Of a DNA stretch of 64,000 nt, positions 1 through 64,000 are shown piece after piece. The DNA is from Aurantiochytrium sp. KH105. Lineage: Eukaryota; Sar; Bigyra; Thraustochytrida; Thraustochytriidae. The notes below the pieces were generated by a model. That model did not search any database and had not been told where the DNA came from. It saw only the letters and a list, made by a program, of their open reading frames with translations. A program made the translations under genes and the position numbers. Location of the stretch: NCBI GenBank assembly GCA_003116975.1, contig BGKB01000165.1, positions 93,492-157,491 of the forward strand, given 5' to 3'. Position 1 is the stretch's first letter; the number at the start of each line of letters is the position of its first letter.

Positions 1-371
1 TGATCATGAGGTCAAAGTTTTGTTTTTACAATGCCAGTGCAGCCGCGGCGGCGTTCTTCTTTCTTGGCGTTCTTGGCGTTCTGATTCTTGGTCTTCCCCT
101 GTCCTTCTTTTTTCTTTGTTTCTTTCTTTGTTTCTTATTTTCAGGTCTCGCTCTCTCGCGACCCGTCCACCCACGCCGCCCTCCCGCCTCGCCTCGCCTG
201 CCTCCGCCCCGGAGCCGGGCGCCTCGCCAGCGGCCCCGCGGGCTGCGGCTCGCCTTCGCCGCCGCCTTCGCCGCCGGCCCGGGAGGGCGCGAGGCGCTGG
301 CGCGGCAGCGGGCGGAGGCGCGGCACGTGCACGTGCACGTGCGTCGCAGCGCAGCGAGGGCCCGCACACAC

Positions 372-3300
372 ATGGCGGAATGGAATGCGCGGCGGGCGGG
401 CAGCGAAGGCGCGGGGCGGCGGCAGCGAAGGCGCGGCAGAGGCGAATCGCGCGGCGGCATGGACGCGGCGCCCGCGGCGTGCGCGGAGGGCGGCGGGCCG
501 CGCGGGGCGGCGGCGCTGCGGCTGCGCGCGCGTGCGGCGGCGGCGAGGACGATGTCGGCGTCGACGTGGGCGCGGCGCAGCGGGGACGCGCTCCGACGCG
601 CGCGCAGATCCCTCGCGCGCGGGGCTTCCTCGCGCGCCGCCGCCGACGACCCCGCCGGCGACGCGGACCTGAGGTGCGTGCGCCTCGGCGCCATCGAAGA
701 GTTCCTGCGGCGCCTGGAAGCCTGCGAGCTGGCGCGAAGCGTGGACATCATCGACGATGTTGACGACGACGAGAAAGAGGACGCGGAGAACCTGGCAATG
801 AAAAAGGACATCGCCGACGCCCAAGCCCAAGCCCAAGCCCAAGCCGACGACGAAGACGAAACCAAGCGGGTTCATGAGCGCATCCTGCAGCGCAGCGAGT
901 GGACGCTCAAACACGTTCTATTGCACGCTGTGCGGCCCGTCACTGGGCGAAACACGAGCTGGATCGACGCCGGCAAGGTCGCAGACGAGGACCTGAGTGT
1001 CCCCGGTGGCGGGGCCCTCGTGTTGTGCTCGCAGGATACCCCTCTTTCCGAGCTGGTGGCCTTGCTACAATCAAAAAGCGAAGAGAACGAGTTCTTTTGG
1101 ATCCCTGCGTTCTGTGCACCCTATGAGGTGGCGGCCTCCGGGCCCGGAAGAGCCTGCCTCGCCAGGGCAGACGAATTTGCGGCGCGCATTATCGTCATCG
1201 ACGATTGGGCGCGCCCTGCGCTTTGTAGAGACTTGGGCGTTATCTACGCTCTCAAAGAGAGCCTGCGAGCGAAGCTGGCTCTGGAGACTGTCTTTGCAGA
1301 CAATGCAGACCACCTCTTGGCGCGTCTCCTGTGCAATACTCATGCTCACAGAGCCTTGGACGTTTCTGGCGCTCAAGGCTGGGCTTTCGAGGAAGGGGGA
1401 GAAGTGTCGCTGCCTTACGTCGAGAGCGGCATGTCGCGGCGCGTCGCTCTTGTTCGCGCCGTTCTCGGCAGTCTCTGGTCCCTCCAGCTCGAGAACCTTG
1501 AGCACAGCGAGCCCGTGGAGGGCTTGACGGCCAAGGGCATGCAGGAGGTGTCGCACCTTCGTGAGAACCTCGGCGAGGCGTGGACGACCGAGACTAAGCC
1601 AGCGCTCATGTGTATATTCCTGGAATGGCTTCTGACCGCTTTGGATCGAGTTTCGCAGCCTGCAGGGGCGCTGTACACGCTGGCGACCTCGGACGAGGAG
1701 ATTGCCCGTGGACTTTTCGCGACTGGTGTCGTGGCGTCGGAGCTGGAACACTTTTCATTGGCTACAGACGTCTTGGAGCGCGCATTGTCGACAGTCGCTG
1801 CAAGTTGTATTGATGGACGTTGGATCGCACTCGAGCTCGCGCGTGTGAACGCATTCGAGTATGAATTTGAGGAAGCGCGCAAAACGTGCCAAGACGAGAT
1901 TGAGGCATACGAGAAAGAGGGGGCGGCGGCAAGCACAGAGGAGCGTGCGCTCTTGGTGGATGTGTTTGAACTTGCCGCCGATATCAGCGACAGCGAGATG
2001 GATCTGGCAAGTGCACTCGACTTTGTCGCCAGAGCCCTTGCCGTCGCGCGCGATGTATACAAACCAGGCTCGGGCCGCGTCGCCTCGCTTCTTGGGCTCC
2101 AAGGCGCAATTCTTTCGCACAAGGGCAAGAGGCGTGAAGCCCTGGCGCTACTTCAGTCAGCCGCACGTTTGTGCGAGCTTTCGTACGGCATAGCTGATCC
2201 AATGACGGCGCGGACGCAGTTGTGGCTTGGGCTCGCTTTGGGTATCATGGACCATTGGACCCAGTCCGTAGAGGTCTGCGAGGTGGCAGTTGTATACCAG
2301 GAGTGCTGCTATGGCAAGGCGTCGCTGGTCAAAGTATGTGACTCGCAGCAAGTGCTGGCCTGCGCGTTTTTTGACGCCAGCGAAAGAGGCAAGGCTCTCG
2401 TTCTAAGCGAAGCCGCGCAACAGCGCGTCGAGGTCATCCTCGATGGGAGTGATCATCCTGCTCGAGTATTTCACTTGTTGAGGCTGGGCGCGCTGCAATC
2501 AAGAGTCGGGCTATGGAAGCGCGCAGCGCAGGCGTGGGAGCAAGCCTTGTCCATTTTGGACCAAAAGCCGCATCACACGGAGCACTTTAAGGTGCACCGC
2601 GCGTACGTGCAGGGGAAGCTCGCGATCGCGCGATGCGAGACGGGCGCGGCGCCACGTCTCGACGAGCTTCTTGCGGGCGAGGAGAGCATGACGTTTCGTC
2701 TTGTCGACCCAATGGAGTGTGCCAAGCGGCAAGCGCAGCAACTCTGCTTACTTGCCGGTACGCATTTGCATAAAAGGGCGCTGACACGCTCGCTCGAGTT
2801 GCTCGACGAGGCGTTACTCATCTTGGATGCGTTCAAGACCGACGAAGAGACACAGACAGTCCGGGCAAGCATCTTGTCAAGTCAGGGGTATGTTTACTTG
2901 CGTTTGCGGTGCGCCGAGCTCGCCGTGGCCGCGTATAGTGAGTCACTCGAGGTGCTCGAAAACGTATTCGAGGAAGAAGCGCATCACCTCGTTGCGCAGG
3001 CGCACTTTGCGCTTTCGCGGTGCTACAGTGACCATTCGCGAATGAAAAATCTCGGAAAGGCTTTGAATCAGGGACAAAGGGGCTTCGAAATGGTGCAGGA
3101 ACTTGCACGTGGGCAGCCGAACGTGTGGATGGCCCGCGCGAACTCGACAATGGCTGGCTTGTACGCGCGCAAGAAGAATCCAAACAAGGCCCTCGAATAT
3201 CTTCGCGCTGGCATTGAGGTCCTGGAGGAGATTCCGGACTGGACTGAGCGTGAACTGGGCTTGGCGCTGACGCGGCGAGGCATTCTCGAACGATCGGTGA

Positions 3301-3776
3301 TGCGAAGCCCTCGAAAGGCCTTGCAAACTTTTTCGTTGGCTCTTTCGTGTCTGGAGACGGCCGATGATGGCGCACAACGTCCGACGGATTTGAGCGAGGT
3401 TTTGTTGGCGCGCGGCAGGTGCCACCAAATGAGCTACCATCTCGACGACGCTTTGGCGGATTTCCGGCGTGCCGCAGACATCCGTGAGGCAGCACGCGGG
3501 AAGCGCGATGGCAAATTAGCCGAGGCTTTCTGGCGGATCAGCGAAGTCTTAGAAGCCAAGGGCGAGTTTGCCGAGGCACTGGAATACTCGAAGCGCGCGG
3601 CGCGAATCGCCAAGAAGGACATTTCGCGCATTCGGCAGCTTGCCAATGCCGTAACGTTGGCAGAAGCAGAAGGGCAACGCGCCTTGATGGGAGAGAGCCT
3701 TGGCGGAGACGAATCTGACGATAATGACGAAGGTAATGCGATCCTGATGTCGATCGTCGCTCGTCATCACGTTTGA
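372..3776 (+). CDS. Large TPR-repeat protein (kinesin-light-chain-like TPR array)
   Basis: About 1134 aa from the ATG at 372. The frame is open to base 6, but the upstream part is Arg/Ala/Pro-rich GC filler, and a pyrimidine-rich run ending in TTTTCAG near 145 looks like a 3' splice site of a 5'UTR intron, so 372 is preferred; ATGs near 459 and 552 are also possible. An acidic linker with an AQ dipeptide run (around 825-845) precedes a mixed alpha/beta segment (about 900-1500) containing FFWIPAF and DDWARPALCRDLG. The C-terminal half (about 1700-3650) is a long helical array with spaced A-L-A/Y signatures typical of TPRs in kinesin light chains. No catalytic motif is seen, and a scaffold role is inferred. 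It converges on the CLEC16A-like gene. Function is unknown. Confidence 0.75.
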   Translation: MAEWNARRAGSEGAGRRQRRRGRGESRGGMDAAPAACAEGGGPRGAAALRLRARAAAARTMSASTWARRSGDALRRARRSLARGASSRAAADDPAGDADLRCVRLGAIEEFLRRLEACELARSVDIIDDVDDDEKEDAENLAMKKDIADAQAQAQAQADDEDETKRVHERILQRSEWTLKHVLLHAVRPVTGRNTSWIDAGKVADEDLSVPGGGALVLCSQDTPLSELVALLQSKSEENEFFWIPAFCAPYEVAASGPGRACLARADEFAARIIVIDDWARPALCRDLGVIYALKESLRAKLALETVFADNADHLLARLLCNTHAHRALDVSGAQGWAFEEGGEVSLPYVESGMSRRVALVRAVLGSLWSLQLENLEHSEPVEGLTAKGMQEVSHLRENLGEAWTTETKPALMCIFLEWLLTALDRVSQPAGALYTLATSDEEIARGLFATGVVASELEHFSLATDVLERALSTVAASCIDGRWIALELARVNAFEYEFEEARKTCQDEIEAYEKEGAAASTEERALLVDVFELAADISDSEMDLASALDFVARALAVARDVYKPGSGRVASLLGLQGAILSHKGKRREALALLQSAARLCELSYGIADPMTARTQLWLGLALGIMDHWTQSVEVCEVAVVYQECCYGKASLVKVCDSQQVLACAFFDASERGKALVLSEAAQQRVEVILDGSDHPARVFHLLRLGALQSRVGLWKRAAQAWEQALSILDQKPHHTEHFKVHRAYVQGKLAIARCETGAAPRLDELLAGEESMTFRLVDPMECAKRQAQQLCLLAGTHLHKRALTRSLELLDEALLILDAFKTDEETQTVRASILSSQGYVYLRLRCAELAVAAYSESLEVLENVFEEEAHHLVAQAHFALSRCYSDHSRMKNLGKALNQGQRGFEMVQELARGQPNVWMARANSTMAGLYARKKNPNKALEYLRAGIEVLEEIPDWTERELGLALTRRGILERSVMRSPRKALQTFSLALSCLETADDGAQRPTDLSEVLLARGRCHQMSYHLDDALADFRRAADIREAARGKRDGKLAEAFWRISEVLEAKGEFAEALEYSKRAARIAKKDISRIRQLANAVTLAEAEGQRALMGESLGGDESDDNDEGNAILMSIVARHHV

Positions 3777-4110
3777 GTTGGCGAGACGCGCCACAAATTA
3801 GTTGACTATTAGATAATGACATGTTGGCTCATTCTCGTCCCATCTGCTTTCATTTCTGCGTCAAGCCTTACGTGCGTTGGGCTAGTCCTCGGCAGACGAG
3901 CCGCCCAAGGCTGTCTGCGTCAGACGATTATGGCGCCAGTGACCACGTGCACAAGGCTTGGACGTGTGAATGTAGTACTTGTAATGCCTCGGCCAAGGAA
4001 AGGCTGAACAGGCAAGTGAATAAAAGGAATGAAAGACAGAATGAAGAAGATGTGACTTTTAGAGGGGAGGGGGAAGGGAGGGAGGAGGGGATTGTTTTGG
4101 GGTTCAAGTT
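3777..4110. other. Convergent intergenic gap
   Basis: This gap lies between the 3' ends of the TPR gene and the CLEC16A-like gene. It is purine-rich near 4015-4095. No gene or RNA is visible; it probably holds both 3'UTRs. Confidence 0.5.
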
Positions 4111-6933
4111 TTACGACGATGATGTTGACACATTGGCGGATGGAGACGGGGACGGAGATGGAGACGGATTTGGAGACGAGGTTCTCGAAGCGTCAGAGAC
4201 TCCATCGCCAGAAGACACGGAGCCGTCCACGGCGATGAGACGGTGCATGCGCTTGATTTTGGCAGCAATGGTTACCTGTGTAGCGCGCTCAAGTTGCTCC
4301 TGGGCCCAAAACGCCGTCGCATGATCGGAAAAGCGCAGCGCGAGGAACCATGTGGACCCCGTGGACTGTTTAGGGGCGCCAAACATGTTGGGAGCTTGCG
4401 CAGGGTTCGAAGCGCCCGTCTCGGTTTCATCGACCCAGGGGAAGAGCTCGGCGGCCTGGGCGAGCTGGTGATCCTTTTCCTGGGAGACTTGGTCTGACTT
4501 TGAAGCCGGGTGACCCGACTGCTGTTGTAGTGGTGCGGCCACTGCAGCAGAGGCGGGCGAATGCGCAGCGCGGAGAGGCGCAAGCTGACGATGTGCCCAG
4601 CCAATGGGCTGGTTTGTGGGCGAGCGCACCGCGAGGTACATGAGCAGAGGATCGTCAGCAGCCATGGCAAAACGCACGTGCTGAAGAGGGGCTACGGTGC
4701 GCACGATGCCCTTGGCAACATGGTGCTCGAGCGCCTTTTCCGGTTGCGCGAGCACGAGGGCGCCACCTGCGAGAACGAGAAAGGCCGGCTGAAGCGCAGC
4801 GAGTGCCCCCTTGGGATTGAGAATGCTGGCCTTGATGTAATCACACTTGCTGAGATCAATGGGGGCGTCCTCCTTGGTGGAAGTGCCCGATGAGCCAACG
4901 AGCGCGAGAAGAGAGTTTGGCTTGTTATGCAGTGTCACCCAGAGAAGACGCAGAATCATAAAGGAGCGGATAGCGGCTTGCGTGACTTCGAGACCGGAAA
5001 ATGGCTGACGTGCATCCAGAGGCATGCTCGGATGCGAAGGGAGAAGGGTTTCTGGGCGCGTCATGAGGCTTTCCACCTTGAGAGGGCCCTGGCAAAGCGA
5101 ATTCCATTCACGCTCAAAGAGGCCAATAAAACGAGCGGCCTCGTGAGTTTCGAACGACTGGAGCTGCGCGCGAAAGCGCACGAGTGACGCCATGTAGGCG
5201 CAATTCAAGAAGTCGAGGTCTCGCGCGTGGTCGAGCTTGGATTCGTACAAGAGGTCAATGGCGAGTTTGGCAACAACGCGCTGGCAAAGCGTGCTGACGG
5301 GAGGATCCTTGACGAGGACCTGTAGCAAGGTGCGGACGAGGGGACGTGGAAAGGGCGCGTCAGGTTGCGGGGCCAGACCCGTCTCGGCGAAGACGGTTGG
5401 GTCGAGATTTGGGTTGTGAATGAGCGCATAGAGGATGCTGGCAGCTGCCAAGCAGTGACGCTCGTTGTCGTGCTCCAAGAAGCGAAGAAGCGCGAGACCA
5501 ACAGGATTTCCCTGATCCTGACTCCTGGGACCACTGGCGGAGGCTGTGGAGGAAGACCCCGCGCAAGGATCCGCGACGTTCTGTTGAGGGCCCGCAGAGC
5601 GGGTGACCGGGTTTGAGGAGCCAAGAATGCTACCGGCGCCGTCGGTTTCGTCGGAAAGATTCGCCTCGTCCTCTTCATTGGGGCCTTGGTCATGATCGAT
5701 ATCATCGTCAGATTTGGACCGTTCGTTTCGCGACGACTTTTCGTCTTCATGCTCGTGATCGTCGTCTTGCAAGAGGAGGGGGGCGGGGATGAACATGGCC
5801 TCCGTGATTCGAGTGACCATTTTCGGGTTTGAGAAGACGAAGAGAGCGTGGGCGAGAAGGAAGAGCGCTAGCAAGGAGCCAGACCCGCCCGTGGCACCCT
5901 GACCGAGGTTGACGTCTTGCTTGGAGAGTCCTGCCTGCTTGAAGTCGGCGTCGTCCATGTCGTCGAGCTCACTAAATGGAAAGGTGGCTGGAAGAAGGCT
6001 TGCCATGAGGAGTGGGAGAAAGAGGTAGGCCATGGCTGCGTTGACGACGGTGTCTTCCATACCGTCAATATTTAGGCTGAGGATATCTTCGAGGTAGAGC
6101 ATGTGATCTTGTTGCTCGGTGAGCGCGACTTCGAGCTTGAGAGGCAAGCGCTTGTCCGGTTCGGGAAGGCCTGCGCGAACGAGCAGGAGATGCAAACGTC
6201 GGCAACGCTGGTGAATGTAGCGGACAACCTTTTCGATATAATGAACTGCAGGACCTTCGAGGAGGAAGCGCAGCATGATGGGATCGTCGACGCGAAAGAC
6301 ATTAAGGGTGATGGTGCGCACGGCTGTGCGGACCATGCCTTCGGGGTGGTCAAAGAACTTTGTGGCTTCTTCAAAAAGGGGAAAGGTGTGAAGGCGGTCG
6401 TTGAAGAAGAACTGGATGGTATTCTTGTTGAGACGAAGGGAGAGAGTCTTGAGGAAAGAGATGTAGTGGCCAAGAATTTCCTCGTTTGTGAAGTCGAACT
6501 TGTGCGATATAAGTCGGTTGACGTGGTTGTTGCTGAGCGTATAGTACAGAGAGATTTCGCTGCGGATGTTTTGCACAAGAATGCTGACGCTCTGTATGAT
6601 TTGCACTTTGAGAGTCGTGCTACAATTGGGCTGGTCAAGGAGGCCGAGGAAGAGGGGGAGCATGTTTTTTTCGCAAAAGTAATCGAAGAGCTGTTCGGTG
6701 TGCTGGTCCCCGTAGACGATGACCTCGGCAATGGCGCGAATGGTTTCGATGAGGACGGCCTGTCCGCTCTGGGTGGCCATGTTGCCACTGCTGAGGTCTT
6801 GATGTTTGTGGAGAGTGGCGTAGAGGTCCTGGAGCCGCTGGACAGTGAACTGCTCGTGGGGTGCTACGTTTTGGTGGTGCTGGCGTTGCTGGTCATTCTG
6901 CTGCTGCGCGCCGTGGCTCCGTGTGAACCACAT
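4111..6933 (-). CDS. CLEC16A: CLEC16A/Ema/GOP-1 family protein (FPL domain)
   Basis: 940 aa, close to the length of animal CLEC16A. Residues about 50-200 carry the FPL domain: an ETIR-AI-E-I-GDQ stretch, EKNMLPLFL, SLYYTLSNN-VN-LI-HKFDF, YISFLKTLSL-LN and HPEGMVRTAVRTITLNV all correspond to conserved blocks of the family. Family members act on endolysosomal and Golgi membranes in autophagy, mitophagy and trafficking (Drosophila Ema, worm GOP-1, plant GFS9/TT9). The middle contains an acidic Asp/Glu/Ser linker (roughly 390-440), and the C-terminus is Ser/Pro-rich and low-complexity, ending in alternating Ser-Pro then Ser. A single exon is supported by the continuous frame. The N-terminal Gln/His-rich 25 residues look lineage-specific. 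The family call is firm; cellular role is taken from relatives. Confidence 0.93.
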   Translation of the reverse strand: MWFTRSHGAQQQNDQQRQHHQNVAPHEQFTVQRLQDLYATLHKHQDLSSGNMATQSGQAVLIETIRAIAEVIVYGDQHTEQLFDYFCEKNMLPLFLGLLDQPNCSTTLKVQIIQSVSILVQNIRSEISLYYTLSNNHVNRLISHKFDFTNEEILGHYISFLKTLSLRLNKNTIQFFFNDRLHTFPLFEEATKFFDHPEGMVRTAVRTITLNVFRVDDPIMLRFLLEGPAVHYIEKVVRYIHQRCRRLHLLLVRAGLPEPDKRLPLKLEVALTEQQDHMLYLEDILSLNIDGMEDTVVNAAMAYLFLPLLMASLLPATFPFSELDDMDDADFKQAGLSKQDVNLGQGATGGSGSLLALFLLAHALFVFSNPKMVTRITEAMFIPAPLLLQDDDHEHEDEKSSRNERSKSDDDIDHDQGPNEEDEANLSDETDGAGSILGSSNPVTRSAGPQQNVADPCAGSSSTASASGPRSQDQGNPVGLALLRFLEHDNERHCLAAASILYALIHNPNLDPTVFAETGLAPQPDAPFPRPLVRTLLQVLVKDPPVSTLCQRVVAKLAIDLLYESKLDHARDLDFLNCAYMASLVRFRAQLQSFETHEAARFIGLFEREWNSLCQGPLKVESLMTRPETLLPSHPSMPLDARQPFSGLEVTQAAIRSFMILRLLWVTLHNKPNSLLALVGSSGTSTKEDAPIDLSKCDYIKASILNPKGALAALQPAFLVLAGGALVLAQPEKALEHHVAKGIVRTVAPLQHVRFAMAADDPLLMYLAVRSPTNQPIGWAHRQLAPLRAAHSPASAAVAAPLQQQSGHPASKSDQVSQEKDHQLAQAAELFPWVDETETGASNPAQAPNMFGAPKQSTGSTWFLALRFSDHATAFWAQEQLERATQVTIAAKIKRMHRLIAVDGSVSSGDGVSDASRTSSPNPSPSPSPSPSANVSTSSS

Positions 6934-7202
6934 GGTGGCCGGGGCGTGCCCTCGGAGCTCGCTGTCTCGCGATTGCCCCTTTTCCTATCCTTGAGCTGCG
7001 TGCGTGCGAGCGACGCACGCAGAGCGCGGAGGCGAGGACGGAGGCGAAGGGCCCGGGCGCCGCCCTCGCGTGCCCTTGCGGCCGCCGTTTCGTTCGCGCC
7101 GCGCCGCGAGCTGCCCTGAGCCGAGCCACGCCGCGCTGCCGGCCGCCTTGTTGATTTGAATGTCGGAGGGCGCATTAACAATGTAACAAGCAGGAGGAGA
7201 GA

Positions 7203-7213
7203 CCTGAGTCAGG
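7203..7213 (-). repeat. Near-perfect palindrome inside an 11-bp direct repeat, distal end of IS607 element
   Basis: CCTGA-G-TCAGG at 7203-7213 is a perfect 5-bp palindrome with one central base. It is flanked by two copies of AGGAGAGACCT (7195-7205 and 7211-7221). It may be a recombinase binding site or the base of a guide RNA; neither is shown. Confidence 0.45.
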
Positions 7214-7257
7214 AGAGACCTCGTTACTACGCTACTATTAAAACCTATAACTCAGCT

Positions 7258-7272
7258 GAAAACCTCGTTTTC
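7258..7272 (-). repeat. Perfect hairpin downstream of tnpB (6-bp stem, 3-nt loop)
   Basis: GAAAAC at 7258-7263 and GTTTTC at 7267-7272 are perfect inverted copies around the loop CTC. The hairpin lies about 100 bp after the tnpB stop, where TnpB/Fanzor guide RNA scaffolds and the distal transposon end are expected. Confidence 0.6.
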
Positions 7273-7314
7273 CTCTTGGGAGACTGGGAGCATCCTTGGT
7301 ATAGATTTCTGCAA

Positions 7315-7349
7315 TGATGGGATCGTAAGAGGACTACGCTTGCCCATCA
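7315..7349 (-). ncRNA. Candidate guide-RNA (omegaRNA/fRNA) hairpin after tnpB
   Basis: TGATGGG at 7315-7321 pairs perfectly with CCCATCA at 7343-7349, leaving a 21-nt loop, 24 bp past the tnpB stop. TnpB and Fanzor proteins use an RNA made from the 3' end of the gene and the adjacent transposon end. Position and pairing fit, but transcription is not shown. Confidence 0.4.
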
Positions 7350-7372
7350 CAGGCCGTAGAGGCAAAGGCTTG

Positions 7373-8656
7373 TCAAAAGACAGAGGCCGCATACCGACCC
7401 ATGTAGGTAGTCATGAATCGGATAAGAATATTGCGCGCACCATTAATATCGCGGTCGGCGACGTAGGAACAGTTCGCGTGTGGGCAGCGAAAGGTCTTGT
7501 CACGACCAATGCCTGTATGGAGACGACCACATTGGCCGCATGTCTTGGTAGTGTAGGCCTCGCCCGTGATGAACACCTTGGTCCATGAGTTAAGTTCCGC
7601 GTGCTCGAGAAGGTGTTGCCTGAATGAGTAGTGACTCCACGTCAACAACTTTCGCGCCGTAGCGGATGTAATCTTCCGCGAGCCACGAAGGACCATTTGA
7701 TTGGTGTCGAAGGTGGGGAGAATAACAACACGATAGTTGTTGCATAGCCAAGAGGCCAACTTCCTGTGCATCTCCTTGACGAGACGTCGAATGCGCACGA
7801 AAATCTTGCGCCATGCTCTATGGCGTCGACGACGTTGCTGCTTGTTGCTGGCGTTCTCAATCTTTGTTTGAAGACGATCCGCATGCCGACATAAGCGATA
7901 AATGCGCTGTATATCAGACTTGCCCCATTCCGTGACGAGACCATCCGCATCAAATGTCGTCATGAAGCACCTCACGCCCGGGTCCATGGCCACCGTCGAG
8001 TGAAAGCCGGTCTCAGGGGCCTGGTCATCGCCCTTGATCTCAACACTCATTGGGATGCACACATAGAAACAGCCGTGAAAGTCTCTGACAATACGAACCG
8101 TCGCTTCCACCTCGGTCGGCAATATGCCCTCTGCCGCGCGTAAAGCTGGTCCAAATAGACCAGCATATTTCCCAGATTTGCGATTCCAGTCACGTGCACG
8201 CACTTCAAAGCTCTGCTGTCTGGCTTTCTTCGTCCTGAACTTGAACTTTGCTTTTTCGCTCACTTCCGTTTCGCCCTTCTTCTTCTTCGCGAAATGAGCT
8301 TGCCGTGCCTTATCCATGTCTCGCACGGCGGAGTCCCTCACCTCGTAGGGAACCTCTTGGAACCAATCATGCGCCTTCGCGTATTGGGATAGCTCGTGGC
8401 GCATCGTCGTCTTGCTCACTTCATGTTCGACATGCCTGAACTTCTCCACCAGTTTGTTGTAGGCGAATCTCATAGTTCCAAACCATCTGAGCAGCTTTTG
8501 TTCTTGCTCCTTTGTCGGATAAACGCGAATTTTGCGGGCCCTAATAGTCTTGGACTCGTCGATCTCGATCTCATCGTCGTCGAGAACAGACGCCTTCCGC
8601 TTGTTCTTGTTTGGTTCGTTCTCTCCCGACGGGACCTTGTCTTCCCGGGACATCAT
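7373..8656 (-). CDS. tnpB: TnpB/Fanzor-like RNA-guided nuclease (RuvC fold, zinc ribbon)
   Basis: 427 aa from the double ATG at 8656/8653. The frame stays open upstream to an ATG at 9295, but no other Met lies between. A short basic stretch NKNKRKAS (about 14-21) could be a nuclear signal. The motif ARKIRVYPTKEQ followed by a W-x(7)-YN helix is the usual OrfB/TnpB N-terminus. RuvC-I is VAMDPG with Asp225. RuvC-II (VILPTFDT) lacks the usual glutamate; a Glu at 366 in GEAYTTKTCGQCG is a candidate replacement, as in IS607 TnpBs and Fanzors. Zinc ligands are C373, C376, C391 and C396; RuvC-III is DRDINGARN with Asp403. Relatives are RNA-guided DNA endonucleases. All key residues are present, so activity is plausible. 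Confidence 0.9.
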   Translation of the reverse strand: MMSREDKVPSGENEPNKNKRKASVLDDDEIEIDESKTIRARKIRVYPTKEQEQKLLRWFGTMRFAYNKLVEKFRHVEHEVSKTTMRHELSQYAKAHDWFQEVPYEVRDSAVRDMDKARQAHFAKKKKGETEVSEKAKFKFRTKKARQQSFEVRARDWNRKSGKYAGLFGPALRAAEGILPTEVEATVRIVRDFHGCFYVCIPMSVEIKGDDQAPETGFHSTVAMDPGVRCFMTTFDADGLVTEWGKSDIQRIYRLCRHADRLQTKIENASNKQQRRRRHRAWRKIFVRIRRLVKEMHRKLASWLCNNYRVVILPTFDTNQMVLRGSRKITSATARKLLTWSHYSFRQHLLEHAELNSWTKVFITGEAYTTKTCGQCGRLHTGIGRDKTFRCPHANCSYVADRDINGARNILIRFMTTYMGRYAASVF

Positions 8657-8756
8657 GGACCACTCATACTGCTGTCGATACGCGGCGATCGCCTGCAGCT
8701 CCCCTTGCGCCCGGGTTACCTTCTTCTCCAGCTTCTCTCGCGTAGCTTCTGCATCA

Positions 8757-9431
8757 TCAGAAGCGGCGAGTGCGTCCAGCTCTTCCAGCGTCTTCTTCAC
8801 CTTCTCCTCTAGCTTCCTCTGCCTCTTCGCGGCGTCTCTTGCGATTCGCAGCTGCTCTACGTCCGTTATGACTTGCCACAAGGAGCGTCGTGATAGCGAG
8901 CAGGTCGTCGGCGTCGGCTGTGCACATGTCGCTGCACTGGCTGTGAACCACGACCCGAGCCCCAAATTTCGCAAAGATCTGCTCCAGGATGGGGTATCCA
9001 ACACGCGCAAGCCTGTCCTTGTGCAAGACGACAACTTCCTTGAGACTTCGGTTGAAAGCGAGGTCCAAAAGGGCTTGCAGGCCTTTCCGACGGAAATTGG
9101 CGGCAGGTCCGGTATCCCAGATGACGCGGTGATCGGGGTATGCTCGACTGAGCTCAGCGACCTGTCGTTCGAGGTCGCCACGCTGCTTCGCGGAAGAGAC
9201 CCGTGCGTATATGACGCACTGTCCGTCTCCGGCGTCGGCACGCGGAAGCCCGACGAGCTCGAAGACATCAGAGACGCAATAGCATCGCTTTCCACCAGGG
9301 AGACGAATCAAGCGGATACGTTTGCTGTCGGCGCTTTTACGTAAAAAGTCTTGCGACACACCCAGACGTTCCACGAAGTATTTACCGGACCTGAAGACGG
9401 GTTCTGCCCGACCCCCACTCACGTCAGACAT
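8757..9431 (-). CDS. tnpA: IS607-family serine recombinase (TnpA)
   Basis: 224 aa, normal for IS607 TnpA. Residues about 15-62 form a MerR-like helix-turn-helix (RLGVS...RLPGGKR). The catalytic domain begins at CVIYARVSS, with Ser79 as the expected nucleophile and Arg77 beside it. DLERQ (87-91), FRRKGL (113-118) and KDRLARVG (138-145) are the other signature blocks; the conserved core ends near HNGRR (188-192). The usual D-GSG loop reads DTGPA. The last 30 residues are an Arg/Glu/Gly tail that overlaps a convincing coiled coil in the tnpB frame. The enzyme cuts and joins DNA at element ends without target duplication. No interrupting stop or missing catalytic residue is seen, so the copy looks intact and fairly recent. 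Confidence 0.92.
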   Translation of the reverse strand: MSDVSGGRAEPVFRSGKYFVERLGVSQDFLRKSADSKRIRLIRLPGGKRCYCVSDVFELVGLPRADAGDGQCVIYARVSSAKQRGDLERQVAELSRAYPDHRVIWDTGPAANFRRKGLQALLDLAFNRSLKEVVVLHKDRLARVGYPILEQIFAKFGARVVVHSQCSDMCTADADDLLAITTLLVASHNGRRAAANRKRRREEAEEARGEGEEDAGRAGRTRRF

Positions 9432-9462
9432 GCGTGGGTGAGGTCTCGTTTCGGTTTTGCTG

Positions 9463-9476
9463 CCCGACCTTTCGGG
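9463..9476 (-). repeat. Short hairpin upstream of tnpA
   Basis: CCCGA at 9463-9467 and TCGGG at 9472-9476 pair around CCTT, about 30 bp before the tnpA start. It may be part of the proximal transposon end. Confidence 0.3.
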
Positions 9477-9606
9477 TTTGCTGGATCACCAAACAGCGTA
9501 GACGATCCGAGCTTCTGGAAGGAATACTCGAATCAATACAATCCGCGCTAATATTGTATATAGCTTTGTTCACCAATGATCGTTTGATTAGTATATTCGT
9601 TCCTAC

Positions 9607-9660
9607 CCTAACGACCTAACGACCGTCGTTAGTGAATAGGTTTGCAAAGCTAACGTTAAC
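9607..9660 (-). repeat. CTAACGA direct and inverted repeats, proximal end of IS607 element
   Basis: CTAACGA occurs at 9608-9614 and 9616-9622, and its inverted copy TCGTTAG at 9626-9632, only three bases from the second. A further CTAACG starts near 9650 inside a small palindrome. IS607 recombinases bind several short sites at each end, so these are candidate TnpA sites. The outer boundary is not defined. Confidence 0.4.
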
Positions 9661-10395
9661 AAAACTATTTTCTAACCTATCGGCATGGCAATGCCGACGA
9701 CGGGGATAAAAACGATGCGAGAGCTAGAAGACACGACTCGGGAGGTGGGGTCGAACGGAATAGCAGCAGCGGCAGCACATGCCATGGATGATAAATTGTA
9801 TCAGCTTTTTTTTATTTATTTAGTATAGTAGTCAGGTATCATCGAAGTACGAGGGGAGTACGTCGTCGTATTGTCAAAAGATTGTGCGTACGTACAGAGA
9901 GGCAAGGAAGGAAGGAAGGAAGGAACGAGGCAGCATGCCAAATGACGGTGTGGAACGAAGAGCATTTGCCGTCAGGGATTGTTGTCCAAATCCTCACCTT
10001 TGCGAAAAGGATGTTGTTCGTGGCGGCGACATGAGCGCGTTGCCACGAGGGGTTATATTATCCGGAGTGGGTGTTGAAGGCCACTATCATAGTCAAAACA
10101 GCGGGTTTAGCGGCGACCACCCGGAATGTCGGAAAAGACAAAGTCCTCTTGCTCGCTCCCACATTGTAGAGGGAAGCTTTATAAATTTGACAAGGAGAAG
10201 GAGGAAGAGGGGAAGCACTTGATAATGCGCATGAAGACAAAGTCAGTGAGTCTTCTCTCTCCTCTCCTCTCCTCTTGTCTCATCTCGTCATGCGTCAAAA
10301 TGGACGTCCCCTTCAGTTGTCTTTGGTCTCTCACCTCCTGTTGAAGGCAATGCAGACATAAACACGCACACAGGGTTGATCAGGCGGAGAATACA
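9661..10395. other. Gap between IS607 element and AP2 gene
   Basis: This 735-bp gap lies downstream of the AP2 gene on the minus strand. It contains a T-rich run near 9807-9825, GGAA repeats near 9905-9925 and CT-rich sequence near 10250-10280. No coding frame here resembles a protein. Confidence 0.5.
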
Positions 10396-11478
10396 TTACA
10401 CGGCAACGGCAGTGAAGCCGCTCGGAGCTTCGTTGGGAAAGTTGAGGCAGGCACGCTTCTCGTGGTACTGGATGGCAGCTTTGTCATAAGCACGTGCAGC
10501 CGACAGCTCATCCTTGAAGCGCCCGAGGTAAATGACCTTGGGTCCCACACGAATGCGCGACTGGAAACGACCGTCCTTGCTGCAGCGCGAGACGCCACGG
10601 TATTGGGAAGACTGCTCGCGACTGCGCTGGGATGCCTTTTTGGCGGCCTTGGAGGTCGGCGAGGGGGCCACGGACCTGGGCGAAGGGGTTGCCTTGCGCG
10701 TGGCCTTGTGCATGCGCTTCAACTTTTTGGTTTCGGGCGCGGTGAGGCTCGTTGAGGCCGGGCGCGAGAGGGACGCCGAGGCCTTACGGGACTTGGTCTT
10801 GGCAGGCACCGTGGAGTTGCGGCGCGCCGAAGGGGCGGTGGCCGAGATGTTGGCGGAGGGAAGACCTTCGCTGAGATTGGCCGAGGGCAGTTGCGCAGCA
10901 CGCGGAAGAAAGTTTGGCATCAACAGTTGCGAAGCGAAGAGCACGGAGCTCTTACGCCGACGCGAAGCGGGGCCCTGTGAGGCACCGCCGTTCGCGGTGT
11001 TGGACTCTGTTCCGAGGGCCAAATGTCCCCAATCCGTGTCGAGAGGGCCGGGAAAGTCTGCGTTCAACTCCAAGCCGGCAAGCCAGTTGTTGGCGGGGTC
11101 CTCATATCCCGTGACCTGGAGAGAGGCTGCGCTGGGGTTGAAGATTTGACCAAAGGACATGGGCGAGAAACCGGCAGCGGTGGGAGCAAAGTGATGCTGG
11201 TTGTTGAAGTTGATGTGGGTGGTGATTGCGTTCGTCGTGCTGATTGGGGCAAAACCTGCAGCAGCGTTAAAGAAGGCCTCCTGGGTCGGGGTGTGATGGG
11301 CCGGGTCCACGTCGACGATGGGGTTGGCGTCTCCGAGTTCTTCGTTCGTGACATTCCAGAAGGCGGGGCCGTTGTCCACGCCGGCTTCGATAAAGCCCAT
11401 GTCCATGCTTTCGGGCGTGGGCGGGTGTTCCGTGGCCATGGAGGCCTTGCTCGAGAACTCAAAGGTGTCCTTCGTCAT
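10396..11478 (-). CDS. AP2/ERF-domain transcription factor
   Basis: 360 aa from the ATG at 11478 (MTKDTFEF). The frame continues upstream to 11730, but that part is Arg-rich and reads through a CGCACG repeat. The single AP2 domain lies at the C-terminus (about 294-350): YRGVSRCSKDGRFQSRI, then YLGRFKDELSAARAYDKAAI and a final LNFP. These match the three-strand plus helix AP2 fold, with YRG and the AARAYD helix. It is preceded by a basic Ser/Lys/Arg/Pro-rich stretch likely to act in nuclear import or DNA contact. The N-terminal 200 residues are Asn/Ala/Pro/Thr-rich and acidic in places, as in activation regions. Targets are unknown. A 6.8-kb non-coding stretch separates it from the divergent DHHC gene. 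Confidence 0.88.
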   Translation of the reverse strand: MTKDTFEFSSKASMATEHPPTPESMDMGFIEAGVDNGPAFWNVTNEELGDANPIVDVDPAHHTPTQEAFFNAAAGFAPISTTNAITTHINFNNQHHFAPTAAGFSPMSFGQIFNPSAASLQVTGYEDPANNWLAGLELNADFPGPLDTDWGHLALGTESNTANGGASQGPASRRRKSSVLFASQLLMPNFLPRAAQLPSANLSEGLPSANISATAPSARRNSTVPAKTKSRKASASLSRPASTSLTAPETKKLKRMHKATRKATPSPRSVAPSPTSKAAKKASQRSREQSSQYRGVSRCSKDGRFQSRIRVGPKVIYLGRFKDELSAARAYDKAAIQYHEKRACLNFPNEAPSGFTAVAV

Positions 11479-12220
11479 GGTGCTCGACGAGAAGGAATAG
11501 GCTTCTGCGTGGCTCTCCAGCAGATTATCCTTGTCGAGGCTTAAGCGCTCGGCGCTTTCACTCAAGCAAGCACGCACGCACGCACGCACGTCCGCACGCA
11601 CGTACACGAATAGACGTGAGCGGCTGAATGAAACTCGCTGCCTTGAAGGTCGGCCGCGGCGAGGTGTATACGAGGTCTGCCCGGCGCTGTCCGCACGTGC
11701 CGCCCTCTGCCCCCTGGCTCCCCTCTGCAAATCCTTCCCGCAGGCCTCTGCCCCTCGATCTTTCCAGTGGCGCCCGTCCCCGCTGCGGGTCCGAGCCGTC
11801 AGGACCCCAAGTCCCTACCCTCCACTTCCCTCTGCGCGATCCCCAGAGGCACGCATTTCTAGTGGCGCAAAGAGGACAGCCATCTGCACGCGCTCCGCCT
11901 TTATTCTGTCTCATCGGGACGGTCAACGCTCGTCCCTGCTGCCTCGTCGGCGTTGCGCGGCGGAGGAGGTGATTTTTCATATTTTCATTCCTCCCTCACT
12001 TTTCCTTGGATTTTTTTCTTTTCTTTTCTTCAATTTCTTTTTCTTTTCTTTTCTTACTTTTCTTTCTTTTTTTTCTTTTTTTTCTGGCTCGGATCGGCGG
12101 CACGCGCGTGCAGCTGCAGGACGCAGTGCGCCGCTCTGCCCGGCCATGGCGGCCACGCACGCCCCGTCTGCGCCGTCGCTCGTGCCTGGCTTCACATCAG
12201 CCGCAAGCCACATGCCACTG

Positions 12221-12255
12221 CCAAGCCAAGCCAAGCCAAGCCAAGCCAAGCCAAG
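12221..12255 (+). repeat. (CCAAG)7 pentanucleotide repeat
   Basis: Seven perfect copies of CCAAG, followed by degenerate copies to about 12280. Non-coding. Confidence 0.95.
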
Positions 12256-13827
12256 CCCAAGCCAGCCAAGTTGGTGTCCTCGTTCTCGCGCCCGTGTTCC
12301 ACGCGCGCGCCTCCGCGGTCGTTCTTCCCTTGTCTCCGGGCGGAGGTGGAGGGAGGAAGAAGGGCGCTTGAGGAAGGCGCGAAGACAGGAAGGACGCCGG
12401 CCCACCAACCAGGAAGGAGGATTGAGGAAGGAGGCAGGGCAGGAAGAAAGGAAGGAAGGAAAGAATGCGGCCGGACGCCGGCCAGCCAGAGCTCATCATC
12501 ATCATCGGCCAGGGTCCTCATCATTAGGCGGAACAGCTTGGACGCTCGCTTGGTTGCTTGGTTGCTTGCTTGGTCGAAGAAAAGAAACTTAAAGAACGCG
12601 AGGCAGCCGAGCTTACGCATTTTCCTCTTTTACCAGAGCTCGCTCCCCACGGCGGAGGGTTGGTTGGTTGTCAATCTTTTTGGCTTCTGGAGCAGGAGGA
12701 GGAGGGACCGGCAACCGCGGCCCGTGCGGCGGCACTGAGCACGCATTCATTTCAATCGCCATGAATTTATTTCCATTGCTTGGTTCTTTGCCTTGCCTTG
12801 CCTTGTCTTGCATCGCTTGGCACGACAAGCTTCAAGTCGCTGGCGGTGGTCGATCGTTTTTTCGATTGGACGAGTGACCGACCGAGCCGGACGAAGGGGA
12901 AGCTCGCCCCTCTGGAGGCGATCTGACGAAGACTGGTCAACCTCAGGTGAAGGCGAGGAAGGCCGCGGGCATCGCGGGCGAAGAGGATCGATCGTGCAAT
13001 GCGAGAGACGGTGAAATGGACCTGCTCGAGAGGAAGTAGTGCATGGAGCAGCAGCCACCAGTGCAGCTAGCTGGCCGGCTGGCTGGGCTCGGCCGGGGTG
13101 GCGTGGCATGCCGCGTCGAAGCGTCGCAGCCTGGTCGGAGGACGAAAGTGAATCAGCCTCGAGCTTGAGCTTTGAGACCGTCCGCGGCGCGCGGCGCGCA
13201 GCGTTCGGGCCGGTCTTGGTCGTGTCCTTTTTCTCCAAATTCTTCAGCCAGATTCTTCGACAAAAGCCTGGCGAAGAATCTGAGGATGGACCTGCACTTG
13301 GATTTGGAAAAGGTCGAAGAAGAAGAGCTCGATCTTCATGGCTTCTGGCTTCTTTCTTTCTGGCTGCACCATCCTGATCACATCAAATACCAACCAACCA
13401 TGCCAACAGCAACTTGAAGCAAGTCTTGCAGCCAAACGCCTTGGAGGCCGTCGTTGTCGCCGCCTTCCCCGCCACGCCACGCTCCAACGCAGGGTAGGTA
13501 TGGTCGTTCGTACCTGCGGCGGGAGCGCAAGGATGCGAAGCTAGCCTCTGCTGCTACGCGTCGAGAGTCCTCGGCACGCCACCGGTCTCATTTCTTCACC
13601 ATCCCGGCCACAAGAACGTACGTCAGGACAGTACCCAGCTGGCAGGCAGGCACCCAGCTGCCGCTGCAGCTGCAGCCAGGGTAGGCAGGCCGCGCCGCCG
13701 CTGCTGGCCTCTCTATCCCCGGCCTCGCCACGCCGCCCGGCCTCGCCACGCGCTGCGCCCGTGCTCTGCACGCGCTGGTCCTGGCTTGGCTCTCCTCCGC
13801 GTCCCTCTCTCTCTAAATCTTTCTCCC

Positions 13828-13851
13828 CTCTCTCTCTCTCTCTCTCTCTCT
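13828..13851 (+). repeat. (TC)n dinucleotide run
   Basis: About twelve TC units followed by TATCTACAG, which resembles a 3' splice site although no coding exon follows. Confidence 0.9.
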
Positions 13852-14341
13852 ATCTACAGCTACCGGCAATGTGACCCGCGCGTGCCGCAGAGAGAGCGCC
13901 GCCGCGCCGGAGACCGTGACCCGAGGTGCTGCGCGGCCGCGGTAGACGGGCAGGCAGCCGGCAGGCAGGCAGACGGGGGCGCGCAGGCCCGCGGGAGCAG
14001 CTTGTGCGGGACCGGCGGCGCGGGCCGGCTGGCTGGCTTGGCGGCGGCTGGGGACGATGGAGTTGAGCAGCAGCGCGAGCATCTTTCCTTGCGCCGCAGC
14101 GGCCGCGAGCGAGCCCTCCCAGCCACAGCGGGCGGGAGGCGCACGCGAGCCTGCAGGCAGCCGAGCCTTGGGGGCTCGCGTTGGGCTGGGTTGCTCGCGC
14201 GCGTACGGTCGAGTGGCCGGGAGTGGAGTCGGGGATCGGAGCCGTCGCCTCCGCGTGAGTTAGCCTACTAGGCCGGGCTAGCTTCTTTCATAATCACAAA
14301 AAAATGGGAAACTCATCACTGTCAACCAGCTCGGGGTGCCC

Positions 14342-14371
14342 GCAAGGCAAGGCAAGGCAAGGCAAGGCAAG
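14342..14371 (+). repeat. (GCAAG)6 pentanucleotide repeat
   Basis: Six perfect copies in the repeat-rich gap. Non-coding. Confidence 0.95.
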
Positions 14372-15795
14372 GCTGCCTGCCACGCGGTCGGCCGGACGAA
14401 CGGCCGTGCGCTACGAGAGCGATGCGACCGTCGAGGAGAGCAGCTCAGCCGAGCCGAGCCGAGCCAAACCGAGCCGGGGCGGCGCGGAACGAAAGCGGAG
14501 TGTGTCGAAGTGGCCTTGACTGTGACCATGGTTCTCGACACCTCGGGCCTCGCCTCAATGCAAGCCGACAGCCACCAGCCAAATATGAAATAAATCGATC
14601 AAAGTCACTCGCCAAATCAACAAATCCATGCGTCCGTTTCTCCATCCATGGCATGTATATTCGGGATTCGCCACGAAGCGGCCGTGGTTGTGGCGCCTGA
14701 GCTCCCACCTCCTCGCAGAGAATGCGAGAGAGAGAGGAGCAACAAGGCAGGCGGTGGCGGAGCGAGGCCAAAGGCGGGCTCCTCCCGCGTCGTTCATTCT
14801 TTTTCCTTCTTCCTTGCTTCTTCCTTCTTCCTTTTTTCTTTTTCTTTTTCCTTTTTCTTTTCTTTATCCTTATCTTTTCTTTCTTTTTATCATTCGTTCG
14901 TGCGTTCGTTCGTTCGTTCGTGTATTGACGGTCCGCGGCTTTTCCTGCCGCCCAAACTAGACGCGCGCTCGCTCACAGGCCGAAGCGGGCTGCCAGTAGC
15001 TCTCGACCTAGCTCGCTGGCCGGCTGGGACGTATCGCAGCAGAGGAGGCAGGCGGCTGGCGGCTGGCTGGCGCACTGTCAAAAGCGACGAGGCGGATAGA
15101 ATTTGAGAATTTGGAACGCAATGCAATACAATACCAGACGATTGGGAATCACCAGGTTCGAGAGCAACCAACTGGCTGTTGCCCGAGCCGATTTCTTTCT
15201 CCAACCTACCAATCCACTAACCAACCAACCATGGAATTGGTGGACGATTCTTTGGAGTGATTTTTGCTTGTGCATTGCCATTTGTCCCCACAAGATAGAT
15301 GTCCGGCTGGCTGGGTATTTCGAAAATTCAAGCGAGGCTAATGGGACAGTGATGCCTGCGCCTAACCAAGAGGCGAAGCGGAGGAAGCCCGCGGCCGCGC
15401 AGACACCGCACGCGCTCCTTCCTGCCAAGCCGGAGACCAGATGCCAGATGCGGTGCAGATCGACGCCGATGGCGCAAGATTCCTCGTCCTTCGCGGTGCA
15501 GCACCGTGACGGCCCCGCGCCGCGGAGTCAGGGCGCTGGCCAGCTGACCGGCCGACCGGCCTGCCTGCAGCTAGCTGGCTGGTTGCAAGCCAGCTCTTTC
15601 TCATGGCCTAACCACCGACCAGCACGGCCTCGGCCCGACGAGACACTTCATTCTGCGCTACACCGCGCGATGCACCGCGCTCAGCCCCACGATGCACAGC
15701 ACTCGATTCTGCGATGCACCGCGCGTTGCGGCAGACAGGGACGCCAGCCCGCTAGCCCGCCAGCCAGGCGAGGCAACGGAGCCCCATCTGGCCCT

Positions 15796-15848
15796 TCAAG
15801 TTCAACAACAAATTGCGGCCAAGCATCAAGTTCAACAACAAATTGCGG
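15796..15848 (+). repeat. Tandem duplication, 30-bp period
   Basis: A 23-bp unit beginning TCAAGTTCAACAAC is identical at 15796-15818 and 15826-15848, with 7 bp between. It is a local tandem duplication in the repeat-rich gap. Confidence 0.9.
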
Positions 15849-16853
15849 AGCAGTGACTGCGGCCGCAGCGCGTGCAGGAGCGCTGTGCACGCGCTGCCCT
15901 TTCTTTCTTTTTCTTTCTTTTCTTGTATGGTCACATCACTGGTAGTAAATCGTTAGTTAGGCATCACCGCAAAGATAAACTGTGGGGATTTGCGGTGCAC
16001 GTGCTGGCAGACGGCCCCAATGGCCTCCGGCAACTATGCAGAAGAAGGAGGAGTCAAGGCTATTTGACGCCACGGTGATTCGATTGGCGGGTAGATTATT
16101 TTATAATGTGATTGTGATTCGATGAGCAATTCCATTCGATTCATATCAGTCCGGTTCGGTTCGCTGGTAGCAGGGCCAGCCTGGCCGAGCCTGAGCCTGA
16201 GCTGAGCCATGGCCACTACAGCAGTGGCAGCAGCTGTAGAAGCAGCAGTAGAGTTTCCTTTTCAATTCTTCTCTCCTTTGATCCGTCGCTCCTCCCCTTG
16301 CCTGCAGCCAACCATTCAACCAACCAATCATCGACCGAAGGAAAGCTCAAGTCGCCACGCTGCTCCCTCCGGTCCGCCGCCCTGGCCAGCCGGCGGCGGC
16401 TGGCCGACGCGTCGGTCGTTTCTGCGTTCCTACGTGCGTTCGCTGCTGCAACCGTGCGGCGCGTGCGCGCGGTGCGGCAGCGAGGATCTTGTGATCGGCA
16501 GCGGTGGTGTGGAAGGCAGCTGCAGCACAGACAGCAGCAGCAGGGCAGAGGCCCCACCCACGTCTACACCGCCAATGATAGGGAAAAAGGGACGAGAACC
16601 GCGAGGCCACACTTCTCTGGCAGCGCGTGCCGCACCGTCATCGCCTACGCGTCGCGCCCGGGATGGTTCGATGCGGCACGGATCTAGTGATCCTCTCTGC
16701 CGATCGCTGTCGGCACCGCCCGGGCAAGAGGTCGCGAGTCCGATACTCGCGGCCGCTTGTGGTCGCGAGGCGAGGCGAGGCAAGAATTTCGAAAAACTCC
16801 TCTGGACGATAAGCCAAGAATAAATATAAAAGGGTCGCGCTGCGCAAAAAGCA

Positions 16854-16880
16854 CTGCTGCTGCTGCTGCTGCTGCTGCTG
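16854..16880 (+). repeat. (CTG)9 trinucleotide repeat
   Basis: Nine uninterrupted CTG units in non-coding DNA. Confidence 0.95.
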
Positions 16881-17856
16881 CTTGCTTGCTGTTGCGTCGG
16901 GCTGGCGCTCGGGCTGGCGCTCGGTCGGTCGCTCGGCTGGTCGGCAGCTAACCGCGGATTCGGGTGTCGGTCAAGCGTAGCGTTCCACTCGCCCCTCGCG
17001 CGGCCCATCTGGCGGGCAAGCGACGAGCCAACAGACCTGGCAGATCGATCGATGATCGATCGATCAATGGTCGCCAGACTCTGCATTTTACAGAAAGAAA
17101 CAAGGCAAGAAAGAAGGAAAGAAAAAAAGAAAAGAAAAGATCTCCGCACTGCAGCCAGGAGCTCGCAGATGATGGTGTGGATGATGAGCTCTCGAGATCG
17201 GCAAGTCCGTTCGACCTGCATCAGGCTGGCTGGCTGACCGGCTGACCAGCTGGCTGGCCGACCGCGATGCCTAACCCACCCACCCACCCTCGCCAAGCAC
17301 GACGAGGCGAGACGCGGCGCGGCGGCCCAGCCCGCCAGCCACACAAATTTCGGCCTCCTCCCGCCCCGCCGCCCCACCGTGACGCCGCCTCTGCTTCGCT
17401 CTGCAGTGCAGTGCGAGCCTGCCTCCAACTTGAAGCCCGCCCTCTGCAGTGCAGCTAGCAATAATTACGCTGCTGCCAGCCAGACGGTCTCGCGGTCCGT
17501 CTGCAACCGTCTTGCGGCGCGGGCGGAGCGGAGCGGCGAGTTGCTAGATCATGGCTTGCAGCGAAGGGCGGCTGGCTGGCAGGCTGGCAGGCAGGCTGGC
17601 TGGAAGGGATCGCAATTGTCATCGCCATTGCCGTCGCGTTGCCGTCGCATTGATGTGAATTGATGGATCGATTCATCGATCGTCCGACTCCCGCAAGCCA
17701 CCTCCTCCTCCTCCTCCTCCTCGTCGGCAGTGGCGCTGGCGGCGGTGCATTTGCGTTGCGCCGCCTAACTTGGGTAGCTCTTTCACCCACCACATTTTGA
17801 CAGTGGGCGATTGCGATGATGATGAGCGATGGCGATGGCGATTCTCGCGTAGCCTC

Positions 17857-17859
<3 letters not shown>

Positions 17860-17901
<42 letters not shown>
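17860..17901 (+). repeat. (CTG)14 trinucleotide repeat
   Basis: Fourteen uninterrupted CTG units, then CTT and imperfect CTG units, upstream of the DHHC gene. Confidence 0.95.
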
Positions 17902-17904
<3 letters not shown>

Positions 17905-18296
17905 CTGCTGCCGCTGCTGATTTGCTGCAGCTTTTGCTGCGCTGACGGAGAAAGATGAATTGCCACCCTACATACTACATCACAGGCCACAATCGATTCA
18001 ATTATGATGCTGTCTGTGCGTGCCGTGGCTGAAATACTGACTCCGTGGCCCCTTCTTCAAGTTGCAGGTGTCGCGATACCAGCGCGCACTGGACGGCCCG
18101 TCCCTGCGCCGCAAATAGGCCCTATTCGCGCCACCTAATAGACCGGTTCGTGCGGACTCCCCCTCCCCCGTGTGTGTGCAGGCGCGAGGCGAGGAGAACC
18201 TCCCGAGCGAGACGGCGGGAGGGAGACCCGTTGCCCCCCCCCGCGCGCGCGCTCCGGTGGCAGCAGCGCGCCAAACGGATAGCCCGCGCGGCGAAG

Positions 18297-19028
18297 ATGC
18301 CCGCGATGGTGCGCAAGAACGGCTTGCACCCGCCGTTCACGGTGCCGGTGCTCCTCGCGTGGGTCGGCCAGGCGACCAGTTTCTTCATCTGCGGCGCCGT
18401 CTTGTACCTCCTCAGCGAGACCTGGGCGACGGTGATTGCGGTCCTGCTCATGGTTTCTGTCACGGGCTTATGGTTCTACGTGCAAGGCGTCGACCCAGCC
18501 CAGCCAGGAGGCTTTCCCCTCCCTTGCTTTCGCACCTCTCAAGCCAAGGCACGCTACTGCGCCGTCTGCAAAAAGGTGGTCCCAGGCCTCGACCACCACT
18601 GCCCTTGGCTCGGTCATTGCGTCGGCACGCGCAACTATCTTCAGTTCTATCTCCTTAGTGTCATGGGCTGGGTCTGCGCTGCATGGCAGTGTGTCATAGG
18701 CCTTTACTTGGTCCTCGACGAGACCTCGCGCGAGCAGGGCATCGCACGTGCCCAAGGCTCCAAGACCACCTTTGCTGCTATCCTCGGGGTGCATTTCCTT
18801 TGCTCTGTCATCATTCTCTCCTCGTACATTAGTCTTTGGGCCTTTCATACTTATTTGCTCTACATTGGCAAGGGAACATACATGTATATGATCGACCAGA
18901 GCAACGCGCGTCGCGGGCTTGGTCAGGCTACAAAGGCTGCCAAGCCCAGCGCAACTGCACCCGCGAACCAAGAGTCTACACAAGGTGCTAGCGCGGAACA
19001 AGAACACGTAGATAGCTCACCCGTTTAG
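18297..19028 (+). CDS. DHHC-type protein S-palmitoyltransferase
   Basis: 243 aa from the ATG at 18297 (MPAMVRKNG). The frame is open upstream from 18045, but that part is Arg/Pro-rich. Two hydrophobic segments (about 15-60) are followed by the Cys-rich domain: YCAVCKKVVPGLDHHCPWL then GHCVGTRNYLQFYLL, with the catalytic DHHC near residue 98. Two more membrane spans follow (about 115-140 and 160-190). The enzyme transfers palmitate to cysteines of membrane proteins, probably in ER, Golgi or plasma membrane. The Cys-rich domain is compact: the usual leading CxxC is reduced to one Cys before ARYCAVC, so one zinc site may differ. The tail is a polar Ser/Ala/Gln stretch. It converges on a methyltransferase gene. 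Confidence 0.93.
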   Translation: MPAMVRKNGLHPPFTVPVLLAWVGQATSFFICGAVLYLLSETWATVIAVLLMVSVTGLWFYVQGVDPAQPGGFPLPCFRTSQAKARYCAVCKKVVPGLDHHCPWLGHCVGTRNYLQFYLLSVMGWVCAAWQCVIGLYLVLDETSREQGIARAQGSKTTFAAILGVHFLCSVIILSSYISLWAFHTYLLYIGKGTYMYMIDQSNARRGLGQATKAAKPSATAPANQESTQGASAEQEHVDSSPV

Positions 19029-19684
19029 TCACGCTCACAACTCGTACTCTCGCTCAAGAATATGAAAGGTTGCAAAGCCCCTTCCATTGGCAGACCAAAA
19101 TCATGCGCATGCACACAAAGTAAACTCCATCGGGTTCCAACGCTTCTTCTTTTTTCACCCTCCTCTTCTTCATGCGAAAGCTCAGAGTTTGTCTCCAAGG
19201 CGATGCTCGCCATGCTCGCAGCTCGCATGCTCCCTCACACTTTGCGAAAAGGGACGTGCTCACACTCGCTAATCGTTCGCATCACAGAGCGAGTCCCGCG
19301 AAGCAAATTCCCGTTTCTTCTTGGCATTACTGTCCTTCAAATGTTTCTCGATGGACAGCACAGCGATGCCACCAAGGGCATCGTCTCCCCTCCCCCCCCC
19401 CCCCCCCCCCCAAAAAAAAGATAAGACAAAACGTACGCAGAGAATTCCTGTAGATTGTTTTGTGTAATTTATGAAAAGTGTTGCCGCCGCTTCATGCTTT
19501 CTTGGGTTTTGATCATACAAGTCTGACCCTACAAGACATTTGTGTGCATCTGAGATCGGCTTGAATAGGCTTCTTCGTTTGGTCAAACACCAAGAATCAA
19601 AAGGGCATTTTCCAACAAAACAAAAGATTAAGGCGTACCATCCTCCATCTCAGGTCAAAGGCTAATGATCAAATGGAGAGTGGC
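19029..19684. other. Convergent intergenic gap with poly-C/poly-A tract
   Basis: 656 bp between the 3' ends of the DHHC and methyltransferase genes. It contains a run of 20 C (19392-19411) followed by 8 A. No gene is seen. Confidence 0.5.
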
Positions 19685-20476
19685 CTATGCAGAAGAAGAA
19701 GAAGAAGAAGAAGAAGAAGAATGCGCTGCAGCTTTGGTTTGCGTAATGAAAAAATATCCCATGCCGTGATCAATCTGCTGGATCGCCGGCGGCGAAAGGC
19801 CATCGTGCTCCAAATAACGCTTGCGAAAGTGAGGCTGCTGAAACGTGATTTGTACAAAAACACCACCTGGTACAAGCACACGCGTCACCGCGTCCATCAT
19901 TGCAGCAGTGTCCTTGCGCGTTTCTTCATTGGGGTTCCACGGATCGCCTTCATCCGTGACAAGAGCGTCCATGGCAGCCTTGTCCACCACAAAGTCGAAA
20001 CTTGCATCGGCAAATCCTGACAGAGACCGCATGTCCATCGTTTCCCACGTCAAGTCCGGGTATCGCGCGCGCATGCTCAAAATCACAGTCTCTGAAAAGT
20101 CGATGCTTGTTACCTGTCTCGCCACCTGCACGTCTCCATCATCCTCCGATCCCCCCTGCGCCAGAGAATCAGAGAACCCCGAATTTCCGCAGCCAACGAC
20201 CAGAACTCTAATGGCATCATTTCCTTCCTTCTTGCCCGCCGCAAGCACGGGCTCCAGCAGGTGCGCCACCACGCCGTAGTCGGCCAACCACTCGTACGCC
20301 TCTTCCCGTGCGAAGCGGGCCTCCCAGTACTCGCGCGTCTTGTACACGCGGTTGTCCGCTGGTGGCTCGTGCTCCTTGTCCTCGTCCTCGTTCTTGCCCT
20401 TGCCCGGCTCCCCTGCGGTCTCCGCGTCCTGCTCCTGCTGCGTCTCGGCCGCGAGCGCGGCTTCCTCGCGCTCCAT
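19685..20476 (-). CDS. Class I SAM methyltransferase, EEF1AKMT4-like
   Basis: 263 aa from the ATG at 20476. Upstream frame to 20800 crosses CTTGG repeats and is taken as 5'UTR. After an acidic Gln/Glu/Asp N-terminus (about 1-45), YWEARFAREEAYEWLADYG matches the opening of the EEF1AKMT4/METTL13 group. The SAM-binding loop is VLVVGCGNSGFSDSL, motif II SIDFSETVI, then WETMDMRSLS and FDFVVDKAAMDAL, followed by VTRVLVPGGVFVQITF and PHFRKRYL. Human EEF1AKMT4 methylates a lysine of eEF1A; substrate here is inferred from this resemblance and is uncertain. The C-terminus ends in a Ser run encoded by a TCT repeat. It shares a short divergent promoter with GCN2, another translation-related gene. Confidence 0.82.
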   Translation of the reverse strand: MEREEAALAAETQQEQDAETAGEPGKGKNEDEDKEHEPPADNRVYKTREYWEARFAREEAYEWLADYGVVAHLLEPVLAAGKKEGNDAIRVLVVGCGNSGFSDSLAQGGSEDDGDVQVARQVTSIDFSETVILSMRARYPDLTWETMDMRSLSGFADASFDFVVDKAAMDALVTDEGDPWNPNEETRKDTAAMMDAVTRVLVPGGVFVQITFQQPHFRKRYLEHDGLSPPAIQQIDHGMGYFFITQTKAAAHSSSSSSSSSSA

Positions 20477-20840
20477 CCTGCCTGCTTGGCTTGGCTTGGC
20501 TTTGCTTGGCTTGGCTTTCCTTTTGTCTTGTCTTGTCTCGTTGTCTTCCCGTCTTGTCTTGTCTGGTTGGAAAAACAAGGCAGGCCCAAGCAAAGCAAGC
20601 AAGCACGCAAGGCCCACGTCGAAAGGAAGAAGAACAAGAGGTCCGTCTCGGGCGCGGCTCTGGCAGCGACGTGAGCTGCCCGGTCCCAGAGGCCGGCGAC
20701 GGACCGCCCTGTCGAGGGTGAACATACGCAACACGTCGAGGCCGCACGAGACGAGACGAGACGAGACGAGACGAGACGAAACGCAGAGGTGGCACAGCAA
20801 GCGAAATCAGAGCAACGAAGAGCGCGCGTGACCCACGCTC
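20477..20840. promoter_or_regulatory. Divergent promoter, methyltransferase / GCN2
   Basis: 364 bp between two start codons. It holds CTTGG/CTTGT-type repeats on the methyltransferase side (about 20487-20560) and (ACGAG)6 on the GCN2 side (20746-20775). No defined core motif was recognised. Confidence 0.5.
20746..20775 (+). repeat. (ACGAG)6 pentanucleotide repeat
   Basis: Six perfect copies plus one mismatched copy just upstream of the GCN2 start, probably in its 5'UTR. Confidence 0.95.
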
Positions 20841-23800
20841 ATGCCCAAGCGAAGAGGGAAACCCAGCCGCAACGGAGGCATCACGGGCCAGGGCCATGGC
20901 CCCGCGAGCCCGGTAGCCGTCAAATCCGCGTCTGCGCGCAATCTCGTCAACAGCAATGGTACCCTCAAGACCGACGATCCATGCGGCCCTCGCGAGGTCA
21001 ACGAGGCGGCCGAAGAAGAAATGCTCGTGCTCGAATCCATCTTTGGCGGCGAAATCGTGCGCGATGGCCACGTCTGGGGACAACCAAGAATCAAAATACT
21101 CGTGCAACCCCACCTCTCACAGCGAGGAGGCCCACAAGCTCACGAGAATGTGCTCAAGGCTGAGCTCGAGGTGGTTTACACCAAAGCCTATCCGCGCACG
21201 CCCCCCACAATCAAGGTGCTCCAAGCACAAGGTATCAAACAGGAGAGCGCCAAGCTACTCGAGAAAGCCATTCGCCAAGAAGGACTCGCAAAGGCTGGCC
21301 CAGATGCCGAACCATTTTTGTATGATATTGTGCAGACCACGCAGGCCTTTCTTCTCGAACATCGCGTGCGCACGACCTCGTTTTACGAAGAGTTTCAGGC
21401 CAAAGAGGCCCGAGTCGCAGCACAGCAGCGCGTGCTCGAGGCGCAGCGAGTCGAACAGGAACGCCGCAAGGCTGCCAACCTCCATGCCCGCGTCGATCGC
21501 GCGCTTGATGCCCCTGCGATCCCGTCTCCCCTCCTCGCCGCGGTGCAATCTGACCCGCTCACAGCCCGCCCTTCTTCGCAACGACAGGAGGACCTCGACG
21601 CGGAACCAATGCTTCCACTCGCGCTACCTCCAGGCGCGGGGCCCTCCACAAATTCGCGCTACCTCAAGGACTTCGATGAGCTCCAGGTCCTTGGGGTTGG
21701 AGGCTTTGGCAAGGTCGTCAAGGCTCGCAACCGTCTTGACGGCCGTGTCTATGCCATTAAGAAGATCAAGTTCGAGGGCAGTGAAAACGACATGAAGCTT
21801 TTGCGCGAGGTTACTTCGCTCGCAAAAATGTCACACCAATACATTGTACGCTATTACCAAGCCTGGGTCGAAGAGACTGAAGATGATGATAGTGATAGTG
21901 ACGGCGATGACTATGACGATGGTTTTGGCACTGACTCGGTCACGACAGGCCAGCGGTCTTCGCGAGGCCCCATCTCGCATTTGCTCACGTCTTCGACGAC
22001 CCCAAATTCGAAAAAACCTTTTCCCCCATCTTCTTCTTCCGACACTTCCTCTCACGCAGGGGGCTTTCTATTCTCGCCTGCCTCAGTCTCCAAGTCTGGG
22101 TCGAGCGCCGAAGCCAGCGACGAGTCTGACGTGGAGTCTGAAGCCTCATCCTCCTCGTCCTCGTCGTCATCTGCCTCATCTGCGGCCGAGTCAGAATCAG
22201 GATCTGAAGCGGGCCCATCCTCAGACTCGGACGCGGCTTCCGACTCGGCGTCCTCGAACGACTTTCCCTCTGTTGGCTATGACTTTGGCGACTGGTCCGA
22301 TGAAGAAGGCCTAGGCGCGGACGAGACCCTCGATCAGGCTGCGAGTGGACTATCCTCGTCAGGATTCCGCTATGCAGGAGCGAGCAACTCATTGGCGCGG
22401 CTCTCTGCGCGCGGTGAAGAAGCTGACTTGCATGAGGCATCATCCGGAAAACATGGACCCAATGACGAAGAGCAGCCGCGCATTCGTCAGACTCTCTACA
22501 TTCAAATGGAGTATTGCTCCGGGCAGACGCTGCGGCAGGTCATCGACGAAGGAAGACTGGCCGGCCAGCAAATTACCGTCTGGAAACTCTTTCGCCAGCT
22601 TTGCGAAGCGCTCGTGTATGTACACGAAACCTGCCACTTCATCCACCGAGATCTCAAGCCCGACAATGTCTTTCTCGACGAGCATGGCAATGTAAAGCTT
22701 GGTGATTTCGGCCTTGCCATCACATCTACCCCGGCTTCGGCCCACGCTGCCGCGGTCGCTGTGGCCGCAAGAGTAGCAGCCGCCGCTGCAGACGCCGCCA
22801 CCGCTGCCGACGCAACGACAGATGCGGACGCCAGGAACACTCCCACTGGCAAAAGCAAAGCATCAAAAGCAACAAAGGAGGCAAATGACAAAACCAGGAC
22901 CAAAAAGAAGGGGAAAACCAAAAAGAAAGCAGCGGCGAAGACGACGACGCAGGATCAGGCCATCCAGAAAAAATCCGCCTCTGCCACTTCCCGCAAAGAA
23001 TTTGGTTCCGCCATCCCAGACCTGACTGAAGACGGCAAGACTGGCGGCGTTGGGACAGCACTCTACCGCGCGCAAGAGGTGCTCTCGGGCCGGTACAGCG
23101 AAAAATGCGACATGTGGAGCCTTGGGATCATTCTTTTCGAGATGCTTTTGCCGCCTTTCCCCACAAGTTTGGAGCGTATACGCACACTGATGGAACTTCG
23201 CGAACATGGTCGCGTAGAGTCGGTCTCGCTTCCGCGAAAAACGTTGCATCTGATCCAAGATCTCTTGGCGCACGACCCGGACAAGCGTCCGAGCGCGCAG
23301 ACAGTGATTGGAAGGATACCGCACAAGCTGGAGACCGAGGAGCGGTACTTTGACGAAGTCCTACGTGTCGTACGGTCCTCGGACGCCTCGCCTCTGTACA
23401 GCCGCCTCATGGACGCTCTTTTCACCCAGCGCACGCGCGATGAGGTCTTTTTCACCTATGACGCCGCCCTTTTGCAGGACCAGTCGGCTGTGGACCATTT
23501 GGCGCATGGCCGCGAGCTTGCAGCACAAATGGCTGCATTTGGCGAGATGCAGCAAGCCTTTGCGCGTTTCGGGGCGATTCCCTTTTCTGCCCCCTTGCTC
23601 ACTCCGAAACGAGCCGCGCCGCTTTCTGCTGCTGCGGCAACCGTGACGGGTAATCTATCCCAAGAACCGCAAGACCCTTCCACTACGCAGCTCATGGATG
23701 CACAGGGCACAATCGTGGAGCTCCCGCGCAATCTTACGCGTCCCTTTGCACGATACCTCGCTTTGCGCGGCAACGTTCTCTACATGAAGCGTTACGAGGG

Positions 23801-25124
23801 CTCACGCGTGTACTCCACGGCCGAACGCAACAACAACAGACTCGGCGGCCAGCCTCGGTCCAAGTTTCAGGCGGCATTGGATGTCGTCGCACCACTGGCC
23901 GATCTGGAGACAATTGATGGCTTTGCATCCGCGTGGCGCTCCGACTTTTTTCACGGCATGCTTGATGCCCTCGGCCAGGGCGCGAAATTGCCTGACGGCT
24001 GGCCGCCGGCGCCCGGCCTTGCCGTCGTGTATATTCAAGACTACAAACTTCAGCGTCGCGCGCTCCGCCGCGTTTGCGGCATCGACCTCGATGATCCCAA
24101 AGTCGACGCAGCGCATGTTCTCAGCACGCTCGACGCCGTGCACAGCGCGACCTCGTGGCCAGCCGCGCGCAAACGACTCGTGGCTTCTCGCCTCTTTTCC
24201 CAAAAACAACTTGCCACGCTTCGTCCCTTTATCGTTGCGGAGGCTCCAAAGAAGACTCCCAAAAAGCAAAAGAAGGGCCACAACAAAGCCTCCCCGGACG
24301 ATGAAGACAGTGTCGCATCAGAAGATGCTGACAAATCCGCAAACGAAGCGGCAGAGAAACAAAGGGAACTGCTCAAGCTTTTTGGTGACGAAAGCGAAAC
24401 GCGGCACCTGCAGGAACTTCTCCAAGAACCGAGCTTTTGCTGCAAGTTTCGTCCGTGGTTGGCGCCCATTCCGGGCATGACTTCGGGTCTCTTTTTCGCT
24501 ATTTTGCTTCGGGCGCCACAACCTCAAGGCGCCTCCGTGAACAAGCGCCGCGCACGGATCAATACCACAGACGATTCGGATGGCGCGCGTCATGCAAAGG
24601 CACCCTTGCGTCATCAATCGAGCAGTATTTGTGCGCAGTACGGCGGCGGCGAATTCTACGTGGCTGCAACTGGGGGGCGCTACGACGATTTGGTACGTAG
24701 CTACCAAATGCAGGACTATCATTTGGAAAGCTCGCGATTTGGCCCAAGCAAGGCCTGCTTGGGTGTGCGTTACCACCTTGAACGCATCGCGCACCATCGT
24801 AGCACAAATCTCCCCTCAATTGTGTCAGTCCTTGTTGCCGCTCCCTCCGACGACGAGCCCACCTCTGCGGGGGACTGTGCGCAACTCGCGCGTCTTCTTC
24901 GTGAGCAGGGTGTTGGTGCCGATTGGGTTCATCCATTTGTGCACTCACCAGCCACTAGCGATATCATTTTGCGGTATTGTAGGCAGCGTGGGATTCCTCT
25001 TGTGATCAATAAACGCCGCGCCAGCTATCGTGTGCGGGGCGCGCGCTCTTTTCAGGACAAAGAGTTCATTCACTGGGAGCAAGTTGTCAATTACGTCGAG
25101 TCTGTACTTGCCGGTGACACCTGA
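20841..25124 (+). CDS. GCN2: GCN2-like eIF2-alpha kinase
   Basis: 1427 aa in one exon. An RWD domain (about 50-185) has the EEEMLVLESIFG opening and Y-PRTPP motif and would bind GCN1. The kinase starts near 273 (LGVGGFGKVVKA, YAIKKIKF). An acidic Ser/Asp/Glu insert of about 200 aa follows, then YIQMEYCSGQTLRQ, HRDLKPDNVFLD (about 600) and DFGLA. An Ala- then Lys-rich insert of about 105 aa interrupts the activation segment before GVGTALYRAQEV, where APE reads AQE. A histidyl-tRNA-synthetase-like region (about 880-1320) retains FFHGMLDAL and GGGEFYVAATGGRYDDLV, and an anticodon-binding-like tail ends the protein. GCN2 senses uncharged tRNA and phosphorylates eIF2-alpha to slow translation. The family call is secure; the inserts are unusual. 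Confidence 0.95.
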   Translation: MPKRRGKPSRNGGITGQGHGPASPVAVKSASARNLVNSNGTLKTDDPCGPREVNEAAEEEMLVLESIFGGEIVRDGHVWGQPRIKILVQPHLSQRGGPQAHENVLKAELEVVYTKAYPRTPPTIKVLQAQGIKQESAKLLEKAIRQEGLAKAGPDAEPFLYDIVQTTQAFLLEHRVRTTSFYEEFQAKEARVAAQQRVLEAQRVEQERRKAANLHARVDRALDAPAIPSPLLAAVQSDPLTARPSSQRQEDLDAEPMLPLALPPGAGPSTNSRYLKDFDELQVLGVGGFGKVVKARNRLDGRVYAIKKIKFEGSENDMKLLREVTSLAKMSHQYIVRYYQAWVEETEDDDSDSDGDDYDDGFGTDSVTTGQRSSRGPISHLLTSSTTPNSKKPFPPSSSSDTSSHAGGFLFSPASVSKSGSSAEASDESDVESEASSSSSSSSSASSAAESESGSEAGPSSDSDAASDSASSNDFPSVGYDFGDWSDEEGLGADETLDQAASGLSSSGFRYAGASNSLARLSARGEEADLHEASSGKHGPNDEEQPRIRQTLYIQMEYCSGQTLRQVIDEGRLAGQQITVWKLFRQLCEALVYVHETCHFIHRDLKPDNVFLDEHGNVKLGDFGLAITSTPASAHAAAVAVAARVAAAAADAATAADATTDADARNTPTGKSKASKATKEANDKTRTKKKGKTKKKAAAKTTTQDQAIQKKSASATSRKEFGSAIPDLTEDGKTGGVGTALYRAQEVLSGRYSEKCDMWSLGIILFEMLLPPFPTSLERIRTLMELREHGRVESVSLPRKTLHLIQDLLAHDPDKRPSAQTVIGRIPHKLETEERYFDEVLRVVRSSDASPLYSRLMDALFTQRTRDEVFFTYDAALLQDQSAVDHLAHGRELAAQMAAFGEMQQAFARFGAIPFSAPLLTPKRAAPLSAAAATVTGNLSQEPQDPSTTQLMDAQGTIVELPRNLTRPFARYLALRGNVLYMKRYEGSRVYSTAERNNNRLGGQPRSKFQAALDVVAPLADLETIDGFASAWRSDFFHGMLDALGQGAKLPDGWPPAPGLAVVYIQDYKLQRRALRRVCGIDLDDPKVDAAHVLSTLDAVHSATSWPAARKRLVASRLFSQKQLATLRPFIVAEAPKKTPKKQKKGHNKASPDDEDSVASEDADKSANEAAEKQRELLKLFGDESETRHLQELLQEPSFCCKFRPWLAPIPGMTSGLFFAILLRAPQPQGASVNKRRARINTTDDSDGARHAKAPLRHQSSSICAQYGGGEFYVAATGGRYDDLVRSYQMQDYHLESSRFGPSKACLGVRYHLERIAHHRSTNLPSIVSVLVAAPSDDEPTSAGDCAQLARLLREQGVGADWVHPFVHSPATSDIILRYCRQRGIPLVINKRRASYRVRGARSFQDKEFIHWEQVVNYVESVLAGDT

Positions 25125-25567
25125 GCGCAAGTTTGCGTCCTCACCATCAAAATTCTACACGTTCTTCCCCCTTTCCCTCACCTAAAAACAGACGGCACTT
25201 GCAGCCAAAAAGAAACGACTTGCGTGCTCGCAGACGGGACGTCTAGACAAGCCTGAACATTGTACGTAATTTTCCATTCTTCGATCCGAACGATCTTGAG
25301 CTCAAACCTTTCGCACTTTGGTCGACACCTCCTCTTCCGAACGGCAAGAGCAAGTTGCGAAGCTACGGTTTTGAATAAAGTCGTTCTCGCGTTCTTTTCT
25401 TTGTAAAAGCATTGCCCTGCTCTGCTCTGCAATACCGCCACGTTACGTCTTCCCTTCATGTCAGAACCTTTGAGGGAATTCTTGTGTGATCGTGCAGCTT
25501 CGTTGGCAGCATCGCGGACAGCATCGCGGACAGCATCGTACTAGGCTGCTTCAACGCACAGGCAGCC

Positions 25568-25593
25568 AAAAAAAAAAAAAGAGAAAAAAAAAA
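25568..25593 (-). terminator. Pol III terminator T-runs for tRNA-Arg
   Basis: On the minus strand, 10 T (25593-25584), CTC, then 13 T (25580-25568) follow the tRNA 3' end by about 27 bp. RNA polymerase III stops at such T-runs. Confidence 0.8.
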
Positions 25594-25619
25594 GACGTTT
25601 CAGCCATATTCACTCATAC

Positions 25620-25692
25620 TAACCCTGGCGGGTATCGAACCCGCGATCTCCTGATTAGAAGTCAGGCGCCTTATCCACTTGGCCACAGGGTC
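25620..25692 (-). tRNA. tRNA-Arg(UCU)
   Basis: The minus strand folds as a complete 73-nt cloverleaf with no intron. The acceptor stem GACCCTG pairs with CAGGGTT (one G-U), with discriminator A at 25620. The D arm is GCC-loop-GGC. The anticodon stem CCTGA/TCAGG closes the loop CTTCTAA, giving anticodon TCT, which decodes AGA arginine. The T arm is GCGGG-TTCGATA-CCCGC. The CCA end is not encoded, as usual in eukaryotes. T-runs follow as a Pol III terminator. Confidence 0.96.
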
Positions 25693-26573
25693 TTCTGGCT
25701 AGTCTTCACACTGCGTGAGACGCTACACTTTCTTTTAACTAACGAGGCGACTGTTGACGGAGGCCCATGCGGCCCTTGCTTGCTCGCGGCACAGGCGAGC
25801 TCGATAGTGCAAAGCACGATGCAAAGGCGCACGGACGTTATACCATAAACGTGCATTACAAAAGCTGAGGACACAAAAGTGTCGTGTAATTCTTCTTGTG
25901 ACTCCTTGCAACACAGCAAAAACTTGCAGATCGCGCCATTCCAAGCACGTATGCTGCCCAGCAGATGGCGGTACGAATCTGATGGTGCGAAACCATTGCA
26001 AAATAGTAAATTCAACACCAAAATAGACTTTGCCTTATACCCTCAAGAATTCCGAGAGAAATGACAGTGAGAGACTTCGAGATTATAAGGAAAACAAAAT
26101 CCGATTGGCTGGCAGATTTGCGATAAACGATCAAACTGTTTGATCTGAGGACGAATCTGGGGACGGAATATTCAAGCCTAGCCGGGCCGTGGCGCACTTC
26201 CTGTGTTGTCGTAATAGTTGCGGCTTCGCTGTTCCGAAAGTTGCTATCACGACCATACTTCTTCAAGCTGTCTCTGATACTTTGGCAGAGGCGCGCTCAC
26301 AGCAAAGATAGAAAAGGCGGAGACCAAGCAAACCCCTTGCGAGCTGCGACGGCCACGCGACGCGGAAGGACGCGAAGAGCTTGTGGAGGTACGAAGGCGC
26401 GTTTGCGTTGAGGTCGTGCGAAGCTGCGTCGCACGGGCTCTGCGAGAGCTACGAAACGTCAAGGGTTGGTTCATCCGAATTCGTTGGCGCGCCACAACTG
26501 CACCTGCCGCGCTTGACAACGAGCGTGAGCTGGTCGTCAAGAGCGAGAGCAAGGCAAACAAGAGCGAACAAAG
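25693..26573. other. Gap upstream of methylmalonate-semialdehyde dehydrogenase
   Basis: 881 bp between the tRNA and the dehydrogenase start. AT-richer around 26020-26130. No gene is seen; it probably contains the dehydrogenase promoter and 5'UTR, with a short upstream ATG frame overlapping the start. Confidence 0.45.
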
Positions 26574-28052
26574 ATGGCTGAGCAGCGTCAGTGCGACAAC
26601 TTCATCGGTGGGGTCTTCGTGGCACCCGCTGGCGGCGAGTATATGGATGTAACGAGCCCGGCTGATGGCAGTGTCTGTGCCAAAGTGGCTGTGAGCGGCA
26701 CCGCCGACGTGGACGCTGCTGTGACGGCGGCGAAGAAGGCTCTCCCGCAATGGAAGGGACTCACCATCAAGAGCCGCGCAGCGTGCATGTTCAAGCTGCA
26801 CCACCTCGTGCAGGAGCACGCGCTTGAGCTCGCAACCCTGTGCACACTTGAAAATGGCAAGACGATTGCAGAATCGTTGGCCGAGGTGGCCAAGGGTAAC
26901 GAAACAATTGAGTGGGCGTGTTCGCTGCCACAGCTTGCGCAAGGCAATATTTTGCAGGTCTCGCGTGGCGTCATGTGCCACGATGAGAACGAGCCGCTCG
27001 GTGTGGTGGGCTGCATCGTACCCTTCAACTTTCCCTTCATGGTACCGTGCTGGACGACGCCCATCGCTCTGACCATGGGCAATGCCGTGGTACTCAAAAC
27101 CTCGGAAAAGGCGCCAATGGCAATGACGCGTTTCGCAGAGCTCGTTAAAGAGGCGGGTGTCCCGGATGGCGTCTTCTCGATCGTGCATGGCACCGTTGAT
27201 GCTGTCAACGCCGTCTGCGACCACGAGGACATTTGCGCCGTGAGCTTTGTGGGCTCCAGCCGCGTTGCGCGCATCGTACACCAGCGGTGTAGTGCGCTCG
27301 GGAAACGCGTCCTAGCGCTGGGCGGCGCGAAAAACCATTTGGTTGCCCTGCCAGACTGCGATGTGGCCATGACGGCCGCGGACATTGTGTCCTCCTTTTG
27401 CGGCTGCGCCGGTCAACGCTGCATGGCGGCATCCGTTCTTCTTACAGTCACGGCGCAGCCCGGTCTCCTTGACGAGGTTGTGGCCAAGGCCTCGGAGCTC
27501 ACGGCCGGCCAGGGTGCCGGGAACCTGGGCCCTGTCATTGACGAGGCTTCCCAGAAGCGCATCCTTTCGTACATTGAGGAAGCCGAGGCGGGTGGCGCCA
27601 AAATTCTCCTTGATGGCCGTTCCTGGCAGTCTGCGCAGCCCAAGGGGACCTGGCTCGGACCTACGGTGATTCTGCACACGAAGAAGACGGACCGCGCTCT
27701 GCAGGACGAGATTTTTGGCCCCGTGCTTTCGGTGCTCGAGGTCCCAGATCGCGAGACGGCAATCGCCATTGAGAATGCCCACCCGGCTGGTAACGCCGCC
27801 TCTGTGTACACTAATTCGGGCGCTGCTGCTGACTGGTTTTCGCACCATTTTCGAGCCTCGCAAATCGGCGTCAACGTCGGCGTTGCTGTGCCTCGAGAGC
27901 CCTTTTCCTTTGGAGGCATGTACGGCACCATTTCCAAGTTTGGTGAACACGACATCACCGGGACTGGCGCGATGAACTTTTTTTCGCAAAAGCGCAAGAT
28001 CACCACCAAGTGGTCCAAGTTTGACATGGGCGATGCTGCTCAGTTCAAGTGA
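26574..28052 (+). CDS. ALDH6A1: Methylmalonate-semialdehyde dehydrogenase (CoA-acylating), ALDH6 family
   Basis: 492 aa. The protein opens with CDNFIGGVFV and SPADGSVCAKV. The family-specific blocks are GVVGCIVPFNFPFMVPCWT, VSFVGSSRVA, LGGAKNHLVALPDCD and GCAGQRCMA, with catalytic cysteine near residue 283; the GGAKNH form and the Cys context separate this family from other aldehyde dehydrogenases. It converts methylmalonate semialdehyde or malonate semialdehyde, CoA and NAD+ to propionyl-CoA or acetyl-CoA in valine, thymine and beta-alanine breakdown. Animal enzymes are mitochondrial; no clear targeting peptide precedes CDNFIGG, so either import uses a cryptic signal, an upstream exon is missing, or it is cytosolic. 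It converges on a poly-Q protein gene. Confidence 0.94.
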   Translation: MAEQRQCDNFIGGVFVAPAGGEYMDVTSPADGSVCAKVAVSGTADVDAAVTAAKKALPQWKGLTIKSRAACMFKLHHLVQEHALELATLCTLENGKTIAESLAEVAKGNETIEWACSLPQLAQGNILQVSRGVMCHDENEPLGVVGCIVPFNFPFMVPCWTTPIALTMGNAVVLKTSEKAPMAMTRFAELVKEAGVPDGVFSIVHGTVDAVNAVCDHEDICAVSFVGSSRVARIVHQRCSALGKRVLALGGAKNHLVALPDCDVAMTAADIVSSFCGCAGQRCMAASVLLTVTAQPGLLDEVVAKASELTAGQGAGNLGPVIDEASQKRILSYIEEAEAGGAKILLDGRSWQSAQPKGTWLGPTVILHTKKTDRALQDEIFGPVLSVLEVPDRETAIAIENAHPAGNAASVYTNSGAAADWFSHHFRASQIGVNVGVAVPREPFSFGGMYGTISKFGEHDITGTGAMNFFSQKRKITTKWSKFDMGDAAQFK

Positions 28053-28475
28053 TTGTCAGCGCTGTCTCATTCTCTTTACATCTTGCTGGACACCCCTTGA
28101 GGGGCCGAAGCAGCCGTCTCGCAGGCGAGGCTCCGTGTGGCGTCAACATTCCGTTTCTTCTTTCTCTCTACATCCTTTTTTACGTTATAAAATGATAGAG
28201 TTGCTATGGTAGTTAGAGAAGATCGTTTCGCTGAAGTCAGCGAGCCCTCTGTTGGGTCGGCGTCTCGCGATTGTTTTCAGGAGAACACAAACGTTCTTGT
28301 ATTGTACACATAGGTTCATTGCCCAAACTTTCTATCCGGCACGAGGGTCGCGATGCCAGTGATGGTTTGGCCATTTCGGATAGTCACAGACGGGGCATTC
28401 TACGTGCTAATTATCAGAGAAAAAAAAAATTGTCCTGCAAGGGCTCATGAGCACAACAAAGGGTCATCGTGGATC
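28053..28475. other. Convergent intergenic gap
   Basis: 423 bp between the 3' ends of the dehydrogenase and poly-Q protein genes. No gene or RNA is recognised. Confidence 0.5.
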
Positions 28476-28774
28476 TTACCCAAGTCCTCCCTCCCGCCTG
28501 TCGCGCATAGGGCGAGGGCGTTTTGCTCGATGATGCTGGTGAGCTTCTTCATGAACGAGTTGTTCGCTCTCCTGTCCCCGTTGCGTGACGGTATGGCGGC
28601 TCTGTGGTGGTGCAACAGCCCTCGCATCGCCTGCGTCTGCGAGACCGGATTCTTGAGAACGAGGCACTGTCGAGCCCGGATCAACATCGCCTCGCATGTC
28701 GATGTTGTTGCTCGATGCCCACGCTGCGCTGGCGGAGCTTACCCCAGGTTCGGACTGAACAGAGTCATAGGATC

Positions 28775-28871
<97 letters not shown>

Positions 28872-29716
28872 GCGTGAGGCACCACCTGCTGGTAGCTGCC
28901 GTTTTCGCGCCTTATAAGCATACTGGCGCTTCCACTTTTCTGCCATGAGTTCCTTGAGTTGCAATTCCTCATCTTCGATCTGCTTTGCAAAGAGATCAAA
29001 CTCAGTACGGCTCTCCAAGGACCTGAACTTTTCAAATGCAAAGGTGAGCACAGTGTTGAGAAATCGGGCTTCTGGGCCAAAAGTGTCAACGCCCATGGCC
29101 TCGCGAAATGCTCTGCTTTTGAGAATGTTCCGGTTCTTGACAGACAGCTTCAGCTTGGTGCGCCCCTGCACAAGCGGACTTGGTCGCGTCTCCACATCGT
29201 CGCCTCCGCTGCCGCCCACATCGCCGGGCGCGTGTTGGCCAATATCAGCCCCACTTGCGTCTGTCACCTTGTGTCCATTTCCCAGTGTTGCGTTCGCTCC
29301 CGTAGCTGTCTCCATTTGCACGGGGCCATCTGAGACTACAAGAGGCGGCCCGCCAGGGTCCTCGGCGTGATCCATCGACACTTGCTCCTCTGAGGTTTGC
29401 TGGGATCGTCGCGAAAGATGTCGGTCGACTTGACTATCGTCATGGCTTTCGTGATCGAGGTGGTGACTCGTCACCCCGCGATGTTCGTGAGGATCGAGAG
29501 GTTCTGTATGCGACGGGTGAAGATGATCATGATCATGATCATGATCATGAGAGTGGTCAAGGTGGAGCTGGTGCTGGTGCTGGTGTTGGTGTTGATCATG
29601 CACGCTGTGATGGCGGTGGTGATGATGGTGGTCTTCCTCTTGACCTTGCTCTTGCTCTTGTTGTTGTGGTGGTTGTCGTTGTGGTTCTTGCCGCTGTTGC
29701 TGCCGCCGCCGCCGCC

Positions 29717-29747
<31 letters not shown>

Positions 29748-30116
29748 CCCATGTTGTTGCCGCTGCTGATGATCGTGCTCCAATTGCTCCTGCGATTGGT
29801 CAGTGTGCGTGGTGATGAGCGAGGTTCCGAGCTCGACCGCCCGTGCGTGAGCCTCGTCATGGTCGGCGTGCATCTGATGCGAGGTAAGTTCTTCCTCCTC
29901 GTGCTGGACATTATCGTGAACCTCTTCGTCCTCATCTTGTGGGATGCCTGGGCTCTCTGGGGCTTGATCAGGATTTTCACCTTCGTGATCGTGCATGTCC
30001 TGTGCCCTCGTGTCATCTTCAGGCTTGTGACTGAGATCAAGGTCTTCGTGCGACGTCCCGCGCTCGAGGTCCCCACCGATGGACGTTGGGCTCGCGTACG
30101 CCACATCTGTCTGCAT
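28476..30116 (-). CDS. Low-complexity poly-Q and His/Asp-rich protein of unknown function
   Basis: 546 aa from the ATG at 30116 (MQTDVAYASP); the frame is open to 30332, so the start is uncertain. The N-terminal half is low complexity: acidic Glu/Asp, then Gln/Arg, then alternating His-Asp and His-Gln, the His-Asp part coming from an ATGATC hexamer repeat near 29520-29550. A more protein-like segment (about 28890-29160) contains RTKLKLSVKNRNILKSRAFR, GPEARFLNTVLTFAFEKF and a charged helix; this is the only part likely to be conserved. It is followed by 31 pure CAG-encoded glutamines. A nuclear or transcription-related role is a guess from composition only. No family recognised. Confidence 0.65.
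28776..28868 (-). repeat. Pure (CAG)31 tract encoding poly-Gln
   Basis: 31 uninterrupted CTG units on the plus strand, read as CAG glutamine codons on the minus strand. The absence of CAA interruptions predicts length instability. Confidence 0.98.
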
Positions 30117-30488
30117 GTTGAACCCAGACGCGCAAGCCTTGGTGACCCGCCGTCTTGTCGCTCGTGCCCTCGCTTCGCGCCGCCCGACCCCGCGCCCGCC
30201 GCTGGCGTTTGATGGCCGTCCACTCTGCGTGCGTGTAATCTGAAGTTTGTCTGGTCGCAAGTCAAGTCGCACGGATTGTTTAATTTTTACAATCGTCGCA
30301 ATCGTCTGGCAGTCTGAGATGCACACACACATAGGCCTGGGCCAAGAGGCCTATGCGCACCAAACGTTTTCTTTCGTGGTTCGCAAACAACACTTGTGAA
30401 CCTGAGACTGATGAAAGGCGAAAATCTTTCTTTTCATGCCATAGGCCTACTTGTAGTGGCTCAGCATGAAGTTGTATACACGTACGTG
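30117..30488. other. Short gap between two minus-strand genes
   Basis: 372 bp between the end of the IQ-motif gene and the start of the poly-Q gene. It should hold the poly-Q gene promoter. No distinct element recognised. Confidence 0.4.
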
Positions 30489-33293
30489 TCAGTGGCCTCG
30501 TGGGGAGTCCTCAAGTTGAAGGGCTGCGAGCGAATATCTGAGAAACGCAAGCTGAATGACGCGCGCGGCCGCGTTTCGCTTAAAGTCGTCGTTGTCTGTG
30601 GGGTCAAACTCCAAAACGTCGGTCGAAGGTAGTGTCGAACGAGATTTGTGCGACGCATTTCGTGTCTTCGCGTCGCCAATGTTGTTGTTCTTGTCGTCGT
30701 TCTTTTGTAAGCTGTGCTTGGCAGTTTGCTTGCGATCATGCATCAGTTCGTTTTCGAAATCGGCCTCGTCTTGCGCGTCGTCATCGTCATCGAACTCAAA
30801 ATCTTCATCGTCATACGAGGACGCATCGTCCGCGGACGTAGTCGACGCCGGAGGGCTGTCTGACCTTTCGGAAGTCCAAGATGCCGTTGAGGAAGAAGTA
30901 AATTGGCGATGAGCGTGAGCATAACGTTGTTGCCGAACGGGACTTGTACCTTCTTCAATGAGCCGCTCAAAAAGCGCACCACCAGAGCTGAGGCTTCGTG
31001 ACGAGGAAAGCAGACTCTGCGAGGACCTCGACGAGGCCACGGACTCATTGGTGGCGGGATCAACGTCGTGATCTGTCTGAGGCGCTGCATGACGAGACTG
31101 GCCCAGTCTGCAAGACAATGGAGAAGGCTGCGCGATACGCTCCTGCTGAATCTTGGCGCCATGCTGGATATCCCTGTGATTCTGTCGCTCCCATTGCTGT
31201 TCTTTATGTCGTTGTTGCTCATTGTCAATTTCTTGTACGTGCTGCTGCTGTTGCTGCTGCTCCATCTTCCAAGCAAGCGCGCGTGCAAGAGGATCATTTC
31301 GACCTCGAAGCTGGTCAATGGGCGGAAGCGAAACGTCTTGCGCACTGCTAAGAATATTCAACACTTCATTTGCGTCACGTGCTTTCGCAGCGCGCTCGCG
31401 CGGATTGATCTTGTGTGGGAGCTTCCTCGAAAGAGAGCGACGCGACGCAGATTTGGCCTTTGTATGGCGACGCGCCCCCGCGTGATTGCCATTCGGGCCA
31501 AGAGGAAGCACTGACACCGACACGACAGCTCCGGCACCCGCGTGCTTGCGAGCGATGCGTCTACGCAAGGTCTCGGCCTTCTTGCGCATGTCTTCCTTGC
31601 GCTCTTCTTCTTCGCGTAAATGTTGTTCCTCGAGACGCTTCTGCTCCTCTTTTTCTTTGCGCTTTTGCTGAGCGACGCGCTTGAGGCGGGATTGACGCTG
31701 TCGCTCATGCTCGGCAGCAAGCTGGAGTCGGCGCTCTTGCTTTTCCTGCTGCTTGATTGCATCAAGCGCCTTGCGCTGACGTGCTTCGGCTTGCTCAGCG
31801 CGTGCGCGACGCGCGGCTTGCTTGCGAATCTTTTCAAGTCGTGCTTGGTCACGCTGTTTGAAGGAAGCCATGCGCTTCTTCGCAGCAGCCCGGATCTCGC
31901 GCTGCTCGCGCTCGTTTTCTTCAATAAGAGCCTGCAGGCGCTTGCGTGTCTCCTTGCTAGCCTCGGCGAGACTCGCCTCCGAGGCTGCTGTGGGCGCGCT
32001 CTTCACCAACGTCGGGGCTGTGGGTTCACAACCTTGTTGTCGTTGAAGGGACGCCCTGCGCGCGGGGACTACTTGGGCGCGATGGGCGACGCTGGTCTGT
32101 CGAGCGGCGTCAATAGTGGGCGCAGCGGACTCCATGGCTACGTCCTTTGTCTGTGTGGGAATGGCTGCGTCTTTTTCGGGTTGCAAGATTGAGGCAGCAA
32201 CGCCAGCAGCTGCAGCAGCGGCAGATGCAGCAGCGGCGCGCTCCTCCTGCACGCGGGCCTCGAGAAGAGCCTCGCGTTCTTTTTCCTTTTTGCGCAAGGC
32301 TTTGCGCAGGGCCATCTGTCGCTCCTTTTCAATTCGAAGCATCGAAGCACGACGCTGCTGCGCGATGCGCTCTTGCTCGGCAGCCTTGAGTTTTTCTGCC
32401 CTTGCGCGAGCCTTGCGGCGTTCGCGGCGTTGCTCGGCGACAAGGCCCCCGAAGTCACTCTTTTTCCGTCGCCACGGAAGCAGAATGATGCCGTCCTGGT
32501 CCGCCTGCTGTTTGCGGAGCTCGGCGCGCCACCGCTTGCTCGCAATATCCTCGATCTCCATGCAGGCTTGTTCGCGCTTTTGGTTTTCGAGAGTGCGGGT
32601 CAGCGCATCTTCGAAAGCCATGAGATCCCGCTCACGCGCCTCGGCACTTCGCCGATTCCGATAAATGAGCATTGCAGATGCGCGCTCGCGTGCTTGGAAA
32701 CTGCGAAAGGCGCACTGAAGACAGATGGCGCATACGCGGTGCCTTTCGGCGCGCGCGAGGCGTCTGTCCGTGAAGCCGCGCCAGAGAGCCTGCGCGGAGA
32801 GCGCAGCCTTCTCACGACGAGAGTGTCGTAACGCGGCCTCTTTCCGTGCGAAGAAACCTCGAACGATGCGCTGTGCGTGAACTGCACAGCGTGTGTGAAG
32901 GACAAGAACGCGAAGTTGTAATTCTCGCTTGCTGAGCCAGATTCTCGCTGCGCGCTGCATTACGAGGATTGAGTCCAGCGTGAGAAGCGCAACACAGGAG
33001 CGCTTCCAGTCGCGCCAGGTGCGCCAGGTTTGTTGTACCATTGTCGCGGCGTCTCTGCGCATTTCCATTTCCATTTGACGCTTTTGTCTGTCGAGTTGGC
33101 GCAATTTCATTTTCAGGGCGAGTGCACTTGCCTCGCGCTCCTCGCGGTCTTTTTCGCGCACGCGACGTTCTGCCTCTTCGAGTCTTTGCTCCTCGAGCGC
33201 TGCGCGTTTGCGCTCCAGCGTCTTGCGTCGCGTCGCAGCCTCGAGCGAGGTATCCTTGTACATGCCAAAGACATGGTTCTTGGCGAGACTCAT
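30489..33293 (-). CDS. IQ-motif coiled-coil protein
   Basis: 934 aa from the ATG at 33293 (MSLAKNHVFG). The frame is open further upstream to 33509, but that part lacks helical character. A charged helix (about 20-85) is followed by at least five IQ-like calmodulin or light-chain binding motifs (about 85-215), such as MVQQTWRTWRDWKR, VMQRAARIWLSKR, HAQRIVRGFFARK and SAQALWRGFTDRR. A long Arg/Glu/Lys/Ala coiled coil follows (about 225-600), then a Gln/Ser-rich linker, an acidic stretch with DDEDFEFDDDDDAQDE, and a last IQ-like AAARVIQLAFLRY near the C-terminus. Proteins of this layout are common at centrosomes and flagella. That role is inferred from layout only. Confidence 0.78.
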   Translation of the reverse strand: MSLAKNHVFGMYKDTSLEAATRRKTLERKRAALEEQRLEEAERRVREKDREEREASALALKMKLRQLDRQKRQMEMEMRRDAATMVQQTWRTWRDWKRSCVALLTLDSILVMQRAARIWLSKRELQLRVLVLHTRCAVHAQRIVRGFFARKEAALRHSRREKAALSAQALWRGFTDRRLARAERHRVCAICLQCAFRSFQARERASAMLIYRNRRSAEARERDLMAFEDALTRTLENQKREQACMEIEDIASKRWRAELRKQQADQDGIILLPWRRKKSDFGGLVAEQRRERRKARARAEKLKAAEQERIAQQRRASMLRIEKERQMALRKALRKKEKEREALLEARVQEERAAAASAAAAAAGVAASILQPEKDAAIPTQTKDVAMESAAPTIDAARQTSVAHRAQVVPARRASLQRQQGCEPTAPTLVKSAPTAASEASLAEASKETRKRLQALIEENEREQREIRAAAKKRMASFKQRDQARLEKIRKQAARRARAEQAEARQRKALDAIKQQEKQERRLQLAAEHERQRQSRLKRVAQQKRKEKEEQKRLEEQHLREEEERKEDMRKKAETLRRRIARKHAGAGAVVSVSVLPLGPNGNHAGARRHTKAKSASRRSLSRKLPHKINPRERAAKARDANEVLNILSSAQDVSLPPIDQLRGRNDPLARALAWKMEQQQQQQHVQEIDNEQQRHKEQQWERQNHRDIQHGAKIQQERIAQPSPLSCRLGQSRHAAPQTDHDVDPATNESVASSRSSQSLLSSSRSLSSGGALFERLIEEGTSPVRQQRYAHAHRQFTSSSTASWTSERSDSPPASTTSADDASSYDDEDFEFDDDDDAQDEADFENELMHDRKQTAKHSLQKNDDKNNNIGDAKTRNASHKSRSTLPSTDVLEFDPTDNDDFKRNAAARVIQLAFLRYSLAALQLEDSPRGH

Positions 33294-34055
33294 ATTGGGC
33301 CTAGGCCAGAGAGCGCGCGTGTGGACGCTTGTATGCGCACGCGCGCGCACGCGACCGAGAGGAGAAAGAGTTGACTCTGCGGCAGTCCAGACGTGGCCAC
33401 CCGCGCCACGTCCAGTCCGCGCTGAGCTGGCAAGCACGAGAACTGCGCGCAGAGAGCCAAGAAGTAATCCGAGGCCTCCTCGGCCCGGCCATACCAGAGG
33501 ACTGCACACAATGTGTTAGTAGTCGTGACTCTAGGCTAGCCTCTGGTACTAACCTAGGCTATGCTATGATAAGGAGGAGGGAGACCCAACGGATATAAAG
33601 AGGGCTATTTAAAGGTCTAACGTCTTTGGCCGAGTGAGTGAGCTGGATGTCGTGACAAAGACGGCGGAGGACACTCACCACCTCGACACACGGTTGTTGA
33701 GGACTACGGACCGATGAATCTTAAATCGTCAACACTTTTTGACGGAATGCTGATGCGCGGAAAGTAGTTCAAGGAGAGACAAAACCTTTTTGACCTTGTT
33801 GAGCGGATCTTCCCTTGAGCTCTCGCGGACTTCTTTTTAGCTCCCGCGCTTCTCTCGGCCCCTTTTGACCAAAAAGTTTGGCCTGCGGTCTTTTGCGAAT
33901 AAGATTGCCCGATACGGCAGTACAAAGTTCGCTGCTGACCGCCTATTTTCTTGAAAAGGGAAAGGGGGAAGATTACGAAGAAAAAGAGGAAAGTGAAAAG
34001 AAAAAGATTGCTATATGTGCAGAGAGCAGGCAGGCGTTCTTGAAGATAGAGTCAA
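33294..34055. other. Gap between RPN8 and IQ-motif genes
   Basis: 762 bp that must hold the IQ gene promoter and the RPN8 3'UTR. It includes GGATATAAAG near 33593, on the opposite strand to the genes, and an isolated AGGTCTAAC motif near 33616. No gene is seen. Confidence 0.4.
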
Positions 34056-35030
34056 TCAGGCCTTGGAGGCAGAGGCGGCCTTGTCTGCGTGTTCCTTTGC
34101 GGTTTGTGATGACTTTTTGTTCTCGTAGTCCTTGTACTTTAGTTTGTTGTTGAGCAGGTTGTGCAGCGCAATGATGGAGCGAATGAGCGCCGACAGGTAA
34201 ACGACAAGATGCATGTCGTTGATCTTGACAAAGTAGGACTTGACGAGCGCCTCAATGTTAAGGTTGGGCAGCAGGTTGAAAATGTCCTGCATGTTGTAGA
34301 CAACCTGGTTGTTGACGGGAAGATCGCCCTTGACAACGGCGTCCATGTAGGCGTGCATCTCCTCGAGGCGAGACTTGAGTCCACGCAGACCCTCCATCTT
34401 GTGCGCAACGCGTGAGGCAAGCGTGCTAACGGTGGGGTCGTTGATGTCGCGCAAGAGGTGCTCGACACCAACCTCCTCGGCCTCGTACGCCTCAATGAGC
34501 GAGTCAATGTGCTTAAAGGTGCGCACCGTCTCCTTTTTGTCATTTACCTCCTCCATGGAGTAGTACGCCTGCGTGGGCACGCCCTGGACCTCTGGTCGGA
34601 TGTCGACAATGACCAGGACCGGGTTCGAGCAATAGCGGCGAAAGAGGACGTCGAGCTGGAGATCGTTTTGGCGGATCTTCGGGCCGGTCGAGTAAAAGCC
34701 CACGATGCGCTCCGAGGCGTTGACCTTGCGGAACATGGCAAACATGTTTTCGAGAAAGCTATGGTCCAGGTACCAGATGGTGGGGTCCTTCATGTCCTCC
34801 TCGAAGGGCACGGCAAAGGAGTTCGAAATGTCAACGCGTCCCTTGTGCGTGGACCCGAGGAGAACACCCACAACGCGCTTCTTGGTGTCGCGTGCGACAC
34901 GGTTGTAGTGGTCCACCACGCTCAGAAGAACGAGCGGGTGCACCACGGCGCACTCGGGCTCCAGTGGCGTCGGCATGGTGCCTGGGTTGCTAGCTGCGCG
35001 CTTCGCGGCGTCTGGCGGGTCGATGTCCAA
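34056..35030 (-). CDS. PSMD7: 26S proteasome regulatory subunit RPN8/PSMD7
   Basis: 324 aa from the ATG at 35030. An in-frame ATG at 34976 (MPTPLEPECAVVHP) aligns better with the start of family members. An MPN domain occupies about 25-155: VVHPLVLLSVVDHYNR, KKRVVGVLLGS, FAVPFEED and FYSTGPKIRQND. The metal-binding JAMM histidines are absent, as expected for this inactive MPN partner of RPN11. The C-terminal helical region (QDIFNLLPNLN, VYLSALIRSIIALHNLLNNK) pairs with RPN11 in the proteasome lid. It ends in a Lys/Ala/Ser tail. Divergent from the sulfotransferase-like gene. Confidence 0.96.
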   Translation of the reverse strand: MDIDPPDAAKRAASNPGTMPTPLEPECAVVHPLVLLSVVDHYNRVARDTKKRVVGVLLGSTHKGRVDISNSFAVPFEEDMKDPTIWYLDHSFLENMFAMFRKVNASERIVGFYSTGPKIRQNDLQLDVLFRRYCSNPVLVIVDIRPEVQGVPTQAYYSMEEVNDKKETVRTFKHIDSLIEAYEAEEVGVEHLLRDINDPTVSTLASRVAHKMEGLRGLKSRLEEMHAYMDAVVKGDLPVNNQVVYNMQDIFNLLPNLNIEALVKSYFVKINDMHLVVYLSALIRSIIALHNLLNNKLKYKDYENKKSSQTAKEHADKAASASKA

Positions 35031-36081
35031 AGCAACGGGCGCAACACGCGATCGGAGCTTGGCTCCGGCGTGCCTAGCGCGCTAAACGCGAGCGAGGCCG
35101 AGCGGCTCGACCCGCTCTCGTCCTTGACGTGTCTGGCCGCGGACGATCCGTACCGCGTCGTGCGTCGAGGCGTACGAAGGGTCGCGCGACAAGCGAAGCT
35201 GCCTTGCGGCAAGCGGGAAGCGAGCTGCCTTGCGAAGCTTCGCCTCAAAGAGGTCTATTCGCGCCTCGTTGGGCCACTTTACAGGTAGAAAGAAAATAAT
35301 CTGGACTTCGCTGATTAGCGAGGCCGTCCGTACCAGCGGCCGTGTTAAATAGGCGCCGCGAAAGACCTTGCATGTATAGCATGCGGATGGTGGTGGTGAA
35401 GAAGCACGGCATTAGACAAGTTATATTCGTTGAATGGGGTCACTTTACCGTCAATCGTCTTGATGCCCGCCTCTCCGTCACTCAGGTACCGTACAGAAAG
35501 GGGCTAAGCCGACTGTCAAGTTCAACTATGTAGCGCCGAGAGAGAAAGTGATCCTCGAACGAAGAAAATTATTAAGCGATTTTGCGCTGGCTGCTAATTT
35601 ACGAAGTCCTTCGCGCCGCCTCGAAAGGAGTTTTTACTTCATTTTCATATTTCAAGAAGTGAACAAGAACACGACGATTTTTGAGCTAAATTCAACAAGA
35701 AGAGCAGAACTAGTCGCCTAAGCGAATGAAAATTGAGATTAAAAGTCAAAGAGAGAGAGAGAGCGAGCTTGCGTGTTGCGCTGTCAAAACTCGGCACCCC
35801 CCCCCCCAAAAAAAGAACCGTTTTGAGACGGTTCACGAACGGTTTGTCAACCGAAAAGCGCATTCGTCGTGTCTCCGTTTGCATCATCGCCGCATACACT
35901 TCTTTCTTCTTTTGCACACGCGAACGGCGACGGGAAACGCAGCGTAGTCGACCATACCGCGCGCGCGAAAAGGTTCATCGTTGGCACCCCTCGCGGCACT
36001 AGGCGAACCTTTAACAGAGGTACCTCGAACGAAAGCAGTGCATGCGTACGTGCGCGCGTGCGAGCGTGCAAGCGCAGCCCC
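35031..36081. promoter_or_regulatory. Divergent intergenic stretch, RPN8 / sulfotransferase-like
   Basis: 1.05 kb between two start codons. It includes AT-richer DNA at 35530-35730, a GA run near 35750, and a run of 11 C followed by 7 A (35797-35814). No recognisable core promoter or gene. Confidence 0.4.
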
Positions 36082-37275
36082 ATGTCGGCAGGAGCGCATA
36101 AACGACGGGCCAAGGGCAGCGTCAAGACAGGCGCAAACGACAGGAAAGATGATTTGAAGCAAGCGGCAACGACGAGTGTAAAGCCCGATAAAGAAGCTCC
36201 CAAGTCAGCCATGGAGGAAACGAAAGTTTTCCTCCGCAATGTTTTGATCATCTGCGTTGTGATTGTCGGACCGTATGCGCTCTTCCGCGGGTACATGTGG
36301 TCGATGCTCTCATCAGGATGGTTCAGGCCCGTGGTCGAGCTCGAAGACCCTCGCCAAGTGCTTGTGGTAGGAACGCAGAGTTCCGGTACGACGGCCACGG
36401 CACAAAGTCTGAATGAGCTCGGTATTGAGGTCTCTCACGAATCTGTCGACGCCCAGGACGACTTTGCTCGCGACGGCACGGTGGGGTGGGCCCAGGGCAT
36501 TCGATACCTGGCAAACGAGGAAACGCGCGCATCTAGACTCGACCTTGACACACTCTGCGAGAAGCCGCTGCTGCGCATTATGCATTCGACGCAATTCGAA
36601 CAATCGTCGCAGTGTTCGTACCGGGTTGAATGGGATCGATGCTGGCAGCACGAATGCCACTCGGTGTTTTCGCGCAACTTTGGGTGTCATCCGCACTGTA
36701 CACGGCCGCCGTATTTTGGCCGTGTTCTCTTGCAGGTGCGCGATCCCTTGCGAACAGTCGCTTCGCTGGTTGTCAAGTATTGCGAGAACGCGAACGCTGG
36801 TTCGCTCCCGCATCCTCTCAAGATGGCTACCTTGGAGGGACTGTTTGCCGACATTCCGTGGCGAGAGATGAAGGGTGGCTGCAAAGAGGTCTTTGGCCAC
36901 TATTACGTTGCGTACAATCAGCGAGTCATGGACGCCTTTGTAGATGATACCGAGGGAGTGTTTGCCTGGTTCCGCGTTGAGGACACGGACCCTTGCGCTC
37001 TGGCCAGATTAGCTGGCGTGCTCGAACCAATTCCTGGGAGTCGTGACGTGACCTATGGGCCAACACGGGCACGTGCGCTCAAGGCGTGCGCCGGAAAGGA
37101 AACGTCTGCAGTAACCGAAAAGCCGAGCGGGGAGCTCAAGGCTCACGGAAGCGTGAATCGGGGTAATACCGGCAAGCTGCGCCTCGCGTGGTCGGATTTT
37201 GACGATCTACCAGAACTCAAGGGGCGTCTGCAGGAGCTTGCGCGTCGATTTGGCTATCCGGATGGCGAGTCATGA
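36082..37275 (+). CDS. Sulfotransferase-like type II membrane protein
   Basis: 397 aa from the ATG at 36082 (MSAGAHKRRAKG); an upstream in-frame ATG at 35869 adds poorly structured residues. A basic N-terminus (1-45) precedes one membrane span (about 48-75: VLIICVVIVGPYALF), giving a type II Golgi-like topology. The lumenal part begins QVLVVGTQSSGTTATAQSL, a P-loop-like 5'-phosphosulfate (PAPS) binding motif, and contains LLQVRDPLRTVASLV, matching the 3'-phosphate-binding R-D-P-x5-S motif of sulfotransferases. Several cysteines (CSYR, CWQHEC, CHPHC) may form disulfides. It probably sulfates glycans or proteins; substrate is unknown. The last 15 codons and the stop are repeated twice more after the gene. 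Confidence 0.78.
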   Translation: MSAGAHKRRAKGSVKTGANDRKDDLKQAATTSVKPDKEAPKSAMEETKVFLRNVLIICVVIVGPYALFRGYMWSMLSSGWFRPVVELEDPRQVLVVGTQSSGTTATAQSLNELGIEVSHESVDAQDDFARDGTVGWAQGIRYLANEETRASRLDLDTLCEKPLLRIMHSTQFEQSSQCSYRVEWDRCWQHECHSVFSRNFGCHPHCTRPPYFGRVLLQVRDPLRTVASLVVKYCENANAGSLPHPLKMATLEGLFADIPWREMKGGCKEVFGHYYVAYNQRVMDAFVDDTEGVFAWFRVEDTDPCALARLAGVLEPIPGSRDVTYGPTRARALKACAGKETSAVTEKPSGELKAHGSVNRGNTGKLRLAWSDFDDLPELKGRLQELARRFGYPDGES

Positions 37276-37450
37276 GGGCCGTACTATTCCATGGTCGAAT
37301 GAAAAGTGATGTTCGCTTCAGGAGCTTGCGCGTCGATTTGGTTATCCAAATGGCGCGTCATGAGGGCTGGACTGTTCCATGGTCGAATTTCGCGATCTCT
37401 TCTGCAGGAGCTTGCGCGTCGATTTGGCGATCCGAATGTCGTGTCATGAG
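37231..37450 (+). repeat. Three tandem copies of the sulfotransferase 3' end, stop codon included
   Basis: CAGGAGCTTGCGCGTCGATT begins copies at 37231, 37319 and 37405, periods of 88 and 86 bp. Each copy reads QELARRFG in one frame and ends in TCATGA. Copies two and three lie beyond the gene's stop and carry substitutions (ending PNGAS and PNVVS). Confidence 0.92.
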
Positions 37451-37806
37451 GGCTACTAGATTGTTCATGAGATTCCCCAGAGAGAGCAAAGACAAACCCA
37501 AAGAAAAGATCAAATCGGGAAAAATCTAAAATAGGTTAAAAATGCTTGGCATATGTACATCATTGCTTGGTTGGAAGGAGCGGCAGGGGCGCCCTTGCTG
37601 GGCGCAGCACAGAGCTGGCCAGGATCTGTAACTCCAGCCAAGCGCCCCTCCGTTGTTCCTTTTCGAAAAAAAAAAGCGAAACGAATTTTGATAAACATGG
37701 GAAAATGCGGATTTCCATAAATAATCTGAACTGTAGGCTAGGACAAGTCAAGTCAAGTCGAGTCGGGTCGAAGGATGACGTGAAGATGACGCGCATACAA
37801 AGCGGG
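37451..37806. other. Convergent intergenic gap
   Basis: 356 bp between the sulfotransferase repeats and the HMG-CoA lyase stop. Contains (AAGTC)-like repeats near 37740-37765. No gene seen. Confidence 0.45.
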
Positions 37807-38871
37807 TCACGGTGCCACGAGGGGAGCAAACTGGCCCTTGGTGAGCATGGCGCGCCCCGCGCGAGCATGATTTGCGCGACCCAAATATTGAGAAATGTAG
37901 TCGCCGACCTCTGCGAGCTGCTCCAGGTCAATGCCGGTGCTAATATCGAGGCCATGCAGCATGTAAGCAACATCTTCGGTCGCGACGTTGCCCGTGGCGC
38001 CCTTGGCAAAAGGACAGCCGCCAAGACCACCGACGGAGCTATCGACAACGCTGATACCATTTTGAAGCGCAACGAAAATATTTGCGAGTGCCTGGCCGTA
38101 AGTGTCATGAAAGTGAACGGCAACCTTTTCGCGAGGCACGTGCTTGAGCACCTCGGTAAGAAGCACCTGCGTGGAGCCGGCGGTACCAATACCTATGGTG
38201 TCACCGAGACTGACCTCGTAGCATCCGAGGTCGATGAGACGCTCGCAGACCTCGACGACCTTTGCGGGCGCAATATATCCTTCGTAAGGGCAGCCGAGCA
38301 CGCACGAGACATAGCCACGAACGCGAATGCCCTGGCGCTGGGCCTCCTCGCAGACGGGCTTGAAGCGGTCGAGCGACTTTTCAATCGTGCAGTTGAGATT
38401 CTTCTTGGAGAAAGCCTCGGAGGCGGCGGCGAAGACGGCTACTTCCTCAGCCTTGGATTCGAGGGCGCCGAGGAATCCCTTCATGTTTGGCGTGAGGACC
38501 GGGTAGCTGACGCCTTCTTGGCGCGAGATGCGCTCCATGACCTGGCGATGGTCGCCCATTTGCGGGACATAGTCCGGGGACACAAAGCTGGTTGCCTCGA
38601 CGGTTTGGAGTCCCGTTCTGGAGAGGCGGTCGATGAATTCTACCTTGACGTCGGTGGGGATGATGGTTTTTTCGTTTTGCAGGCCGTCCCGGGGCCCGAC
38701 CTCGACGATGCGGACGTGTTCAGGAAAGCCGGCCGACGAGAACGCGCGAGCGGCGGCGCCCGCGAGTCTTCGTCCCTCTCGTGGTCTCTTGGCTGCGGCG
38801 CCGAGGCCCGCGAGCCTCTGCGCCGCGCGCGCATTCCGCGTCGTCGTCGCCGCCGCCGCCGCCGCGAGCAT
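37807..38871 (-). CDS. HMGCL: Hydroxymethylglutaryl-CoA lyase, mitochondrial
   Basis: 354 aa. The first 48 residues are rich in Ala and Arg with no acidic residue, a typical mitochondrial targeting peptide. The TIM-barrel body opens with VRIVEVGPRDGLQNE, whose Arg and Asp are catalytic. CVLGCPYEG, EVSLGDTIGIGTAG and VAVHFHDTYGQALANI (metal-binding histidines) follow, then GGLGGCPFAKGATGNVATED, with the active-site cysteine of the lyase signature. It splits HMG-CoA into acetoacetate and acetyl-CoA, the last step of leucine breakdown and of ketone formation. All recognised catalytic residues are present. It diverges from the TPR-villin headpiece gene. Confidence 0.96.
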   Translation of the reverse strand: MLAAAAAATTTRNARAAQRLAGLGAAAKRPREGRRLAGAAARAFSSAGFPEHVRIVEVGPRDGLQNEKTIIPTDVKVEFIDRLSRTGLQTVEATSFVSPDYVPQMGDHRQVMERISRQEGVSYPVLTPNMKGFLGALESKAEEVAVFAAASEAFSKKNLNCTIEKSLDRFKPVCEEAQRQGIRVRGYVSCVLGCPYEGYIAPAKVVEVCERLIDLGCYEVSLGDTIGIGTAGSTQVLLTEVLKHVPREKVAVHFHDTYGQALANIFVALQNGISVVDSSVGGLGGCPFAKGATGNVATEDVAYMLHGLDISTGIDLEQLAEVGDYISQYLGRANHARAGRAMLTKGQFAPLVAP

Positions 38872-40129
38872 CCTTTCTTCTTGCTCGCGCGTGCGTTTGT
38901 GCCTTGGCCTTTCTTCGCTTTGCTTCGCAGCCGGTCCAGACCGCGCGCGTGTCTGTTGGCGCCTTCTGCCGCTGCTCCCCGGCGGCTGCGGCGGGCGGGC
39001 TTCGGCGTCCCCTCGCCTCCCTCGCTCCCTCGCGCGCGGGCGCTGCCGGCGGACGTTCGCTCGCTCGCTCGCTCTGCGTGCGGGACTGCAGGCTGCCTGC
39101 TGCTGCGCGCGATTGAGAATTGGATCATTCTTCTTTCTTTCTTTCCTTCTGCTCCCCTTTTTCTCTCACCAGGGTCGTAAAAAGCAAACATGGTCCGGAG
39201 AGCAATCCGCAAGAGGAGACTGACAGGAGGTGGGCGACACCGGCGGAACCGCCTTAACGGCGCCCCGCGGCGAGCAGGGGCCGCGGCGGCGGCGAGAGGG
39301 GGCCCAGCCGGGAGGACCAGGGGCGGCCCGCCTTAACCTGTCCGGCCAGGGCCAAGATCAGAGGGATGGACCGCGCTCGCCTCCCCTGCCTGGCTGGCTG
39401 GTGTCGCGTGTGCACCCTCTGCTCTGTCCGCACAGCAGCAGCAGCAGCAGCTGGCAGCTGGCCGCGAGCGCGTCTGGGAGCGGGGGCCGGCGCCGCGCCG
39501 CGCGCAAGAGTCCGCGCGCGCGGCCCGAGGCGGCGGTCTCCGTCGCGCTGCCGGCGCCGGCTTCGGTCCCTCCCGCGGCGAGGAGGCGGTGTGCCTGCCT
39601 GCATGCATGCACGCGGCGAGCCCTGCCTGCGCGCGCGGCGGGCGATAAGGCGATGCGGTGCGTGCAAGCGGGGAACTTCGCAGGGAGGAAGGCAGTGCGG
39701 CAGCTCGGCGGCAGAGGCGGAACGGAGCGAGGCCCGAGCACCCGAGGCGCGCGGGCGCGGCAGGGCGGCAGCGGGCGGGCGAGCGCGCGAGCGAGCGGGC
39801 GGGCGAGCGTGCCGGCTCGAGGGCGAGAGAAGGCCGGCGCCGGGCGCGACTGACGCAGGTACGGACGGCGCGAAAGCGCGCGGGACGAGGACACGCACGC
39901 GCCGCCGGAGAGCAGCGACGCGAGCGGGCCGTCGGGGAGGGAGACCGCGGCGGTGCGCGGAGGGCGGAGGCCAGCGCCCGCGTGGAGAGCGGCCTCGCCT
40001 CGCCTCGCCTCGCCTCGCCTCGCCCCGCCTCGCCTCGCCTTGCGTCGCCGGCAGACGGGCAAAGACCCTTGGAGTGGACGAGCACACGAAACTGTCCACT
40101 TTGCCAACCCCATTGGCAGAAGAACCAAG
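38872..40129. promoter_or_regulatory. Divergent intergenic stretch, HMGCL / TPR-VHP
   Basis: 1.26 kb, very GC-rich, with a CT-rich run ending CACCAG near 39131-39171, a CAG run near 39436-39450 and CGCCT repeats just before the TPR-VHP gene. Long open frames here are Arg/Ala filler and were not called. Confidence 0.45.
39996..40040 (+). repeat. (CGCCT)9 pentanucleotide repeat, one mismatch
   Basis: Nine copies of CGCCT with one CGCCC, about 90 bp before the TPR-VHP start, likely in its 5'UTR. Confidence 0.93.
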
Positions 40130-41413
40130 ATGGCCGGGAGCATCGAGAACGCGAAACAGGCGTTCATCAGCAGAGACTTCAAGGGCGCGATCGCGTACTA
40201 TGAGCGCGCGATCAAAGAGCTGCCCGAAGACCAGTTGCATGTTGCGTTGTCCAACAAGGGCGCAGCGCTCATGAACACGGGCCACACCAAAGAAGCGATC
40301 AAGTGCTTTCGCTTGGCGCTCGAAAACAAGGCAGATCATTACGAAAGCCTTCACAACATGGGTGTCGCGTTCACGGCAGACAAGAAATACAAGAAAGCGC
40401 TTGATTGCTTTGAAAAAACCATCGAAGACGCACCGTTCTTTTATGCGGCGCATTGCGGTAAGAGCGAGGTACTCGCGTCCCTGGGCCGCTTTGAGGAGGC
40501 TGCCGCCGCGGCCAAAGCGGGTATTCAGGAGGACAACGAGCAGCCCATCGCATATGCAGATCTGGCGTACGCGTACCTCAAGTTACGCCGCTTCGAGGCG
40601 GCGGTGGAAAACTACGAGCGGGCAATCGCACTCAAGGATCGGTCACCTGAAACGGCACGATTGTACGCGTTGGCGCTCTCGGAGCTCGCGCTTTCCCACC
40701 AAAAAAAGAACGACGTGAAACGTGCGCTCGACCTTTATGAGCGGTCCGTAGAAAAGCATGAGACGCCTCTGTCGCTACACAATCTCGGTGTGCTGCATCT
40801 GCGGCTGCGGCAGCCGTCCAAGGCCAAGACATGCTTTAGCAGGGCGCTAAAGCGTGATCCGGATTTCTTCGAGTCGAATGCTGCGCTCGGCGTTCTGCAC
40901 GCGCGAGAGGCGCGCTACGACCACGCGCTGCCCTACTTGCGCCGCGCCTACGACGCGGACCCCCAAAACACGGAGAATCTGTACAATTTGGGCATCGTGT
41001 ACATGAAGGAGGGCAAGCGCTCCGATGCGCAACGGGCCTTTAAAGTGCTGATTAAGCTAGACCCTAGCAACCAGGATGCAAGCACGGCCCTCAAGCTCTT
41101 GAAAAAGTCCCAGTCTTCGTCACCTTCATCGGCAGTCTCGAGCCCCTCGGCGTACGGAACGACAGGCTCGACGCACTCGCGGACGCGCTCGCAGCGGAGC
41201 TCGAGCGCCAAGCCTCGACGTAGCAAGCGTAAGACGTACACTGTTGAGGAGCTTTTGGCGAATCCGCCGCCACCTGGTGTGGAACCAAAATTCCGCGAGT
41301 ATTACCTAAGCGAGGAGGATTTCATGAACATCTTTGGCATCAGCATTGAAGATTACAACAAGCTAAAGGACTGGGAGCGCGAGATACGCAAAAAGGAAAC
41401 AAATTTTTTCTAA
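40130..41413 (+). CDS. TPR array with C-terminal villin headpiece domain
   Basis: 427 aa from the ATG at 40130 (MAGSIENAKQAF), preceded by CCAAG. Residues 1-325 form a run of about nine TPR units, for example AIAYYERAIKELPED, ALDCFEKTIEDAP and SLHNLGVLHLRLRQPSKA, and look cytosolic. A Ser/Thr/Arg linker (about 330-365) leads to a C-terminal villin headpiece (about 368-427): YTVEELLANPPPPGVEPKF, YLSEEDFMNIFGIS, then a final helix ending KKETNFF, matching the family's YLSDEDF and C-terminal KKEKGLF positions. Headpieces bind F-actin in villin, dematin and supervillin. Joining one to a TPR scaffold suggests an actin-tethered adaptor, which is inferred. I know of no standard family with this layout. 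Confidence 0.88.
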   Translation: MAGSIENAKQAFISRDFKGAIAYYERAIKELPEDQLHVALSNKGAALMNTGHTKEAIKCFRLALENKADHYESLHNMGVAFTADKKYKKALDCFEKTIEDAPFFYAAHCGKSEVLASLGRFEEAAAAAKAGIQEDNEQPIAYADLAYAYLKLRRFEAAVENYERAIALKDRSPETARLYALALSELALSHQKKNDVKRALDLYERSVEKHETPLSLHNLGVLHLRLRQPSKAKTCFSRALKRDPDFFESNAALGVLHAREARYDHALPYLRRAYDADPQNTENLYNLGIVYMKEGKRSDAQRAFKVLIKLDPSNQDASTALKLLKKSQSSSPSSAVSSPSAYGTTGSTHSRTRSQRSSSAKPRRSKRKTYTVEELLANPPPPGVEPKFREYYLSEEDFMNIFGISIEDYNKLKDWEREIRKKETNFF

Positions 41414-41657
41414 AGTGCGAAGGGAGAAGAGACCGATAGAACGAAGATCAGCCTCAGAGGCGAAACATGATAAGATAGCTTACTCTTTTCTTTTCTTTTC
41501 TTTTTAAAGTTCTTTTGGACATCCTTTTGCCTTGATAATGGCACCTTGGTGTTCGCTCTTGTAACGTCTGCGCCGTCCTCCCGACGAGGTTGTTTTCCTC
41601 TTCTTTGCGGCAAGTTCCTCCTCAAACGTTGTTGGAGTGATTCTGTTTGCAAAGCGT

Positions 41658-41840
41658 GCCGGCGAGAGCTCAAAACCAGGACCTTGGCCTACTCATCGTC
41701 TTCACATGGAAAGCGAATAAACTTGCGAGGTTCTTCATCCTTTTGCCGGCGAGAACTCAAGAAAGATTGTTAGCACCTTGGCCTACGTACCACCTTTACA
41801 TGCTGGAGAGGAAAGCGAATAAACTTGCGAGGCTCCTTAT
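41658..41840 (+). repeat. Imperfect tandem duplication downstream of TPR-VHP gene
   Basis: GCCGGCGAGA-CTCAA (41658 and 41745), CACCTTGGCCTAC or CCTTGGCCTAC (near 41681 and 41775) and GAAAGCGAATAAACTTGCGA (41708 and 41811) recur in the same order, giving two diverged copies of about 90-100 bp. Confidence 0.85.
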
Positions 41841-44479
41841 CTTGCAAAGGGAACGCGCGTCTATTGTCCAAGAGTAGAGCAAGAAACAAGTGTTTTCAAA
41901 TAAGATAAACATTGCTCGATCACAACATTTTCACGCGTCAGAGAAGAAGCCGGAACATCTTTACCAAATGATCTTGCGAGCGTCCTTTTCCATGCAAAGC
42001 AAATTCTCGACTACCATTTAAATGTGGGACCAGAAACAAACGATTCTTTCGTCGTGCTTGCGCTGTAGGCAGGCATCAGAGAGGCTCGATCCGCAGGAGC
42101 CTGTCCTTGGCGTGCCAGATCTATGCATAGTACGAGCATGAGCTGGTCGTACATATAACAGAAATCACCCTTGGTCTGGTCAAGATCTTCGGAGACTCTT
42201 TATTCTCCGGTTCGGTTGGGGCAAATTGGCCTACGAAATGGGAGGGGCGAAGGAGAATGAAAAAAACTTCTTGGCTCCGCGAATGTCCCCTTCAACGATA
42301 AAAACGAATAAACAAGAAAAGAGGCGAGAACGAAAAGGGAACTAAAAGTATGAGATGGGAGGGACAGCGCGTCACATCGCGCCATATCACATCACGGCAC
42401 GGCACGACGCATGCAGCGGCCATCGATCGCAACGTCTAGCAAGTATGTTGCTGTAACTTTAAATGCATAATAAAAGGTTGAACAAGGGGGTGAAAAGGAA
42501 TTTACAGTGGGGCTTGGCTGTCCTGTTGCTTAATTTGATGCGCGCGCCCCGTCGCGTTGGCCTGTTTGGCCATTGGCCGCAAGAAAACCCGACCAGGACT
42601 CACGAAAGGCGTTGTATCAACCCCAGATGTCGCGACGAGCAACAGCAGAGCGTTGGATCAAAGTTGGGGAGCAGCCTCCAATCATGACTGAAAGCGACTC
42701 TGCGGACCAGCAACCGAGAACTGCAACTTTGAATTGTCCTTTCCGACACAAGTGCAAGCGAGGTGCAGCCCAAGGTTCGCATGAAACACCTTTCGACGAG
42801 CGATGAGTCAGCGACTTTCCTTGTGCGACACCTCGTTCCACCAACCGACCTGTAGGCCAACGTTTTAGCCACCCACCAAAACTAGGCAAGACTGGTCGAA
42901 GTGGCTAGTACCGGGCGTGTTTGAAGGCTCTCCTGGCCTCGAATGTACGTTCTGAAGTAAGTCAGTCCCCTGCGGTCCGGCCAAGAGTGTGTGGTTTTGG
43001 ACGCACGCAAGGGGGGGATTATATTTCCGAGAAAGAGCGTTGAGGACATTTTCTTTGAGGCTTGCGCGTAAAGCCAGAGAATGAACAAGTTGAGCGCGTG
43101 GGCGCCACGCTACGTACGGGGCGAGACGAATTTGTACGTGCGCCGGTTTCTGGCAACTCGCTTCGCCGTCTTCCACTCCCCGGCAGGTCCTCTGGGGTGT
43201 GTGAGTCGGAAGCTCGCCAGGTCGCTTGGTCGGTGGCTGCTGCTACCCTATGCCTATACCTTGCAATCAAGCGAAACATCGCTCTTGAGCCAGGAAAATT
43301 GTCCTTGGGGATCGATCCAGCATACATCGAGAGCAAGGCTTGGCTCGTTGTGCTTGTGAAGGGGCTGCACATTGTCCGGGCCGCGTTTTCATCAAGTCCG
43401 GTTGTTAGTAATGCACAAACGAAAAAGATTCGACACGGCACGGTGGGTTACTCGAAGGAAGCATCGCTGCAGGCTGCTTAACAATTTTATCAGCCAGAGG
43501 CAGGTAGGCAGGCGGGCAGCCAGTCAGTCACCGTGCCCAGCCTCCAGCCAGCCAAAGCCAGCCAGCCAGTCAGTCAGTCAGACTTTTAGCTTGTTGTAAA
43601 GGTGCAGCCAGGGTGCCGACGAATCCGCGAGAAATCGCTTGCAATTGGCCAGCCCGTGTCGGTCGGTGCGTCTCGTTTGCTCTAGTATGGCCGTCACGTC
43701 GCCCAATAGTGTCCGGGCTCTTGGCAGATGTGCGGCGATTTTGGAGAGGTCCGCGCCTGGGCCGCGCGGCTGGCTGGTCGTCCGTCTATTTTTACAATTT
43801 TTCGCCCGCCCGCCCCTGCTCACTCGCCAACCAACTGCAAGCGATGACATCCGTGGCCGAGACGAGCTCTAGTTTTTCGTTTTCTTGATTCGGTCCTTTC
43901 TGGACTTTTCATGGGATTGGCCTGCCGCGTACTCGTCGAGTCGGTCGGGAGGAAGCAGGCGTGCACGTGCGCTGCGAAGGCTTCGTCGTGCACAAGCGGC
44001 AGAAGCGGCACGTGAATGGCCGCGCGAGCACGTGCACCGCGCCCAGATTCGCTTTCTGTGCGATTGGTCGGCGTCCACGGCTGGCTGCTTCCTTATGACG
44101 TGTTGCGTCTCGTTGCATTGCGTTGCGTTGCGTTGAAAGCGACTGCGACTGGCCTTTCACACTTTGTCAATGCTCTCTCTCTCTCTCTGCAGGGCGATGC
44201 ACCCGGTCATCCACCCGTTCCTTGCGAGTAGAGTCTAATCGCGGCGGATGACAGGGACATGCTTTTTCGGCTTCGTGCTGACGCACGAAAACGCATAGCG
44301 GGCGAGGGTGAGCGGCGGGACGGTGGCGATGAATGACTGTCTCGAATCGCCGCACCGCGCCCAGTCGTGCAGTCATTTGTTCATTTTCAATGTCGTGGTT
44401 GCCTCAAATTGTTTGTTTGTTCTCTTGTTATTTTACGTAGATGCGACAGCACGTGCTGCTGGCTGATGACAGGCCGGTC

Positions 44480-44483
<4 letters not shown>

Positions 44484-44541
<58 letters not shown>
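44484..44541 (+). repeat. (GACA)14 tetranucleotide repeat
   Basis: About 14.5 perfect GACA units in non-coding DNA. Confidence 0.95.
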
Positions 44542-44542
<1 letters not shown>

Positions 44543-45763
44543 CCACCGGCTCAGACGGACCCGATTCCATGCTTGCTTACATTTAGCTCGGAATACTTTT
44601 TGGCAGCCTCTGTTGAGGGATGCCTAAACAGGGCAGGGTGGCGCGAACGCACAGGTTGGTTTGGGGGGAGAAAACGAGAATCTTGGAGGGGGGCCTACTG
44701 CACGTCTCTGTGTAAACTGTGCAGCCATACGACTACTGCCCCCTAACAAATTATAAGTTATCTACATACAGTGGTAATCAGAGGACTGCGGGAATAGATC
44801 ACACGGAGTTAAGAGGCTATCGAATCTAGCAAAGGTGAAAGCACACTTTGAGCTAGGAGTGGGTAGCTAGGGTGGCGCACTCGTCAAGACGTGCAGCATG
44901 CCCCGCAAGAGGTAGGGTGCAGAGCTCCCAACAGGCGCGCTCGCTGCGTCCGTGCCGCCAGCGACGCCACCCCACGCGCGCGCCGCATCACCGGCGCCGT
45001 CCCCGACCCGGATTCCCCGCCCTATTCCCGTCCGCGAGAGCCCCGCCGTCCCCGCGCCGGCAGACCGGCCGGTCCCGCCGGAGACGCGAGCCCACGCCGC
45101 GACCGCCTCGCCTCGAAGATGTTTTTTCTTTGAACCTCCTCCTTCCCGATTGCGCCAGTGGCAGTGGCGGGCGGCAGAGGGGGAAGCTGGGCGATCGTGT
45201 CTTTTTCGCAGCGCAAAGACGAGTCTGTCGCAACGTCCCGAGACCGAATCTGCATCCACACCGCGCGCGGCAGCGGCGCGGCCAAGGCGGCGGCGGCCTC
45301 GATGGACGCCCTGCCGCGCAGCTGCAGAAAGAGGCGCGCACGCCCCCGCGGTGCGACGTCCCGGCCCGGGTTGAGCGGGGCGGGCGGCAGTGGCGGCAGC
45401 TGCAGGTCGGCGAGATGCGCGCTGCGGCTGTCCCAGTGGAGACGAGTGCATTGTGTCGGAGTGTGTGTCGGGGCCAAGGGACACGTGAGTGAGAGAGGAG
45501 GAGGAAAAGAATGAAAAAGTAAAGAAAAGGAAAGAAAAGAAAGGAGCGCGGAGCGCAGGCGCGAGGCCGAGGCAAGCAGGCAGGCAGAGCCCGAACGAGC
45601 CGCACGCGCGCCGCGCCGCGCGAGCCTTTGTCGCGCAGAAGCCTGCACCGGGGCGCCCCGGAAAGGAGGGAGTCGAAGCACGAGAGACCCGCCCGCCCGC
45701 CGACCCACCCACCCACCCACCCACTTCACCCCAATCACTCAATCACTCGCTCACCCGTGGACA

Positions 45764-45797
45764 ATGGTCACCCTCGTTCACGTTCACGAGCAACTGC

Positions 45798-45833
<36 letters not shown>

Positions 45834-47035
45834 TGGTGCAGCAGATGCAACAACAACAACAACAACACCAGCAAGAGCTCCTGCCGCAGTATCTGGAGAT
45901 GCTGCTGCTGGGGCGCAGCGATAGCGCAGGCAGCAGCAACAGCAGTAGCAGCGCTAGCGTCGCCAGCGCGACCAGCGCGGGGAGCACCGGCCTCGAGGTC
46001 GGTCCCCTGCCCCCGCCGCATCTATCGAGAGACTTTCTTCTAGGTCTTGGAGTTGGCTTGAGAAGGAGCTCAAGTCTGCAGAGCTTGACCTCGGCGCGAA
46101 GCTTGCAAGACCTGCTCGCATACCCCTCGGCGCCCGGCGCGGCGCCCTCGGTGGCCTCTGCTGCACCATTGGTGTATCCGGCCCCGCAGACCGAGCATCT
46201 TGCGCCTTTGCCTTCGCCAACGTCTTCGCCTGCCAAGCGGAGCCTCGACGAGATGCTCTCGTCGCGGATGTCTACCATGTCCTCGCACAGTGAAGACACT
46301 GCCTCGATTGTCAGCGCGTCGTCGAGCCACAGCACTTCATCACCTCAGATGAGCCCCTTTCCGTCATTCTCCAGCGCTGCTGAGCCCCCTGCGAAACGGG
46401 CGCGCTCCTGCCAGGGAATGAGCTACTTGAGTGCCGACACACGCGAGGCACTCTTGCAGCAGTTTCCTTTTCTCGCCCAGCATCAGGCCAGCGCACCTGC
46501 CCCGGGGGCTTGGAATGCCAAGCAGCCCCAGCAGCAACCAATGCAAAAGTTGCCGCAGCACTTTGACCTCAAGGCGCTCGCCACCCAGGCCGTGCCTCCT
46601 CCCCCAACTTCCCTTGTTTTGCCCCCTGCCGTCCCAGCTGCCAAGCGTCCTAAGCGGGCTGGCAAGCTGTGCTCGGTGGATGGCTGCACGACGCGCGACA
46701 AGGGAGGTGGTCTTTGCGCCAAGCATGGCGGAGGTCGCCCGTGCAAATTCGCTGGCTGCTCCAAGATCGTTGCTGGTCTCCGATTTTGCTCGCAACACGG
46801 TGGCACCCGCAAAAAGCTTTGCTCCATGCCTTCTTGCAACAAGGGCGACCAAGGTGGTGGCTTTTGCGCGGCGCATGGCGGCGGGCGTCGATGCAATGTG
46901 CCTAACTGCCAGCGACGTGATATTGGCAGAGGCCTTTGCTGGACGCACGGAGGTGGTCGCCGCTGCGCTGTTCGGGAATGTCTTCGCTGCCCGACCGTCG
47001 ACGGCTTTTGCAAACTGCACCACGACTCTGCATGA
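45764..47035 (+). CDS. Five-module C-x4-C-x9-C-x2-H repeat protein with poly-Q N-terminus ('WRKY19-like')
   Basis: 423 aa from the ATG at 45764. A poly-Gln segment (about 14-40) is followed by Ser/Ala/Pro-rich low-complexity sequence to about 290, including a KRARS basic patch. Residues 299-421 contain five modules with strict spacing C-x4-C-x9-C-x2-H, the first four followed by GG(G/T): for example CSVDGC...GLCAKHGGG and CNVPNC...GLCWTHGGG. Such Cys/His arrays, often labelled WRKY19-like in oomycete and other stramenopile annotations, are probably zinc-binding. There is no WRKYGQK motif, so the label does not mean a real WRKY domain. A DNA- or RNA-binding role is inferred. Confidence 0.82.
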
Positions 47036-47777
47036 GCAAAGAGCGCGTATTTGCCCCCAACCTCGTTGGGCCGGCCCCTTTTGATTTCTGACAAACAAAC
47101 CTCGCCTCGGCAGTCTTTTGCGCCTGCCACGCCCCCGCACAAATGTACCTGTATTTCCTAGGTTGGCCCTCAATGGGTCGACCCGAGCTGCGGCACAACT
47201 GTCTCATATTCGCAGCTCCCCAATGTAGTAGATTATCGAGTAATTTTTCGTACCACTTCACTACTCTTCAAAACTGAAGATCTTACTCTTGCTCTGATTC
47301 ACTGAGGTCGGCCGTATGCCACTCGTTCACGCAGTGATGGTTTTGTCCTTCCATCATCGAGCAAGACTAGTAGGCCTAACTGTGGCACGAAGGAAACTAG
47401 TTTAGTCTACTAAATAAGGTCTAACAAAAAACGAAACAGGTCTGACGATGGAAAACAGGTCTAACACCGCAAAACAGGTCTAACGAAGGAAAACAGGTCT
47501 AACACTGGAAAAGGCGTAACAGGGAAGAATAAAACTTGATGAAAAGAAAAATTCCATCTTGGAAAGCGTCTCTGTCACCGCAGCAAGCAATCATCACGCA
47601 TGAAGAATAACCAAAAAACTTAAAAAGGGAAAGAATCTATTGCAGTCTGTGGCTGCTTTTTATCTGGGACGCATGGTTTGTGGAAATGATGCGAAGAGGC
47701 GCTGCGCAAATCTTGATGGGACTTGCTGCTACTGTTGTTCGTGATTGTCATTGTTGTTGTTGTCATTGATGACGATT
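47036..47777. other. Convergent intergenic gap with minisatellite
   Basis: 742 bp between the Cys/His-repeat gene and the GNAT-like gene stop codons. Contains the AGGTCTAAC minisatellite. No gene seen. Confidence 0.5.
47417..47520 (+). repeat. Minisatellite, 18-19 bp units around AGGTCTAAC
   Basis: About six units share AAAACAGGTCTAAC followed by a variable 4-6 bases. Units one, two and six are diverged (GGTCTGAC, AGGCGTAAC). Confidence 0.9.
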
Positions 47778-48884
47778 TTATTGCTGGTGCTGGTGCTGGT
47801 GCTGCTGTTGCGCTTGAGCCTGAGCTTGAGCCTGAGCTTGAGCCTGAGCTTGAGCCTTGGCTTGTTCTTGCTGTTTCTGATGCTCGATGTAACGCGTGCG
47901 TGCACGCGTAAAGACTTCCTTTTGCCGAGCGACATTTGCCGGATCCAACGACAGGGCGATTTGCGCACGCTCTGCCTTCTGGATCTCGACGAGATCACGA
48001 CGAACCCGATCCTCGGGAATGTGAGGCAAGGGAAAGTAAAGGTGCACAGTGTTCAGCCGCATCCTGTCCCCATCAAAATAAGATGGATACATCCTGCCCT
48101 TGCGTTGCTGATACTCTTCGTGAGAAAGTACAAAGCGGAATCCCTTGGCGAGCAAGCGGTCCACAAGCGGCAGTGACGACTTTAATGGCACGTGCACCAC
48201 GAGCACGTTCAGGTTCGCCTTGGCGGCAACACTATCGAGATAATACACGAGGCTGTTGAGCATGTACACGGCCGAACCACGCCGGCGTTCCACGTGATTG
48301 GTTTGAAGCGTGCATATGCGATCCAAAACAGCCCACTTGACCCCGTCGTCACCGTTACTAATCCAGAAACGCGAATAGGTCTGTGGAGCGTCACCGACGA
48401 GAACAACGCCGTGCAACGCCTTGTCATCGCGTTCGTCGAACTCAATTTGCGCCGGGATCATCAGCTCGCGGACAAAGACTTTCATGCGCATGAGTTGACT
48501 GAGCTGGTGGAAATAGTGGTATGCAATGGGATCCATGGTCTCCTTGGTGTATATTTTCGTGCGCCGCTCAAAGGGTTTGACCATTTTGGGAACGAGCTGC
48601 GTCAGGTGTGCACAAATTTCCAGGCTCCGGTACCTTTCCTCAAAGCACTTGCGCGACTCCAGATCGGGCAAGGCTGCGATTCGGCGGCTCGCCTTTTCCA
48701 GAAAGGCGAGGGCGCGTTCTCTGCTGCGTTGTCGAACTTCTGTTTCGCATTGTGTCAGAAAGTTTGAGATGGCCGTCTGCTGGACATCGAGAGGCATGGT
48801 AGACACCTTTTTTTCCCATTCGGCAACGGCCTCCTCATGCGCCCGCTGCGCCGAGGACTGGCCTGCCTCCTCCTCCTCGTTCAT
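47778..48884 (-). CDS. GNAT-family acetyltransferase-like protein with AQ-repeat tail
   Basis: 368 aa. An N-terminal helical region (about 1-110) precedes a segment resembling the GNAT fold of ElaA/YjcF-type enzymes: VFVRELMIPAQIEFDERDD then LHGVVLV, a RRRGSAVYMLNSLVYYLD helix at the acetyl-CoA-binding position, LNVLVVHVPLKSSLPLVDRL and LLAKGFRFVLSHEEYQQ, matching the YEKLGF-x-GE-F end of the fold. The classical R-x-x-G-x-G/A pyrophosphate loop is weak (RRRGSA), so activity is uncertain. The tail is AQ and QH repeats from a perfect 12-bp repeat. It diverges from the two-RRM gene. A hypothetical protein with GNAT resemblance is the cautious call. Confidence 0.65.
   Translation of the reverse strand: MNEEEEAGQSSAQRAHEEAVAEWEKKVSTMPLDVQQTAISNFLTQCETEVRQRSRERALAFLEKASRRIAALPDLESRKCFEERYRSLEICAHLTQLVPKMVKPFERRTKIYTKETMDPIAYHYFHQLSQLMRMKVFVRELMIPAQIEFDERDDKALHGVVLVGDAPQTYSRFWISNGDDGVKWAVLDRICTLQTNHVERRRGSAVYMLNSLVYYLDSVAAKANLNVLVVHVPLKSSLPLVDRLLAKGFRFVLSHEEYQQRKGRMYPSYFDGDRMRLNTVHLYFPLPHIPEDRVRRDLVEIQKAERAQIALSLDPANVARQKEVFTRARTRYIEHQKQQEQAKAQAQAQAQAQAQAQAQQQHQHQHQQ
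47812..47857 (-). repeat. 12-bp repeat encoding Ala-Gln tail
   Basis: GCTTGAGCCTGA is repeated 3.8 times without mismatch and encodes alternating Ala and Gln on the minus strand. Confidence 0.93.
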
Positions 48885-49610
48885 GGCGGCGAAGGCCAGG
48901 ATCCAGGTCGTGCGCAGCTGCAGGGAGAGGGGAGAAGGGGTGTAAGACCTTTACGCACGCGCCTAATCCGGGGAGAGGCTCGCAGCGTCGGCTTCTTCTT
49001 TCGCGGATCTCTACGCACGCTAGCTAGAGAAGCAAGCTCTTGCTCCAGCCTCGGGGGAGTGCTCTTACTTGCGCGCAAGCGTGAAGAACAAATCCCTGGG
49101 CGCTTTGCTTTGCTTGCTAGCTCGCTCGCCTGCTTCCTCTGACGATGCAGCGAGGCCCGAGGTCTCGCGGAGGGGAGGTAGAGGATATACAGGTCTCGCG
49201 CGCAAGCAACGCGCCTGCTCGCGGCGGGCAGCAGCGGTCGCGATCCGGGCGCGGCGCGCCTCGCTCCTCCTCGCTCTGTTCTGCTCTGCTCTGCTCTGCT
49301 CTGCTCTGCTCTGCTCTGCTCTGCTCTGCTCTGCTCTTCTTCTGCGTGTTGTACGATCGTTTGGACTAGTATTCGTAGTAGTATGAGGAAGGAGAAGGCG
49401 AGACGCCGGCCCAGCAGATCCCGGCGCAAAAGAGCGCCAAATTATAATTGGGCGCCTGTGCGCGCCGGAATCATGGCGCCGTTTTCGTCCGGACGATGAT
49501 CTTGGGCAAACAAAGTGCAGCGGAGCGGAGCAGAGCAGATTGGTCGCGGTCCTGGCCGCGGAGCGCGGCTGGCGGCAGGCGAGGCGCGAAGGCGGGACGG
49601 GGGGGGGAAG
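48885..49610. promoter_or_regulatory. Divergent intergenic stretch, GNAT-like / two-RRM gene
   Basis: 726 bp between start codons, with (CTGCT)11 at 49281-49335 and a G run just before the RRM gene start. No core promoter motif was recognised. Confidence 0.45.
49281..49335 (+). repeat. (CTGCT)11 pentanucleotide repeat
   Basis: Eleven perfect copies between divergent genes. Non-coding. Confidence 0.96.
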
Positions 49611-50558
49611 ATGAGCGGGAACGCCAAGCTGATGGTGCGGTCGCTTCCGTACTCGGTGCGGGACGCGCGGCTGGCCGAGGTCTTTGGAAAGTACGGGGAC
49701 ATGGTGGAGTGCAAGGTCATCATGGAGCGCGACCAGCCGGACCGCTCGCGAGGCTTCGCGTTTGTCACGTACAGGGACAGCGCGGACGCCGCGCGCGCTC
49801 TCGGCGCTCTCGATATGTACCAGCTCGATGGCCGGAGCATTCGTGTTCAGTTTTCTGAAAAGGGAGGAGGATCTGGCGGCGGGTCTGCTGGCGCGGGAGC
49901 ACCGCGAGACCCACGCGGCGACCGTCGAGGAGGCGATAGGGATCGCGACCGGGATCGTGACCGCGATCGATATGGTGGCGACCGCGATCGCTACGGCGGT
50001 GATTCGCGCTACGGCGGCGATTCGCGCTATGGAGATCGTGACCGAGATCGGGGCCAGCACAGGGACCGGTACGACGATGCGCGAGGCGATCGTGATCGGC
50101 ACGGTGGACGCGACAGGCACGATGACAGACATGGCGGTCGCGACAGGCATGATGACAGATACGGTGGGCGCGATCGCCATGGCGACCGACGCGGTGGCGA
50201 CGACCGTGAACCTCATGCCGTGCGACGACCGGGTGCTGGAAGCCAGGAGGTGCGGGATCCAACCGACGACAATACTCGCATCTACATTTCCGGCCTTCCC
50301 AGCGACACCACGGAGAAGGAACTTGCAGATCATTTTGGCGGACTTGGTGTGATTGCGAGGAAAAAGCAAAAGAGAGGATATCCTGACCAATGGCCGTACA
50401 AGATCACCATTTACACGGACGATCAGGGCAAGCCCAAGGGCGATGCGGTAATTGGCTACGAGGACCCCAATGCCGCCCAAAGCGCTCCCGAATTCTTTAA
50501 TGGGACCGAGTTCAAAGGATGCAAGATTAACGTTGAGAGCGCGGCCAAACCGCGATAG
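49611..50558 (+). CDS. Two-RRM RNA-binding protein with Asp/Arg/Gly-rich linker (FUS/TAF15-like second RRM)
   Basis: 315 aa from the ATG at 49611 (MSGNAKLMVRSLPYS). RRM1 (about 5-80) has RNP2 LMVRSLPYS and RNP1 SRGFAFVTY. Residues about 84-220 are Gly/Ser then Arg/Asp/Tyr/Gly repeats (DRDRDRYGGDSRYGG-like, later DRHGGRDRHDDR), a disordered region typical of condensate-forming proteins. RRM2 (about 228-312) begins TRIYISGLPSDTTEKELADH and ends CKINVESA, and has the extended loop (PYKITIYTDDQGKPKGDAVI) seen in FUS/EWS/TAF15 RRMs. No RanBP2-type zinc finger is present. A role in pre-mRNA processing or transcription is inferred from family. The upstream frame to 49515 is GC filler. Confidence 0.9.
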   Translation: MSGNAKLMVRSLPYSVRDARLAEVFGKYGDMVECKVIMERDQPDRSRGFAFVTYRDSADAARALGALDMYQLDGRSIRVQFSEKGGGSGGGSAGAGAPRDPRGDRRGGDRDRDRDRDRDRYGGDRDRYGGDSRYGGDSRYGDRDRDRGQHRDRYDDARGDRDRHGGRDRHDDRHGGRDRHDDRYGGRDRHGDRRGGDDREPHAVRRPGAGSQEVRDPTDDNTRIYISGLPSDTTEKELADHFGGLGVIARKKQKRGYPDQWPYKITIYTDDQGKPKGDAVIGYEDPNAAQSAPEFFNGTEFKGCKINVESAAKPR

Positions 50559-51296
50559 AAGAATTATCAACCTTTTGACATGACGACAATGACGCTTTCT
50601 AAGAAGTGAGGGGTCTACACCTGCCAAGTTCTCGCGTCAAGTCAAGTTAGGTCAGGTGAAGTCAAGTCAAGATTTGTCTTGTCTTGTCTTTCTTGCAAAC
50701 AACTTGGGCTCAGCAGGCTAGACTACATTTCTTTTTTTTTGTTTTATTTGCATGTACAAGATCATTGTCAAGAGTTTTGATTGGCAACCTGATAACATTA
50801 TGAGCACGGCGTAGCCTCGGAAGTGCGGTACACTTGCCAAGTCGAGTTGAATGTTGTCTTATCTTCCCTTTCACCTGAGCTCAGCTGACTTTGTTTTTGC
50901 TTTGATTTTCATGTTCATGTCCAGAGTCGCGTGTGCTTAACGAGCCATGAGAGTGTGAGAAAGTGAGTCTCTTGAAATAGCGCTCATACACCGAGGGATG
51001 GCGCGCTTCTCAGCAGCTGTATACTCTTGCTCTCTTGCTCCCTGAACTGGGCCTCCAACGTAAAGTACCTAAGCCGAGACGTTTGCATTTCTTCTTTGCA
51101 AAGATCAAATCAAAAATGTGCGCGCGAGCGCGCGCGATACAGAGAAAACAGCCCTCCTGAATCGTACCTTGCGCGAGATAGGATTTTGATCTTCTGGGAA
51201 CAGGTTTTTTCCTTTTGAGACGTTAGGACTGAGCTGCGCTACGCATGCTTTGCTGATATAATCAAGTGCTGAGACAAGACGACGAAACTTTGATCC
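50559..51296. other. Convergent intergenic gap
   Basis: 738 bp between the RRM gene and the Fritz-like gene stops. AAGTCAAGT/TCTTGTCTTG repeats near 50635-50695 could form a long imperfect hairpin. No gene seen. Confidence 0.45.
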
Positions 51297-53531
51297 TCAG
51301 ATGCCCTGGGAGAGTCCCCGGCTGGATGGCCGCCTTTCTGTAGCTTTCCGAACTTGCTTGAGCCTCAGATCCATGCGTTCAAGACTATGAAGCCGATACA
51401 CGCTACGTGCCTGTGCGAGCTTGCCGCGGCATTCGAGCCAAAGTCCTAATCGCATTGCATCCGCTGCTGTGAGCAAGCCCCGAGCGTTGATGAGCGATCG
51501 AGACCTCGCCGTTGTCGTGGCGTTTTCCTCGCTCGAGACGCTGTCAAAGTCGAGGGCTTCATCTCCACTGAAATCGATGCTTTGTGGACTCGCTGCCGCC
51601 GCGGTACGCATTGCCTCGGCGCGTCTCCACTCCCGCCAAAGAAGGTCCATTTCGTCGGCCCATCGCTGTGCAATTGGAGGCACTTGTCGAGGCATTTGCA
51701 TAGCAAATTCGATATCCTGTTCGTCCCCGTCGTTCACCTCATCCTTGGTAACATTCGATGATGATGTATCAGAAGCAGAAAAAAGAGAGCTTGAATCGAG
51801 TCGCAAGGACAAATCTTGCTGATACGAATCCCGAAGCCGACCCGCTGAGGCACGCGCCGCGCGACCAATCGTATCGGCCTGGCCCATACTTGCCGACCAC
51901 GCAGCAATGGTATCAAAGAGCTGCGCACCAAGAGCCGTCGACTGACCTTGGACCGGCGTTGAGGCAATGCCGTGCGCAAATTGGCAGGCGCGCTCAAGCT
52001 GACCAAGGCGTAGACGATCAGAAATGTAGCGTCGCTGGGCAGCCTCGAGAAGGCGTACCCAGCGTTTACGCAGACGGGGTTCCGTGAGTAGAGCCACATC
52101 CGAGGCAAGAGCAGCGAGTGTGTCAATCAGACATGCGTGCATTTGGTCTTGTTGGGGGATGATGAGCTCGCACTGCGCAAGTTTGCCAGCTTCGCGCGAG
52201 ACAAGCAGGAGCGCGCGCAAACGGCGCTCGAGGGGAAGGCCGAGCCATGACGCGAATTGCGTCGCAAAACGCAGACGCTCCGCAGGTCGAGGCTCTTGCA
52301 GTGCTTTGCTCAAGTGAAGCCGCAATATGGATCGCCACGCGTCGGGACAAAGAACATCTGGGTCGTCAAAAGTGACGCACAGCGGATGCCCGTCATCGAG
52401 GATGATGGCCAAACGATGACAGCGGGCAGCGTTTCCCGCGGTGGAGCCTAGCCACGCGCATGAGAACACTTGGGATGGGACGAGAATGTGCGGCGGAAAG
52501 TCAATACGCGTGCGCATAAGCGGCTGCAGCGCACGATCGAGCAAGGTTACGACGCCCTCATGGACAGCTCCTACCGCGAGGACAAGGGCGTCGCCTGTCC
52601 ATTGCAAAAAGTCGACAGCATGAGGGCTTTTAGCTTGATGCCAACGAAAACGTTTACGGATCCAAGACGGCGCGAAAAGGAAGAGGTGATGCGTCTCGCC
52701 AACGAAGACGACTGCATCTCCCTGTGGTGTCCAACACCCTCGTGAAAAGTGTGTCGCCTTGCGTGTTTCCATTGATCCATCCACCTGCTGCACAAATTCG
52801 GAGTGCGCAAGCTTGAGTACGCCAGCTTGCATGCTTCCGGGTTTCTTGGACCAGGCACATAGCACATCTCGTGGATCATGTGTGCTGCACAAGAGCGTCC
52901 CGGGAACGGCGGTCACAAATGATGCGCTGAGGTGTCGGGTTACTTGCAAATAAAGCTGCCAGTCATTTTCGTCTCCGCCCGGTATTCTCTGTTTAACGAG
53001 GGCAACGATCATGGCAGCCGCGCTCGGGTCGTCGAGGTTTTTTTCCCCAAAAGCAACCACACAAAGTTCGCCATCGCAACTGATGCTCAGGGACTCGGCG
53101 CAGTACGGCAAGCGTCTGCGCGATTGAAAGACTTCACGGTCTGCCGCGCGAAAACTGTGCGCCTCGGTGTGAGGAGCGCGATGCATAGCGCACGCCACGA
53201 GCTCACCCGAGTCGAGCGATACGACGGCGATGCTGTCATGTCGCTTCACGTGTTCCTTTGAAGAAGGAAAAGTGGGAAGCGGTGCCAGCGTTGCGCACAC
53301 GACCTTTTCGTGAGCGCTGCGTCGGACTCTTTGCGCCGAGGCGTCGCAATCGATGGGCGTTCCGAGCTCTTCTGTTTCTTGGTGCACGTCCCAGGTCTTG
53401 GAGACAAAGTTGGCGTCAAAGGTCTGCACATGGTCGCTGTCGAGGACAACCGCCAGGACCGTCGCGGACAATGCTTCAGCTGCCGCGCCTCCGCCGTTTG
53501 GACTGTGAGTCACATCTGGGTTGTCAGCCAT
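51297..53531 (-). CDS. Beta-propeller plus helical protein, possibly Fritz/WDPCP-like
   Basis: 744 aa from the ATG at 53531 (MADNPDVTHS); the frame is open upstream to 53894 through CT/GA-rich promoter DNA. The N-terminal 400 residues read as WD-type beta blades, for example GCWTPQGDAVVFVGETHHLFLF and DFLQWTGDALVLAV with VVTLLDRALQPLMR, the last resembling the D-x-ALTPI strand of Fritz. A helical C-terminal part includes FASWLGLPLERRLRALLLVS and YISDRLRLGQLERACQFA followed by LGAQLFDTIAAWS, similar in layout to Fritz's AF-LAVDIG and later helices. Fritz acts with Inturned and Fuzzy in the CPLANE complex at ciliary bases. The match is by eye and weak. Other WD-helical trafficking proteins are possible. 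Confidence 0.55.
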   Translation of the reverse strand: MADNPDVTHSPNGGGAAAEALSATVLAVVLDSDHVQTFDANFVSKTWDVHQETEELGTPIDCDASAQRVRRSAHEKVVCATLAPLPTFPSSKEHVKRHDSIAVVSLDSGELVACAMHRAPHTEAHSFRAADREVFQSRRRLPYCAESLSISCDGELCVVAFGEKNLDDPSAAAMIVALVKQRIPGGDENDWQLYLQVTRHLSASFVTAVPGTLLCSTHDPRDVLCAWSKKPGSMQAGVLKLAHSEFVQQVDGSMETRKATHFSRGCWTPQGDAVVFVGETHHLFLFAPSWIRKRFRWHQAKSPHAVDFLQWTGDALVLAVGAVHEGVVTLLDRALQPLMRTRIDFPPHILVPSQVFSCAWLGSTAGNAARCHRLAIILDDGHPLCVTFDDPDVLCPDAWRSILRLHLSKALQEPRPAERLRFATQFASWLGLPLERRLRALLLVSREAGKLAQCELIIPQQDQMHACLIDTLAALASDVALLTEPRLRKRWVRLLEAAQRRYISDRLRLGQLERACQFAHGIASTPVQGQSTALGAQLFDTIAAWSASMGQADTIGRAARASAGRLRDSYQQDLSLRLDSSSLFSASDTSSSNVTKDEVNDGDEQDIEFAMQMPRQVPPIAQRWADEMDLLWREWRRAEAMRTAAAASPQSIDFSGDEALDFDSVSSEENATTTARSRSLINARGLLTAADAMRLGLWLECRGKLAQARSVYRLHSLERMDLRLKQVRKATERRPSSRGLSQGI

Positions 53532-53847
53532 TCTCAATTCTCGCAGCGCTGTCACTCGTTGGCTTCGTGCCAACGAGAGCTGTTGCCTCGGGACAGCGGT
53601 TGCGAGTTGACCCTGCGTGCGTGCGTGGGCGAACGGTTCGTCTTTTGCATCACAATCGCACCGCACAAGGGGACCAAACGAGCCCATTTTGCCCCTTTCT
53701 TCTTCTTTCTTTCTTTCTCTTTTTTTTTTTTTTTTTTCTCCTCTTTGTTTTTTACCGTGGCGATCTTCTCCAAACCTCGGACTCGCACGAGCATCGAGCG
53801 TCCGGCGGCGAGAACCAGGGCGCACGGCCAGCGGTCTCCGCGAGGGA
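53532..53847. promoter_or_regulatory. Divergent promoter with pyrimidine-rich tract, Fritz-like / COQ10
   Basis: 316 bp between start codons. A strong CT/T-rich tract spans about 53695-53755, with about 18 consecutive T near 53721-53738. Similar tracts lie near 39131-39171 and 12000-12090, beside other divergent genes. Confidence 0.5.
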
Positions 53848-54435
53848 ATGCTGGCAGCACGCGCAAGGGCGCGGGGCCTGGGGGCTTCGCGCAAGAGGGT
53901 GCTGGCTCACAGCGGCTGCGGCGTTGGACAGCCCGGCGCGAGCCCGGGGCGCTTCAGGAGCTATGGCGAGGCTCTGCGGACCGTGGCGGTGCAGCGAGAG
54001 CTGCCCTTTGACCGCCTGGACGTCTTCAAGGTGGTGGTGGACGTGGTCAAGTATCCAGAATTCCTGCCGTACTGCACGGAGGCGTCCATGACGAGTTTTG
54101 GGAACCAGCAAATGCGCGCCGAGGTGGTCTTTGCGCACAAGCTGTTTCAGGAGCGCATGCAGTACGAGATTTCCTGGAAATCACCCGAGATGGTCCTCTC
54201 GGTGGCGACGGATACTAAATTTGCCAAACGCATCGAGTATCTCTGGCACTTTGAGGAAACGAAGCCGCATCGGACCCTGGTGGATGTCGAGCTCAAGGTC
54301 GCCTTTACCTCGTCGAGTTCGGCGTTTCTCTTTGACATGTTTGCCGACAGGATCCAGGACCGCGTCTTTCAGGCATTTGCCGGTCGCATTCGTGAGCTTG
54401 CGAGGCTTTCCAAGGAGCGAGAGTCGACCGTGTAG
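53848..54435 (+). CDS. COQ10: COQ10 coenzyme Q-binding protein (START fold), mitochondrial
   Basis: 195 aa from the ATG at 53848 (MLAARARARGLG). The first 40 residues are Arg/Ala/Gly-rich with no acidic residues, a likely mitochondrial presequence. The body matches COQ10: VFKVVVDVVKYPEFLPYC, then an alternating beta region with RMQYEISWKSPEMV, and a final helix LFDMFADRIQDRVFQAFAGR. The bacterial relatives are polyketide-cyclase-like lipid-binding proteins. COQ10 binds coenzyme Q and is needed for efficient respiration. An upstream ATG at 53617 in the same frame would place a hydrophobic CT-tract-encoded segment first, which is judged to be 5'UTR. Convergent with the ArfGAP gene. Confidence 0.93.
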   Translation: MLAARARARGLGASRKRVLAHSGCGVGQPGASPGRFRSYGEALRTVAVQRELPFDRLDVFKVVVDVVKYPEFLPYCTEASMTSFGNQQMRAEVVFAHKLFQERMQYEISWKSPEMVLSVATDTKFAKRIEYLWHFEETKPHRTLVDVELKVAFTSSSSAFLFDMFADRIQDRVFQAFAGRIRELARLSKERESTV

Positions 54436-54743
54436 ACTAGATACGTACGCGGTAGAGACCGCGTCGATGAGCGGCTCGGTAACGTGATGTGATCTTGCCA
54501 TGTGATAATGAATGTAGTGCCACGAACGACTGTAGACAAATCAAAAGGTGGCGCGCGTGCCCAGACGAAGGCCTCTTTACAATCTTCGCAAGGCATGATC
54601 CAAGAGGAAAAATCGGGGTCCAAGGTGAAAGCTTACAATAATGATATGAAAACTGTAGAGGACGGTGGGGGAATCGGATCGAGCAAAAGATTTAAACTTT
54701 GCTAGAACTGTTTGCTCCTTGAATGGGTGAAAAAAAGTCTATC

Positions 54744-55910
54744 CTAAAAGAGCCCAGCAAAAGGATCATTGGGGTCCGCTGCGGGGCGAGACGTCCGCGC
54801 GATGCCCATTGCAGGCATGCTGCTAGGGACCTGCGGCATTGGTGCTCTGGGCATTGGCGCTATGACGTTTCGTGGTGCGTGCAAGCTTGCAAACGGGTCA
54901 TCACTCGGGGTCGTCTGCCACCCGACTTGAGCCATGGGCACTTGCTGGTGAAACTGCTGCTGCGGCGGTTGTGATTGCAGCGGCTGCTGTGACTGTAGCT
55001 GTTGCTGTTGTTGCGGCCAGGCAGCAGAAGGAGCAACTTGCTGGGGCTGTTGGTACTGCATGCTTGGCGCGGGCTGATGAAGTACTGCAAAAGGATCATC
55101 TGCCGGCATGCTCGACTGGAAAGAAAGGGTCGGTGCCAGTTGAGGCGCGGGCGCCGGAGAGGGCGAAATAAAGGAAAACCCGCCAGCTGCACCGGTGCTA
55201 TTGCCGTTCTTACCGTTGCTGCTGGCGGGCGCGACGGCGACGCTTGGGGTATCAAAGTCAGCAAATAAATCTGTCACGTCTGCTGCCGATGTCGTCGTTG
55301 CTGTTGCTGGCGCGTCGAAAGTGCTTCCGCCAAAGAGATCAATTTCGTCTGCAGCGGCAGCAGCAGCAGACGCCGCCGCGTTCGTTGCGGCGGGTTGCGA
55401 CGCGGGCGTGGCTTTAATTGTGAGGGCATCGAAGAGATTGGCCGTCTGTCCCATTGAGGCTGGCTCCGCGACGCTCGTCTGGGCCGTCTTGGAGGCCGAC
55501 GAAGAGGAAGGAAGCTCTGCGTTCGGATCGTACCAACGCTTCTCTTCGTAGACCATGACAATGAGCTCCTTCCATCGATCTATTTTATCGCCTTCGCGGG
55601 GCATGTAGCGTTCCTCGTCCTTGGGCGTCCACTTGGCATACCATATGGCCCGTGCATACTCGTTACCGCCGCCGTTGCGCTTGCGCAAGGCCTCAACCTC
55701 AGGCATGGTCCATGTGGACATGGTCGCGGACTTGACGCGATGCGAGTACGCCTGATGCGACGACTTGCAGTAGTTGCAGACGAAGGTCCCATACTTGACG
55801 CAGATGGCTCCGAACCCGAGCCTGCTCTGCGCTTTGCAGTTCACGCACTCGCGGTTCGCGCCCAGCTTGCGCAGCTTGTTGAGCAGCGTTTCCGCTTCGT
55901 TGCCGCCCAT
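54744..55910 (-). CDS. ArfGAP-fold protein of the AGFG/AGD14 type, arginine finger replaced
   Basis: 388 aa from the ATG at 55910 (MGGNEAETLLNKL). The zinc finger is C22-x2-C25-x19-C45-x2-C48, followed by SHRVKSATMSTWTMPEVEAL and YARAIWYAKW, then VYEEKRWYDP, all matching the AGFG1 and plant AGD14 group (THRVKSVSM, EKKRWYVP). The arginine finger normally in SGIHR or SGSLR is Gln53 here (KSSHQ), so GAP activity is doubtful. From about 120 on the protein is Ala/Ser/Thr then Gln/Pro-rich, with DPFAVLH, DPFASLH and NDPFAGLF motifs. DPF motifs bind AP-2/clathrin adaptors, so an endocytic adaptor role is plausible. Divergent from the PX-PH kinase gene. Confidence 0.88.
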   Translation of the reverse strand: MGGNEAETLLNKLRKLGANRECVNCKAQSRLGFGAICVKYGTFVCNYCKSSHQAYSHRVKSATMSTWTMPEVEALRKRNGGGNEYARAIWYAKWTPKDEERYMPREGDKIDRWKELIVMVYEEKRWYDPNAELPSSSSASKTAQTSVAEPASMGQTANLFDALTIKATPASQPAATNAAASAAAAAADEIDLFGGSTFDAPATATTTSAADVTDLFADFDTPSVAVAPASSNGKNGNSTGAAGGFSFISPSPAPAPQLAPTLSFQSSMPADDPFAVLHQPAPSMQYQQPQQVAPSAAWPQQQQQLQSQQPLQSQPPQQQFHQQVPMAQVGWQTTPSDDPFASLHAPRNVIAPMPRAPMPQVPSSMPAMGIARTSRPAADPNDPFAGLF

Positions 55911-56358
55911 CCTCCCGGCTCCCGCGCACGGCGTTCTTCCTCCCTTTCCTCCCACGGAGTCGCCCTCCAGGCGGGGCCCGCCGCCTCCGCCGCCGCCTCC
56001 GCCTCCGCGCGCGCTCCCTCGCCGCGCCGCGAGCGGCCAGACGAAGCCGGAGTTGGCCGCGCTCGATCTGCAATTTGCACAACTCCTCGGCCGCCTCCGC
56101 AGACGCTGCAGTAGTAGTGGCCATGGTGGAACGTAAAAACGCGCGAGCGACCTGGCCGGTGAGGCTTCCTTGTGCCGCCCTGGGATTGCCGACTTGCCGG
56201 CAAGTGGGGCAAAGTATACTCGAGTTCCGGGAGCCCTTCGGCGACGGTATAGGACACTACTGTCCTCGCCGCGCAAGCAGAGAGGGGCCAGTTCCGCAGC
56301 GCGGCGGGCGCGCAGACCCGCGACGCGCGCGCGGAGAGGCCGCGCGAGGGAGGCCGGG
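55911..56358. promoter_or_regulatory. Divergent promoter, ArfGAP / PX-PH-TKL kinase
   Basis: 448 bp, GC-rich, between start codons. Frames crossing it are Arg/Pro filler. No core element recognised. Confidence 0.45.
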
Positions 56359-59300
56359 ATGGAGAGCGCGGACGAAGAAGACGCGACGCGGCCCGGGGCT
56401 GGCGCGAAAAGGCGCGGCAGCGGCGAGGACCCGACGCGCGCGGCGGCAGGAGGCCGGGGCGAGCCCCCGGGCGCGGAAAGGCGCGGCGAAGATACGCGCA
56501 TGCTGGCGGGAGCCCAGGTCGACTTCGCGAGCGCGAGGCTGGGAAGCCTCAAGTTCAGGTTCGCCATCCCGCTGACACAAATGGCGTATGACCCAAAGAC
56601 GAACACGAGCTTTGTGCAGTACTGCATGGTCGTGCAGGTCCAGGGACTGCCGCCCGCGACACAGGGACGATGGATGGTGCGTCGGCGCACAGATCACTTT
56701 ACGAGCCTCCACAAGCTCGTAACGCGCGTCCTCGAGGCCAAGGGGACAAACTATCGCCCCTTTTTGCGCCCCCTGCCCCGGCGACGGTACTTTGAGTCGA
56801 GCGCGGCGGCAACGATCCTGAGCGCGCGGCGAAAGCGACTCAAGGAGTACCTGCAGGATGTCTTGGCTTTGGCCGAGGTTGATGGAGACGTTTGCGCGCT
56901 GGCGTGCGCGTTTTTGGACATTGACGAAGAGGCTGTCTTGGGCGGCACCCAGCCCTGGCGCGCTCAAGAAGACACCTTTGAAGCTTCCGGACCAGAGACG
57001 AGCACGCACGCACGTCACGAGGCGCACGACGAGTTCGACGTGATGGTGGACAAGCGGTCGCGAATCGATGCTGTCGTCGACATGGTACGCAAACCAATGC
57101 GACGCGGGTGGCTGCGCCTGCAAAAGCGGCCAGACGCTGATGAAGATCCCGATGCCGCGCAGATGCGAGGTTCCGACGATGAAGATGATGATGATGAGAC
57201 GCAGGCTGCCCTGGCAGATGCCCTGGAAAGCAAGTCCCCGTCCGTGAGCGCAAACTTGGCTCTAAAAGCAGGTTTCCTCACCAAACGTGGCGGCCTTCAC
57301 GGTGGGAGTAAGTCATGGAAGCGAAGATATTTTCGGCTCTTGCCCATGGGCCTATCGTATTATTCAGCTTCGACCATGACGCTCCTCGGCGTGATTCGCG
57401 TAGGCGACGCCTTTACGCGTGTGGTAAGCATGAACGCAGAGCAAACGCGACTTGTGCGTGTGCCATCGAATCAGTTTGGTTTCTTGGTAAGTACCGAGGA
57501 TCGCGAACTTGTCTTGTGCGCGAACTCGTGTCAGGAGCGGGACGCCTGGATGCAAGCAATCCAGTCTGCCGTCGCAGCGTACGAGAGTGGAAGTGGGACG
57601 GCCGAAGGCGCGGGCCTCGCCTGCGAGGAAGCCGAGGACGACTGGTACGGATTTCGTCCTCAGACGCCGTTTCTAGGGGCAGGAACGGGCCATGCTGGTA
57701 GTCGTGAAACTAGTATGATGGGTCCTGTTGCATCGAGACTTCAGCACGTAGCCTCTCAAGAACAAGGCGTTGTAGAAATGAATGTCAACGTTGACGACGA
57801 TGGTGATTGCATTGGCGAGCAAGAAGCGGGGCCAGACGCAGACGAGCCAACGGCCGCGACGCAGGTCCAGGCCAACGTAGACGAAGGCGAAAAGGAGGTC
57901 AAAAGGCGTCTTCGCCGGCATCATTCGTCGTCCGCGAGCTCCATCAAGTACGACCCATTTGACGCGTCGCGTGACAAGGGCAAAATTCGAAGGGAGGAAG
58001 ACAGTTTCAACGCTCCTGACTTGCAGCGCAAGGATGCATGGGAGGTGGATTGGGCACAACTTGATCTTCATCAAAAGGTGGGCGAGGGCGCTGCTGGCCA
58101 GGTCTTTCGCGGGTCTCTTTGGGGGTCCGAGGTGGCTGTGAAAAAAATGCATTGCAACGAGCTAACGCCAGGCATGTTGCGCTCCTTGCGTAAAGAAGTG
58201 ACCATCCTGAGTCAGCTGCGACACCCGTGCGTGGTCTTGTACATTGGTGCATGCACACAGTTGCCCAATGTCTGCATCATCACCGAATGGTGCTCGCGCG
58301 GGTCTTTGTTTGACGTCTTGCATTCGAGCTCACTTCTCTTGGACACGAAACGAAGACTCGACCTGGCGCTGCAGGTCGCCAAGGGCATGTCGTATTTGCA
58401 CGGTCGGCCGAAGGAAATTATCCACCGCGACCTAAAATCGATGAATGTCCTGGTCACGCAAGCATGGCAAGCCAAGGTCGCGGATTTTGGACTGACGATT
58501 GTCCGCCGCAAGTCCGACATTGAAAATGAAGATGGCGGCCATTTTGGTATTCAGGGAACCCCGCAATGGATGGCTCCCGAGGTGATGGAAGGCAACCGGT
58601 ACAATGGCAAGGTTGACGTGTACAGTTTTGGGATTGTTCTGACGGAGATTTTCACGCGCAAAATGCCGTTTGCTGACCGCTACAAGCGCTTCGACTTTGT
58701 TGATGCCGTGCTGGAAGGCGCCACCCCCACCATTCCTGTGTGGGCCAGCGACACCACCTGTCTTGACGAATTCGAAGAGGGAGACGATGAGAAGTGCGAT
58801 GAAGACAGTCAAAATATTGTTGCCGTCAAGCCTGCTCAACGTACAGCCTCTCAGCGCCATCGTCAACTGCGGCGAAGAAGCCTCCTCTTTAGCGAAGCGA
58901 CTGCAACGCTGCGATCAAAGTCACTCCCTATAGTCCATGATGTGCGACCCGCATCGCTGCAGACAGTCGGCAACGGTACAGCAGACTCAGAATCTGTGCT
59001 GGGCGACGATACTGAGCAGCCAATGCGCACGAATGAAGACGGCGACAGTATTGACCACAAGAAAGAAGAAGAAGAAGAAGAAGAAGAAGAAGAAGAAGAA
59101 GAAATGGAAGAGGATGGTTTGGAGGATCAAGAGGACCATCGCGAGCAAGTCGGAACAATGACGGCCCAGAGAGTTCTTGTCATGCGAAAGAGAGAAGGGG
59201 CCATGGCTCGAAGCTCTTGGGAGAGCGAGGATGAGGACGCCCGACAGCGGGACGGCGAAGCGGACATCCCATTGACCTTGGGCACTTCCAACGAAGCTCG

Positions 59301-60342
59301 AGGACCCGCAAATATCCAGCGTCTGACGCTAAAGTGTCTGAGTCGAGATCCGCGGTCGCGACCAAATTTTGAAGAGATTGTGCGACGCTTGAGTCTTCTT
59401 GCGGAAAATTCGTCAGATGAGCTGCTCGAGCACTTTGATTTGCCACGTGTGCACGAGATGCTCGAGGTTGGCAGCCTTTTCGACGTTAGCCTTGCGGCCC
59501 GCGAAGTGACCAAAATTGCGCATCATGTACATATACGTAGTCCTTTTCTTTTGAGCGGTGACGAGCGAGACACGGCCGATGACGCAGACGAGTTTTCTTC
59601 GCTGTCGTCCATAAAGACGGGGACCGCCAAGGTCTTGCTATTAACGTGGGTGTGCCCTCTGGTCGTTCGTCTCGTGGACCGCTTGACGCGGGAAACGGAC
59701 TTTATCTTGACGCGCGGTGGCGAGCGCGTTCAAGTGCACATTCCAGAACGCATTCTTGCCGAATTGGCGTCAGCCATTTACAATTTGTTGCAGGTATGCA
59801 GTGGCGATGAGGGTGTGACGATGCAAGCGGCCAATGTCCTTGCCGATCAGGGGCCACTGCCCGTTTTGGCGAGGCTCTTTATGTTTGCTGACGCTGCGCA
59901 AGAGTTCGATCATATTGACGTTCAGCCTTCAGCGTACGATCAAGAGGCGGAGATTCAACACATCGTGAAGAACCGAAACCCAGACTTTGGAAGCCTGATG
60001 CACGCAGGTCTTGTGCTCGCATATTTGGGTCTCGCCGCGCAAGAGACGCGCGTCGCGGACGCTGTGGCGCGTGCTGTTTCGGCACAAATGCACTCTCTTG
60101 ACGAGGCCTCGCATCTCGCATCCCGTGCACGATCTCGATGCCAATCCGTGGGCATCATGATTGGCACTGGTGGACTTATCTCCTTTGAGGCCGTTCGCGG
60201 AGGCCCCACGCTCCCATCCGTTCCACAATTCGGACCGTCTATCCAGGAGCTTCGCGAAGAAAATCTCAAGATGAAACGAGAGCTCGCAAGCTTACGGCGC
60301 AAGCTCGAGTTGTTAACGACATCTGATAATAGTGTAAAGTAG
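56359..60342 (+). CDS. PX-PH-TKL protein kinase with split catalytic domain
   Basis: 1327 aa from the ATG at 56359 (MESADEEDAT). A PX domain (about 65-195) contains RRRTDHFTSLHKL and FLRPLPRRRYF, contacts expected for phosphoinositides. A PH domain (about 302-412) has AGFLTKRGG, KSWKRRYFRLL and the closing Trp in RDAWMQAIQSA. The kinase starts near 565: GEGAAGQVFRG, VAVKKM, HRDLKSMNVLV, DFGLT and GTPQWMAPEV, a TKL-type (MLK/RAF-like) active set. After PFADRYKRFDFVDAVLEG the domain is interrupted by about 190 acidic, low-complexity residues, with a GAA-encoded Glu run near 59066-59103, before LTLKCLSRDPRSRPNFEEIV closes it. The remaining 320 residues are helical and end in a coiled coil (ELREENLKMKRELASL). 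Membrane-recruited signalling is inferred. Confidence 0.9.
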   Translation: MESADEEDATRPGAGAKRRGSGEDPTRAAAGGRGEPPGAERRGEDTRMLAGAQVDFASARLGSLKFRFAIPLTQMAYDPKTNTSFVQYCMVVQVQGLPPATQGRWMVRRRTDHFTSLHKLVTRVLEAKGTNYRPFLRPLPRRRYFESSAAATILSARRKRLKEYLQDVLALAEVDGDVCALACAFLDIDEEAVLGGTQPWRAQEDTFEASGPETSTHARHEAHDEFDVMVDKRSRIDAVVDMVRKPMRRGWLRLQKRPDADEDPDAAQMRGSDDEDDDDETQAALADALESKSPSVSANLALKAGFLTKRGGLHGGSKSWKRRYFRLLPMGLSYYSASTMTLLGVIRVGDAFTRVVSMNAEQTRLVRVPSNQFGFLVSTEDRELVLCANSCQERDAWMQAIQSAVAAYESGSGTAEGAGLACEEAEDDWYGFRPQTPFLGAGTGHAGSRETSMMGPVASRLQHVASQEQGVVEMNVNVDDDGDCIGEQEAGPDADEPTAATQVQANVDEGEKEVKRRLRRHHSSSASSIKYDPFDASRDKGKIRREEDSFNAPDLQRKDAWEVDWAQLDLHQKVGEGAAGQVFRGSLWGSEVAVKKMHCNELTPGMLRSLRKEVTILSQLRHPCVVLYIGACTQLPNVCIITEWCSRGSLFDVLHSSSLLLDTKRRLDLALQVAKGMSYLHGRPKEIIHRDLKSMNVLVTQAWQAKVADFGLTIVRRKSDIENEDGGHFGIQGTPQWMAPEVMEGNRYNGKVDVYSFGIVLTEIFTRKMPFADRYKRFDFVDAVLEGATPTIPVWASDTTCLDEFEEGDDEKCDEDSQNIVAVKPAQRTASQRHRQLRRRSLLFSEATATLRSKSLPIVHDVRPASLQTVGNGTADSESVLGDDTEQPMRTNEDGDSIDHKKEEEEEEEEEEEEEMEEDGLEDQEDHREQVGTMTAQRVLVMRKREGAMARSSWESEDEDARQRDGEADIPLTLGTSNEARGPANIQRLTLKCLSRDPRSRPNFEEIVRRLSLLAENSSDELLEHFDLPRVHEMLEVGSLFDVSLAAREVTKIAHHVHIRSPFLLSGDERDTADDADEFSSLSSIKTGTAKVLLLTWVCPLVVRLVDRLTRETDFILTRGGERVQVHIPERILAELASAIYNLLQVCSGDEGVTMQAANVLADQGPLPVLARLFMFADAAQEFDHIDVQPSAYDQEAEIQHIVKNRNPDFGSLMHAGLVLAYLGLAAQETRVADAVARAVSAQMHSLDEASHLASRARSRCQSVGIMIGTGGLISFEAVRGGPTLPSVPQFGPSIQELREENLKMKRELASLRRKLELLTTSDNSVK

Positions 60343-62774
60343 GCAAGTTTCTTCAAGAGCACCAGTGATTTTTTCCAAATATAGAGAGTCGAGTAAGAGA
60401 GGGCGGAGTTGTAATCTTGTATGAATAAAAACAAGATCGAGGCTCGAGTCGATGAATAGATAAGAAGCGAAGAATGGAAAAATGGATGGCTCGCACGAGT
60501 GGAAGAGAAGACAGTATACGAACTACTCATCGGGGATGAAAATCCTGCCGTGACCTGAAATGGGGTTTTGCGAGAAATACGTAAAGTGAGAAGCATGAAG
60601 AGACGACCTGAACCCCTCAGCAGATGTTGGAAATAAATAACTGCTTCCTCGGCCCAGAAGAGCGGTCGTAATATTTTTTTTTTAATCGCGCATAGTCTGC
60701 AGCGGAGACGAGATGACGCGAGGTTGGCTTTGCGTGATTGGGCCTAGACCGTGTTAGCGGAGCGCAGCGTTGACACGAGGCTGGAGCCAACGCTCTTGCT
60801 CAGAATGCGACTTCTTGCTCGAAAGGCAACATCTTGCTCACGATGCTATACGTTTTCTCAGAATGCGACATTATTTAGAATGCTCCAGACTGGCGGCAAT
60901 TAGTCCATGGACATCATCTGGTCGTGCTCACTGTCAGGAAACACAGAAAAAAACAAAAAACAAAAAAAACATTCAACACCGGGACTTCGCGTGCAGTCCC
61001 CTATCACACTACTAACCCGGCCCTACGTGACTTTTCTGCTCAGTGCGAATGAGATGAGGAGTTGCCCACGTGGTATGATCGAATGTGGAGCGCAATGACG
61101 GATGCGTATACTCATAAACACGTATGCAATTTTCGGGAGAAGAGTGACGCAGAGAAGACAGGGGTTTTTGTTGGCATGGCACTGAGGGAAGCGTCGTATT
61201 GAGAAATGCCCGAGTTATTGCATTCTTTTGAACATCGCTTGTCGATGGACTTGCGTTTCTGCCGACCGCTGCCGCTGCCCTGGCCATGCCGCCTTGCGTG
61301 CACGGCCCCAACGCTGAGGGCTGACGTCTATCCCGCGACCGCTCTCCAGCTCTGTCGCTCGCGTGCGGGCGCCTGTGCGTGCGCAAGACAGCAACGGCTG
61401 CGGGTACTGCTGGCGGATGCGTTTGGCTTAAGGCGACGGGTTCGGTGGCGCCATTCGTGCGCTGGCGCCCATACTGGGCCATTCGCAGCTTGCTGGCCGG
61501 CGCCCGAAGATCCTGCGCGCGTGGCGAAGATGATGATGCTCGAGAAATGAAGAGAGCGAGTATACGGAAAATAAAAAGAAACTGGTTGTGCAAGGGCGAG
61601 TCGCGTGGGAATCAAGTTGGGGATGGACAGAGCGAAGACGGCGAGATAGTCATCATCTCCTTTTTTCTTTCGATCGGCGAAGTGTCGCAGTGGGCGGCTG
61701 CCTTTGAGGTGACTGCGGCAACGGAGGGTCTTTGGTGATAGCATTGGATGAGACTGGGACGAGATCAGAGGTGCGTTGTTGTTGAGTACACGCACTTTGT
61801 TTTTTCCTTGCTAAGGATCAACATGATGACGGCTGCGGCGATGATGAGCACGTCTCTTCGAGCACTGGCAAGCATGCAGCCTTTACATTCTTATCAAGCC
61901 AAGCAGGCCAGGCCAGGCTGCCTCGTGAGCGACGCGTCTGACTTGGGCATCGGTGGCTAGCTTGCCGCGCAGCGAGCTCGTTTTTTTATTTTAATTTTTA
62001 AAAATGTGTCCATGTCCACATCTGCCAAGTGTTTTATCCGCGTTTTGCAAAGTGGATCATTGATCCTTGCAAATGAACAAACAGCCAGGCACAATCGGCG
62101 AAAACGAAGACTCGGCCAGTCTCGACCTCTCTGTCTCATCGTCGAAGACAAAACGACGAAGCCGGGCACCGCGGAGAGGCGAGGGGCGCGCCCAGGCAGC
62201 GCGCGAGCCCGCCAGGTGGTGTTGAGAGCCCGACGTGCGTTGGCGGGCGCGCGCTCGTGGCAGGTCCCGCCGCAGCGCTTTGGCGCACGGAGCGGCTTGG
62301 AGTTGGATTGATCCAACGATGATGCAAACGACGAGCGAAGGCGCGAAGGCGGCGACTGCAGGCGCGGGTGCCGGCAGCGCGAGCGAGCGAGCCAAAAGAT
62401 AGCGGGGAGGCTGAGTATGGTGAGCTGCAGTGGAGGCATGCGAGTCAGAAAGACCGTCTTGCGCTGCCCGGCGTCTCGGCCTCTTGCGCAGCAACGAGGA
62501 AGGCGAAGAAAAGGCTGCCGCAGCGTCCAGGTGCCCTCGCAAGCGCTTGTGCTCAAAGAAGACTCGAATGGCGCAGCGTGCATGTAATTTACAATGGGCT
62601 ACTCGTGCGCGTGGTGGTCTTGCATTGAGCTCACGTTCAAGTTGACTACAGCAAAGTCGATTGTTTTTTAGAATCGCGGCTGCTAGCGCCAATCGCTTTT
62701 TCGATGCTGCCTTGCGGGCCAACGCGGGGCATCAATACATAAGTTCATGCGGCCATGATCGCTGGCATCAGAGG
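60343..62774. other. 2.4-kb gap between kinase and right-edge gene
   Basis: Convergent 3' region. Open frames near 61000-61800 and 61960-62720 were read on both strands; none resembles a known protein. TTGCTC-(A/G)-(A)-GATGC-like short repeats occur near 60795-60880. Spliced short-exon genes cannot be excluded. Confidence 0.4.
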
Positions 62775-64000
62775 CTAGACTGTAGGCGCCATGTCGTCAA
62801 AGTCGTCGCTTGCTGCTGTGCTTTGTGCACGCGAAAGAATCTCGATCAGTGGAAATGACATTGTTCGGCGAAACGGGCGGTGCTGTTGCTCTTTCAGGTG
62901 ACGAGCGAGAGGCCGAAGGGCATCGAAGTCCTGCGAGGAGACTTGGCTGGGTTGTGTGCTTGGACAATGTGTCGTTGCCAATGGCTCACTGGCTCACGAA
63001 CTTGGACACCGAGCGCTCCAAGCGTGCTGCGGCCGGCGTTGTGAAAGCCACTTGGTTGCCTGTAATCTTGATCGTTCCATCCTGGCATTCCTCAGCTCAG
63101 CAGGCCAGAGGCATCTTCTGAAAGTCTCTTTGCGGGTCTGCCAGATAATCTCGCGTGTAGAGCGGACATGGTCGTCGATTCGAGACACGGTCGCCACCAG
63201 CCTTGCCAAAACCTTGAATTTTCTTGACCTGAATATGTATGTGCATACGCATGCGCGAGTTTGGGTCTTGCCGGCCGGCCGGCGTGCTGCGTTGAGGCGT
63301 GTAACATGCGAAAACCGACCCAAGAAGACGGCACGACGAGCACGGGTGCTGGTTGCTGGACTTGAGCGAGGCTGAAATTGCGCCGCCCCATTTCCGAGCT
63401 GAAGTAGCATTGGCGAGCTTGCCGAAGAAGCTCGCAACGATGATCTCAGAGACAATACGGTAGCAGAGAAGGTAGCTTGAGGCTGACTCGTGGTCATATG
63501 GCCAAGGTCAGATCGGAAATGAGAGATGGCCGGGACTTGCTGGTCTTGATTGCTGACTGACTGGTTTCGAAGATATGCGTATCTTTTCCCATACTGATGA
63601 TTGCCCCGACACTTTAGCTTGAAGAGACGTTTCAGGCCCAGATCACGACACCTGCTTGACCATGGTGTCACGCAATACGTGCGTACACATCACGTGATCC
63701 TGTTCTCTCCTGGTGCTTGCTGTCATTCTTGCGATGCGCTGACAAAATGTCGGGCAAAAGAAGCCGGCACGAACTGGCACGATGGACACAGCGCCAACTT
63801 AGCTCTTGCCATTTTCTAAAGCGTAAGCATTTGGTCTGAGGCAGCACGAGACTTTTCAAGGCCAGACGTGAAGAAGGCTGGGACCTCACTTGGATCTTCG
63901 CAAGAGGACCACTGCAAAAAAATAATTATTCGCCATTTGCAGCAGCATTCTCAGCATTCTTTGCTTTCAACATCACTCACGGCCATCCCAGTACACGCTT
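62775..64000 (-). CDS. Right-edge spliced gene, product unrecognised, 5' end outside window
   Basis: The terminal exon (62930-62775, 51 codons plus TAG) encodes DFDALRPLARHLKEQQHR onward and ends DDFDDMAPTV. It joins in frame, across a 67-bp intron (62997-62931, GTGAGC...CGCAG), to an exon 63081-62998 reading DGTIKITGNQVAFTTP to LERSVSKF. Further exon-like text in the same frame lies at about 63490-63330 (IVSEIIVASFFGKLAN, ARKWGGAISASL), but TGA codons intervene, so more introns are needed. A 69-bp intron at the edge (63980-63912, GTGAGT...TTTTTTTGCAG) is very clear. No domain recognised. Exon borders between 63082 and 63911 are unresolved; a decayed gene is the alternative. Confidence 0.45.
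62931..62997 (-). other. Predicted 67-bp spliceosomal intron
   Basis: GTGAGC donor and CGCAG acceptor. It contains an in-frame TGA right after the donor, and removing it joins two protein-like exons in phase 0. Confidence 0.55.
63912..63980 (-). other. Predicted 69-bp spliceosomal intron at right edge
   Basis: GTGAGT donor, an AT-rich body and a seven-T tract ahead of the GCAG acceptor. Length and donor match the 67-bp intron of the same gene. Confidence 0.6.

Follow-up and report, generated by a model that had tools for sequence, protein, structure and literature searches.

The window, the whole 64,000-nucleotide stretch of the Aurantiochytrium sp. KH105 genome that was analysed, carries a 2,454-bp IS607 element on its minus strand (9683–7230). 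We put the probability at about 0.8 that this is a recently active transposon whose recombinase gene, tnpA, is nested in a selected and translated Fanzor2 nuclease frame. The complete element, a member of family A (7230..9683), is delimited by ends common to three copies in unrelated flanks and reads 5´ CCGATAGG... ...AATAGTAGCG 3´ on the minus strand, which replaces the bounds of 7190–9660 given in the original prediction. Two other complete family A copies are 99.4% and 98.7% identical to the window copy and lie in unrelated flanks, and the exact right-end 15-mer occurs at three places only, those of the three copies. The same genome holds family B (2 copies) and family C (about 17, many of them decayed or deleted), and its 25 zinc-ribbon matches are spread over 23 contigs. 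The near-identical full copies in unrelated flanks, together with an empty relative of one site, establish that the family A element is resident and recently mobile. A complete IS607-type transposon in a eukaryotic chromosome, with an intact recombinase paired with a Fanzor2-type nuclease and copies in different flanks, is thus borne out.

The filled and empty relatives (C242/C48) have joined flanks that are 92% identical without target duplication; a second pair, the window and C9, matches more poorly, and no clean junction was obtained in the filled/empty comparisons of family C. Terminal inverted repeats and target-site duplications are absent from the ends of the three copies, as compared by eye. 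An IS607-family element is expected to show one and the same dinucleotide (GG in IS607) at each of its junctions and again in the target site. Directly outside the left end of the window copy lies a TG (9684..9685, minus strand), a candidate target core or TAM remnant. The left-junction dinucleotide is TG, TG and CG in the three family A copies and the right end reads CG in all three, with the C48 empty site one base off at the join. By this pattern, drawn from three family A copies, TnpA would excise the double-stranded element and insert it behind a YG dinucleotide, with no duplication of the target.

The element could have been inserted recently and no longer be expressed or active, as the decay within family C might suggest; however, both frames of the window copy are intact and the three copies are 98–99% identical, and we consider a dead relic rather unlikely. 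Bacterial contamination or a chimeric assembly, to which the prokaryotic ancestry of the element lends some colour, is extremely improbable, given 25 matches over 23 contigs in three families, unrelated flanks with one empty relative, and eukaryotic neighbour genes. The CLEC16A-like neighbour (4111..6933, minus strand) matches PF09758 and PF19439 as predicted, while the predicted AP2 gene (10396..11730, minus strand) matches PF00847 only at 24.5 bits, under the cut-off of 33.3. No close prokaryotic relative appears among the matches listed, the genome-contig scan being pattern-based: the best phage match is 33%, the best plasmid match 32% and the collected relatives 28–32%, which also argues against contamination. 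Peptide-pattern scans of viral contigs, one from the TnpB alignment and one from TnpA, confirmed 0 of 107 and 0 of 38 stretches as relatives; a search with the displaced-glutamate motif as a DNA pattern succeeded, with 52 stretches, and with at least 120 in the genome-contig scan. In a quick tree of 56 rows, with mimivirus L79 as the sole known Fanzor2, families A and B group with DPG proteins of cyanobacteria in a set of 30 (starred, 95), next to cyanobacterial proteins of ~30% identity, and family C adjoins L79 with support of 82 and long branches. Families A/B and C stand at separate places, and the nesting within one bacterial strain that contamination would entail was not obtained.

The tnpA gene (8757..9431, minus strand) encodes an IS607 serine recombinase of 224 aa, which matches NF033518 (transpos_IS607, NCBIfam) over residues 19–196 at 118.6 bits (cut-off 110) and PF00239 at 54.3 bits (cut-off 23.3). 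Its YARVSS motif, at 9209–9192 (9192..9209, minus strand), presumably contains the catalytic serine. The predicted recombinase frame stands in its lack of internal stops, its motif and its IS607 family, but the predicted HTH half has no Pfam match alone and falls within the NF033518 match. IS200/IS605 membership was rejected, as it needs a Y1 transposase TnpA.

The tnpB open frame stops at 7373 on the minus strand without internal stops. Its core, from the HTH_OrfB start to the RuvC and zinc ribbon (7376..8545, minus strand; profile and Foldseek matches), contains the RuvC-I motif AMDPGV with the DPG signature (7973..7990), GEAYTTKTC with the displaced (alternative) RuvC-II glutamate ahead of the zinc ribbon (7538..7564), and the RuvC-III motif ADRDINGARN (7430..7459), all on the minus strand. 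These findings confirm the predicted TnpB-like frame with RuvC and zinc-ribbon residues; the RD motif expected of a Fanzor2 is present as well. The protein exceeds the cut-offs of PF07282 (C4 zinc ribbon, 50.7 bits), PF12323 and NCBIfam guided_TnpB (142.9, cut-off 100), and lies under that of PF01385 (28.3 against 30.5 bits). Among solved structures, mimivirus Fanzor2 9b0l is nearest to it both by sequence and by fold, as the best Foldseek match; 9cer, the Guillardia theta Fanzor, which we take to be a Fanzor1, ranks 35th among fold matches. Fanzor1 membership was rejected, as it needs a non-IS607 transposon and an IS607 TnpA sits in the same element here. DPG with a displaced glutamate is also present in families B and C, and is a Fanzor signature according to the available text of PMC10711439. 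From its sequence, the nuclease is of Fanzor2 type, and its family and residues suggest that it would cleave DNA under RNA guidance. A search of the window for the DPG pattern was uninformative.

A putative right-end guide RNA (reRNA) scaffold occupies 7230..7359 (minus strand), and the guide would come from the flank below 7230. A Fanzor2 is expected to have a right-end guide RNA that includes a pseudoknot. Families A and B share 13 base pairs in this scaffold, 3 of them changed on both sides, with a terminal helix and one stem in common that covary; single-sequence folds are no better than shuffles (z −0.89). Rfam gave no match for the window element and only a CRISPR repeat on eight related loci.

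The evidence for nesting comes from a comparison of 59 elements. The tnpB/Fanzor2 frame is open over at least 60% of tnpA in 30 of 31 elements with DPG and the displaced glutamate (median 99%), which come from cyanobacteria, phages and the window's eukaryote, and in 0 of 28 other IS607 elements (median 2% of the tnpA match). Across the 71 tnpA/tnpB rows, the offset of the tnpB frame to tnpA is +1 in every nested row. In the exception, L179, the +1 frame is still open through tnpA and beyond the tnpB core start, which makes it look like a later frameshift. L081 and L063, which have DCG, were added to the DPG set by hand from their tree position; five elements with DPG and no displaced glutamate (L217, L260, L262, L265 and L266) belong to the control class and none is nested, and the displaced-glutamate motif is missing from 25 of the 28 controls. 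Fifteen of the 71 rows were excluded for a tnpA match below 120 aa or a tnpB core below 300 aa: nine are fully or nearly nested (L083, L163, L067 twice, L160, L128 twice, L194 and L168) and six are not (L271, L273, L204, a second piece of L163, L219 and L259). Three of these six, L271, L273 and L204, come from cyanobacteria and are broken, with short cores; their tnpA has 0, 1 and 0 +1 stops. L214, one of 12 control genes, had been read in a wrong frame and is not among the 59 elements.

Stops in the +1 frame of the nested class number 16 against 84.6 expected (22 clusters), and the lowest count in 1000 joint synonymous shuffles is 65; the +2 frame has 267 against 264.2 expected, and other IS607 elements have 198 against 215.7 in the same test (18 clusters). 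Among 109 nested pairs, 105 show less divergence at four-fold sites in tnpA than in the core of tnpB (medians 0.49 and 0.69); the number of pairs is raised by near-duplicate loci, and the result becomes 48 of 50 when seven are dropped. The controls give 9 of 20 (medians 0.59 and 0.52), and 2 of 13 where tnpB identity is below 0.95. Between families A and B, four-fold divergence is 28/69 in tnpA and 77/111 in tnpB, with protein identities of 0.68 and 0.73. Taken together, the distribution of stops and the synonymous substitutions point to selection on the overlapping frame. From the open +1 frame across the class, the stop depletion and the reduced synonymous divergence in tnpA, we infer a nuclease gene with an N-terminal extension that encloses tnpA and has a predicted translated product.

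In the window copy the extended Fanzor2 frame runs for 631 codons from the element's third ATG (7373..9268, minus strand) and overlaps tnpA at 9268–8757 in the +1 frame. This frame is not open until tnpA codon 42, its first ATG comes 163 nt after the tnpA ATG, and this copy alone has 0 +1 stops against 1.12 expected (P 0.28), which is not a significant depletion. The original prediction did not mention this long overlap. In a brief check for an intron that would remove tnpA, one GTRAGT, a possible donor, was seen, at element position 264. Two AlphaFold models (the input for the window starts one codon ahead of the ATG) leave most of the overlap-encoded part disordered, and it matches no Pfam family in any of the 4 cases tested, so no function is visible for the extension. 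Such disorder and the lack of a domain would suit an ordinary IS607-Fanzor2 in which the nuclease is made only from a short start near the tnpA end and the +1 frame is open for other reasons, such as codon choice or a signal that tnpA carries at the RNA or DNA level. The tandem ATGs at 8656/8653 near the core could serve such a 427-aa form (7373..8656, minus strand). However, only one frame, and only the DPG lineage, shows the stop depletion, which is absent in the ordinary IS607 elements tested, and in eight elements (L092, L104, L095, L151, L038, L055, L081 and L071) the 90 codons ahead of the core contain no ATG; a short start is therefore unlikely to be the sole source of the nuclease. Those eight do have a TTG or GTG 20–70 codons upstream. 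A +1 ribosomal frameshift that joins TnpA and TnpB into a recombinase-nuclease fusion would agree with the constant +1 offset between the frames. Yet it needs the second frame only past the slip site, whereas in many elements that frame is free of stops as far upstream as the tnpA start or beyond it, and in 11 of 39 rows examined (five of the 11 near-identical) a second-frame ATG follows a tnpA-frame ATG by 7 or 10 nt, which makes a fusion very unlikely.

Under the nested and translated arrangement, tnpA would lie almost wholly within the N-terminally extended tnpB/Fanzor2 gene of the pro-Fanzor/Fanzor2 lineage, in the +1 frame. The overlapping frame would be translated, and for eukaryotes the simplest route would be leaky scanning beyond the poorly placed tnpA ATG. 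By analogy with the family, the right-end RNA would guide Fanzor2 with adjoining host sequence as the guide, and cutting of the empty site would keep or spread the element. We somewhat favour a broader reading, in which the functional frame enclosing tnpA is a long nuclease N-terminal arm of the Fanzor-ancestral lineage, and the overprinted pair moved intact from cyanobacteria and phages to eukaryotes. Leaky scanning could then yield both proteins from one mRNA, and the arrangement may help explain why this TnpB lineage, among so many, was able to work in eukaryotes.

With its defined ends, empty relative site and candidate guide-RNA scaffold, this compact, apparently intact eukaryotic unit makes transposition and programmable cutting directly testable. 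If translated, the overlap would represent a rare pair of overprinted enzymes kept between bacteria and eukaryotes. A recombinase inside a nuclease gene in a shifted frame would be an unusual packing of two proteins; natural pro-Fanzors and Fanzor2s of the nested kind would be longer than the conserved core, and the expression of a two-gene bacterial element from one eukaryotic transcript would be explained. We did not find the nested tnpA/tnpB layout described, and the words "overlap" and "nested" are absent from the available main text of PMC3627910.

The element is an IS607-Fanzor2 unit of an already described type in a new host genome. IS607 with Fanzor2 in eukaryotes is described in the available text of PMC3627910 and PMC10711439, so the novelty of the candidate in the original prediction, which is real, is smaller than implied. 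Eukaryotes and large DNA viruses harbour IS607-type elements with Fanzor2, which in the available text of PMC3627910 include ACa-1/-2 of Acanthamoeba and ISvMimi of mimivirus; these share the IS607 serine recombinase, Fanzor2, and the lack of terminal inverted repeats and target duplication. The Aurantiochytrium genome differs as a new host, in which there are three families, near-identical copies and an empty relative of one site. Fanzor1 belongs to the same lineage of RNA-guided RuvC nucleases but is carried by other transposon types in the same two sources. The other IS607 elements, with copies from Ktedonobacter, plasmids and viral contigs, share the TnpA family and gene order, but the part of the tnpA match that their open tnpB frame covers has a median of 2% (n = 28). 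In several cyanobacterial elements the ATGs of the two frames nearly coincide, which is not so in the window copy. Despite protein identity of only ~30%, the cyanobacterial pro-Fanzor IS607 elements, known from the available text of PMC10711439, share with the window element DPG, the displaced glutamate and the same +1 nesting.

The genome assembly comprises 76 Mb in 367 contigs, and the window element lies on contig C165 between adjoining genes that are eukaryotic in type. The tnpA gene (9431-8757, minus strand) matches the IS607 transposase model above its cut-off, and IS607-family catalytic domains are among the five solved relatives of TnpA, which bears out the IS607-type transposase of the original prediction. 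The proposed TnpB/Fanzor-like nuclease also stands: the frame 3´ of tnpA on the minus strand matches TnpB/Cas12f-type models, and mimivirus Fanzor2 is the best solved relative of its product by sequence and by predicted fold. The genome contains three IS607-Fanzor2 families, A (which includes the window element), B and C, and all of them carry the RuvC-I signature DPG and a displaced RuvC-II glutamate next to the zinc ribbon. In the accessible parts of the literature, these two features are marks of Fanzors and their cyanobacterial relatives (PMC10711439), and Bao and Jurka (PMC3627910) had already reported IS607-type elements with Fanzor2 from eukaryotes and viruses. The window element is thus a further representative of an already known type, a eukaryotic IS607-Fanzor2 element that is intact and moved recently.

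Among relatives collected by the displaced-glutamate motif, we first noticed an open tnpB frame spanning almost all of tnpA. Since this motif is located at the far end of tnpB, the collection is free of selection for overlap. Nesting was tested in 59 elements with both genes, and 15 of 71 rows, which had short matches, were left out. The class with DPG and displaced glutamate (n=31) consists of 29 elements with DPG, including A, B and C, and two with DCG that were placed by the tree. In this class, the median fraction of tnpA within the open frame is 0.99, and the fraction is at least 0.6 in 30 of the 31 elements; the median of the 28 other IS607 elements is 0.02, with a maximum of 0.38. The tnpB frame is +1 relative to tnpA in all nested rows, including those of the three families. 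The +1 frame of the sole exception (L179) is still open across tnpA and beyond the core start, and a later frameshift would explain the lost nesting. Three elements with the displaced glutamate and without DPG (L043, L058 and L046) are not nested. Twenty stretches from Ktedonobacter sp. SOSP1-85 were taken as controls; the IS607 transposase model matches 54 times in this genome (G003, which contains locus L136), the weaker matches falling below its cut-off. Nested displaced-glutamate elements are also found on viral contigs with genes of phage type, namely for a tail protein (L085), a terminase (L071) or a DnaB-like helicase (L081), and a Microcoleus phage record contains one as well (L207), so the nested lineage extends beyond cyanobacterial chromosomes.

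To count stops, synonymous codons were shuffled within tnpA, which preserves the protein and the codon use. The nested class (22 clusters, <80% identity) has 16 stops in the +1 frame versus 84.6 expected, the lowest of 1000 joint shuffles having 65, and 267 stops in the +2 frame versus 264.2 expected. The other IS607 elements (18 clusters) have 198 +1 stops versus 215.7 expected (lowest shuffle 195). A previous run on 27 genes counted 15 stops versus 88.6 expected. Tested alone, the window copy is not significant over its open part (0 versus 1.12, P 0.28), and family C is significant (0 versus 3.49, P 0.004). Each third codon base in tnpA serves as a second codon base in the +1 frame, so changes that are silent for TnpA alter the +1 peptide. 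Among nested pairs, divergence at four-fold sites is lower for tnpA than for the core of tnpB in 105 of 109 (48 of 50 when near duplicates are dropped); among control pairs, this holds for 9 of 20. The difference is not accounted for by protein identity, since L151 and L203 are 0.92 alike in both proteins with four-fold differences of 5/81 in tnpA versus 47/113 in tnpB, and A and B, with protein identities of 0.68 (TnpA) and 0.73 (TnpB), differ at 28/69 and 77/111 four-fold sites, respectively. One comparison of two family C copies has the opposite direction (11/82 and 10/139). In eight family C copies aligned over 201 or more of 205 codons (L011, L013, L014, L022, L025, L026, L027 and L028), 9 stops fall in the tnpA frame versus 1 in the overlapping part of the tnpB frame, which hints that the nuclease frame is kept longer; however, the copies have ancestry in common, and the corresponding counts in the partial copy L023 are 7 and 4. 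A nested reading frame common to the lineage is well supported by these sequence statistics.

In 11 of 39 rows, a tnpB-frame ATG lies 7 or 10 nt after a tnpA-frame ATG (five of these 11 rows are near-identical), and the first four ATGs of the family C copy on C21 (positions 51, 67, 198 and 205) belong to the two frames in turn. The first ATG of the window element is that of tnpA and has a poor context (-3 C, +4 T), the next one opens only 5 codons, and the third, also in a poor context, opens the 631-codon Fanzor2 frame. This order and these contexts suit leaky scanning past the poorly placed tnpA ATG, which would yield the Fanzor2 frame. Several cyanobacterial elements (L092, L104, L095 and L151) lack an ATG within 90 codons of the core, although TTG codons are present. 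The open frame predicts a nuclease extended over tnpA; counting against it, this part is mostly disordered in the predicted structures of the window protein and one cyanobacterial protein, and its Pfam search gave no match in any of the four tested.

Family B has two copies, on C200 (L010) and C201 (L009), which are 98% alike, have different flanks and are ~70% alike to A; the TnpA match starts at residue 27 (a damaged N-terminus), and each copy contains a stop. The 16 family C copies compared (L011-L019 and L022-L028) and one at C9:472337 are ~89-99% alike, and several are internally deleted with the right end kept, like non-autonomous derivatives. L013 and L027 have ~2.5 kb in common at 91%, including the left flank, and were perhaps copied along with the locus, not by transposition. 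Long arrays near L013 and L018 match each other at ~305-base offsets, as a satellite-like repeat. The nucleases of A and C share 25% identity. Of the tree of both proteins suggested with the original prediction, the nuclease part is available as a quick tree (56 rows, several long branches flagged by the tool's warning), which places A and B near cyanobacterial proteins and C apart, beside mimivirus L79 (support 82). Two separate acquisitions are likely.

Over their final 130 nt, A and B have 13 predicted pairs in common, among them a helix closing 2 nt from the right end, and 3 of the 13 are altered on both sides between the families. Folded singly, none of the sequences outperforms its shuffled versions (z -0.89 for A, -0.14 for B and 0.93 for C), and the Rfam search of the window element gave no match. 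A putative right-end guide RNA is a reasonable inference from sequence.

Full tnpA/tnpB nesting is not described among the matches listed, in the accessible literature on IS607 with Fanzor, overlap of TnpA with Fanzor2 or TnpB, and overlap in cyanobacterial IS607; it may already be in print elsewhere. In the available excerpts, overlap of IS607 genes is frequent (PMC6188088), and overlapping or separate gene types are reported (PMC9956272); in those of PMC10432273, PMC11061315 and PMC3542288, the word "overlap" refers to other matters. The words overlap, nested and frame are absent from the main text of PMC10711439.

A DNA search of the genome for other copies, a check proposed with the original prediction, found two complete family A copies, on C266 and C242 (99.4% and 98.7% identity to the window copy); a further copy, on C27, is broken. 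The three complete copies have exact ends in common and different flanks, which delimits the window element to 2,454 bp on the minus strand, from 9683 (CCGATAGG) to 7230 (AGTAGCG). The dinucleotide just outside the left end is TG, TG or CG, and the 15 bases of the right end have three exact matches in the genome, each at a complete family A copy. The C27 copy (C27:514737-519613; L034/L238) was broken up by later insertions, and an inverted repeat starting GGGTAAAG at one junction resembles the ends of another DNA transposon. Seven joined flanks (three of family A, four of family C) were searched as a single query for empty sites, a check likewise proposed there. C48 matches the joined C242 flanks continuously without the element (92%, 399 columns): the empty site reads GGTCAACG followed directly by GATGACC, versus GGTCAACG-element-AGATGACC at the filled site, and C48 may be a paralogue of the C242 site rather than an allele. 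The match to the window-copy flanks, on C9, is less clean; C9:695200-696300 (L233) duplicates the intergenic region that surrounds the window element, with the element absent. Insertion thus takes place without target duplication, a likeness to IS607 as described in the accessible part of PMC6188088.
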